Source: Sialis fuliginosa
Lineage: Eukaryota; Arthropoda; Insecta; Megaloptera; Sialidae
NCBI GenBank assembly: GCA_961205875.1
Contig: OY540816.1
Location: forward strand, 23,632,701 to 23,696,700
DNA length: 64,000 bases
Reading direction: 5' to 3'
A program made the position numbers and the translations under genes. Below are positions 1 through 64,000 of the stretch, piece by piece; position 1 is the first letter of the stretch, and each line of letters begins with the position of its first letter. A model generated the notes under the pieces. The model did no database searches. It was not told the DNA's origin and saw nothing but the letters and a program-made list of their open reading frames with translations.

Positions 1-3000
1 TTGAAAGTTCTTTATTCTGACGAGTCCCCCCAAATGGTCTGGGTAGACCCTTTACTTGCTGTGTTTGTGACAAAACCAGAAGATGTTAAAATTGTTTTGA
101 ACAGTCCAAAAACAATTGGGAAACCTTCCTTGATTTATAATATCACTTTACATTTTCTTGGGATGAATCTTCTACAAAAACCAAGTAAGAAAAATATATA
201 CCATAGACATATATCAGTGGCTAGGCGTGAAATTTTTAATAAGGGAAGCATATTTTGTCAATCCTCCCCCTCTTATTAACAAAAAAAACTAGTTATGTAA
301 CACCTTTTACTTTTTTAAATAAATTCTTATATATTTATATAGTAACTAAATGATTCTACGTCATATTTTCTTGTATTTTAGTCGATATTTGTATGACGAG
401 TTGAAGTTAACTGCAGGAAATTTCACTAAAAAATTTATAATTTTTGATTTCGTTAAAAGTATGTTTATTGTATAGAAAATGACGTGAAAAGTTGTTTGTT
501 TCAAACCGCAGGTCTGTATCTCAAATCGTTCTCGAGATATAGCCTCTCAAAGTTTTAGTTTTTTCAAATTTTTGGAGAAAAAAGGCCATAACTTTTGAAC
601 GTGTGGTCGGAATTGATTTTAGTTGACGGATTTGAAATCAGCGTGTCAAAATCTATATAATGACATGTATAATACTTTAAAATCAGAAAAAAAAAATTTC
701 GTCAAAAATCGACATTTTTTTAAGGTATACCCCTTTGAATTTTTTCGATTTTTCGCGAAATTTTTTTTTTCGAGTTTTAAGGTATTATACATGTCATTAT
801 ATAGATTTCGACACGCTGATTTCAAATCCGTCAACTAAAATCAATTCCGACCACACGTTCAAAAGTTATGGCCTTTTTTCTCCAAAATTTTGAAAAAACT
901 AAAACTTTGAGAGGCTATATCTCGAGAACGATTTGAGATACAGACCTGCGGTTTGAAACAAACAACTTTTCACGCCATTTTCTATACAATAAACATACTT
1001 TTAACGAAATCAAAAATTCTAAATTTTTTAGTGAAATTTCCTGCAGTGAACTTCAACTCGTCATACAAATATCGACTAAAATACAAGAAAATAAGACGTA
1101 GGTACCTATTACAGTTCTATAATTGAGCATCTAAATTAATATTAAATGCTATTTTTGATTTTTGGTTAAAATGTTTGAGTTACGCATAATAATATTATGT
1201 TGCTAAACAAAAGAACATTTTCTGTTTTGCTAGAAATAAGATCTTAGAATTAAAAATTTCTTTTAGTCCCAGAATGGAAACCTTTACGTAAAGAACTATC
1301 ATACGAGTTCACAAAAATTAAATGTGAAAAAGCCGTTCCAGGATTCGATATAAACGCCAATGAGCTGGTTAGGTACCTCAGGATAAAGAAGGACTGGTCC
1401 AATAACGACCTAAGTTGTATGTCTCTCTCTTTCGTTATGGACAGCATCTTAAGTAAGTCTATCTTGGTCTTAAGTAAGTCTGTTTTAATCTAAAATAAGT
1501 CTATCTTGGTCTAAGTAAGTCTGTTTTGATAAATTTATATTTTACATAAAAAAAATAGTGTGAAATTTTATTAACAAATACTAGAGTTATAATTATTTTA
1601 CTAATAATATATATTTTTTGTAGAGTTGCTTTCCCGAACAAATATTATGACGTATAAGGACTACATTATTTTTGCTGAAAATTTAAGAAGGTAAAAAATA
1701 TTAAAATGACACTCCATTAACTATTTTTTTGTTACTCCCCTCCCCCTCACAATATTCTGAACTCCCCTCCTTAATATTAAGTCATTACATTACCCATTCC
1801 TAGAGCTGTGCATGTACTTAAGTACTTTAACAGTACTTTAAGTACAATTACAGAATATTTGTTTGCACTTAAGTACACTTTTTGACGAAAGTTTCTTTTG
1901 TAATTGTGCATTAATGTGTATATTTTATATACCTAGTTCTGGACTTCCCCTAATTTATATTTTTAATTTAAAAAATGCATTTATATAATGTACCTCACAT
2001 ACATTTTCATACCCCCTTTTCTTCCATTGTGTTAAGACACCCTTCCCTCCCTTCCTGACATATGTGCGTAGACAAAGGAGAGTTTGCTAAATTAGTTATG
2101 TAACAATTTTTAGAGCGAACGAAATTGCATCTGAAAGAATTCATAATTTTTGGTTTATAAATGAATACTTGTTTAGTTACACGGAACAGTCGAAGGAATT
2201 GAACAAAATTATACATTATAATTATAATTATTATATGAGGGTAATATATTTTTTAATAAAATTATAAAAAATTTTTTTTTAATTTTAAAAATGCTTTTTT
2301 TTAAGGTAATTGATAGCAAAATTAAAGAACGTAAAATGAAAAAACTTAAGTCAAGAGAATCTTGCAGTAAAGAAGAAGAAATTGATCAGAAATGTGTACT
2401 TAATATTTTACTAGATCTCTACGATAAAAAAATATTAACCGAAGAAGATGTCCTTAATGAAATTAGACTCTTTGTTACAGCAGTGAGTTATTTTTCTTTT
2501 TCAATTTTAATTCAAATATCGAAAATTTACTTTTTCTTGATTTTAAAAGGGAAAGCCAAAAAAACATTTTTTTTTGCATTTTGATTTTTTTTTTTAATTC
2601 CGAAAATTGAAATAAGTTCATAAAGATATTGTTAATTTTTGATTTTTGATAAACATGCACCAAAATTTCGATGGGACAATTTTTTTGGTCGTCTCATCGA
2701 GGCTCATAACTTTATAAATGTTTAATATTTTTCAACCAAAATTGGTATTGAATAAGTTGAATATATTCTAAATAAAATGTACTTTACCCGACCCTAAAAT
2801 AATTAGCTATACCTGTGAAAAAAATTCCCCAAATATTTTTTGACCCGTCAAAGTGACTTTTAGATATATATCGTACATTTTTCTAGGCATCAGACACTAC
2901 AGGTCCTACAATATTCAATACACTAATTCTCCTTGCAATGCATCAAGAAGTGCAACAAAAACTTTACGAAGAAATAAACTCTATCATAGGGGACTTCGAT

Positions 3001-3768
3001 TTCCCTATCAATAACAGCCACCTTTCAAAAATGACCTACTTAGATCAGGTGATCAAAGAATCTATGAGAATCTTTACCACAGTTTCCCATATCGGTAGAA
3101 TGTCTTCCAAAGAGTTGAAACTGACAGAGTATACGTTACCTGAAGGTGCTATGTGCTTTGTTAGTCCTTTAGCAATGCATAAGAACCCTAAATATTGGGA
3201 GAACCCGGATATATTTGATCCAGAACGGTTTGGAGTTGATATGAATGAAAAGAGACATAATTATTGCTTTTTGCCGATGAGTAGAGGTCCTAGGAATTGT
3301 ATAGGTGAGTCTTTCGTAATTTCTGGTTAGTTATGTAACTGACATAATAATTTTCATTGAAATACCAAAATGTTTAAATATAGAATAACATTTAAAAGTG
3401 ATTAGATTTTATAAATTCTTAAAAATGAATATAACGCGGATGAAGCCGCGGGTGGGCTGCTAGTACATTATAAAGGTCTTATTCAGGATCGTTTTAATAA
3501 AAAAATAAAGCCATTTTTCCTTCCAGAAGCCCAGATATGTTTTATTTTGACTACACCATTTAAATTATTTATTTATTTTTTTTCAGCAAACAGATTGACT
3601 TTTCCGTTGATTAAAACAGTGGTAGCAAAACTTTTGAAGAATTTCAGTTTTCACACAGATGCAAAAATGTCTGATGTTACATTTACTGTTGGGATTCTTT
3701 TTAAATATTCTTGCAATCATTTGATTGAAATCATCCCAAGATCAACTACCCAAAATATTCAACAATAG
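1..3768 (+). CDS. Cytochrome P450, clan 4 (CYP4-like), copy 1, 5' partial
   Basis: Haem-thiolate monooxygenase expected on the ER membrane. The first coding exon, with the membrane anchor, lies left of the window. Exons read as 1-184, 1267-1452, 1624-1690, 2114-2240, 2306-2482, 2887-3304 and 3587-3768; all junctions have GT/AG and the frame stays open for 446 codons. Visible motifs: I-helix ASDTTG at the start of the 418-bp exon, K-helix ESMR, DPERF, and the cysteine loop SRGPRNCIG. The Phe that normally opens the haem loop (FxxGxRxC) is Met here (LPMSRG). The CYP4 Glu that links covalently to haem (F-E-G-H-D-T-T) is absent. AATAAA follows directly after the stop (3769-3774). Intron 1 holds a large foldback element and intron 6 a Helitron 3' end. 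The substrate cannot be predicted; the family assignment is firm, the subfamily is not. Confidence 0.9.
356..1101. repeat. Large foldback (palindromic) element
   Basis: The left half from 356 (ctacgtcatattttc...) is repeated as its reverse complement in the right half ending at 1101. The arms are roughly 365 bp each, nearly identical, and meet near 728 with almost no spacer. Both strands therefore encode nearly the same short open frame. It sits in intron 1 of P450 copy 1. No clear target duplication and no coding capacity were seen. It is probably a non-autonomous foldback transposon. Confidence 0.85.
3434..3464 (+). mobile_element. Helitron-like 3' end
   Basis: A short hairpin (gcggatgaagccgc) is followed about ten bases later by CTAG and then T (CTAG at 3460-3463). 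This is the classic Helitron 3' terminus: stem-loop, then CTRR, inserted before T. It lies in the last intron of P450 copy 1. The matching 5' end was not found. Confidence 0.6.
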
Positions 3769-4433
3769 AATAAATTAAGCAATTTTTCTACATAATTTTA
3801 AAATTATTTTATAGGTTATATACTTATATATACACACATTATTATTATATCTACAGATGTCCCAAAAGTCCGTACTTAAATCGAATTCCAAACATACAAT
3901 ACATTAATCATTTGAATTAAATAATAATCATGCATAGTGTTTCATCTTGAAAACCTGTCGTATTTTAAAACGTGTCATAGTTCTCTTATACATACAGTCA
4001 TTGCTCTCTCATGCATAGTGTTTCATCTTGAAAACCTGTCGTATTTTATAACGTGTCGAGGTCATTCCAATTCACTAGCTCGCAAAGGAAGTTTCACTTC
4101 AAAAAACAAAATAAATGACTTTTGGAACACCTGTACAAAATCTGTACGGACTTTAAGGACACTATGTATATTATTTAAAATATATATTATTTTCCTTAAA
4201 ATAATACACTTGTGACGCCTATGATTGAATGACTGTACAAAAATAATCACATAGCTATTCTTTAGATCAATATATTTGTAATGCGTAAAAACAATAAGAG
4301 CATTATAATATATGTTATGTAATAAACAATAATTAATAACAGAATTTATAAATTTGATTTAGTTTTCTAAAATTATTTCTCCATTCCACGCATATTTTAT
4401 ACACCATATATTAAAGTTTCATCTTTGATAAAA
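3769..4433. repeat. Intergenic spacer with an 81-bp tandem duplication
   Basis: No gene is seen between P450 copies 1 and 2. A segment beginning catgcatagtgtttcatc at 3929 is repeated from 4010 (period 81 bp, through about 4057). The following stretch (4040-4110, with cgaggtcattccaattcac) recurs in inverted orientation at about 17860-17930, so it belongs to a dispersed element. Confidence 0.65.
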
Positions 4434-7270
4434 ATGGATATTGATTTAATCGATTTATTAAATCAGTATGTTCCTTATTTTGATAAAATTTCGTGGTATT
4501 TTGAAGAATTTTTACGACTTTTGATAAAAGATAATTCATCGTTTACAAGTTTTTTGTTACAATTGTTTATACTTACAACTATTTTCGTAATTGTATATTA
4601 TATTTGGTTCAGAAGAAGATTTTATTATCTTATTTCGAAAATTCACATATTTTCTTTCGTATCGATATTGAAAATATTTTATATTTGGATTACTGACGAC
4701 GCAAAAGGTAAGCAAGTATAATTTTTAAATTATTTTATTTCAACTACAAATAAAATTATTCATGTATAACGTTACAACATTTGACGCGTGTTGAATTTGG
4801 ATGTATATATTATTTATTAAAGTACACGTAGAAATATAGTTTTTAATTAAATTGTTTTCAACACTTGGCACGTGTTGAAAATAGACAGATATATTTATTG
4901 TAAAAAAAAACAGTATTTTTGTTTTAATATTGTATAGTTTGCAACGTATAGCGCGTGTTGAAAAACAGATAAATTAATCTATCGTAAAAACCTAAACATA
5001 CTTCACAATACATGGTGTGGGTTGAATATGGATGAATAATTAAAATCAATAAAAAATATTTTTTTTTAATTAGGAATGCAAAAAATTATTGAAGTTTATG
5101 AAGAAACATTAAATGATGGGAAACCTTTACAAATGGTGTGGATTGAGCCTTTTCTTGTTGTTTTTGTAAGAAACCCAGAGGATGTGAAAATAATTCTTAG
5201 TAATAGAACTTGTATGGAAAAACCTAGCTTAATTTATAATATTATTCTACATTTTCTTGGACTGAATCTATTCACAAAACCAGGTAATTCAGTATAACAT
5301 ATTTAAAACCAGTAGTATTCAAACAAAATCTCTTCTAGTATCTTCATGGAAGCCTCTAAGACAAAAACTGTCACACATATTCACAAAAAACAGTTGCCAA
5401 AATGCAATTTTCAATTTTAACACATCTACAAATAACTGGCTTAGGTTATTAAAACTTAAGCAAGATTGGAACTGCAGTGACTTAAACTGCATGTCTCAGG
5501 CAGTCGTTATGGACTGCATGCTCAGTAAGTCTACTTAACAAAACTTACAACACATGGCGCGTGTTGATTTTGGATGATTTATTTTATAGAATTTTTGACA
5601 CAGTCGAATATTACGTCGTATAAGGAGTACATTGTTTTTATAGAAGAAATGAACAGGGCTTCAAAAATTGCAGAGAATCGAGTGCATAGATTTTTATTCA
5701 TGAGTGAAATTTTGTTCAATTTTACTGAAGATTGTAAAAAGTTAAGAACAATTACACATAATAATTTCAGTTATTTTTTAAAAGTAAGAAATAGGATTTA
5801 ATTTTTAGTTTAATTACAATTTATTCTAAATATTCTGTTTTTAGATAGTTGATAGTAAAATAATCGAACGTAAAAATAGTCGGAATCGACCGGGAACTTC
5901 GAAAGACAGTGAATATTTTTCGAAAGAAAAATGTTTATTGGATATTTTACTTGATTTGTTCGAACAAAATCAAATAACTGAAGAAGATGTGGTTTCAGAG
6001 TTAAGATGCTTCTGTACTATGGTAAAATAATAAAATAACAAATTATATTTTCTCCCTAATAATGGCTTTAAATCGATATCTTCGCGAAACTGTTAAAATT
6101 CTAATAAAAAAAAATACAAGGTGTTAGTTTATTTTAAATCTAATTTATTCTCAGCGTAGCTCGTTTATCTGTATGTCCGTCTGTCCGTAGCATAACTAAA
6201 AAACTACTGAACTTATTGAGTTGAAAATTTGAAATATAAAAAAAAATGTTTAAAATATTTTGGAAGAATGTATTTTTTAATTACCTAATTTAAATCTAAT
6301 GTTTTTTTTATAATTTAGGCAATGGATACTTTAGGCCCTTCTATATACAACCTAATAATGTTACTTGCAATGCACAAGAATATACAACAAAAACTATACG
6401 AAGAAGTGAACCAAACCATGGATAATTTAAATCAGAATTTAACTACTGAAGTCTTAGACCAAATGCCTTACTTAGAAATGGTTATAAAAGAATCAATGAG
6501 ATACTTAACCACGGTTTCATATATTGGAAGAATAACAACCGAAGAGTTAGATTTAACAGGATGTACTCTTCCTCAAGGAACTATGTGTTTTATTAGTCCT
6601 TACGTGATGCATAGAAATCCAGAAATTTGGGAAAAACCGAACGAATTTTATCCAGAACATTTTTCTGAAGAGAATTTAAAAAAAATACATTGCTGTAGTT
6701 ATTTATCGATGAGTTATGGCCAAAGAAATTGTATAGGTATGAAGAATATATACAGTAAACCCTCCATTTACGCGGTTAATCGGTTCCAAGAAAATAGAGC
6801 GTAGAAAAAATAATTTTTTATTTTCAAACTTTGTTTTGCTCGATATCATAAAAAATGTTTCAGGTAAAAATTGCTTATTTTCCCTCGTAAATTACTAATC
6901 TTCAATAAATAAAAACATCAACCCATATTATCAATATTTAGCCCCCTCGAAACCATGAAACTTTTGTCTGAAACATTTTCTCTGAAAATTCGTTATTTTG
7001 GAAATTAAAAGTCTTAAAAAAAACCCGCTAAAAAAATATTTATTGGGGGGGGGGGGGGGGGGATACAGGTTTAGTAGTAGCGATATATTTTTTTTTTCGT
7101 TTTCAGCTGAAAGATTAGTGGTACCCATGCTAAAAACAACTGTAGCAAAACTGGTGAAGAATTTTACATTTGATACAGAAGCAAAAATAACTGATTTAGA
7201 ATTCAGTGTTGGTGTTTTGTTAAAATGGCGTTGTAATCAACCAATCAAATTAATTCCAAGGGATATATGA
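4434..7270 (+). CDS. Cytochrome P450, clan 4 (CYP4-like), copy 2, with atypical motifs
   Basis: Predicted 540-residue microsomal P450. Exons: 4434-4707, 5074-5283, 5339-5524, 5590-5783, 5845-6021, 6319-6736 and 7107-7270. The start is the first in-frame ATG (context AAAAATGG). A hydrophobic anchor (about residues 43-60) is followed by WFRRRFYYL, but the proline-rich hinge is missing. I-helix AMDTLG (348-353), K-helix ESMR (405-408) and C485 in YGQRNCIG are present. The ERR-triad motif PERF reads PEHF (Arg to His at 461) and the haem-loop Phe is Met478. An intron present in the paralogues after 67 bp of the fourth exon is absent here: exon 4 equals 67+127 bp. The frame is fully open, so it is probably expressed, but activity is doubtful. 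AATAAA lies at 7323-7328. It converges on the minus-strand acyl-CoA synthetase; the stop codons are 261 bp apart. Confidence 0.88.
4765..5050. repeat. Degenerate tandem repeat with CAACAC...GTGTTG dyad
   Basis: In intron 1 of P450 copy 2, four units (near 4770, 4858, 4940 and 5002; spacing about 60-90 bp) each contain a core like acaacattTGacgcgtgttg followed by an AT-rich tail. A fifth core (acacatggcgcgtgttga) lies in the intron at about 5548. The core is a short imperfect palindrome. Confidence 0.6.
6750..7106. other. Last intron of P450 copy 2: transposon-end fragment and poly-G run
   Basis: Contains tacgcggttaatcggttcc near 6768, a motif that recurs (inverted) at 41620-41638 and 59651-59669 and resembles a Tigger/pogo-type terminal sequence. 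A run of more than 12 G lies near 7047-7061. No open frame of note. Confidence 0.5.
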
Positions 7271-7531
7271 ATTAAAACAATACAAATATATATATTATTA
7301 AGTTTTTATGTATTTTTATTACAATAAAATTCATTTTTATTACATTTACCCCAGTTTTTATCAAATTGAATGTTTTTAAAGGGGGAGGGGGGATAAAATG
7401 ATTTACTTGAATTTTCTTCATCGATATTTTTTTTAGGAATAAAAATATTCTTCTACTGTTTGAAGTTTTTTAAAAGGAGGGGGGATTCTCCTAATTTTTT
7501 TTTAAATAAATCTATTTAATTAATACATTAA

Positions 7532-10500
7532 TTAAAGTTTAGCTTTAATTTTCTTAATTGCCACTTCTTTTAGCTGTCGTCTTACAATCTTCTGGTTATT
7601 ATTTCTTGGTATTTGTTCAACAAATTTGACCCCACCTCTCAAACGTTTTACCGGCGAAACTTGTTCTAAAAAATAAACGAAGATAACTTAAAATTTTTTT
7701 ACCAATAAATTATAAAAAAAAAATTTTTTAGATCGATGACTTCAAAATAATTTCTTCAAAAGCCACACAAAAAAAGTGTATGATACCAAAAAAGGTACCT
7801 ACTAAGTAGCATAATGGTCGAGCATAGTCGAAATCCAAATTTTTGAATTTTCTGCTTACCAGTTTTTTTTATTTGAGCTTGAAATTTTGGTTTAAGTTGA
7901 ATTTTTCCAAAAATTTGGATTTCGACTATGATCGACCAATACTACAATGTTATATAGGTCGTTTTTTTTGTATGGTTGCGTTATTAATTAAATATTTAAT
8001 AATTGATAATGATTGGTTTCATAAAAATTAATTTAATTCTTACTTGCTACAAACTCTACTATATCTCTTTCGTTGAAATTAGAGCCAGGCCGTTTAACAA
8101 CGAGGGCTAGAGGTAGTTCAGTCGCTTCGTCGTCAGGTATACCAACCACCCCGCAATCTAAAACACCTTCGTGTTTTAAGATTATTGCTTCTATCTCGCT
8201 TGGGGAAACCTACAAATAAATTTAATTTTTTTGTTGACATTTTGATGTACAAAGAATTAATTTTGAAATATTAACACAGGACTTTATTAGAAATAAAATG
8301 CGTATTGGGTAGGCACATTCTTCACGTTCCCATGGAACACCCTGTATAGGGGAAATTCGGTTAATCTGGACCATTTTTTTTTTAAATTAAGATATTTAGT
8401 ATACTAGTTTTAGGTTTAGACAAATTATTTTTTTATGAAATGAAACAGCTGTTTATAGATTTAAGTATTAATCAACATAATTATTATAAACTCGAAAGAA
8501 ATCAACAAAACCATAACCTATCAAAGCCGCCAGAGTCAATCCATGACAGTTAATTGTTGATAAATTGCTGCTTCAAAATTTAAATTAAAAACGCTGTATG
8601 CTTACCTTTGTACTAACTACACCCTTAGCACGAATCACTCAAAATTACATCAAAAATCATTGATTTACATTTGCGAAAACAAAACACATGTCAAGGAAAA
8701 CAATATAGCCTATATGCAATAAAGTTAGGCACCTATCTCACGGTGTTGCCATTTAAAAAATCAGAAAACTACTTTTCGAGATATTAGGCGAGTGATCCAA
8801 TATACCATACTTTCCCCTATATTCATTATTCAGTTACTTACTTGATACCCTTTATATTTAATCAATTCTTTCTTTCTATCTACGATATAGAAATATTTTT
8901 CATCGTCATAGTATCCAATATCGCCGCTATGTAGCCACCCTTCCTTATCGACTGCTTCATCTGTAGCCTTCTGATTGTCTAAGTAACCTTTCATTATTAA
9001 GTCACCTCTAAAGCACAGTTCACCTTCACAATAAGGGCCCAGTGTTCTACCTTCATCGTCGATAACCTCAACAAAAAAATGTTATATATTAATTAAAAAC
9101 GATATGAGACTTTAACTCAAGAACTATTGAACTGAAATTTGTTATATATATATATATCTAATATTATTTATCCGTTCTGGAAAAAATCATTATTTGGTGA
9201 GGTTAAAAAAAATTGTTACCTTTGCGTCTACCCCTTTGCTGACCGTTCCAACCGAACCAAATTTGATATTTTCTGTAGGCGATACATTAGATATACAACC
9301 TAATGTTGACTCCGTCATTCCGTAAGCTTGGACAATGCGTATGTCAGGAAAACTAGAATACAGATGTATATATGCAATGCATGTACTAATAAGTTTTTAT
9401 TAAAAACTTTTTAAGAAAAAAATAAAAAATTCTGAAAAGTATATAATAATTAAATTTAACAGTTTTAGAAGTCAATTTTATTTTATTTTCTTAAAAGGCT
9501 CTTTATTGGCTTGTCACCGACTTTAAATACATACTTTTTAGTATTTTTTAGATTTTTTTTTAAGTCAGTTTTATTTTTTCCTTTTGAATGGCGTATTTTC
9601 GAAATCAATGATCAGATTCTAATAAAATTTATATGGGACCACCTCAGAAATATACTCTTTCAAACGAACAAAAAATCATCCAAATCGGTTCATATTTGTC
9701 GGAGTTATCCCCAAAAATATATATTGTCGAATTGAAAAACCTTCTAATTTTTTTGAAGTCAATTAAAAACTACATATTACAAATATTTTTAGAGATGTTT
9801 TTTTTTTTTTAAACATAAATAACTTATTGCTGTAATATATATATATATACAATATACATTTGTGCAGCTTTTTCTTGTAGTTCTTTCCTTAAAGGTGCGC
9901 TGCCAATCCCGATTACCATTAAACTAGAAAGATCGTATTTGTCCAAGCTTGGGTACTTTATCAGTAACGACAGTACTGAAGGTGGTAAAGCCGATATTGT
10001 GATCTGTAAAAGTGTAATTTTTAATTTGTTATAAAATAACAGAGCCCCACAAAAAAATCCTTAATTATGTTTTTATTACGTATTTTTGGGCGTTGAAAAT
10101 AAAGAGAGTAAAAACTCGCTGATATAAAATTTATATCAATTTTGAGTGCCTCCATAATTTTTTTGGAGCAAATTAAATTAATACCTTTTGTAAATTGGAC
10201 TTTTCTCTTCAATTTACTTTTTTTTGTATCGTTGTACAACCATTTTTGACCGAGTTATATGCGATTAAAACTAGGGAACAAATTATTATTAAAAAAAATC
10301 TAAACCTGAAAGTCTTTCCTTCATAACTTAGTCAAAAATGGCCGTACAGCGATACGAAAAATAGCAAATTGAAGAGAAAAGTCCGATCTACAAAAGTCAT
10401 TTATTAGATTTGGTTAAAAAAAATTCAACACGGCTTGTAGTAATTCTCAAAATTTTGAATTTTTACAAGCTTTGTTTTAAACGTCCAAATTAGACACATT

Positions 10501-12354
10501 TTTAATGTATACTTACTTGATATTTTTGTATACTTTGCAAGAACGATTCAATACTGAATTTTCCCAAAATGACTACCGTAGCTCCTAAAGGAACTGAGCT
10601 AGTAAGAGATACCGCCCCCATTGCATGGGTAAACGAAGTCGTGCTCAAACTTCTGATAAACTCCACAATGTCTTCAGTATATAGATCCCTGTCAAAACAA
10701 CTTCATTACAGTCAAAATCTCATAAAAATCGGTTCAGTACAATAATTTTATAAAAATTTTCGGGAAAATGTGATTCTGAGAATCACATTTTTGGTGTTTT
10801 ATTGTTCTGAAACTTATTATACATGTTTTAAACGTATATTTAAGATATATGTTGTACCTTTGAGATTGGAGATATGCCATATAGTTTTTATGGGTCAACA
10901 TTACCCCTTTAAATGGCCCGGAAGTCCCTGAGGACATCATAATTGTTGCTATCTGAAACGTATATATTTTAATACAAAAACGGCTTTCATTGTTATTATT
11001 TGTATACATTTTAAATCATTTATTGCAAAAAAAGCCGAACGATCGGCTTTTTTTTCTATACATACGTGATTGTTAATATCTTTTATCTTGACTGGTTTGA
11101 ATTTCGACACTTGAGTCATATTTAAATTCTTATTGGTCAGATTACCGAAAAAATAAACATCGTTTTTTGTTTTTGTGTCTACGAAGTCAAAGCACACTAC
11201 GTGAGAGATGCGCCTATTTTTTTCTTTGATTTTTAGTATTTTTGGAAACGTTCCTTTCGAACAGAAGATAACTCTTGGTTTTGCTATATTCACCGCATGC
11301 TGAATTTCGGCTAAAAAACGATATATTTTAATTAAGACATAAAAAAATGATTGTGACTGTATCGGGGTTCACAGAATCGAGGGATTGACGTGAATACGTG
11401 GGTGAGGTTAAATAAAACTTTGCTTTTTTACTTACGTATTGTATACATTGAGCTTATTGGGGCCACAGTAAGGCCCAAGAATAGGGCCCCGTACAGTGCG
11501 GGAGCAAAATCTGCCCTGTTTTCTGAACATATAGAAACGACGCCATTTTTTATACCGTTTTGTCTCAGCCATTCTGAGATTTGAACTGATTGAGAAAGAA
11601 TATTAAGGGTGGTATATTCCTTCCCCGTTTCAACTTCTATCTGGAAAAATAGCACAATTTAAAACTAAATTAAAAACTTAAAAAAATTATTTTTAAAACT
11701 GACTATATACATATAATAATTTTCCTTTCTTAAAAAGTTTTTTAATTGGTTTGGAAACTACTTCAAAAACTATTAAATTTAAGTGTTTTTTTTAAATTAG
11801 TTTTATTTTTTTCATAAGTTAATTTTTCCCTTTTGAGTGACTTATCTTTGAAATCCATTATCAGATTCTGATAAAATTTATCAATTGCTATATTTAAATA
11901 GGAGATAACTTATGAGACATGCTAAGTAATTGTTTATTTATTGAATAAAACTATAAATTATATTCAAAAATATAGTAAATTTGTTGAAAAAATAAGGAGA
12001 GGGGCGCTAAGGAGCTAAAACTAGGTAATTTTTTTTATACCAAGGAACGTTAAAATATATAACCAGTGGAATTTGACCCTCTTTCTTAATTCAAACAGTA
12101 ATTTATTTTGCCTTCCCTTTAACTACTGGCTCAAAAAATCTGATAACGATTCCCTATTATTAAGATATAACATGGAATGAAAATATTAATTCCTTACTTC
12201 TTATTGACAAAATACATTAAAATGACTAACTCACCAAACTAGTTCTATTTTTAGCTGCATTTAAAACCAACCCATCATAGATAAACTGTGTTAAAGATTC
12301 ATCCTTATCTACTTGTATAGGTTCCCCTCTTATAATAAACTCCTGCTGCGCCAT
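7532..12354 (-). CDS. Luciferase-superfamily acyl-CoA synthetase (4CL-like), peroxisomal
   Basis: Adenylate-forming enzyme (ATP + carboxylic acid + CoA to acyl-CoA), 546 residues, close to firefly luciferase in length. Exons, 5' to 3' on the minus strand: 12354-12235, 11640-11436, 11310-11066, 10952-10858, 10688-10517, 10003-9858, 9352-9220, 9066-8842, 8209-8044 and 7665-7532; all phases agree. Motifs: P-loop [11 protein letters not shown] (197-207), FTHAMG (241-246), YGMTES (338-343), GWLHSGD (415-421), [13 protein letters not shown] (435-447), and C-terminal Lys528 in NQKI, where GKI is usual. The C-terminus AKL is a type-1 peroxisomal signal. At the position of luciferase Ser347 there is Leu345, as in non-luminescent fatty acyl-CoA synthetases, so this is not a luciferase. 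It is flanked by + strand P450 genes. The fatty or aromatic acid used is unknown. Confidence 0.93.
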
Positions 12355-12590
12355 TGTTCACCAATATTCACAAATAACATGTACCGGTAAAGAATAACTT
12401 ACAAACAGAACTGCGCAGATGGAAATGTAGTAAATATACCATATACAGAAACGACCTTTATGTCAAGATAACTTTATAAAATGTAGGTAGGTTATAGAGA
12501 TTATTAGTACACACAATACAGGCCCTGATTAAAGCGATATTCGTAGGGGCCCGTACAAATATTCACTATAAAGTACTGACACCAGTTTAA

Positions 12591-13101
12591 GGCGGCTATT
12601 ACACTATCAAATAAATATGTCAAAGATCTTTGACAAAGATTTGATCATATTACTTTGATAAAATACGAGATTTTGTTTTATCACACTACATAAAATATTT
12701 GATAATATTTTCTCAATATTATCTAGGGATATTTTCTTCTTTTTTGGTGCCTTTTGAATATCAGTGCGTGAATGTTCGTCAATTGACGCGATCGAGGTTT
12801 GAATTTACAACCGTGTATTGTGGTTTTTATAATCAATAAGAAGATTATCATATAATACTGGATTTTGTTGATATTCATATATTAATAATTATATAACTGT
12901 AACTGTCAGTGATAACTTGGTAATCGCCATTTTGATTTATCTGTCAAAAAACTTTGATCAAATATAAGAGACTGTCATTAACTATGATCATATAAATATT
13001 ATGAAGGTAAATATTATAAAAGTTGACTTATTACACTGTCATATTTCTTTGATCAAAGAAATTTTATCATATTTCTTTGAAAGTGTAATTACACAACGCC
13101 G
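12591..13101. mobile_element. MITE-like element with terminal inverted repeats
   Basis: The left end ggcggctattacactatcaa matches, imperfectly, the reverse complement of the right end (ggcgttgtgtaattacactt). The interior is AT-rich with several atcaaag/ctttgat motifs and encodes nothing. It lies just upstream of the acyl-CoA synthetase. Confidence 0.55.
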
Positions 13102-14381
13102 TTATTCCGATTTTACTATAACCGATGTAATAAAACCGGGTGTAAAAGTTCGTGTAAATGGCGCTTTACACTCGACATAAATAATAAGGTTTAGTTATAT
13201 TATTCCTCTTGGTCTACGGGAATAGCATAAGTAAACCGGAATAGAGCAGGAATGAAAATGCGTGTAAACTGCATGGACATAGTTATATCTATATAGCCAA
13301 CATCAAAAAATATATGTATCTATGTAGGAGTATAGGGATTTCATCGTAATGCACTTCGCATTAACATTTGAAAAAGCGTCGTCAGTTAAAACATGGTTAA
13401 AACACCTGAGACGAAGAGATGGAAAACAAAAGAAACGTGATTCGTTGTAATCATTATATGATTTAAGATGCAAATAAAAACATAAAAAACTTGAAAGATT
13501 ATATTTTAATTTGTTACGAAAAAAAATCCTGAAATAAGACTTCACATTACAATACTGTCTTAAATTAGTTGTAGAATCGTAAAAGTTTTAATCAGGCCCT
13601 GGTAAAAAATAAAAAATAACCGGTACAATGTTTTTTATGAATTAAATTAATGTTGACTCGCGACATCTATCGGAATTTTTATATAACTTGCGTATCGGTA
13701 AGTTAGAAATAAACATGGTTTGTATCTAAAATAGCAAATTCAATAAATTAATTATTAATATAATTGTGATGTCACCCCTCCCCCTTACACACGATTTTGA
13801 TGATTTTGAAAGTCAGACCCATCCATACAATTATAATATATCATTTATATCGGTTCAGTGGTTCATGAGTTATGCGTGTGACAAGGATTCAGGGGACAGA
13901 CAGACAGACAGACACGGAACGAAAAGTGTTTGCGTTGATCTGAAACGGAAAGATCAATTTAAAATTTTGAAATCGGATAACGATTTTTTCGTCTCATTCT
14001 AAAACGATAACAAAGCTTCTTGAGGAAGCAATAAAAATCACATATAATTAAAATAAATTTACAACTTTCCCGATTTTTTTCTGGGTACGCCACTGTGTAT
14101 ATTTATATATATGTTTATGTAGGTATATGGGTATACTCTCACTGTCAGGTATTGATGGAACATAACCTGTTTGTTTTTTTTGTTACGAAACATTTAAATG
14201 TGTTTATAATATAACCTTTGGCAAGGTTTAAAAACTTCATTCAGTTTATTACCTAATGATTGAAGTAGGTACCTAGTTTTTTTTATTATAAATTACTTTG
14301 GTGGGCACTGAATAAAAAACAAAACGCAAAATATGAATGTCATATAAATAATATATACGTACTTTTCCGGTTTATCTTAGA
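13102..14381. other. Intergenic, no gene seen
   Basis: AT-rich spacer between the divergently arranged acyl-CoA synthetase (minus) and P450 copy 3 (plus). It contains a short (gaca)n run near 13898 preceded by a typical 'cggttcagtggttcatgag' remnant of a dispersed repeat. No promoter element was recognised with confidence. Confidence 0.5.
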
Positions 14382-17300
14382 ATGATGTTGTTTCTGTATC
14401 TATTTAATCTGTTAACGCAGAGTGTATTTTGGATTATTGTGTTTATAATTGGCAAGTATTTATGGAACCAAAGAAGATTCTGTTATTTAGCCTGGATGAT
14501 TCCTGTAATTCCGCCTTCAAAAGTGACGTATTTTATGATGTCCTGCACAAATATAAACGGTAAGTAATTATTATTATTATTTATGTACTTTAGGACAGCG
14601 GTCGCCAAACGGTGATCCACTGTAAAATCTGGGAATTATTTATCTTTTGTGTAGTACTCGTAATTAAACTAATTTTAATAATTTGGTTACTGTTAAATAA
14701 CCTTATGATTAAATAAGGCACTGGCACCAATCTTGGACGCTTTAAGAGCAAGGTAAACTGTTTTTTTTTATTGGATTGATTGGATCAGTGACGTAGTAAG
14801 AAAAATTTGAATTGTAAATTTAAAAATATATAAATATTTTTTCGGAAGGTATTTTGAACTAATATTTGAGTGTTTGATGTTTTGACACCCATTGGCCGAT
14901 TGTCTATAAATTAAGCTGTTTTAGAGTTAAGTGTGTATAGATTATGATTCAGTAATTGCAGTATGTAATTAATAACCAAAAGTCCAACACTGGTGCCTGT
15001 TTCAGTTAATGTATAATTTAAATGAGTATATTACAAAGAGAAAAGTTACATAAATAGCGCTTTGCCCCCCCCCCCCTTCCTCTCCCCTCCGCCCCCCACT
15101 TTTCCGTAAGATTTTAAAAATATATTTTTTTTAGCAATGAAAAATTTGGCATACGAAATAATTCGTTACATATATTCAGACACAAACCCAAAGAAAATAT
15201 GGTTCGGGACTGCACTCTTAGTGTTTCCGGTGAAACCGGAAGACGTGCAGATTATTCTCAACTCCCCGCACTGCATAGGAAAAACTGGTTTGATATACAG
15301 CGTTCTTACGAGGTTACTGGGAAAATCGCTTTTTGTCAAAGAAGGTTAGGTTATCTCATATTTGAAATTTAAGGATTTTGCGATATTTTTATCAAAAAAA
15401 AATGGATGTGAAAATATTTTTCTCAGACCATAGCGTTCAAATGCTAAAGCACCCTCCCCCCTAGATCTGAATTTACGTCAAAAATGATTACATATAGTCA
15501 GATTATAAAGGGTTAAAAAAAAATTTTTAGGTCATTTATGGAGTCCTTTAAGAAAAAATCTTACGCCTGCATTTAATAAAATTCTGTGCGATAAGAACGT
15601 CGAAACAATCGATTCTAATACTCACATTTTTATCGATAAATTAAAAATAAAGGAGGTGTGGTCACAATCAGAGATTGGTGATTTAGCACAAATAATTTCT
15701 GCGGATAATTTTATCAGTAAGTATATCTTTTGTACAGCCAAATTCTCAGGACTAACAATTTTTTTTTTGTAGAATTCGCCACAAAAACCAATATTTTAAA
15801 ATATGATGAGTATATAAAACTTTCTGTTTGTTTAACAAGGTAAAAATAATTCATTTATTTCATCTAACTTAATTTTAGTTTTATATGTAGAAAAAACATT
15901 TTTATCGATCATATATTTTTTTATTTTTAATAGAATTAGGGTCAACTGAGGTAAAAGTGAAACAAAATACAAATCTTTCATGTTTTTTGACAGTTAACGA
16001 TACAAATTCATACTTTAATTTTTTCTACTAGATGCGCTTATGAATAACCATTTTAAATACTTACGTCATTTAAACTGTACGATACAACACGGACTTCAAA
16101 AATCAAAAAACTGTGTTTCATTTTTAACCTCTAATTTGGGAAAAAGTGAAACAGGCCTCTAATGGAAAATATTTGTAGAAAAATTAAAAGAAAAGCTACT
16201 TTGGCAAGTTTGATTTATCTTCTTTGTGGCATATCAATGTGAAATTGTAACTTTAATTAATATCTGAGCTATACAGAAAGTTATGTGCAAAGAATTAACT
16301 AACAGACATTGACTAACAGGGTGTAGAAGGGGTGACACATCACTTATTATCCGATTCATATATTCAAATCGCTTTAACAAACCTTTAATGATGATGTCAG
16401 TTTTTATAATTCTCCTATAAACAAATTAGTTTTTTAGTTGCAAGCTTGTTTCACTTTTACCCCATTTTTTTGGTGGTTCATATTTATCCCGCTCGACCCT
16501 ACATAAATTTTAGAGAACGTCCATATACATATATAAACCACGTAACTTTCTAGAATATTTGGACCTCTCTCTCCTCTCCATGTAACGCAATGTAGACAAT
16601 ACCCTTTAGGAGAACAATTTTTTTGTCTCATTTTAAAACAATCACAAAGCTTCTCGTATCTTTGATATTGCGAGGGAGCAATATCAGTAAGGTTTTTATG
16701 TAGACAATATAGCTGTACCCCCCCTCCCCCCACCCAAACGTGGTTTATGGACGTTCTATTATTCAATAAAATATACTATTACATAACATTTTGTTCTAGT
16801 TACTTGGACATATCATTTCAACGGATTATGAAATTTTGGTATATTTCCGATTATTTATTCAGTTTTTCAAAAATGAATAAAACATATACAGAAAATGCCG
16901 ATTTTGTGAAAAACTGTAGCATGAAAGTAAGTGAAAAATAACACATCTTGTCTTTCGATAATTCGACCAACGTTTCGTCGCACTATAAAATATTTTACCC
17001 TTTGATAAAAAAAATAGTCGGTGTTTTCTCGTGCGAAATTCTACAATATGAGATGATTTTCTAGAAATATTGTAATGACCTTTCTTATAGAAAATTTAAC
17101 GCTCTACAAAAAAGATTCGTTACAATTTTCACGTAACCGCGTCGTTTTTGAGATATTTGAATAAAATATTGGGATTACCCGATTTTTATATGAGACAAAT
17201 TTCATAAAAATCCGTTCAGTTATTGAATTATGCGTGTGATAGCTTACGGGACAGACACACAGTTTTGTATAGAGAGAAAGTATGTATGATAATATAAAGC

Positions 17301-18956
17301 AGTGATTAGTTAACGGACAGTTAACTAACCGTGATTAATTTTGCATACCATTTTAGATTATCGAAGAAAGATTACGTGCAAGAAAAACGATTAAATTAAC
17401 AAATTCTGAAGAAACAGAACACGAAAAGTGTTTTTTGGATATTATTTTAGATATGTACGAAAGGGGGGAGCTTTCTTTAGAAGATACATCTTTCGAACTT
17501 CAGGGGATGATTTTTGCAGTGAGTAATACCGATACTCATGTTTGGCAACATAGAACTCCGGAACTATAAATCACACAAACTTCAGTGGTGAATTAAAATA
17601 TCCGTTATATAATATTCTTCAACTTATTCAAATTTCAAATCATTTCGAGAAATAGTTTGAGTTACACCTCTTTAATTAAGTGAACATATGTCATAATTTT
17701 TAATTTTTTAATTTTATTACATAAAATTGTAGCTCCTAAACTATGCATAAAAAGTTTTAATATTTTAATTTAACACATAAAACTAAAGTATATAACCCAC
17801 GTTTGGACACTAATCTGAACTTCCTGTGATTTATAGTTACAAAGTTCTATGTTGCTTTTTGAAGTGAAACTTCTTTAGCGAGACTAGTAAATTGAAATGA
17901 CCTCGACAAATTTTAAAATTCGATACGTTTTAAATTAGTTTTTACAACTGCAGTTTTCATTTTTGGAACTACAGAAATAAGCTACAACTACACATTTAAA
18001 TAACCCTTGCAGGGTACAGAAACATCAGGAAAAACTCTCAAAAATACATTATTGCTCCTCGCAATGAACACGGAAATCCAAAACAAACTATACGAAGAGA
18101 TAAAAGATGTATTAGGCGACCAGGATAAAACAATAAACGCTATAGATATTCATAGTATGAGTTACTTAGACATGGTATTCAAAGAATCTACGAGAATCTT
18201 TACAATAGCTTCACAGACTGGTAGATCTACCACTAAAGAGATACAGCTGACAGATTATGTGCTACCAAAAGGGACTATTGCAGTTATAAGTCCCCATTTA
18301 ATTCACCACAATCCTACGTATTGGAAACAACCGATGTTTTTCGATCCAGATAGGTTTCTTCCGGAAAATTTGAATAAGATCCATAAGTACTCGTTTATAC
18401 CGTTTTCTGGGGGACCTAGGAATTGTATAGGTAGGGGAAATTACACTTTTTTTTTTTTAAATATATATTGTGAATTTTACTGGATACGGGCCTGACCTAA
18501 TTCTATTATCAAATATCTTAAATTAATTCTAGGGGTTAAACTTTTGAATAGTGAAATTCTCATCAAAATCGGTTTAGTAGTTTACGTGCCATGTGAAATT
18601 AACAAAAAAAAAAAAATTATAAATTGTAAATTTTCCTGGATACAGGCCTGATCTAATTATATTATCAAATATCTTAAATTAATTCTAGGGGTTTAACTTT
18701 TGACTAGTAAAATTCCCATCAAAATCGGTTCAGTAGTTTATGTGTAATGTTGAAATTAACAAACAGAAAAAAAAATATTTTTTATTTTGCAGGTTCAAAA
18801 TTTGCACTGACTTCGTTGAAGACTGTGTTAGCGAGGCTTGTTTACACGTTTCACGTTTCTACGGAAGCGACAATGGCCGATATGTCGCACTCAATATCCT
18901 TTGCCATAAAATGGGAAAGTCATCACCCTATCAATTTTACTCCTAGAAAAAAATAA
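14382..18956 (+). CDS. Cytochrome P450, clan 4 (CYP4-like), copy 3
   Basis: Predicted 503-residue ER monooxygenase. Exons: 14382-14559, 15135-15344, 15531-15716, 15773-15839, 16800-16926, 17357-17518, 18013-18430 and 18793-18956. The start is the first ATG (MMLF...). An N-terminal anchor (about residues 3-27) is followed by QRRFCYLAWMIPVIPP, a normal proline hinge. I-helix GTETSG (311-316), K-helix ESTR, DPDRF (Glu to Asp in the PERF motif) and FSGGPRNCIG with ligand Cys448; the haem-loop Phe is kept, unlike copies 1 and 2. Exon sizes 186, 67, 127 and 418 match the paralogues. The exon-2 donor is GTTAGG, a weaker match than in the neighbours. Introns carry several MITEs. The enzyme looks intact; the substrate is unknown. 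Confidence 0.92.
14711..15005. mobile_element. Decayed copy of the 'GGTACTGGCACCAGTCTTGG' MITE family
   Basis: Starts with aaggcactggcaccaatctt and ends with agtccaacactggtgcctgt. Inner parts (cattggccgattgtctataa, aagctgttttagagttaagt) match the better-kept copy at 31077-31479. It lies in intron 1 of P450 copy 3. Confidence 0.6.
17545..17856. mobile_element. MITE with about 40-bp terminal inverted repeats
   Basis: The left end (gcaacatagaactccggaac, then tataaatcacacaaacttcag) is the imperfect reverse complement of the right end (ctgaacttcctgtgatttat, then agttacaaagttctatgttgc). It lies in the intron before the 418-bp exon of P450 copy 3. It is non-coding. Confidence 0.7.
18465..18760. repeat. 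Direct duplication in the last intron of P450 copy 3
   Basis: About 150 bp containing tatcaaatatcttaaattaa and ttctaggggtt occur twice in a row (first from about 18467, second from about 18625), with modest divergence. The second copy runs to just before the final exon. Confidence 0.75.
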
Positions 18957-19412
18957 TTCAAATTTACATCTGTGAAAAAAATCCCCAAACATTGACAATT
19001 TTTTGACACCGTAACATAGGCTTCCCCCCTTAAAAAACACAACTTGAATCAAAATTAAAATATTTAGAAAAGGTGTAGTTAGCCATTTTTACTTCTGAAA
19101 GATCCACAAACCAAATGTATTATAATTTATAATAATGTATTTGATATTCATATTAGAAACCTGTTATAAATAAAAAAAATAATAAATAATACTAAAGTTG
19201 TAATTATAATAAAAACACCAAATAACCTTTCCTCGTATTAAATTGTTGGGGAATTTCCAAAATACCGATCCCATTTTTATTTATTTACAGTAAATATGAA
19301 TCTAGTCCGTGTCTTGTTATTTTTAAAGGAGGGGGATTACATTTTTTCTCATTTAAATAAGTTGGAGAAATTCCAAAATAGCGATCCCATTTTTTTTATA
19401 GTAGTGTCTTTC

Positions 19413-19457
19413 GGACTCTGATGATGACAGCATTGCTATTGAAACACGTGTAAGTCT
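19413..19457 (+). ncRNA. Hammerhead ribozyme motif (type I, Penelope-like retroelement style)
   Basis: Reading the + strand as RNA: stem I 5' strand ggact (19413-19417), core CTGATGA (19418-19424), stem II about tgacagc / gctatt closed by att, core GAAA (19441-19444), and minimal stem III ACAC/GUGU (19444-19451). The cleavage triplet is GUA (19450-19452), followed by agtct, which pairs with ggact. Every invariant core base (CUGANGA, GAAA, NUH) is present. Very short stem III is known from hammerheads of Penelope-like elements. The stretch after it (cttacaatttttatggttaa) resembles what follows the second copy near 28560-28620. Activity is not shown. Confidence 0.75.
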
Positions 19458-19561
19458 AAACTCTTACAATTTTTATGGTTAAGGGATTTTTATTTGATAA
19501 GTCATAACCATAGTTTTTGTCTGTTGTTTGTTATAAAATATTAAAAATGTTAAACATGTTA

Positions 19562-19651
19562 GAATTTGATTTAAAAATGCAGTGGTTGCCAAAAACAAGT
19601 TGGTCGTCAAAAACCACGATAATCACTGCATTCTTAAATCAAATAGATTAT
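19562..19651. repeat. Short inverted repeat (hairpin)
   Basis: aatttgatttaaaaatgcag...and ctgcattcttaaatcaaat form arms of about 24 bp separated by about 40 bp. It is a hairpin-forming non-coding stretch and could be a tiny MITE. Confidence 0.6.
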
Positions 19652-20365
19652 AGAAATGTTAAAAATGTAGTTATGTATGTACAGTCGCCTGCAGAACTCG
19701 TCTGGCACCCTAAAGGCTAGAATCGCTTACAACAGATTCCAAATTTAAAGACAAACATCATCGGTTATCTTTTTCTATCAACTTTAATATATTTAAATAC
19801 TAAAATTCGGAATATCAAATATTTATTGCCACAAAATTTACTTATACAATTTTCAATAGATTACATAATAATTTAATTGCACAAATACATATATATGAGT
19901 ACCTATGTATTATAAACGAAGAGTAGTTCTTTATCTAGCAAATGAATTTCTAAATATCTGTCTTTGTTTGATACATGGAGAAATGATTTAAATATTATAA
20001 TTGCACAAATGGAAGGAGCCTACTAAGTTTGTGATAAACGAAAATGAATACAAACTGCAAGACCATTAATGCAGGCGACTGTACAAATAACCCCTTCTTA
20101 CTCCGTTTGAAACAGGAAAGTTCAGAAAAAGATCTATAATCGTCAATCGATGCATTTTAATAAAATAAATCAGAAACCGGATTTTTCATTAGATATTAAT
20201 TTTCCTTATGTCTAATTCGAAACAAAGTATAATTTTTTATGTACCAAATACAGGTTTTACTTTCAATTTATATCAAAATAAAAGAATACATCTCCTTTTT
20301 ATATTAGGTCAGTATTATTTCTTATTCATGGCTAACTAGTTGCAAATGTGATTATTATTCGAAAT

Positions 20366-23300
20366 ATGTTATATTTTCTGTTATTTATAATTGTGTTTCT
20401 TGTGTTGTATTATGCTTGGAAAAGAAGACGTTTTTATATATTGGCGTACAGGCTTCCAGGGATTTCTATGGGACATGTGTTTGAGAGAGTATTAACGAAC
20501 ATAAGAAATGAAAAAACTTTCAGTAGGTATTTTTACGTTTACTTCCGAAATTATTATTTTTTAAATCGTAATTTTGATAAAATTGAAAAATATTGGTATT
20601 TTTAGAAATTGTTTTTTGCTAACTTCAAAATGATATAACGAGACGAAACTTACTCGTACTTAACACTCGTTTCTTCTTGTCTCGTCTGCAGCCCTAGAAT
20701 TTGAAAAAAAAATTATTTTAATATCTTTTTTTTATGATTGAAATTTTAAAGATTTTTTTACTTTGATTTCAGAGTAATTCAAAAGTTGTTAATTAATAAA
20801 AATAAAAAAAAAGTACAAGACTTGTTTATTTTTTTGTGTAGAATACAAATTTTCAAAAAATATTCCGATTAAAGAAATATCCCCTCCCATCTAAATTGTA
20901 TAATTTTTGTCTGAAAATGTTTTCTCAAAAATTATTTTTTCTCAAGATATTAGCTTATACAAACCTTGAAGCTTCCGCGGTGATCTTGGCTTCTGGGTAT
21001 AAGCCACGTCGATTTAGTGCAACACTTTAAGAAGAGCTCTGAAAATGACCACTGCAATGTGTGACGAAACGTTGGCCGATAACACGACCAAATCGACACG
21101 GCTTGTACCCAGAAGCCAAGATCCAAGATATTAGCTTGTACTAAAAAAAAAAAAAAAACTTTTATAACGAAATAATAACAAAATTGTCAATTTACTCGAA
21201 AGTCATTTTTTCTAAAAAAAAATGTGTAAGGTCAAAAATGTATTTTTTATTTTTTAGATGTGGCCTTGGATTTAGTAGATGCAATGTATCTCCACGGAAC
21301 GCCCAAAAAAATTTGGTTGGGCCCAAATATTTTTGTGTTTTTGATAAATCCAGAAGATACAAAAATTGTTTTGAATTCTTTAGACTGCCTAGAAAAATCA
21401 CCAGCACTTTACGGAACTTTAAAAGATATGCTTTGTAATTCTCTGCTAGTGAAACCAGGTATACTCAATAATAAAAATATAAAAAAACTTTTTTTTTAAA
21501 ATCGACTAAAATGCTGAAAATAAAATTCAGTTAGACTCTTTTCGTACTAAATAAATATTGCATTTAAAAAAAAGTTGTATGAACAAAATCAACTTTTTTT
21601 AAAGGCAATATTTAATACGAAAAAAGTCTAACTGAATTTTATTTTCAGCTTTTTAGTCGGTTTTTAAAAGGTAAATTGTTTTAAAAAAAAATTTTTTTTA
21701 TACAGAACATTTATGGAAGGTGCAACGAAAAAAATTTATTCCATTTTTTTCTAAATTCGCATGTGATAATTATGTGGGAACATTCAACAAGATCAGTGAT
21801 AATTTTCTGGAAAAATTAGGGAAGAAAATTGAATGGTCGGAAGACGATTTGGATATATTTAGTTTGGATATTGCATTAGATTCTTTTATAAGTAAGAGTT
21901 CTTTATACAGTAAAAGCTCTTTATTCGTGGGGTATATGTTCCATAAATATGCCGCGAATACAGAAACCGTGAATACGGAATGGTAATTTATATGGGATTA
22001 TAGGGGATACGTTCCTAGGTGACAAAATAAATAAACAAATACAATATAAAAAAATCAATTTAATTGAAGTTTTTGACCATACTGTTTAATTATTATCTTC
22101 AGGCTTAGGCAATGGTTTAAAGAATTTTGTAATTTTTTCTTGCTTGGCAGTTTTTAAAAGCTCCTTCAATTCAGACTGATATTCAGCAGTGGCATTAGCA
22201 ATTTGCCTCTTAAAAATAAGACTTCGTTCCATAGACGGATCAATTTTCATAAAGAAATCACAAAGCTCATTTGCCATTCTTAAACCTTCACTAAGATTTT
22301 TCAAATTAAATGTCACGTTTCCTGATTAGATCCGCGAATAAAGAAATCTTTAGCCGCGAATATAGGAATTGGGTCGCATTTTTTTAATCCGCGAATAGTG
22401 AAAACGCGAATGAAGGAAGCGCGAATAAGGAGCTTTTACTGTATTTTTTTTTAATAAATAAAAAAGTGTTATAAAGTACTATCGATGCCTTTTTATATTT
22501 TTAGAAACATTCACTCAAACAAACGTTTTAAATTATGACGATTATAGAAGTTTTGGAAACTGCATGTTAAGGTAGGTGAACAAAAATACGACATTTTAAT
22601 TTTGCATTTATTTATTATTTTAATTTTCAGTTTCTTGGACATAGCGTTCAGTAGAATTGTAAGATTCTGGTTACTCAGTGATTTCCTGTTCCAGTTTTCA
22701 AGTATGCATAAAAAATACAAACAATGTTTAATCAACATAAGTAAAATAAATACAAAAGTAAGATAATTAATTCCAAAACTCGTTCGTTCCATTTAAAAAA
22801 ACATCGGCCAAGTAAATGCACAGTGCTTCCTCGAGCTAAATTTACCAAAGATAATTAATTATTGAACAAAAGATAAATTTCGTTAGCCGTTTAATTTTTA
22901 TACAATTTTACTAAAAAGTATTAGTTCAAAATTTTTCTTAAGACGCACCTGATTATTTTTTCGTATATTTTTAATTTTTTGACAATTTCAATCTAAATCT
23001 AAATTTATGCAAACGTCAAAAATAATATATCAAAAGTAAATATCAATTTAAAAAAAAAAACACGATTTTTTAAAATAAATTAAAATAAATCTTTGTAAGG
23101 GGATATTTTACAACAAACGTTGTAGACCCATATTATAGGAAATTTAATACTCTACAAAAAATATTCTATAAAATTTTCACGTAACATGAGATATCTTGAA
23201 AAAATAAATTAATAAACAAATTATAATATTTAGGTAATTGAAGCAAAATTCAAGGAAAGGCAAACTTCTGAAAATTCTAAAGAAAAATGTTTCTTAGACA

Positions 23301-24134
23301 TTCTTTTAGATATGCACGAAGAAGGAAAATTAAACATGAAAGATCTTTATGGAGAATTTCAATCTATGGCATCAGCTGTAAGTGCAGTCAAACTAAAACA
23401 GATTAATTACACATATCAACATAGATCAAACGTTGACCTGTGTTATTAATTTCTTTAATTTTCAATCCTAATTTCAGGCCGTTGAAACATCAAGTACTAC
23501 CATTAAGAACATGTTAACTCTACTTGCAATGCATCCAGACGTCCAACAGAAACTATACGAGGAAGTGAAAGACATCTTCCAGGACACAGACAGGCCTGTT
23601 AGTGTTGAAGACATAAGAAAGATGGTGTACCTGGAAATGGTGATCAAAGAAACTCTTAGGGTGTTCAGCAATACGACTAATTTAGCTCGAGTAGCTGCTA
23701 AAGATGTCCAACTGACCGAATACGTTCTTCCTAAAGGAACTAATGTAATTTTTAGCCCATATCTGATGCACCATAATCCTGAATATTGGCCAGATCCAGC
23801 AAAGTTTGACCCTGAAAGGTTTTCTGTTGAGAATTCTGTGAATAGACATCCTTATACGTTCATTGCATTTAGTGCAGGGCCAAGGAACTGCATAGGTAAG
23901 TAGTTTATAATACCCAAGTTTTTGTCTCCAAATAATACCTTCTTTTTTCAATTTCTAGGATATAAATATGAGATGAACTTGTTAAAAACCTTAATTTCTA
24001 AACTTGTGTTGAGATACAGTCTGCAAACTGAAGCTACAATGTCTGATGTTACCCATTCTTTTGAACTGATCATAAAATGGAGCTGCAATTATCCAATAAC
24101 TTTTGTACCTAGAAATAGTAGCGTAAAAATATAG
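20366..24134 (+). CDS. Cytochrome P450, clan 4 (CYP4-like), copy 4
   Basis: Predicted 491-residue ER monooxygenase. Exons: 20366-20522, 21258-21458, 21706-21891, 22505-22571, 22631-22757, 23234-23377, 23478-23895 and 23959-24134. ATG 20366 is chosen because a stop lies upstream in frame with no earlier ATG. Membrane anchor (about residues 2-16), KRRRFYILAYRLPG linker, I-helix AVETSS (295-300), K-helix KETLR, DPERF and FSAGPRNCIG with ligand Cys432. The 418-bp exon is very similar to that of copy 5, so these two are the youngest duplicates of the array. The exon-1 donor GTAGGT is fixed by phase. Intron 3 holds a Tigger-like element, intron 1 a small retroelement-like insertion, intron 2 a foldback. 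AATAAA at 24252-24257, 118 bp past the stop. The substrate is unknown. Confidence 0.93.
20942..21139 (+). mobile_element. Short retroelement-like insertion with target duplications, copy A
   Basis: About 160 bp flanked by a near-perfect direct repeat (caagatattagcttatac on the left near 20943, caagatattagcttgtac on the right near 21123). The body begins and ends with inverted versions of one sequence (cttggcttctgggtataagc / gtacccagaagccaag). The centre has ctctgaaaatgaccac...gtgtgacgaaacgttgg, a decayed hammerhead-like core. It lies in intron 1 of P450 copy 4. A second copy is at 60905-61116. Confidence 0.65.
21503..21664. repeat. Foldback element, arms of about 75 bp
   Basis: The left arm (tcgactaaaatgctgaaaat ...) and the right arm (... 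attttcagctttttagtcgg) are near reverse complements around a short centre (tatgaacaaaat). It lies in intron 2 of P450 copy 4. Confidence 0.8.
21908..22441 (-). mobile_element. Tigger/pogo-like element, internally deleted
   Basis: The ends cagtaaaagctctttattcg and its near-reverse complement cgaataaggagcttttactg are flanked by TA (21906-21907 and 22442-22443), the Tc1/mariner-superfamily target site. The interior repeats cgcgaat motifs. A minus-strand frame (22316-22086, 76 aa) ends in EKITKFFKPLP, like the C-terminal tail of Tigger/jerky-type transposases. It is a relic without catalytic domain, inside intron 3 of P450 copy 4. Confidence 0.75.
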
Positions 24135-24849
24135 TGCTCTTTCAAATCTGTTATTTTTTACTGAAGTGTTGGTATCTCTGACCTCGAAATTACTTATATA
24201 TGAATTTTAAATATGATTTTTATGATTCTACTGTAGATTTTATATGTACCTAATAAAGTTTTTTGTATTTTAAAATATAATTGATGTTTTTTTTCATCTC
24301 ACGAATCTCTATATATAAAAATGAATGTTCGTTTGTATGATGCTTATAGACTCTGAAATTACTGAACCGATTTCAATGCGGTTTTCACCAATAGTTAGAT
24401 CTTTTTTCTGTGCAGTATCGTGCCTATTAATATTTTATGAAAACCTAAGATTTAACATCAAAAGACTAAAAAAAATCTTTATCAAGTCGTGTTTTATTTC
24501 CATAGCCATGGAATACAGAATTCTATAATTTACGGTTTCAGTATTTTATTAATTTAGGTCACTATGATCACGTCTCTTTCAAATATCTTGTCGAACAATT
24601 GGATGATTTTTAAATATATTTATTGAAAATTGAAATATAAAGAAACATTTCACTTCTAAGAAAGGTAAAATATCGAAATTAATTATTATGATTGTTGCTA
24701 TTTTTTATTATTATTCTATATATATATACCTTCTTCAACATTGTCCACAAGATTTTAAAGAGGCTTCAATGATTTTTTTTCTAAACCGGTTCTATTTCAT
24801 CAATAATTAAGTAAAACTTGTGTTGTTACCAAACATTTTTTTTTCATTC
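24135..24849. other. Intergenic between P450 copies 4 and 5
   Basis: No gene seen. At about 24307 tctctatatataaaaatgaa, followed by 'gttcgtttgtatg...actgaaccgattt', resembles the 5' end (TC start) of insect Helitrons; no matching 3' end is close by. Confidence 0.4.
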
Positions 24850-27800
24850 ATGGAAAACTATACCTACCTTGAAGTGATTCTTGTAGACTCAAATATGTTA
24901 TATTTTCTATTAAAAACAATTATTGGAGTTTTCGTGATTCTTGTGTTGAATTATGTTTGGAAAAGAAGACATCTTTATTTACTGGCTTTAAGAATTCCAG
25001 GAATATCTCTCGGATTTATCTTTGTTAATATATTGAAGAATTTTGGAAGTGTAAAGAACATAGGTAAATTTTTTTAATTTATTTCAAGGTAATATTAAAA
25101 TACGATTTAAAAAATTATTTTTCTCGAAAAATTCTTGCTTTTTCAAGTATTAAAAACAAATTAAAGAAATATAATTTAATCATGTCAATATTTTGTGATA
25201 TCTTAACATAAAAAGGGCAAAAATTATAATTTTTTTAAATGAAAATTTGTCACGCAATACTTTTTATAAAAACATTTTCCATGGTTTTTCAGACTTTATA
25301 AAAATAGCAGACGATATAAAAGATGCTATGAACGTAAACGGAACGCCCAAGAAATTGTGGCTAGGCACAAATCTTTTTGTGTTTGTGATAAATCCAGAAG
25401 ATATAAAGATTGTTGCTAATTCTTTTGATTGTATAGATAAATCTCCACTACTTTATGGAGCTTTAAAAGATATGTTCTACAATTCTATTATAGTGAAAGC
25501 AGGTATGTTATATGTATTTCTCTTATCAATTATAAATGATTATATGTATATTATACAAGCTCACCCATTTTAAGTGTCCACACCTTTAACTTTTTATGGA
25601 GAGTTTCTATCGAAAAATTTTTCAGACAAAAGTTACACGGTTTAGGGGGGACATCGATGTCCTGTTTTTAATTTTTTAAGGTGGCAATTTCAAGGACATT
25701 TTTAGGGTTCCGTAGAAAACTAGGAACCCTTATGGTTTCGCTCTGTCCTAAATAAATTTTATACTGATTAAGATAAAATTTGGTATACGGACGAAAAATG
25801 TTAACCCAAAAACAGAAATGATAAGATTTTTTTGGACCTCCTTCACATGGACTGAAAAGTATATTAAAAAAAAATAATTTAATCCATTAAGTCGAATGTC
25901 TTTGGAATGATCTCCTAAAATTCAACAAAATTTTTTGATTTTAACCCTTCAGTCACGAATTATTTGCTTTCAAATGTCGTTATCAGTGCGTCCTCGCCTC
26001 CTCTAATTTATAAACTTTAAAAAATTGAAAAATTTCCAGAATGTAGCTTTTAATTAGTACTTTCAATAAAAATTATATCTGCAGAAAAAATATTTTTTGA
26101 AAGTCGACATTTGTCATTAAAGACTCCTTCTAATATAATATTTTTTCAGGACATTTATGGAAGGTGCAAAAAAAAAAATTATGCCTTTTTTTTCGAAATT
26201 ATCATGTGACAGTTATGTGGGAACATTTAATAATATCAGTGATAATTTTCTGGATAAATTAGGAGAGAAAACAGAATGGTCAGAACATGATCTGGAAATA
26301 CTTAGTGAGAATATGGCAATGGACACTTTAATACGTAAGAGTTTTATCTAAAACAGGGCTGGCCAGGCCTGTTCTAAAACAAAGTCTATTGCAATGATTC
26401 AAACTAATTCTTATATATTTTTTAGAAATACTCACTAAAACGGATGTATTAACTGATGATGACTATCAGAGTTTCACCAGAAGTGGTAAAAGGTACGTGG
26501 ACAGTTTTTTTTTTATTTATAAACAAAAGATAGCTTTGTTTTTTTTAATTCTATAATTAAATTACATTTCAATTTGCAAAAAAATCTGAAAAGTAGAGAT
26601 TACAATCTTTAAAATGTAATTTTATTTTTTGGCCTTTTTTCGAACCATTTTTCGAGCCATATTTTAATGTTTTTTTTTTCTTCGCGTTACGAATATCTTC
26701 GGGTCTAATACAAGCACAAACACCAATTTATTTTTAATTTCAGTATGATGGAAATAACGTGCAGAAGAATTGTAAGATTTTGGTTACTCAGTGACTTCTT
26801 GTTCCAGTTTTCGAGTATGCGTAAAAAATACAAACAAAGTATAGCCGATTTAATAAAATTCAATAAAAAAGTAAGATAAAGCTAAGTGTGTATGTGTGTA
26901 AAAATTATCAGATTAAGGCAATCATCATAAAATACTTTAATACAAAAATAACATCGAAAATACGTCTTTGAATACGTTGTCTGCTAAAATGTGTTAATGA
27001 ATTTAGTAAAATATTAAAAATAATGGTAGGGGTACAAATTAATATATGTGTTCATACGAGGATCACAGCCGAAGGCTGAGATCCCAACAAATTTAAGTAT
27101 CTAAATATGGTGCGACATGAGGTTGGGGCGCAAAGGCCCTAGTTTATTATAACATACTGTTTTAAATGATACAATTATATTTAGGTGATTGAGGCAAAAT
27201 TAAAAGAAAGACAATCTGCTGAAAACTCTAGACAAAAGTGTTTCCTAGACTATCTTCTAGACACGCACGAAGAAGGCGAAATAGACATGAATGATCTTCG
27301 TTTCGAACTACAAACCGTGTTAACAGCTGTAAGATTAAAACCAATCTTGAGCATTGCAGGAAATAAATCATTTATCAATTTTCAGGGATCTGAAACAACA
27401 AGTGCCACCATTAAACACATAATAACTCTACTTGCAATGCATCCAGATGTCCAACAGAAACTATACGAGGAAGTGAAAGATATCTTCCAGGACACAGACA
27501 GGCCTGTTTGTGTTGAAGACGTTAGGAAGATGGTGTACCTGGAGATGGTAATCAAAGAAACTGTAAGGGTGTTCAACAATGCGGCTAATTTAGCTCGAGT
27601 AGCTAACAAAGATGTCCAATTGACCGAGTACGTTATTCCTAAAGGAGCTAATGTAGTTTTTAGCCCCTATATTACTCACCATAATCCTGAATATTGGCCA
27701 GATCCGTATAAGTTTGACCCTGAGAGGTTTTCCGTTGAGAATTCTATGAATAGACATCCTTATACCTTCATTGCGTTTAGTGCAGGACCAAGGAATTGTA

Positions 27801-28885
27801 TAGGTAAGTAGTTTATACTATACACTTAACAGGAGTCTAACAGTGATACAGTCTTGGTCAAAACCTATATTTTGTAAGTAGCTTTTAATACGATGGTTCA
27901 TCGATTAATCAGTATCCATTTAACTAAAGAAAGATTTAATTACATCGAAGAAAATTAGATTCAACAAAAAAAATTATTAATAACATTTTTAATAAAATGT
28001 ATTATAAACTAAAAGGTCTCCAAGACATCGCCTTAATTAAAAAAGCACCTAAAAATTACACTAAACTCCCGTTTCACCAGACTACTAAAAGATTGTCCAA
28101 AATGTTTAAGAAATTCGACTTTAAATTGGTTTATTCTAATAATAATAATAATATTAAAAGTCTCCTAGGTATCTCCAAAGATAAAACATAATTAAATGAA
28201 AAATCGGGTATTTATAAAATTAACTGCTTAAACTGCGACAAAGCTTACATAGGACAAACTAGGAGATTGATAAACATTAGATTTAAAGAGCACATGGCTC
28301 ACTTAAAATACATAATATAGTCATACATTAGTAATGTATGACTATATTAAACCACATAACATATATAAGTAATTCAAAACTAATTTAAAAATGCAGTAAT
28401 AATAATTAGACGCAGCTGAAAGCATAGAAATCTTGAGAGATAAGACCTTCTAGACCTTGCAGTTGATTGGTCTGAATCACTGAAGCGAGGTAAGTATTTT
28501 TAGTATAAATATAGGTTTTAACCAAGACTGTATCTGTCTGGAATTGATGAGGACTTCTTGTGAAGTCGAAACACGTGTCGAGTGACATTGTTATATTTTG
28601 GTTAAAGTGTATATTTTTAGTTTACGTGATTAAGAAACCACAGTTTCTCCGTTTTCCAGTAGTTTATATCCAGTTTTTGTCTCCAAATAATACGTTTTCG
28701 ATTTTCCAGGGTACAAGTACGAGATGAACCTGTTAAAAACCTTAATGTCTAAACTTGTATTTAGATACAGTCTGCGAACTCAAGCTACAATGTCAGATGT
28801 TACCAACAATTTTGAGTTAGTTTTAAATTGGAACTGCAAACATCCAATCATTATTACAGCGAGAAATAGTACTATAAAAACATAG
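24850..28885 (+). CDS. Cytochrome P450, clan 4 (CYP4-like), copy 5, with 1-bp frameshift
   Basis: Sister of copy 4. Exons: 24850-25063, 25293-25502, 26150-26334, 26426-26492, 26744-26870, 27185-27328, 27386-27803 and 28710-28885. Exon 3 has 185 bp where all paralogues have 186: the run of A after ggtgc (26168-26178) has 11 A, one too few, which shifts the frame; downstream exons are all intact. It is either a young pseudogene or a homopolymer sequencing error. The start is uncertain: ATG 24850 is the first in frame, ATG 24895 aligns with copy 4. I-helix GSETTS, K-helix KETVR, DPERF and FSAGPRNCIG are all present. Intron 6 is only 57 bp and has no stop in frame. Intron 7 carries an 840-bp Penelope-like insertion. 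AATAAA at 29183-29188. Confidence 0.85.
25700..26075 (+). repeat. Dispersed repeat 'agggttcc...aggaaccct' family, copy 1
   Basis: Begins near agggttccgtagaaaactag and contains gattttaacccttcagtcac and cttttaattagtactttcaa. The same segments occur at about 30165-30540 (same orientation) and 59200-59590 (inverted). It is non-coding, in intron 2 of P450 copy 5, and is probably an old DNA transposon. Confidence 0.65.
27818..28657 (+). mobile_element. Penelope-like retroelement fragment
   Basis: This 840-bp insert is bounded by an 11-bp direct repeat (agtagtttata at 27807-27817 and 28658-28668); the equivalent intron of P450 copy 4 has no insert. Inside, a frame at 27997-28191 (...PFHQTTKRLSKMFKKF..., LLGISKDKT) continues past a stop into NEKSGIYKINCLNCDKAYIG and QTRRLINIRFKEH (about 28197-28290). 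That is the linker and GIY-YIG endonuclease start of Penelope-like elements. The two ends carry inverted copies of gatacagtcttggt. A hammerhead-like motif precedes the 3' end. The reverse transcriptase is missing. Confidence 0.85.
28528..28592 (+). ncRNA. Hammerhead-like motif in the Penelope-like fragment, slightly decayed
   Basis: attgatgag (core CUGAUGA with C changed to U), a good stem II (gacttc ttgt gaagtc), then GAAA, minimal stem III ACAC/GUGU and cleavage triplet GUC before gagtgaca, which can pair with tgtc upstream. It is followed by ttgttatattttggttaaag, the same arrangement as after the motif at 19413-19457. Confidence 0.6.
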
Positions 28886-30164
28886 TGCTGTATTAAATCG
28901 ATTATTTTTTACTGAAGTATATACCTTTGACTTACTGTTAATTTTTTTTTTCTTAAATTTTTTACTTTTAAACTGCATATTATTTTCCACATATTTTATT
29001 ATACATTTTTTCAATTTTTTGCACTACACAAATTAGCTTTTACAACTGCAGAAACAAACTACAACTACACACTAAAATAACCCCCGCTTTACTATCTCAG
29101 GTTATAATTAGTTATATCCTGAAAATTATGTAATTTAAAAAAATGTTGTAATTTTATATATGTAAGTGTATCTTTTCTACAAAATAAAATTAGCATTTCT
29201 TTTGTCAAATTCTGCAAATAGTTATTTATCTGTTCATACGAAAAATATTATTAAAATAACTTCCCCAGGGCTTAGAGAATATTTAAAAAGACATGCAATC
29301 TTCAAATGACACGTTTTAACCCAAAACAAAAATTTAACAATAGAAAAAATGTATTGCAATAATCATAATATTAACTTTAAAATATGTTGGTCGGTGCCAA
29401 TTTAAACCCTTAAGGTATCTTTCGATATTTAAAGTTTAATTTTTATGTTTTAGTTGTTATTTCTAAAAAAAAAATTGCATGAAAAATAAAAATTTGGTAA
29501 AATAATTATAATATTTATTGGTGATATAATTTTTTTAATTAACATATTAATCTAGTGCCATTTTTGTTTTAAAATATAAACATTTTCAAATATTAAAAAC
29601 AAAAAATTCTATAATACCTCTTTTTACGAATTTGGTTAAAAAAATTCGACAGTATATAGTTTTTAAGATAATTATTATACAACTAGTTTTTTCTATCTCC
29701 TAGTTAGCTGAAATTGTGCTACAGATAAGTAATAAATAATTACATACAGTAGTCTCTTGTGTTTTATATTAGACAAAGCGCCTAGTTATTTTCTATGAAT
29801 TTCACCTTATTTTGACACTTTTTTACAGTTCCGTTACTACCCCAATTATTATTTTATGCTGTGATTTTTTGTTATAACACCTAACCTAATTTTGATGAGA
29901 TAAATTTGTCTTACAAAAAATTGTACTAAAAATTCAACACCTTGTTAATTTTTAGGTAATTATTTGTAGCAAATTCATTCTTTCTTTATGTTATTCACGT
30001 TTTGCCCCTCCCGCCCCTCTACAATTCAACATCAAATTTAACCATTAAAATTTAAAAAAAACCTAAAACACTGAAAAGTATTTTAAAAATAAATAAAAAA
30101 AATTTTTTCTTTCTTAAAAACTTTTTTATTTGCTTGGCTCCGACTTCAAAAACTGTTAAATTTA

Positions 30165-30540
30165 ATTATTATATACTTTTAAGTGTTTTTAGGGTTTAAA
30201 ATTATAACGAAAACTCTCAAAAATTATTGGACCCCCTTCCATAGACTTACCCCCATTGAGTGGGGTGTCTTTAGATAGGTCTTCTAAAATGCAACAAAAA
30301 ATGCTATATGACTTTTTGATTTTAACCCTTCAGTCAAGATATATTTGCTTTTCAATGTAGTTATCAGAGCGTCCCCCTTCTAATTTCTAAACTATCAATT
30401 CAAAAAATCTGAAAAAATTTCAGAATGTAGCTTTTAATTAGTACTTTCAATAAAAATTATAACGAACACTGTATCAAAAATAGTTTATGAAGAATTTTGA
30501 AATTTTTTATAAATCGTAGTGAGAATGAATAGGAACCCTA
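30165..30540 (+). repeat. Dispersed repeat 'agggttcc' family, copy 2
   Basis: Shares gattttaacccttcagtca, gcttttcaatgtagttatca and cttttaattagtactttcaa with the copy at 25700-26075, in the same order. Confidence 0.65.
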
Positions 30541-31076
30541 TCATGTGGGTGCCCAACACGCTGTTTTTTTTTTTGCCTATAAGACAAATACTTTATCAAC
30601 CAAAAAAAATAAGATATTAAAAAGGTGGAAGGTAAATAAACTATTTAATCGTTAAGAAATAAGAATTGTTTAGTACCACTGATTTAAAGGAAGTTAAGAA
30701 TTAATAAAAAAATACAATCATTAATCATAAAAGATTTGTTCCAGTTCACCAACTTCGTGGGAGATATTTTTAACTGTTTCTGACTAATTCATATCTAATT
30801 ACTTAACTGAGATATTAATCGACTAATTAACAGAAAAAATACATCGTGAAATTTTATAATATTTTTAAATTACTATTTTTATATAACTTGATCTAATTTA
30901 ATTACATTCTGATATTTATTATAACAGATTATACAATATATTTGATATTTTAAAAGAGTTACAGTAATTATTATTTCAATTAATATTTTTATTTGCTTCT
31001 ATTTTTTTATGTCTATTAAAAACGTCTTAATAAGATAATTATCATAAAGTTTATTTATACTTATATTTTTTGTTAG

Positions 31077-31479
31077 ATAACTAAGGTACTGGCACCAGTC
31101 TTGGACGCATTAAGAAGTAGGTATACTGTTTTTTTGTAATTCTTATGAATTTATGTTATTAATAAAACAAGTACCTCTTTATTAAATCAATTTAATTACC
31201 AAAGTTCATATTTTCTCCAGTAATGGACAACGTAAAACCAGTAATGGGCACCCAGTGATGGACACAACAAAAGTTATAAAATAAAGTAAACAATGTAAAG
31301 CAGTTGCTATGATAATATAATAATTAATAAATAGATTACACTAATAATTAGTTTAAATGTCCACCATTTTAACTCATTGACCGATTGTCAACAAACTAAG
31401 CTGTTTTACAGTTAAGTTTAATTAAACAAGAGTCCAACACTGGAGTATTAGCCAAGACTGGTGCCAGTACCTTAGTTAT
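31077..31479. mobile_element. MITE with TIR 'GGTACTGGCACCAGTCTTGG', best copy
   Basis: Both ends carry ataactaaggtactggcacc, extending over about 29 bp as a perfect inverted repeat. The interior is non-coding, with ccagtaatgg/ccagtgatgg motifs. Related copies: 14711-15005, a fragment at 60840-60890, and 61513-61870. Confidence 0.85.
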
Positions 31480-34400
31480 ATAATATTATTATTTCATGAT
31501 TTCATTCTCATTGGAAATAGCTACTAAATTTTAATTGCTCATTTTAATTTTAATGGGTTATTAAAAATAATAATGCAATTTTATATTTATTTAAATTATT
31601 AATACCAATGTAAACAGAGGAGCCTGCAGAACATTTTTCAAATGGGGGGGGGGGGGGAGCTAGTAAGTAAATTATTACATCAAATAAACTTGAAAAAAAA
31701 ATATTTTTGTGTTTTCCGATCTCCAAGAGGGGAGGGGGCATACTAAATGAAATTGAGGTAAGCCAAGTGTTTCGTTCTCGTACTCGTGACAGTTATTTTG
31801 TAAATAAATTTTTAAATAACCCTTCATTTTTCCGTAGTAACAAAAAGCTCGGCGCGTGTAAAGTAATTTTTAATTTTTGACACTTATTTTAAATGTTTTT
31901 CTATATACGTAGCCCCGGGGGTAAGTCTAGTCACTTTTAAACAGTGCATTAAATACGCCATGTGTCTAACAATAGTACAAATGGGTAGATGTGTGAATAC
32001 ATACGAAAAAATAACCATAATTTGCAAAAGGTGTTGAAAGCAAAATTAATTTTTTTCTTACAAACTTATTATGTCTAGTTTTTTCGCAACACTTGTTAGA
32101 TTTTTTATAAAAAATAAACAAATGTGTGAAACGACATACATAATTATTCATTTTACAAATTGGGCATTTAAAGTGATAAAATTAATATTTTTATAAATAT
32201 TTTTTTCACGATGTGAAATTCGAAAACGAAAAAAATAGAAAAGTTATATTTTACATATATTTTATTTATTATATTCCGTCCGTCTACCTTTTTCAGTTAA
32301 AGCAAAATATCTCGTAAACTTTGTAAAAGATTATTGAATAATATAATTGAAATTATTGAATATTGTTATGGATAAAATATTACGTTGGTATCATAGGGGG
32401 GGGGGGGGGGTAAATAACATAATTTTCTGGTTCTTGTAGATTATTTAATTTTGTAAAACACAAAGATGTTTTGACATATATTTAATAAACGATTTAAAAC
32501 ATTTTGCAATTTACCTGGAGCTATAATTTTACCTAAGAGTCTCGAGTTAAAACTGAAGGACTATTAATCATTCTGAGAGTTATTAAGACATTATTAGTTA
32601 ATGATTCTGTGGGAAAACGTATTGTATATATATATATATATACAAAATATACTAATGGCATTACCGAGCATTTTAGAAATCAATATGACTATACTATTCG
32701 ATTTATCCATATTATAAATGCGAAAATAACTATGTCTGTTTGTTACCTTTTCACGGTTAAACTGCTGAACCGATTTTGAAGAAGTTTGGCAGGGAGATAG
32801 CTTACATCCTGAGGAAGGACAACAACTAGTATTTTTTTTACAAATAAATATTTATTTCTTGTATTTTATTAACTTTTAATAATTAAAATTTGATATTTTT
32901 ATTATTTCTTTGCGCAAAAGACGTTTTGTACCTGTCTTATACACAGAAACCAAGTATACTAAAGTCAGGCGTGATCTTAACTTCAAAAATCCTTAATATA
33001 ATTAGGGTAAATTTGTTACCCACACATCACATTTTATACCTAATATATAATTTTTAAATTATATTTATTTTTATTTTTCCAATCTATTTACAAATTGTTT
33101 TCTCCGAACTAGTGTTGACAAGAATACAACAAAACTAAATACCCCTAATAAGATCGTGCTACTAAAAATTCACTTCCGGTCTATTCAAAATCAAAAACCG
33201 CATTATTTAATAAACGAAAGAAATCAATTTAGTTCTTTTTATGTGCATGGCATCAAAACTAGCCACGGATTCTGACAAAAGGAGTACATTTAGCTATCTA
33301 GTTAGCTTTGAATTTGACCGCACACACACACACAAATTTTAACTTCTGTTATTTTTTGACACAATAGAATTTCGTGCGTTTAATTATATGTTACGGTTTT
33401 ATTGTTTGTTTTTTTTATATAGAAAAACCTTTGCTTGATTTTATTTTGGTACATATACAACGTATAACAAATTGATTCTCGTTTTACGCGTATTCGCTAC
33501 ACGCGTTTTTTTTTTTTTTAAATAAACAAACTATATTTATATCTACAATGTGCAGGTATCGACCGATATGAATGAAACTAATACAGTAGTGTCTCGTTTT
33601 ACGCGGTAGTAGATACGTTCCACAGCAAACCGCATATAAAAAATCGCACAAAAAAAGACATTGTAAAAATTAAGGATAAAAAGTTTACGAAAAATAAAAT
33701 GCCTAAAAAAGGAAAATGGTGTATTTTCGAGGTTATAAATATTTTACCTGGAATAAGGATGTTATTTACATTATCATCATTATTGCTTATTGTACTTTTT
33801 ATGAAATTATGTATATATAGGTACATACTTAATAAAAATTCAAATTTATTAACTTATTAATACTTTATTTATACAAGTGTAGTGATAAGTACATTAACGG
33901 ACAGACAGACAGACAGAGAGACGGTAGCAAAATCTTGATGACCGATAAAAAATGAATAGTTTATCAAAAACAGCAGGGAGGTGCAAAAGTGAAGTCTAGG
34001 GTGCACCGAAAATTACATGACAACGAAAACACAAAATACAAAGTTATTGGTTGCATTTATGGTAGGTATTAACAGATTAAAAGATAAATAGTATGCTATC
34101 AATGATAAGGTGTCACATATCTGTGTAGATAAGCAGGTATTTTAAACTTTAAAACAAAATTAAACCAAAAGATAAATTAATATTGATTTTGAATATGTTT
34201 AATGTTTATATGAGAGCATATTTTGTACCAAGTGTGCTTTATTTTGTATATTATAAATAGATGCCGATAGGTGGCGCCACTATTACCAAGCAAAAAAAAA
34301 CTTAGCCGAGATAAGCTCAGTTTTGATTATATAACACCTAAAATTTCAGGTTAAACATACTATAGTAGGTATGTTTATTTTATGACATCTACTTATTGAC

Positions 34401-34912
34401 ATAGATGCTTTTTTTAAGTTTTAAAAATAACTGAGGTCGATCTGAAAAGAGAGAAAATAAAGATACAGTAGTTTTAAAAAAATCGGTCTTTATTATTTAT
34501 GCATATAATACACGAAATAAAGCACACTTGGTATAAAATATACTCTCATATAAACATATTCAAAATAATAAAAATAATAATAAAGTAATTCTGAAATTTA
34601 CAATATTTTAAAATAATAATAAAATAAAATTAAAAAAATTACGTAACGTCAATTAAGAACCACTGGTTTAAATTACCAATGAACATACAATAGATCAATT
34701 AGGTTCTTACAAAGTAAGGGTTATCGACTTATTACAATACACCCTTCTTAAATTACCCAAACAAAACAATATTTAAATAATTTTCAAACCTCAAAACGAA
34801 TTAATAATATTAGCATTTGAAAAAAAACTAGCTACCACATTACGGTTAGTTATATTTTTTTAGGGTACTTATACTTTTTTTGTTGGCTATGCGTGACGAA
34901 AATCATCTATGA

Positions 34913-34993
34913 GGCACGCGTTACAACCGGCACCTAGGGGCACAAAAAAACACCTATCTAAGGGGAGGGTACTAAAAAAATAACTATATAAGG
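34913..34993 (+). promoter_or_regulatory. Core promoter of the bHLH gene: Hairy/E(spl)-type site and TATA box
   Basis: GGCACGCG at 34913-34920 matches the class-C site (GGCACGCGMC) bound by Hairy/E(spl) repressors in proneural promoters. tatataagg at 34985-34993 is a good TATA box 37 bp before the ATG, implying a very short 5' leader. Function is inferred from the match and position only. Confidence 0.5.
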
Positions 34994-35029
34994 ACCCTTA
35001 AAAAATATTATACATTATTCCACCCAAAA

Positions 35030-35404
35030 ATGGCAACGGATAGTTTTATTTTTCATTGTTGGCAACAATCAAATTTCACTTCTTGCAACAATCAATTTTT
35101 ACAAACAAATGAAGATAATAAAGAAAATTATTTAACAGAAGACACATCGAGTTCTTCATCAAATGAATTTACGTCAGGAAAAAGCAGTCATAGAATAATA
35201 AAGAATAGTCAAGATAATATAGATAGGAGGAAAAGGTTGGCGGCAAATGCGAGAGAAAGAAGAAGAATGCAGAATTTGAATTTGGCGTTCGATAGATTGA
35301 GAAAATACTTACCAACTTTAGGGAATGAAAAACAATTGTCGAAATTTGAAACTTTGCAAATGGCGCAGAGTTATATTGGTGCATTATGTGATTTGTTAGA
35401 TTAG
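35030..35404 (+). CDS. Atonal/Amos-type proneural bHLH transcription factor
   Basis: Single-exon gene, 124 residues, start context CAAAAATGG. The N-terminal 65 residues are low complexity (Asn-, Ser-, Gln-rich). Residues 66-124 are a bHLH domain: basic region [15 protein letters not shown], helix 1 [15 protein letters not shown], a short loop, then helix 2 [21 protein letters not shown]. The NARERRRM and ETLQMAQ signatures are those of the Atonal family, which dimerise with Daughterless and bind E-boxes to select sense-organ precursors. The protein stops right after helix 2. The small size, single exon and loop LGNEKQ fit amos/cato-like genes better than atonal itself, but I do not assign a symbol. 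Likely regulated through the TATA and Hairy-type sites just upstream. Possible poly(A) signals near 35885 and 35958. It stands alone between the P450 and glucosidase arrays. Confidence 0.92.
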
Positions 35405-36422
35405 TGTTTTGTGCAGGAGTGAGGAATGTTCTTTTAATCAGAGGGGGAATTATATATTTTTATCGAATATACAAAAAAATATATATATTTTTTTCAAAGT
35501 TCTGTAATTGTAGTAAAAAAGGTCGAATTTGGGTCAGAAGTTATATATTGCATACAATTTTTTTTGTTAATTTTTGTGGACTGAATCTATTAATTTAACT
35601 TGAAAGTTTAGAATTCCTGCTTCAAAATGTTTTTATTTTATTTTTAATTTACAATTTTTTTATAAACAAGTTATTTAAAAATTAGAAAAAAATACAAAAT
35701 TTTCTATCTGTAGAAACATTAAAAAGGTTTCAAACTAAAAAAATGATTTTTTTCGACTCAAATAGACCTATTTTTATCAAAATTAAAAATATTTTTTATA
35801 TACTTTTCTTTTAAATCAACTGTTTAATGAATAATGAAAAAAATAACCCCCCACCCCCTTGATTTTATGTAAATAATTTGTATAAATAAAAATTATTATT
35901 ATATAATTGTGTTTTTAAATGTGTAATTAACACAAAATTGTGAATTTTTGTAATTAAAATAAACTATTAAAAAAAATTTATAAAGTAAAATGTGTTTTTT
36001 TTAAATTAAGGATTTTTTTATGAATTTTTTATATTTATTATTTTAACTTACCTGCCTATGAAAATAAAAAAAATTGCTTCCGGCGCCACTGACTATATTT
36101 AATAATTACAATAATAACATTAAGTTCCTAAAGGAAATTATGTATTATATTACTTATATTTGCAATTTATGTGGTAAAATGATGACTGTTGTAAACTAAA
36201 GAGATGAATCGGTGTTTCCCATTTATATACAGGATGATTCAAAACAGTCGTGTCAAACTTTAACAGTAAATTAAGAAAAACATTTTAAGCAAAAAACATT
36301 TATGTGTTCAGAAATTTTTCCTGAGGGGGCTACATTGAACAATTAAAATAAAATACTAACACAATGAAAATTTAAAATATATAGTTTATTTATTATAAAT
36401 AATATTAATAACACAAATTTTC
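35405..36422. other. 3' region of the bHLH gene and intergenic spacer
   Basis: Very AT-rich; contains the possible polyadenylation signals of the bHLH gene and, on the opposite strand, the AATAAA of GH1 gene A (36385-36390). No gene seen. Confidence 0.5.
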
Positions 36423-39400
36423 TTATAATTCTTTTTCAACTACACGATATTTTTTACAATTTGGAACTTTTCTAGTTTTTATAATATTCTGGTAATTGTA
36501 GAACGACTGTCTAGGAGTTCTCGTTTTTTCTTCGCTTTCAAAATCGACGTGGATTAATCCAAAACGTTCTCTGAAATAAAAAAATCTTATATATTACTGC
36601 AAAACAAAATAATTCGCAAAAACTACTTTTGTAATATTTTGCGACGCTGTAACTCGTAAATTATTAATTGTAGAGAATGACGCCAAGGAAGAAATTGTAG
36701 AGAATTCAATTCTCTACAAGATTGTCATTTAACATTTTAATGTAAAATCAATATTTTGCGAGATAATTTGCAAAAACTACTTTTTAAAAACTTTTCGGCG
36801 CTGTAACTCGTAAACTTTTGGTTGTACAGAACGACGCCTAGGGAAGAAATTGTAGAGAATTCAATTCTCTACAAGATTGTCATTTAACATTTTACTGTAA
36901 AATCAATATTTTACGAGATAATTTGCAAAAACTACTTTTTAAAAACTTTTCGGCGCTGTAACTCGTAAACTTTTGGTTGTACAGAACGACGCCTAGGGAA
37001 GAAATTGTAGAGAATTCAATTCTCTACAAGATTGTCATTTAACATTTTAATGTAAAATCAATATTTTGCGAGATAATTTGCAAAAACTACTTTTTTAAAA
37101 CTTTTCGGCGCTGTAACTCGTAAACTTTTGGTTGTACAGAACGACGCCTAGGGAAGAAATTGTAGAGAATTCAATTCTCTACAAGATTGTCATTTAACAT
37201 TTTACTGTAAAATCATTATTTTACGAGATAATTTGCAAAAACTGCTTTTTAAAAACTTTTCGGCGCTGTAACTCGTAAACTATTGGTCGTACAGAACGAC
37301 GCCTATAGAAGAAATTGTAGAGAATTTAATTCTCTACAAGATTGTCATTTAACATTTTAAATTAAAATCAATATTTTACGAGATAATTTTCAAAAACTAC
37401 TTAGCGACGATATAACTCGTAAACCAATAATAATTATATGTAGATAATGACTTACGTATATCCACTTGCCCATTCAAAGTCATCCAACAATGTCCACGCC
37501 ATGTAAGCTGTTACGTTCACTTCATCTTCTTGTATTGCTTCCAACATCGAAGTTAAATAAGTCTATAAAAAAATGCATCAAAAATATTTTCCTTCAATAA
37601 AAAATAAATCACAAAACAATCATTCATAAAATAAGAAAAGAGAGTAGATTTAATTAAATTTCATCTCGTATTACTTTAGGAAATAATAGGAAATACCTAA
37701 TTCGGCTAAAATATTTAAACCAACCGATAAATTACTTACATTGTAATAATGTACCCTCAAAGTATCATTCAAAGCATGTTCCGACATTCCGTTCTCCGTT
37801 ATAACGATCTCAGGGTCTTCATAGCGGTCTTTGATCCACTTCAACACCTTCCTCAGACCGAACGGAGTGACAGAGAGCCATGACGAGTTGGTCGCAAGCC
37901 AACCAGGATCTTTTTCCGTATTAACCCCCATATCTAGAATGTAACCTGGCTGAAATTAAAAAAAAATATATCAGTTCCAAAAAAAAAGCATCTTAGTGAA
38001 CGCGCAGATTAATAAAGATGATTGGGAAGAGGGAGGGGGGGAGCTGAAACCCCCAAAAGGGTCAAGGAGGTACAGGACACGCCAAAATACTCGGTCAACG
38101 ACGACGCAAGCTCATCATCTGAGTTTTATCTAACCTCACTGCTACTTTCGATTTGAAACGTATTCACGTCAATCCCTCGACTGTGCACCCCGTTATTGTT
38201 TGGTCGATATTTCACCCCAGTAATTGATATATTACCTGTTCAGGTAGTTCAGGATTATCTGAAACCAGTAAGGATGTGTAGAAATTCAATCCGAAAAAAT
38301 CCAAACTTCTTCTAAGTAGATTCTGCTCCTCCCACGTAAACTCGGGTAACCTGGATCGCTGGAAGCCCTGACGTTTACTCAAATATGCTATCTTGTCTTT
38401 CATAACTTGCGGGTAATCCCCGAAAAATACCGGGTCTGCAAACCAGCCGAACTAGAAACAAATAAAGTCTTTTTCCTAGAGATTTTGATGATTTTTCTTT
38501 TAAATTACCTCAAATTGTAAAGCCCTTTCTGCAGCCTCCCTATCTGGAGCACTATTTGGATCCTTGGGCTCGTACCAGTAAGTATTAATCGTTATCCCCA
38601 TCCTCCCTAAAAAACAACAAAACTTATCAAGGGAGAACAAATAAAACAAGCCGTGGGTTGAACCCTTGAGGTTCACACAACAAACTTCCCAGCATGGTAT
38701 GACTATAGATACTTGAATATTGATTATTTATTGTTTGTAATTATTTTTTTTTAATTCTGAGGGTGGTTTTCACCCCTTCAATGGCCGTTTAGGGACGTAC
38801 AAAAAAAATACTGAAATACATGTTCCATTATTTGTATTGTAGAATATTTATTCGTGTTAAGTTTCACATAAATCCGACCAAAAAAAAATTTTCATCCACC
38901 CAAACTTTTACACCCCTTTTTACCTTCGCAGGAGTCGAAATTCGAAAAAAAAATTTCCTTCAAATCATATTCAAGTCAATAGCATTTTTTATTTGCGAGA
39001 TTACGTACATACACACACACACATACATTTTTCTGAAAATAGTGTAAATATACTATAGTGACCTTGAAACACAAAAATATATTGAAATTTTTGATTTTGA
39101 TTTTCGGACCGATTACAATAACTTCCTATACGAAAGTTAATAGGAATTAGATCAATTTTGATACCCCATACCTTTCTGTTTGTCTCTAAATTCTTCATTA
39201 AACATCTTCCAAGTCTTAGCATGGGCTAGAAGAACGGTCTTAGCACAAAGATACGGACTAATGCCGGGATTTGGAATATTAGGCGCGTTGAAGCCCAATT
39301 CATAACCTCCGTAACATATCAGTTCCGGTTCGTTTATTGTGATCCAGTTTTTTACCCTATCTCCGTAATTCACTAACAGAACCCTTGCATAGTCGGTAAA

Positions 39401-40995
39401 GTAATCAGCTATTTGAGGATTCACCCAACCACCGATTTTCTAAAAAAAAACAACAAATAATCGTAGAAAAACGAATTAATATCATTTAAAATAAAATTGA
39501 AGGTGTTTTTCACCCCTTTTTACGGTTGCTTTGGCACCTATAAATAAATAAGTGTCCTTTAGATTCGATTGAACTATGAATTTAAAATTGTCAATTCGAC
39601 AACAATAGGTACAAAATTTCGAATATTTCCAAAACCCCTAAACCAATTAACACCAAAATCAATAGGTCTCGAGTACTCACTGTGACAAACATTTTCCCCC
39701 AAAAAAATTCAATTCGATGCATTTACAGACACAAACACAACTTTACATCTTGAAGGTAGTACAACCAAAATCTGCTGTTATCTCTGTAACAAATTTTCAA
39801 CGGTATCCGAACAATTTTGAATATTTTTCAATAAAAATTGGTATTAAATAAGTTGAATATACGCTTAATAAAATGTTCTTTACCCCACCCTAAAATAATT
39901 AGTTACACCTTTGAAAAAAATTTCCAAACATTGACAATTTTTTGATCCCTCCTAAATTCAATAAAATTTTAAGTTTTGTTCCCACCTGAAGCTCCAAAGG
40001 TAAGTCCCAATGGTACATGGTTATATAAGGTTCGATTCCCGCTTCTAGCAAAGCGTCTATTAGCTTGCTATAGTGAGCAATACCCGCCGGGTTGAGTTTA
40101 TTCGAATACCCAGTTGGCATGATCCTTGGCCAGGAAATGGAGAAGCGATAGACCTTCGCTCCAAGCTCCGCCTGGAGCCGCACATCCTCTAGATATTTGT
40201 GGTACGAGTCAGCCGCTGTATCTCCAGTAGAACCATCCAGGATTTCGTTGTTCCGGTTGTGAACACGATCGTCCCAAATGCTTTCACCTTTTCCTAATCA
40301 ATTATTTTTTTTATTAATTATACAAAATTTAAATTAATGTTTTTTTTTTCTGTTTTTACCATCTTCGTTCCATGCCCCCTCTGTCTGATAGGCTGCAGTG
40401 CTTGTACCAAATTTTAAATCTACAGGAAACGTGCAAGATTCTGTTTGGGAACCATCGCTTATGCTGGAAATAAAGGTATTCAACTTTTTTTGTTAGTATT
40501 TTTCAATTCAAATATAGAAAAATAATTATAATAAAAAAAATGTGTATAATAAATTAACAAGAACACGTAATACTAATCATAATTTTAATACACTACCCCC
40601 CTCCCTATTACTCATTTCAAACTAATAATAAAAATAAAATTACAAAATGCAGCAAACAACCAACTAAAATAAAATAAATAAATAAATCATATAATAACAA
40701 ATCATTATTTAAATATCCTATTAAAAATCCCCCCTCCCCCAACAACAAATATTTAAAAAAACTTTTTTATTATAAAATACTGTATCATTTTTTTAATTTT
40801 AATATCCTATTAAATAAAAACCTCCCTCAATCAAAATAAATATTTTTTAATTATAAAACACACAAAATAAATGCACCCAAGCTTTTACCCACTCCCCACT
40901 AGCCCCCTCCCCATAAAATTCAATTAAAAAACAAAAGAAAGTACTTACATTAAAATTAAAAATACTGTTGTTATAAAATGCAGCATTTGAAACAT
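36423..40995 (-). CDS. GH1 beta-glucosidase/myrosinase-like, gene A
   Basis: Secreted family-1 glycosidase, 501 residues, hydrolysing beta-glucosides with retention. Exons on the minus strand: 40995-40949, 40463-40360, 40293-39986, 39439-39172, 38606-38509, 38451-38236, 37949-37740, 37562-37456 and 36570-36423. Start MFQMLHF..., a hydrophobic signal peptide over about 20 residues (a second ATG at 40986 would also serve). Motifs: [21 protein letters not shown] with acid/base Glu190, VITENG with nucleophile Glu399, DDFEW and GYTERFG; all catalytic and glucose-binding residues are present. It is the most distant member of the array in sequence. The last intron is filled by a 155-bp satellite. 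AATAAA about 35 bp after the stop. The aglycone specificity is unknown. Confidence 0.94.
36617..37440. repeat. 155-bp tandem satellite, five units, inside GH1 gene A
   Basis: The phrase caaaaactact begins at 36617, 36771, 36926, 37081, 37236 (as caaaaactgct) and 37391, a period of 154-155 bp. Units are very similar (e.g. cggcgctgtaactcgtaaac). Each contains ttgtagagaatt-c-aattctctacaa, a 12-bp perfect dyad around one base. The array makes up nearly all of the last intron. Confidence 0.95.
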
Positions 40996-42588
40996 TTCTC
41001 CAGCTTCGTTGTCAAGCACTAACTGACAGAGAGTTTCATAACATCACAGATACTCTCTGAACAGAGAGAGCAACATTTCATGTTCCAGCTAATGTCTTAT
41101 AATCTTAATTCAATGCCAACTATGATAGTTAACTAAAGATATTACTGAATACATTTGCATTTTCTTGCTTATAAAACCAGTTTGATGCAATGTCCACACA
41201 TAACTTTACATATTGTATTACATTGATTGAATATAACGTTCTAGTTATGTTTGGTGGACTGCTTGGAATGTTAACAGATGTCCACAAAGTCCTTGCATAT
41301 AAAAGTTAATAATAAAAATCATCCTTACCTAATTAATAGACGAACAGCGAAAGCCTATGTAATAAATATAGTTAACTACCCCCCCCCTCATCTTCCCCAA
41401 ATACTCTGATATAAATATAGTTTATTTTTACAAAGTTTTTTAATTTCGAAAATCATCCTTACGTAAATAATAAACGAACAGCGAAAGCCTCTGTATTTAT
41501 TATTATATGTAGTTGATAAACATACCTATGTATATCTATTTCCGTTCAAATTGAAAAAAATACTTAAAAAACAACGTTATGGAGTAATTTCTATTACTCC
41601 ATTTACGCGATGTTTTCATGGAACCAATTAACCGCGTAAATGGAGGGATGATATGCGCATATAATTATTTTAAGTAACACAGACTATATTGAAGACAGTT
41701 AATAGATAAATATTAATTATTCAATTTATAAATTTCACTTTATTAAAATAAATTTTATGGTACAGGACTTTTAAAACACCTCCTTACATATGTACATTCT
41801 ATAAATACTTGATATACATAGCTATGTACATAAATGTAATCTCTATACAAAAAAAATCCATTCGCGAGTAGCGTTTCGAGATATTATTAATTTTTTAGTT
41901 TTATTATTTTATCGAATTATAAATAATTAATTTTTATTTTATATCAATATAATTGTCAACAGTGGCGGATTAAGGAAGATTTCGACCCGGAGCGGAATTT
42001 TTGATGTGGATACAATAAAATTTAATTATTGCAAAATTTTAATTTTACAAATAATTTACCTCCGATAAATTGATTCTTAAATAAATTTCAGTTTTGTATA
42101 AAAAAAAATCTATTTCCGGTGAAACCGGAAGTCGGATTATAATCGCATACAAAAGAAACATCTGCACCAAATTTCAATTTTTCCAGTTATTTTTTGTGAT
42201 AATTGGGATAATTTGCTGGACACAGACAGATAGACAGACATTTTTCTAAAAACCTGTTTTTCTGAAAACGAAAATTGAGTAAGGTATACTTTTTTGGAAA
42301 AAAAATAAATACTAACTCGAAGAAAATAAAAATATAGTTTATTTATTTTAAATAATACAATTTTTTTTTATAATTCGTTATCAACGACATCATACTTAAC
42401 TAGGTATGTATATATGTAGGAGGTAATAAAAATAAAAAAAAACAAGAAAATTCAGAAGGTAATATAAGTTTTATTAATAAAGGATAATTCATTAATTACT
42501 ACAGACTTTTTTGAAGGGGGTTTGTAAATTCTTACAAATCCTTACATGGGAACGAAGAGAAAATCCAACAAGATACTTACGCAGTTTT
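40996..42588. other. Intergenic between GH1 genes A and B
   Basis: No gene seen. Holds a transposon-end fragment near 41577-41650 (ggaaccaattaaccgcgta, seen also at 6768 and 59651) and near 41985 a 'gtggcggattaaggaag' remnant, with a short (gaca)n run near 42225. Gene A's upstream region (41000-41110) shows no clear TATA box. Confidence 0.5.
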
Positions 42589-45500
42589 TTATGACCTTGG
42601 TACTTTTCTGGTTTCAATTATATTCTTATAATTATAGTAAGATAATCTTGGGGTTCTTTTTCTGTCTTTACTTGAGAAATCAACATGAACTAGTCCAAAT
42701 GTTTCTCTATATCGATACAAAAAAATATATAAATAAACAACATTTCTGCTTTTGATAAATACCTAAGCAACCCCGCCCCCTCAAATCTACAGCCAACCAA
42801 GAAAAAACATATTAAATAATTAATTTACTAATTTGAAAAATGTAACAAAAAAAACATAAAAAAGTAACAGTTCTATATAATAACAAAAAATTAATCTGCC
42901 CCCCTCCCTATTTTTTCTGGATGCGCCACTGTTGTTAAAAAAAGTCGCTATTGAAATGTATTATGCATTAATCAAAAAAAAGTCTGGTATAAGAAAAAAA
43001 AAATACTATCATTTGTGAAGCTCCCAAAATTATTCAAAAAAAATTTGCAATTTTTTTATGGTAGCAAAAAAAATTATTATTATATAAAGTATCAGCGATT
43101 TTTTGTATTGTTATATAAAGGCCCTTTTTTGTATAGCAGTGTAGTTTAATAAAATAAAATTACATTTACTATGGTTTTCTAAACCCTTTTTTTTAAATTA
43201 TTAATGTATATGAGATATTTCACAAAGGCTTACGTATATCCACTGATCCATTCAAAATTATCAATAAGACTCCAACAAGAATAAATGGTCACATTTACCC
43301 CATCTTCGTGAATAGCTTCCAACAAGGAGCTTAAATAACCCTAAAATATAAACACCAATATCAAAAATATTCGACCCCTTCCCTAACATAGATACAATGT
43401 TAAGTACCACTGAGTTAAAATACGTCAACGTACATTATAGTAGTGAACTTTATTCGTATCGCTCAACGCATGCTCTGACATCCCGTTCTCCATGACAACT
43501 ATTTCCGGTTTGTGGTACCGCTGGTCTATCCATTTAAGGACGTTCCTCATCGCAAAGGGTGTATCGTAATTCCAAGAACTGTTAGTTGGGGCCCAGTCAC
43601 CTATAGATTCAGCTACCCCGTGGTCTTTCATGAAATCAGGCTAGAAAGCGAATTGCATTTTAGCTAATTGCAAAAAAAATCTGCTATCCCAAATATCTGA
43701 ATAACGATTCATATTACGTGAAATTGTATCGAATCTTTTTTGTCGAGATTAAAATTTTCTATAAAAATGGTTCCAGAGTAAATTATTCCTTTACAAAGAT
43801 ATATCAGAATTTAGCACGAGGAAGCACCACTGTCCTAAATCAACCAACTTACTTCTTTCACCAGTTTAAAATCCTCAGAACACAGTCGAGACGTGTACAG
43901 ATTAAGACCAAGGTAATCGTAGGTACCTTTGACCATTATCTTCTCTTGTTCACTAAACACTGGCAATCTAGATTTAGGAAAGCCTTGGTATCTGCTCTGA
44001 GCACCCACGTACTCTATCATAGATTCGGGATAGTCTCCAAACGTTATTGGGTCGACTGTCCAACCGTACTGCAACAAAATTGAGTTCTAACCAGTTCCCT
44101 GTAGCTTAATTTTGTCCACTTACCCCAAACTCAATCCTCCTTTCAGCTGCTTTCACATCCGCAGGGTTATTGGGGTCTTTTGGCGGATACCAGTAAGTAT
44201 TAACAACCATACCTACTTTTCCTAAAGCACAGAATAAATACTTAATGAATTTCCACTGCAATTCCGCAAAAACTAAATATGGCTCTTCTTTTCTTACCGT
44301 TATATTTCGATCGATATTCTTTATCATACATTCTCCAGACTTTAGCATGCGATAGTATAATTGTATGCATGCATTGGTAGCTTCCTACCCCAGGCTTATT
44401 TATTAGTGGTGGAAAATAAGCAATTTCGTAACCAAAATAACAGAAATGATCAGGTTCGTTGAAAGTTGCCCACATATTTATTCGATCGCCGAAAGCGTCG
44501 AACAGAATCCTTGCATAGTCGAGGAAAATGTCTGATATCTTAGGATTGGTCCAGCCTCCAATTTTCTAAAAAGATTTAGATAAAACCAGAAAATATCGAT
44601 CGATATATTTAATAAATAGATTTTTTTTTCTTTCTAAAAACTATCTCCACATGACCGCAATACTTTAAATTACATTTTTATTAGATGGAACCATCTTTAA
44701 TTCAATTTCCACATAGCCTAAACTATTGTTAGGGTCTTAGGCTTTCGAACAGTGAAAGTCTCGTCAAAATCGATACGGTAGTTTTCGTATTAAGTAGAGA
44801 TAAACAAAATAGATTGTTTTTCTTAGAAAATAACGTATAGGCCAAAAAAATAATTGCTGTGTAGAAAAAAAGCCTACCTATTTGATAATAAAACTATTTT
44901 ACCGGTGTTAATTTTTTATATCCCAAGTTCATTAGTTTATTATTATCAACATGTGAACGAACACGTTACTTAGTAATTATTATATGTATTGATAGTTAAT
45001 TGTTACAAAATTGATTAATTTTTATACATTATTAATATCATAATTGCTTTCAATTGGTGATAAAGTGATAACGTTGACATTCAAGTAAAATTAATTTGCT
45101 GTTGATAGCCACGTACAGTGAAACTCGTTATAACGCCCTTGATCAAAAACTCGTTATAAACGGAATAGCGCTATAGGCGAGAAATAAATTACAAAATAAA
45201 TATTTTTCCTAAAAATATATTTGTGTGTATTTAAAATCATAATTGTATCTTTAATATACATAAATCTGAAAGTCTGTCTGTCTGTACGTTCGTTATAAAC
45301 TCGAGAACCACGTGTATTTTTTTATTCATAAATAAATAATATCCCCAACCCTCTCCAGAATATTTAGAAAAACAGAAAAATTAAATGCATTAACCTGCAA
45401 ATCTGAAGGTAAATCAAAATGATACATAGTTGCAACGGGTTCAATTCCTTCTTCGATCAATGCGTCTATTAAATCATTGTAATAATCTATCCCAGCTTGG

Positions 45501-46805
45501 TTGATGTTATCCGCGTATCCGGTAGGTAGGATCCGAGCCCAGGCTATTGAAAAACGATAAACCGAGGCTCCCAGTTCCTTCGTTAGCTTTATATCTTCGC
45601 GATACTTGTGATAGGAATCTGCAGCCACATCTGCGTTAGAATTGTCCAAGATTTGTAATCTGTTACTGTGGATATAGTCGTCCCAAATATTAGGACCTTT
45701 CCCTGGAAGAGATTCAGTGAGATTTATGTAGTTTCATCTTAAAAATTATTAAATTTATATAGATCTAGTTTTAGATTTCAAAAAAAAAATTAAGTCTCAA
45801 GAAATTTTATTAAAAAAAAAACTGCAAAATGTTTTGTTTTTTTTAATACTTGAAACATTTTTTAAGAAAAAATGTATAATATGCCATTTAATAGCAGTAG
45901 ATGTTATTAACTAACGTTAACGTGTTATTAGAAATAAATAATTTTATAATTATTTATGATAGAAAAAGAAGTACAAGAATTTCCCCTTCTTTTAAAATAT
46001 TAATTTTAATTTGTCATTTGAATTTTTTCTATTACTTACTTTTTTTCTCGAAAAGGAACACAAATCAGAACACTATTAATCTCACTCTGTTTTCCGTCTG
46101 TCTGTCTGTCACAGTAAAGTAAACTATATAAGCTAGAAATTAATTTAATACTTCAGACTTTTTTACTTACCGTCTTCGTTCCAGGCACCTTCTATTTGGT
46201 AAGCAGCCGTGCTGACACCAAATTTGAAACCTTTGGGAAATTCATAGTCTTTTTTACTGGCAGTAAATGCCAGACATTCACTGAAACTTCAATAAAACTT
46301 TAGAAGTCGGATCTCGATAAATCAATATCCGTTCGCTTCCCTTATTCAAAGTAAATATGGTTTCTCTATCGATGTTACCTAACTGTAACCTCTACAACTC
46401 GAAACCCTCTTTAAAAAAAAATAATCTAATATCGATTTTCCTTCTGATAGTATTTTATATAAAACAATTTTTAAGTCTGACATATTAACCTTACATTGTA
46501 TCACCCAAAGAATATTTAAAAAATAAAATAAAAACTATAGTGTTTTATTTTAAAAAGTGGAGGCCCCTTGTTACCCCATTTATGAACTTATTCCAAAAAG
46601 GCTACGTCGCTTTCACTTTCAACCCCCAGAGAATATATATACCAAATTTCAAGGTTCTACGATAAGTGGAAATGGTCAAAATAATACAAAATCAGTGGAA
46701 TTAAATTTAAAAAAATTGTAATTTTTCAAGAAATGTATTCCAAGCAAAATATTAAAATAAAGACTTTACTTACACGAAAATGACAAAGGCACGTACAATA
46801 TACAT
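42589..46805 (-). CDS. GH1 beta-glucosidase/myrosinase-like, gene B
   Basis: Secreted family-1 glycosidase, 487 residues. Exons: 46805-46774, 46280-46171, 45702-45395, 44565-44298, 44221-44124, 44068-43853, 43640-43434, 43340-43234 and 42706-42589. Signal peptide [19 protein letters not shown]. Motifs: [17 protein letters not shown] (Trp of YHWDLP replaced by Phe), TFNEPD with acid/base Glu187, VVMENG with nucleophile Glu395 (Thr to Met before it), DNFEW (E443, W444), then GYTETFG where ERFG is usual. Both catalytic residues are present, so it should be active, perhaps with altered specificity. It is the closest relative of gene C, with the same exon sizes and several almost identical exons, so the pair comes from a recent tandem duplication. 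Confidence 0.93.
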
Positions 46806-47230
46806 GCCTTCTTTGTCTGCAAACAAATAAAACACGAATGAGAATAAAATAAAAATTACCAACATTTATAATAATCATTTTTAATTGAAAATAATGATTA
46901 GTATAATTAATACCTAATAATGTGGATAAATACTACATAAATTATAATTTTCTTGTAGAATTGAATGAATTATGGGGGCTAGAGATGTGTTTTTTTTACC
47001 TTTTCACTCGGTATCAATTTTTTATTAAATATTTTATCATTTTATTTTATAATTAATAAACTTTTACAACTAGTGTAAAAAAAATTAACAATAGACCGAG
47101 GATGTCATTTATAATTTACTATCTGCAAAAAAAATATGTACAATTGATGCCATAAATTGTGTCAAGAAAAAAACTTTTTATTGTATTGTTTATATAATTT
47201 ATTTAATTGTATTAATAATTTTCATTAGAA

Positions 47231-49844
47231 TTAATAAAGTGATTTAATTTTATTTAAACTTGTTATTTTTCTGGTTTCAATTATTTTCTTGTAATTATAG
47301 TAAGATAATCTTGGGGTTCTTTTTCTGTCTTTCCTCGAGAAATCAACATGAACCAGTCCAAATGCTTCTCTATATCGAAAAACAAAATACATAAATTAAT
47401 ATATAATATTTCTGCTTGTACAAAATACACAATCGTAAAAAAATAATACATAAATAAAAAATTTTTGGCTAAAAATTGAAATACCATTTTCTTCCGCTGT
47501 TACTACCATGTATAAATGCATAAGTCAATATGTTACCTCACAAACACTTACGTGTATCCGCTGGTCAACTGAAAATTATCAATGAGACTCCAACAAGAAT
47601 AAATGGTCACATTTACCCCATCTTCGTGAATAGCTTCCAGCAAGGAGCTTAAATAACCCTAAAATATAAATAGCATTATCAAAAATAATCGACCCCCCTC
47701 CCTAAAATGTTAAGAACCACTGAGTTATAATATGTCAACGTACATTATAGTAGTGCACTTTATTCGTATCATTCAACGAATGCTCTGACATCCCGTTCTC
47801 CATGACAACTATTTCCGGTTTGTGGTACCGCTGGTCTATCCACTTAAGGACGTTCCTCATCGCAAAGGGTGTAACGTAGATGAAAGAACTGTTAGTTGGG
47901 GCCCAGTCACCTATAGACTCGGCTACCCCGTGGTCTTTCATGAAATCAGGCTAAAAAACGAATTGCATTTTAGCAAATTTTGCTATTCCAAATATCATGT
48001 TACGTGAAATTGTATCAAATCTTTTTTGTAGAGATGAAAATTTTCTATAAAAACGATCATTACATCTTCTAGAGTAAATTACCCCTTTACAAAGATATAT
48101 CAGAATTTAGCACGAGGAAGCACCACTGTCCTAAATCAACTAACTTACTTCTTTCACCAATTTAAAATCCTCAGAACACAGTCGAGACGTGTACAGATTA
48201 AGACCAAGGTAATCGTAGGTACCTTTGACCATTATCTTCTCTTGTTCACTAAACACTGGCAATCTAGATTTAGGAAAGCCTTGGTATCTGCTCTGAGCAC
48301 CCACGTACTCTATCATAGATTCGGGATAGTCTCCAAACGTTATTGGGTCGACTGTCCAAGCGTACTGCAACAAAATTGAGTTCTAACCAGTTTCCTGTAG
48401 CTTAATTTTTTCATCTTACCCTAAACTCCATCCTTCTTTCAGCTGCTTTTACATCAGCAGGGTTATTGGGGTCTTTTGGTGCGTACCAATGGCTATAGAC
48501 AACCATACCCACTTTCCCTATCACACAAATTAAATATTGAATAAAGTGCTCCTTAAAAAAATTATTTCAGGGATGATAAAATTTTTTTAGAATTTTCATA
48601 CCGTTATATTTCGAACGATATTCATTATCATACATTCTCCAGACTTTAGCATGTGATAGTATAACTGTATGTACACACTGATAGCTTCCTACCCCAGAGT
48701 TGTTTATTAGGGGTGGAAAATTAGCAATATCGTAACCAAAATAACAGAACACTTCAGGTTGGTTGAAAGTTGTCCACATATTTATTCGATCACCGAAAGC
48801 GTCGAACAGAACCCTTGCATAGTCGAGGAAAATGTCTGATAAATTAGGATTGATCCAACCTCCAATTTTCTGAAAAGATTTAGATAAAACTGCAGTAACG
48901 TTTCTATAAAAAGTTATTTATAATATGTAATTCTATATTTAGAAAAGCAAAAATGTATTAACCTGCAATTCTGAAGGCAAATCAAAATGATACATAGTTG
49001 CGACGGGTTCAATCCCTTCTTCGATCAATGCGTCTATTAAATCATTGTAATAATCTATCCCAGCTTGGTTGATGTTATCCGCGTATCCGGTAGGTAGGAT
49101 CCGAGCCCAGGCTATTGAAAAACGATAAACCGAGGCTCCCAGTTCCTTCGTTAGCTTTATATCTTCGCGATACTTGTGATAGGAATCTGCAGCGACATCT
49201 GCGTTAGAATTGTCCACGATTTTTAGTCTGTTACTGTGGATATCGTCATCCCAAATATTAGGACCTTTTCCTGGAAGATTCAATGAGATTTATTGTTTTT
49301 TCTTTTCATAACTTACACATTTTTAGATTTAACAAGATCTAGATTAGAACACCTATTTTTTTACCTAATAAATTTTCGGGATACGAAGCTATCTCACTGT
49401 GAAATTTTATCAAGACCTTTTTCAGTGAAAAGGTAACAAACAGACAGATAGACAAACATTAATATGCAAGACATTTTTTTATACTTACCGTCTTCGTTCC
49501 AGGCACCTTCTATTTGGAAAGCAGCCGTGCTGACACCAAATTTGAAACCTTCAGGAAATTCATAGTCTTGTTTACTGGCAGTAAACGCCAGACACTGGCT
49601 GAAACTTGAATCATAATAAACTAGCTTAGAAGTTATATAAAAGTGGGAGATGCATTTAAATAACGAAAATAAACTTTTGGCCAGCACAAGACTTTTTTAT
49701 ACGTCATTTGTAGAATTTTTGTTTGGAATAGTACAAAATCGTTTTTTTTTTTGTAATTTTTTTACAAATGTATTCGAAGCAAAATAGTAAAATAAAGATT
49801 AAATTTACTTACACGAAAATGACAATGACACGTTCAATATACAT
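47231..49844 (-). CDS. GH1 family protein, gene C, acid/base Glu replaced by Gln
   Basis: Secreted family-1 protein, 494 residues. Exons: 49844-49813, 49598-49489, 49270-48963, 48869-48602, 48517-48420, 48364-48149, 47950-47744, 47658-47552 and 47369-47231. Signal peptide [19 protein letters not shown]. The frame is intact and all splice sites are good. Odd points: TFNQPE (Gln187 instead of the acid/base Glu), AAFQIEG (Tyr to Phe), YHFDLP, NFQL at 442-445 instead of NFEW (the glucose O4/O6-binding Glu becomes Gln, Trp becomes Leu), and GYTEAFG. The nucleophile Glu395 in VVMENG is kept. In plant myrosinases the same Glu-to-Gln change removes O-glucosidase activity while glucosinolate hydrolysis continues with ascorbate as base. 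Gene C may thus be a thioglucosidase, a transferase or a pseudoenzyme; which one is open. Confidence 0.92.
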
Positions 49845-50622
49845 TCCTTCTTTCTTTGCAAGCAAATGAAACACGAATAAGAATAAAATAAAAATTAATA
49901 ACATTTAAAATACCTATTTATAATTTTTAATAATAAAATAAAATTGTAATTAAACTATATTATTAAGACCCTTGTGTTATAGAATATTAAGGAATTTGGT
50001 GGTGAACATGTACTTTTATTACCCCACTATCAATTGTTTTATTTATTTTATTTATTTATATTTTATTTATTTTATTATATCGACATACAAACGTAAAATA
50101 ACATGAATTGCATTTTTATCATAATATAACTCGTAAAACAAGGTATACACAATAATGGATACTGTATTTCATGGGTGCCGGGAGGGGGGGTGCAAGGAGG
50201 TGCACTTGTACCCCCCTGGCAAAAAAGAAAAAACTAAAAAAATTAAGAAATACAATTTTTATTTTAAAATTCAGATCAGAATATAAAAGTGAGAACCTTT
50301 TTTTTTTTAGTCATGCTAAATGCAACATAAGTTTATTATTACAAAATTATTATTATTTTTTAATTTTTTTAAAATTATTTTATATGTAATTTAATTTTAT
50401 TTAGGTACCTACATGCACCCCACTGAAAGAAATTCTGCCGGCGCCCATGCTGTATTTATTTATCTTTGGTCGTGTCTTCCTGGAATAGCAAAAGCAAGAA
50501 TAATAATATACTTATTATACTTTATAATCCTTTATTTATATTTTTATAATTTTTTTATGACTTAACTTAAGTACTTAACATATTTTTTTAAGACGTTCTA
50601 TTTATTATTTTATATATTTATA
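49845..50622. other. Intergenic between GH1 genes C and D
   Basis: AT-rich spacer. At about 50171 a G-rich patch (ggtgccgggaggggggg) precedes an A-rich stretch, and ctgccggcgcccatgctgta near 50438 is its inverted partner (cagcatgggcgccggcag), suggesting a small transposon remnant. No gene seen. Confidence 0.4.
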
Positions 50623-53600
50623 TCAGTTTTGTATAACTTCATAGTTATTAAACAAAATATCGTTTTCATCTTCAAATTCTAAATTTGTCACTTGCCTCGT
50701 TTCTATAATTTTTTTATAATTATAAAAAGACGCCCTTGGGGTCCTTGTTTTGTTTGGGCTTTTAAAATCAACGTGGACAAGTCCAAATCTTTCTCTAAAA
50801 ATAATCAAGGGATAAAAATATTTCTAGAAAAAAAATTACTAATAGAAAATTGAGTGCTCTACAAAAAAGGTTCTATACAATTTTCACGTAACATGCGTCA
50901 TTCTTGAGAAATTTTGAAAAAACAGAAGCAACTAAAAAAATATCGACAAATTTTTATTACTTACGTAAATCCGACCATCCATTCAAAGTTATCCATCAAC
51001 GTCCAAGCAGTATACGACGTAACATTTACCTTATCGATGTGTATCGACTCTAACAGAGCTGTCAAATACCCCTACAATGAATCAAATACTTATCAAGGTT
51101 CGTATCTATGATGGAAGTTTCGCGTTTCCACACCAGATGGCAGCACACGTATACTTTCCAAGTTACGAGATCTAATATACACATTACACATACTCACATT
51201 GTAGTACTTTATTTTGTCGGTATCGTTCATAGCGTGTTCAGACATTCCATTTTCCGTGACGATCACTTCCGGTTTGTTATACCGGATGTCGATGGTTTTC
51301 AGGATATTTCTGAGCGCAAAGGGGGTTATGTATAACCAGGAAGAATTCGTACGCGGCCAGTTTGTTCCTGGTTGTTCCCGAACTCCGTGATCTGTGTTGA
51401 CAGATGGCTAGAAAAACATTCCCAAAAATTGACAATTTTTTTACCCATTTCCCCTAAACCCCTTTTTAATGTAAAATCTATCTATCTACAAAATTTTGTT
51501 TTTATTTTAAATACATACAGTATTAGATAATTTAAAATTATCCGAACACAATCTTGCCGTATAAGAATTAAGTCCTATATAATCCAAAGTCCCCTTGATT
51601 AAATTCTTCTCTTCCGGAGTAAAAACCGGAAGTCTCGACCTTGCAAAACCTTGATGCTTGCTCTGTAGAGCAATGTTCTTCTTCATACTCTCCGGGTAGT
51701 CGCCGAAGTGCAAGGGATCGACCCACCAACCAAACTAGCGCAAAAAGGGTAAATTCAGAAAACTTTGAAAATTTGAAAATAATTATAATAATACCAGAAA
51801 TTCGAACCTCCGGGTTGCTGCTTCTATATCAGAAGAATTATTACTATTCTTTGGTCCAAACCAGTGAGAATTGAGTGCCATGCTGAGCTTACCTGAACAA
51901 AATTAATAACTTTATTTATTTTTGTCCGACTGTCTGTCTTCAATTTTTCTATATATATGCATATGGGGTATCAAAATACGCGTCTTGTTGAGGAGGTTTC
52001 AAAAATATATACCCTAAAAAAAATTAAAAACTAAGTACATTTTTCCACGCTTAAAAAACTGATAAAACTTATGAAAACAGAAAAAATAAATATTTTCATT
52101 CATATTGGTGCGTACGAGGAACACTTTACTACCTTTATTTGAGTTTGAGATAAACTATAGATAACTATCATTTATGAAAACGGGCATTAAAGGTAAGGTA
52201 TTAAATTTTTGCTTCCTTTTATTAATAAAATCCACTGTACCATGTTGTTTGTGTCGATATTCTTTATTGTACATCCTCCAGACTCTAGCGTGAGCCAGGA
52301 TGAGAGTGTGCCCACATAAGTACCCGCCTATCCCCGGGTTACTAATTAGGGGGGCCTTGGTAGCCGTGTCGTAACCGTTCAGACAAATCTGTTCTGGTTC
52401 GTTTATAGTCGTCCATATTTTAACCCTATCTCCGTATGTCTCGAATAATATTCTTGCGTAATCGAGGAAAATATCTGCCAAGTTGGGGTTCACCCAACCA
52501 CCGATTTTCTAAAAAAAAATATTTTTTAACATTTCCAAATATAAAAAAAACACAGTTAAAATTCTGATTTTTCTAAAAAAATACGTTATTTGTTTATCAA
52601 TTGTTTCCCATAAAACATTCAAAAAAACCCAAATTGAGTCTTTCCTATGATTGAACTATAAACAGAAGTCTTACCTTGTAAAAAATAACTTTTTTTTTAT
52701 TAAATACGAATTTTTTTTTTTTAAATATTAACCTCTCACATACCTGAAGATTCAACGGTAAATCCCAATGGTACATCGTTACAGAGGGCTCTATCCCCTC
52801 TTTAAGAAGAGCGTCTATGAGATCGTTGTAATACTTGATCCCAGCGGGGTTAACCTTGTTAGAGTATCCTGTAGGAAGGATACGGGGCCAGGATATAGAG
52901 AACCTGTACGTCTCAGCTCCTAAGATCTTCATCAGCTCTATGTCCTCCATATACCGATGGTACGAATCGCATGCCACGTCTCCGTTAGAACGATCCTTAA
53001 TCTGATTTTGATGATGGTGGGTTAAATCATCCCATATACTTTCTCCTTTTCCTGTATATATATTTTTATTTATTGTCTATCTTTTTTTAGTATTAAAATT
53101 GTGTATTAAGAATCTTTTAAATATTAACAACTAGATGTTACCCGCGATTTCGTTCGCGTGGAATTTAGGTTAGGTGGAGCAGTTAAACAGAAAAACAGGC
53201 GATTTTTTTTCTGAAGTCTTCATTCACGGCATTAAATAGTACTGTATTTTCTCTTTAATATCATAATAATAAAAAAAATATAAAAGTGCAAATTTGACAA
53301 AAATATAACAAAAATTTTAAACTAGTGTATCTTGGCGAAAAAAAATCGTACAGTGAATTGTAAAAAATCATTTTAAAAGGGAAATATAGTTCTATTCAAT
53401 TTCATGGACATCTTTAGAAAAAAATTAAATATAGCCTTTTTAGCAGTTGTAAAAAAACTATATTTGTTAACGACCCTCAATTTTTTAAATATGCGTAATT
53501 TAAAAATTGATTATATAATAAAATTTACCATATTTATTCCAGGCTCCTTCTATCTGATAAGCAGCTGTACTAACTCCAAGTTTAAAATTAGCAGGAAATG

Positions 53601-53723
53601 TGAAATTATTTTTTTGTGCAATTGCCGAACTAAAATTATCAAAATTTAATCTATTATTTTTAAAATTATAATTTTTTTAAAAATAAATACTTACGAAAAG
53701 AACAAAATTATAATTATATTCAT
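50623..53723 (-). CDS. GH1 beta-glucosidase/myrosinase-like, gene D
   Basis: Secreted family-1 glycosidase, 502 residues. Exons: 53723-53695, 53629-53529, 53051-52744, 52508-52241, 51892-51795, 51734-51519, 51407-51198, 51071-50965 and 50794-50623. Clear signal peptide [15 protein letters not shown]. Motifs: [21 protein letters not shown] with acid/base Glu183, VIVTENG with nucleophile Glu392, DNFEW and GFTERFG; a canonical, probably active enzyme. The C-terminal exon is the longest of the five and acidic ([11 protein letters not shown]). Exon 3 is almost the same as that of gene E, marking D and E as sisters. A Helitron end lies in intron 2. Confidence 0.94.
53131..53160 (-). mobile_element. 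Helitron-like 3' end (minus strand)
   Basis: On the minus strand: cgcgaacgaaatcgcg hairpin, gggtaacat, then CTAG followed by T (CTAG at 53131-53134). It has the same structure as the ends at 3434-3464 and 62191-62218. It lies in intron 2 of GH1 gene D. Confidence 0.65.
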
Positions 53724-54519
53724 TTTCAATCAACCAGTTACAAAAATATTACACAAACTGGATGATTTGTATTAAATCCATTAATTTATATCAGTTATGA
53801 TTTTTCTTTGATATGAAATATACAATTCATAAAAATCAATTCAACAAAGTTGCCTTTGTATTGTATCAATGATAAAAATTAATTGCGTTATATGGAATAT
53901 TTCTATCTGAATTAAATAATCTCTATAATTAATTAATATAATTGAAAAATTAAATAACAAATAATATTTATATCTACTTCAAACTTTTATAAACACTTTG
54001 ACCATCAACACGGTCAAATTAACGCAGAAGTCTAGATCCAATACTAAAAAGCGTTTATAAAATTACACTTACTTACACCCAGAAGCCAAGATCTATATCT
54101 GATCACCGTGGAAGACTCAAAACTTGTACTTTTTAGTATTTATAATAATCATGAAAAAACTTAAGATTCTAAAACGTAAGTACACGTTTTGAGGTTTTTA
54201 AAATCATGTAGGGCTATTATACCAATCACATATGTGTGTTTGTCTATCAGTCTGTCGGTCTGTGAAAGCTTTATAGCCAAATTGATGAAATTTTAAATTG
54301 TTTTATTTTGGAATTTGATTATTATTTAATTATTTTTGAAACAGTGTACAATAGAAAAAAAAGTTTTGAATAAAAGTTGTAGAAAATATAATTATCTATA
54401 TTTTATATTATAACCATTTTCAAAGAATTCGTTCCTGTAAAATAAAGTATAAAAAAAATCTTGTGGTTCAACAGAAGTTTATTTTTTTAATAATACATTT
54501 TTTTATTTATTTAAAATAT
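53724..54519. other. Intergenic between GH1 genes D and E
   Basis: No gene seen. At 54000-54130 acacccagaagccaagatct and gatcaccgtggaagac match the small retroelement-like family of 20942-21139 and 60905-61116 (rearranged copy). A 'gtctgtcggtctgtgaa' remnant lies near 54250. Confidence 0.5.
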
Positions 54520-58327
<3,808 letters not shown>

Positions 58328-58518
58328 TCTGATAAAACAATTCAATATTGAATAACGCATTGAAATTTATATAATATTATACATACATGTATTGATTTTT
58401 TATTTCTTTTCTAGTGGCTTACAATATGCTTCTTTTTGTAATCAATGCATGCTCTTGTTATTTTCCTTTGACATATTATATCAACGTTTGCTTTGTATAT
58501 ATTTTTTTAGCTGTCATA

Positions 58519-58973
58519 CAGGGTGTTCCACGAAAAAGTGTCATTTACAAACGGATGCCGTTATTGAAAAAACAAAAATAGGGTTGAAAAGAAGAAATTC
58601 TGCAGTTTTTAATGGGTATTATTAAAATTAAATAAAAATAATAATTTTATTGATCAAAAATATCCTAAAATTATCAATAATTCTGTTAAAAATTATTTTA
58701 ATGTATTTACATTTTAGTGTAGTTTCAATCTTAACTTTTATGTTTTCTGTATTTAATACGAAACCCCCTCCCTACAAGAACTGCCATACATACACTTTTA
58801 CTCTAGAAAAGAAGCACTTTTCAAGAGTAAAAGTCACATTTATTTATTTTAACGCTTCTATAAAATTGCAGATTGTCTTCTTTTCAACGATATTTTTGTT
58901 TTTTCAATAACTGCATCCATTTGTAAATGACAGTTAGTTAGTTTAAGCAAACAACTTCCCGTGGGACACCCTG
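58519..58973. mobile_element. MITE with 'cagggtgttccacg' ends
   Basis: The left end cagggtgttccacg matches the reverse complement of the right end cgtgggacaccctg. Inner arms (catttacaaacggatgccgt... / ...gcatccatttgtaaatg) extend the inverted repeat. It is non-coding and lies just upstream of GH1 gene E. Confidence 0.75.
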
Positions 58974-60904
58974 TATATAGCCAATTATAATTATAATTGC
59001 ATAAATATGTTCTATTATCTTATTATATAGTTTAAAAAGTTTTAATCCACTTCTAACTTATGATAAGATACGTTTAAGTCATTTATACCACATTATCTTT
59101 ACAATTTTAATAACTACAAAGTACACACACCTACATATTTTAAATTTTTTCTAAAAATATTCATAGGAAAAGGGTAATATTAATAAAAATACAATTTTGT
59201 AGCTTTGTAACATTGCAATAGTTTCTGAAGATTGAAATTTTATTAATTTTTGGTGAAGTTATGAGGTAATAAAACAAATAAACAAAAATGCAAATTTCAA
59301 AAATGAGTATAGAGTTAAAAATACTTTTAACGCAAATATATCGTGACTGAAGGGTTAAAATCAAAAAGTCATATTGCATTTTTTGTTGCATTTTAGGAGA
59401 CCTATCAAAAGACACCCCACTTAATGGATTAAGTGAATTTTTTTTTTAAATATACTTTTCAATCTATAGAAAGGGGGTCCATAAAAATTGTTTTTTTGTC
59501 TATATACCAAATTTCATTTTAATCGGTATAAAATTTATATAGACAGACGGACGGACGGACAGAACGAAACTATAAGGGTTCCTAATTTTATACAGGACAC
59601 TAAAAAAGGTGATATTACTTTATATTGCTTCATTTACGCGATTTTTTCATGGAACCAATTAACCGCGTAAAACGAGGTATCACTGTAATTCAAACCATCC
59701 GCATCAAACAAATAATTAATCAGATTCACAAACAAATCAAAATAATGTCGAAACCAATCTGTTATATAAACCAACAATTAAAAAATAAATAAAATAAAAA
59801 TCATGGCTAATTAAAAACGGATGTACGAAAAAATATATATAGTTTACCTCTTCAGGAAGACCATAATTAAAAAAACACAAGCAATTATATAACTGAGCAA
59901 ACTGAAGATGGGAAAAAACGTCATGACATTGTCTTATTAAAAAAACAACGAAATTGGACCGAAATCGAAAGAGATATATTTCAATCATTTCTTTTTTACT
60001 ATAGCGGAATACGGAAGGTAGATATTAAATTGCGAGTGTGTATACGTATGTGTGTGTGTGTGTGTGTGTGATGAAATTCTTACACTGTAATGAGAACGGT
60101 GTTAAGTATAATATTCATATGCATTATTTTGGTATGCATGTATGTACATACAATTAATAATTAAATGTAACAATTTTGATCAAAATATTTGTGAATGTTC
60201 GTATCTGCTACATATAAAGTTAGGTTTCCTAGTTATAACAATGCATGGGCGCATCTAATAATTATTTAAAGAGGGGGCGGTTTCTAAAATTCCAAAAAAG
60301 GAATATGTACTAGCAACAGTATTGTGTTGTAAATTTTATTATATCTACTTTGTGTTTTTGGGGGTCAAAGCGGACATTTCCACTTATAGTGATTTAAAAC
60401 ATAAAAATCAAATATATTTTTTGTTTGATAGACTTGTCTCTATCATATTTCCTAAAATCAGACATTTATATTAATAAAAAACAAAATGGTGGACATGTAA
60501 AAAAAAATTGCAAAAATCGTGTTTTTTTTTTCGTTGAAAATCGAGAAAAAAATAAGAAATCGTTAATAAAAATAAATCATTTTTGGTAATACGATAACTA
60601 TTAGTGTGTAGAACAACGTGTTAAAATTATAGCCCGATTGGTTGACTAGAATTTCGTTTCTGCTTCCCACCAACCGAAAAAAAAGTAGTTTCGAGAAAAA
60701 CGCAAGATGTTACACTATATTCTATGTGCTATAACTTCGTAAATACAGTCTACAAATTCCACAGTATACTCTCAATATATTTTACTTTCAAAATATCTAA
60801 AAAAAAATTGAAAATTTAAAGTCACCACACCGCAATACTGCCTTAAACAAGAATCCAACACTGGAGTATGATCAGTACCTTATCACTCTAGTAATATTAT
60901 ATCT
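58974..60904. other. Repeat-rich, no gene seen
   Basis: Contains an inverted copy of the 'agggttcc' family (about 59200-59590, with cgtgactgaagggttaaaat), a transposon end at 59625-59695 (ggaaccaattaaccgcgtaa ... gaggtatcactg, like a Tigger/pogo terminus), a (TG)n microsatellite at about 60049-60070, and a fragment of the GGTACTGG MITE at 60840-60890. Confidence 0.55.
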
Positions 60905-61116
60905 ATAGTATGTTAACTATACAAGTATTGAGGCTTCCGCGGTGATCTTGATATGGATCTTGGCTTCTGGGTATAAGCCGCGTCAGTTTGGTCATGTTTT
61001 CGGCCAATGTTTCGTCACACATTGCAGTGGACATCTTCAGGACTCTTCTAAAAGTGCAACACGACCAAATCGACGCGACTTGCACCCAGAAGCCAAGATC
61101 CATAGTACGTTAACTA
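60905..61116 (-). mobile_element. Short retroelement-like insertion with target duplications, copy B
   Basis: Flanked by atagtatgttaacta (60905-60919) and atagtacgttaacta (61102-61116). The body is the same family as 20942-21139 but with its centre inverted. The minus strand reads cctgaagatgtccac...gtgacgaaacattggcc, with an intact hammerhead-type core CTGAAGA ... GAAA. Confidence 0.65.
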
Positions 61117-61512
61117 AATCAGGAAATGGTCAAAGTGCCAGTTTATCGAAATAAGAAGTAAATTAACCGGTAACACGAACTATAGATACCGAAAAAAAAT
61201 CACCAGGAGACATTTATATATTCAACATGTAAAAGTAATAACGGATAAGAAATAATAATGATAAAACAATTAACGATGGGAACGGAAGCGGAGTAACATC
61301 GCTCTCTTCCACATCCGTGTATGCGAAAAAACACAAACACACAACTATAATAGTAAAGAGACTTCTTCTACTTTTAACTGTCTATTGAATATACCTACTG
61401 GTTACACAATCGGCCGACAGATGCCACCGTTCACTAATTGTTGTAACACACACACACACACGTCTGAAGATAGTCGCATGTGTCACACCATGTCTACCAA
61501 ATTACGGAATAA

Positions 61513-61870
61513 GGGTACTGGCACCAGTCTTGGCAAGCACCCCAGTAATGGCAAATTTTTAATTAAATGTACTGAATTAGAAATATGTGTTGATATTTGA
61601 TTAGTACCATTTCTGAATATTAATCTATATACATTTAACTGTCTTACAGCGTGATTTGATCACATGAGGCCAATAGCTGTCAAAATGGTGGACATTTAAA
61701 CTAATTTATTTATTAATTATTATATTATCATAGAAACTGCTTTACATTGTTTCAAATTTGACGATTCTTTCTTTTATATCTTTTGTGTCGTAGTACTTAT
61801 CATTAGCAAGTGTCCATCACTGCGTGCTCATTACTGATTTTACTTTATCCATTACTGGAGAAAAAACATA
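61513..61870. mobile_element. Partial, rearranged copy of the GGTACTGG MITE
   Basis: Starts with ggtactggcaccagtcttgg and ends near ccattactggagaaaaaaca. The interior (aatggtggacatttaaacta, atcatagaaactgctttaca) is the reverse complement of the copy at 31077-31479. Confidence 0.65.
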
Positions 61871-62184
61871 AACAAAATAAAAGGCTACAATTAAAAAAAA
61901 AAACTATATTTGCGGACTTTGGTTAATAAATTGATTAAATAAAGAGTTACTTGTTTTATTAGTAACACGAATTCATGATAATTACAAAAGTCCATGATCA
62001 GATTCTGATAAAATTTATATGGGACTACCTCAGGAGTGTACTCTTTCAAACAAAACAAAAATCGTCCAAATCGATTCATATTTGTCGGAGCTATGCCCAA
62101 ACATACAAAAGAAAACATCTGTCAAGTAAATGCACAGTGCTGTTTTAACGATTAATAACATAAATCTGCATAACCTAACCTGTA

Positions 62185-62218
62185 TTATACGCGGACGAAG
62201 TCGCGGGTAACAGCTAGT
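62185..62218 (+). mobile_element. Helitron-like 3' end
   Basis: cgcggacgaagtcgcg hairpin, ggtaacag, CTAG (62214-62217), then T. It is the best-kept of the three ends in the window. Confidence 0.7.
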
Positions 62219-64000
62219 ATAAATTTTCTATTACAATAATCACTCCAACCTATGACAGGTATTATCTAGAAACAATACATAATGTAACTTAATTCTAAAA
62301 CAATTGAAGATGGTGATTTTTTTTTTAAATAATAAATAAACAAAAAACACAAGACGCCTACGTTTTTTTATTGTCTTCTGTATGACAACGCCATTTCTCG
62401 ATGTTTATCTTCAATAATATAAGATAATAGTTCGCCTACGCTACTTTCTCCCGGCGAGATTTGAACCCAGGACACCCACTGTGAAGGTCGTGACCGTTTG
62501 ATAATATTTTTATTACATTCACAATTTGTTTTTGTTGAAAAATCAACGGTAAAATAATAATTTAGTTCTGTCTTAGGCAAAATAATGAATGCACAATTAG
62601 TGTTCTGTACCATCAGTCCTCAAGGATAAAAGTTCTTCCTTACATCGTGCTAAATATTTTTTGTGAAAAACTTTTTCTCTTAAATCAACGAGAGTTACAA
62701 GTAAATAATAATTAATCGTGCTAGAATTTTTCAACCCTGGTAATTTTGGTTCAATCTACACCTAATTCTCAATGTTCATGATTTTTTTCTGATTTTTCTG
62801 AGCAATCCTTTTGTTGATAAACGAAAATTGTGAAAAAAAATGTATTTATTTATTTTAACGGAATTACACGTATTGAGGGTCCCTGAACCAAAAATATGAG
62901 ATGAAATACTAACAATAAGTCATATCCCTCCCCCCATCGCAAAAAGCTATCTACGCCACTGTTCCAAACAATATACATTGATGTAAGTATATATGTATAT
63001 TTTATTAGATTGGGCACAAATTTGAAAATGTAATTTTGTTATAGTTTCCACACTAATGCTAATATGGGAGCAGACAGAACTACAGTTGGTGAAACACTAG
63101 GTAATTCATGAACCTTGACACTATTGTCACTAAAATTGCGATAGTTATATTATGCTGGTAATACTGCATCTATTTATGCGAAAAATATAGATACTATATA
63201 AATTCAAAAATATTCAAAAAAAAAAACATCTGCCAAGTAAATGCACAGTGCTTCCTCGTGCTAAATTCTATATATATATTTACTATACCTGTTGGCTTCT
63301 GGTTATATCGGCCAACGTTTCTTCGCCCATTGCAGTGGACATCTTCAAGGCTTTCTATCATTTATACCAAGCCTAAACCCAAACCGAAGGCTAAAAGCTA
63401 GATTTTTAAAACTTTTTTTGTGGAGTAAGTTACATTAAGTTATGAATTATTATTATATATTTCTAAATATACCTTAATACGGCCCTGCAGACATGCGTGT
63501 ATACATTTTGTCCCATTTCTGTTACATTTTAAACAGTTTTATCTCTAGACGTAACGTGACAGAAATTACGATATTTTTTTGTTCAATGTATTTTTAATTT
63601 TTTAATTTGTATGCACTTTCGTGTCTCACTAAAATTTTTGTGGGTTAATTTAATTAAATATTAAACTTACTATGTCCTAAAAAAAATAAAAGAACTAGTT
63701 TTAAGATTTACATATTAGGTTTTTTGAATTGTCAAAAATCACGGAAGAAATTTAAAATGAATTCATTTCAGAAAAACATTTTATCATTATTTATATTGAG
63801 TGGGACGTTATAACTTCATGTGTCTGTCTGTCTGCGTGTCTGTCGAATGAATCCTTCTCACACGCATAACTCATGAACCACTTAATCGATATTAATGAAA
63901 CTTGGTTGAATGGTTGGGTTTGGCTTGAGGACGTGAAAATTTTATACAATCTTTTTTGTAGAGCATTCCCTTACAATTTGCTTTAAAAAAATCGACATTT
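62219..64000. other. Intergenic, no gene seen
   Basis: AT-rich. At about 63290-63365 ggccaacgtttcttcgccca and ttgcagtggacatcttcaag form a third, degraded copy of the hammerhead-like family (minus strand). Near 63820 a (gtct)n run and 'cacgcataactcatgaacc' mark an old dispersed repeat. Confidence 0.5.

Follow-up and report, generated by a model that had tools for sequence, protein, structure and literature searches.

One of the five GH1 genes encoded in the window (the whole 64-kb stretch of Sialis fuliginosa DNA analysed here), designated gene C, carries a glutamine where the catalytic acid/base glutamate is expected, and the question raised by this locus is whether its product is still an enzyme, is being lost, or is kept for a purpose other than catalysis. 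The five genes were modelled by a purpose-written protein-to-genome alignment with gene D as the query, and every modelled intron was checked for GT...AG. According to the spliced alignment and a frame check, gene C (47231..49844, minus strand) has nine exons (49844-49813, 49598-49489, 49270-48963, 48869-48602, 48517-48420, 48364-48149, 47950-47744, 47658-47552 and 47369-47231) and encodes a protein of 494 aa, which belongs to GH1 (Pfam PF00232, E 2.4e-143, profile positions 4-452 of 453). The splice dinucleotides of its eight modelled introns are all intact and no internal stop is present, as the initial annotation had stated; indeed, all five GH1 models of the window are open, with a single, terminal stop each. 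The stretch formed by the first exon (49844-49813) and the start of intron 1 (49789..49844, minus strand) encodes a hydrophobic N-terminus. This N-terminus resembles the signal peptide proposed earlier, a likeness judged by eye only, and the protein is apparently secreted. An AlphaFold model built on a five-row alignment (mean pLDDT 54.6, pTM 0.65) was too poor to use.

The substitution itself is real in this sequence. Codon 187 of gene C, the GH1 acid/base position (E187 in the Spodoptera beta-glucosidase Sfβgly), is CAA (48759..48761, read from 48761 to 48759 on the minus strand) in the context ATG-TGG-ACA-ACT-TTC-AAC-CAA-CCT (MWTTFNQP), so that the usual NEP is replaced by NQP within TFNQPE. 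The four neighbours (genes A, B, D and E) all have GAA at this codon, in agreement with the initial annotation, and the nucleophile of the ENG motif is likewise intact in gene C (codon 395, GAG, Glu, 47798..47800, read from 47800 to 47798 on the minus strand; E399 in Sfβgly). Gene C therefore encodes a GH1 domain that is devoid of one catalytic glutamate and has an intact reading frame, the combination that defines a GH1 pseudoenzyme. A wrong frame or exon was rejected as far as DNA allows, exon 4 measuring 268 nt and exon 8 measuring 107 nt in all five genes. Base errors are a less likely origin of the changes in gene C, as three separate wrong sites (in exons 4, 7 and 8) would be needed.

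The other GH1 genes of the window are all encoded on the minus strand: gene A (36423..40429), gene B (42589..46805), gene D (50623..53598) and gene E (54520..58182). The first exon is not included in the models of genes A, D and E, and the glycone and catalytic residues of these three genes are canonical. Gene B (487 aa, nine exons) is the nearest paralogue of gene C, with 90% amino-acid identity. A PF00232 profile search of the species' own assembly (392 Mb, 20 contigs), in which all 35 candidates were scored, returned 37 exon-level matches, counts that are lower bounds; apart from the five genes of the window, these matches belong to a single additional gene, located on another contig (C6:22489739-22485857). 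This sixth gene differs in exon layout from the window genes and has a canonical active site, with HWDLP, NEP, TENG, NFEW and the aglycone tryptophan all present. Glutamine at the acid/base position is thus found in one of at least six GH1 genes of this genome. Elsewhere, one EcR exon had its best match in PDB 4ozt (a louse protein; 68 of 74 residues identical), ahead of 2nxx (a flour beetle protein; 60 of 74), and the USP exon matched RXR-like proteins, which points to an insect outside the fast-evolving Diptera-Lepidoptera type. The last intron of gene A contains an array (36609-37402) in which a 155-base unit occurs about five times.

An intact nucleophile does not imply an intact active site as a whole. 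The residues compared here are those given in published work on Sfβgly, namely the glycone residues Q39, H142, N186, W444, E451 and W452, the aglycone residues E190, E194, K201, W371 and M453, and catalytic residues that include R97, E187 and Y331; with the nucleophile E399, added in this study, they form a set of 15 active-site residues. The equivalent of W371 was placed by its equal spacing of 28 residues to the nucleophile in the Neotermes enzyme and in gene C. Gene C has Q, H, N, W, Q and L at the glycone sites, V, F, F, F and T at the aglycone sites, and R, Q, Y and E at R97, E187, Y331 and E399, in the orders given above, so that four of the six glycone residues of an active GH1 beta-glucosidase are kept. 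In detail, (i) codons 443-444 are CAG TTG (Gln-Leu, 47566..47571, minus strand), which turns the sugar-binding NFEW of genes A, B, D and E into NFQL (E451Q and W452L in Sfβgly numbering), (ii) codon 367 is TTC (Phe, 47882..47884, minus strand) at the aglycone site W371, where genes A, B, D and E have Trp, (iii) codon 143 is TTT (Phe, 48984..48986, minus strand) at W143, turning HWDLP into HFDLP, and (iv) codon 394, just before the nucleophile, is ATG (Met, 47801..47803, minus strand) at T398, turning VTENG into VMENG. The last two changes are shared with gene B, which keeps the acid/base glutamate and NFEW, whereas the equivalents of E187, E451, W452 and W371 are lost in gene C alone and present in genes A, B, D and E. 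The initial annotation had thus recognised the glutamine at the acid/base position and overlooked NFQL, VMENG, HFDLP and the aglycone Trp-to-Phe change.

The probable consequences of these changes can be read from published Sfβgly mutants. In the published mutant table, W452A and T398A are reported as inactive, and the relative kcat/Km is 0.00044 (0.044%) for E187D, 0.00036 for W143A and 0.0404 for E451Q, which keeps about 4%. Most of the mutants described there are to Ala, and no published test of W452L or T398M was found in the literature searched. Phenylalanine at the position of W143 is common in GH1 (43%), and the survey of one paper gives Ser as the equivalent of E451 in 61% of the members covered and reports W452 as conserved. 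On these values W143F is judged to be an ordinary replacement and E451Q a mild one, the severe changes being E187Q and W452L; the effect of T398M is uncertain, since it is also present in gene B. With the proton donor lost and the sugar-binding floor altered, the gene C protein is not expected to turn over ordinary O-glucosides and is predicted to lack this hydrolytic activity. As for gene B, it has Met instead of Thr398 at a site where Ala inactivates Sfβgly, its glycone and catalytic residues being otherwise all present, and it may itself be impaired.

The reading favoured here, with a probability of about 0.6, is that gene C would derive from the tandem duplication of a GH1 beta-glucosidase gene, with a recent divergence, and would have become a secreted pseudoenzyme, following a klotho-like logic and probably kept for binding. 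Among the options of the initial annotation was a pseudoenzyme retained for binding, and it is the occurrence of several pocket losses beyond Gln187 that favours this option. Indeed, NQP, NFQL, F367, VMENG and HFDLP are found together in a single intact model, and the inactivity or very low efficiency of the Sfβgly mutants at E187, T398 and W452, together with the reduced efficiency of E451Q, is consistent with a loss of catalysis. The residual activity of E451Q taken alone, the predominance of Ala in the published mutants and the frequency of Phe at W143 argue in the other direction.

A convergence on plant myrosinases had been proposed for gene C. In the published descriptions available, the classical (QE-type) plant myrosinases (Sinapis alba, Arabidopsis TGG) combine a Gln at the acid/base position with a Glu nucleophile, exactly as gene C does, while a Glu occupies the acid/base position in plant myrosinases of the EE-type and in those known from insects; the earlier statement that plant myrosinases have Gln therefore applies to the classical ones and not to the EE-type, and that the aphid myrosinase keeps Glu agrees with the two catalytic glutamates of the known insect enzymes. 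It follows that Gln is not required for myrosinase activity. Under this hypothesis, gene C would cleave glucosinolates by the plant mechanism, Gln187 being assisted by ascorbate or another external base. The QE signature speaks for it, as does the fact that plant myrosinase also appears to have a residue other than Trp at the position of W452. The plant enzyme is indeed described with Glu464 and Phe465, and a cabbage model with Glu482 and Phe483; the former pair would correspond to E451 and W452 of Sfβgly, and the latter was matched to it by number offset. However, the neighbouring residues do not fit. The published table gives S190, R194 and D201 for the Sinapis alba enzyme, whereas gene C has V190, F194, F201, Q443 and L444: the aglycone Ser190 and Arg194 are replaced by Val and Phe, and the glycone Glu that classical plant myrosinases keep is Gln443, if the number offset places Glu464 correctly. 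Moreover, Phe194 and Phe201 are common to genes B and C, so that no basic residue was gained in gene C at these positions, and known insect myrosinases of the aphid and flea beetle type have two catalytic glutamates where gene C has one. Convergence on the plant enzyme is thus unsupported, the glycone Glu and Trp being lost; it was rejected as the leading reading because the glycone Glu and the equivalents of Arg194 and Ser190 are missing, and is considered very improbable. A Glu-to-Gln change alone is an unsafe mark of a myrosinase, and it is the neighbouring pocket residues that decide.

Gene C could also encode an enzyme of another kind, acting on another glycone or transferring a sugar instead of hydrolysing, with an activated donor loading the intact nucleophile as in laboratory thioglycoligases; Gln at the acid/base position would slow hydrolysis. 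The nucleophile and the equivalents of His142, Asn186, Gln39, Arg97, Tyr331 and Trp444 of Sfβgly are all kept in gene C, which speaks for this possibility. GH1 members with Ser at the position of E451 are largely 6-phospho-glycosidases. The high proportion of Ser at this position in the published survey also indicates that the glycone Glu is dispensable in working enzymes with other glycones. The loss of W452, conserved in that survey and inactivating when replaced by Ala, and the T398M change stand against this possibility. The transglycosidase suggested in the initial annotation retains its intact nucleophile, but transglycosylation is unlikely because of the changes at the glycone site, and an enzymatic role of any such kind is regarded as quite unlikely.

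The distribution of the differences between genes B and C supports instead the pseudoenzyme kept for binding. Among 487 aligned codons, the two proteins differ at 48 amino acids, six of which fall within the 15-residue active-site set (positions 187, 190, 367, 443, 444 and 445 in gene C numbering). This enrichment has a P of 0.0017 over the 487 codons, 0.0007 in a core of 459 codons and 0.0010 outside exons 3 and 6, and the 38 codons at which B and C differ only silently all lie outside the set. As a control, the six pairs that can be formed among genes A, B, D and E differ within the set only at the aglycone positions 190, 194, 201 and 453 (at four of them in five pairs and at one in the D-E pair), while residues 187, 367, 443 and 444 are identical in all six pairs. 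Since the aglycone positions vary among the other paralogues, the differences at 190 and 445 are not special, and those at 187, 367, 443 and 444 are. Two of the six set differences thus lie at freely varying aglycone positions, which weakens the argument, and with the glycone and catalytic residues alone (3 of 10 differing between B and C) P is only 0.045. When the differences were polarised, 15 were assigned to C and 10 to B, 23 of the 48 being unassignable, in a procedure that favours conserved sites; four of the 15 changes on the C side and none of the 10 on the B side fall in the active-site set.

A concentration of changes in the pocket is not what a decaying gene would show, as a random spread is then expected. 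Recent relaxation is nevertheless the main rival to a maintained pseudoenzyme: selection on gene C would have been lost recently, the active-site changes would be early hits, and the open frame would be left over from past constraint and from conversion with gene B. At the sites where A, D and E agree, C carries 10 derived changes and B carries 3 (one-sided P 0.046, two-sided P 0.09), which speaks for this scenario. In a five-gene model, omega is 0.266 for B and C jointly against 0.078 for the background (2 x delta lnL 18.8); constraint on B and C is weaker than in the family, and some relaxation is present, a result that counts for decay and against a maintained pseudoenzyme. Furthermore, read-through and partial GH1 copies are described in the available literature on insects. 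Inactivation may also be recent, in which case constraint in the past would not establish a function today.

Several results nevertheless argue against decay. The comparison of B with C gives dN 0.045 and dS 0.172 (NG86), and a pairwise codon model over the 487 codons gives an omega of 0.302 (omega 1 rejected, p 1.2e-7), which shows constraint; outside exons 3 and 6 the value is 0.311. The exons that carry the lost residues outside the most similar tract reject an omega of 1 as well (0.253 for exons 4-5, p 1e-4; 0.319 for exons 7-9, p 0.005). Separate omegas for B and C were not used, the omega of B having reached its upper bound (20.1) as a result of silent-site saturation in the outgroups; for the same reason, the poorer fit obtained when C is set to neutral and only B is left free (2.1 log units worse than with both free, approximately p 0.04) weighs little. 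No stop and no internal indel is present in gene C, whereas a neutral simulation of 126 changes remained stop-free in 0.3% of runs and about 8.9 indels would be expected under neutrality. This last figure is rough, as it derives from 4 gap events in 328 aligned bases of introns 5-7, which belong to the region of high similarity; the count leaves out introns 1-4 and 8, which aligned at only 59-64%. The stops, frameshifts, lost splice sites and omega near 1 of a decaying pseudogene are therefore not found in gene C. An old pseudogene was rejected on the basis of the uninterrupted frame, the intact splice sites and the B-C omega, and a recent decay is considered unlikely.

Part of the similarity between B and C is probably due to gene conversion that spared the exons with the lost residues. 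Introns 5-7 of the two genes align at 86-93%, introns 1-4 and 8 at the lower values given above, and dS is 0.02 in exon 6 against 0.79 in exon 5. The longest identical runs measure 199 and 179 nt, and a run of at least 199 nt was obtained in 1 of 10,000 random placements. Intron 5, exon 6 and most of intron 6 of gene B (43653..44123, minus strand) hardly differ from the corresponding segment of gene C and form a probable conversion tract, within a wider patchy near-identity (introns 5-7 and exon 6; 43434-44123 and 47744-48419) that is likely to have the same origin. These tracts indicate that conversion with B has occurred, as the decay scenario supposes for part of the open frame.

For a pseudoenzyme maintained for binding, the following history can be proposed. 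The stem of the B/C family would first have changed beside the nucleophile (Met for Thr398), and the gene C copy would then have lost its proton donor and the sugar floor, the fold remaining under selection. The resulting protein would at most bind a ligand, in a pocket made more hydrophobic by V190, F194, F201 and F367, and could have been kept as a carrier, a decoy or a partner of an active paralogue; a binding role appears the most likely reason for its retention. A more specific version, in which selection itself rebuilt the pocket into a non-hydrolytic ligand-binding site, is put forward tentatively: gene C would then be an insect GH1 receptor or carrier that arose, like the klotho co-receptors, by first losing the acid/base Glu, but in a single-domain protein whose gene continues to exchange sequence with that of the enzymatic sister.

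This would not be the only animal GH1 domain to have had a catalytic Glu replaced. Klotho and beta-klotho (PDB 5van, 7ysu) share this feature with gene C and are kept for binding protein hormones; a review gives Asn241 and Ala889 as the replacing residues, and in printed alignments the first domain of beta-klotho has Asn at the column of Gln187 and retains ENG. Unlike gene C, that domain keeps the glycone Glu and Trp (GFEW), and the klothos have two GH1 domains in tandem where gene C has one. The best PDB match of gene C is 8in1 chain A, a two-domain protein named 'Beta-Glucosidase', whose first domain (WVTIDDP) has a residue other than Glu at the acid/base position and is thus a further non-plant GH1 domain with this feature; in the second domain the catalytic Glu is present at the corresponding column, and the nucleophile is followed by Ser-Gly. 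The whole-length phmmer matches of gene C include the Neotermes (3ahz, E 1e-133), Brevicoryne (1wcg, 6e-127) and Sfβgly (5cg0, 5e-125) enzymes, and the known insect beta-glucosidases and myrosinases have two catalytic glutamates in the published accounts available, whereas gene C is devoid of the equivalents of E187, E451, W452, W371 and T398. The open-licence literature searched yielded no insect GH1 that combines these losses. Imaginal disc growth factors (GH18) are described as secreted insect relatives of glycosidases in which the catalytic Glu was changed to Gln, activity was lost and another role was kept; they differ from gene C in fold family and in forming an ancient conserved lineage, gene C being known from one genome. 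If gene C is a maintained pseudoenzyme, it would represent a young parallel to the klotho logic, in an insect and with a single domain, and the presence of its enzymatic sister 3 kb away, with 48 of 487 residues differing, would allow the steps from glycosidase to binding protein to be traced.

Regarding the surroundings of the GH1 cluster, tRNA and Rfam scans of the 64-kb window gave no matches. A tandem P450 cluster lies beside it on the plus strand, with five exons matching PF00067 (E 1e-41 to 1e-56; 2887-27808) and a weak additional P450 match at 21675-21983. A helix-loop-helix domain (PF00010, E 1.4e-19) is also encoded on the plus strand in an open frame (34976-35401) and may resemble atonal-type factors.
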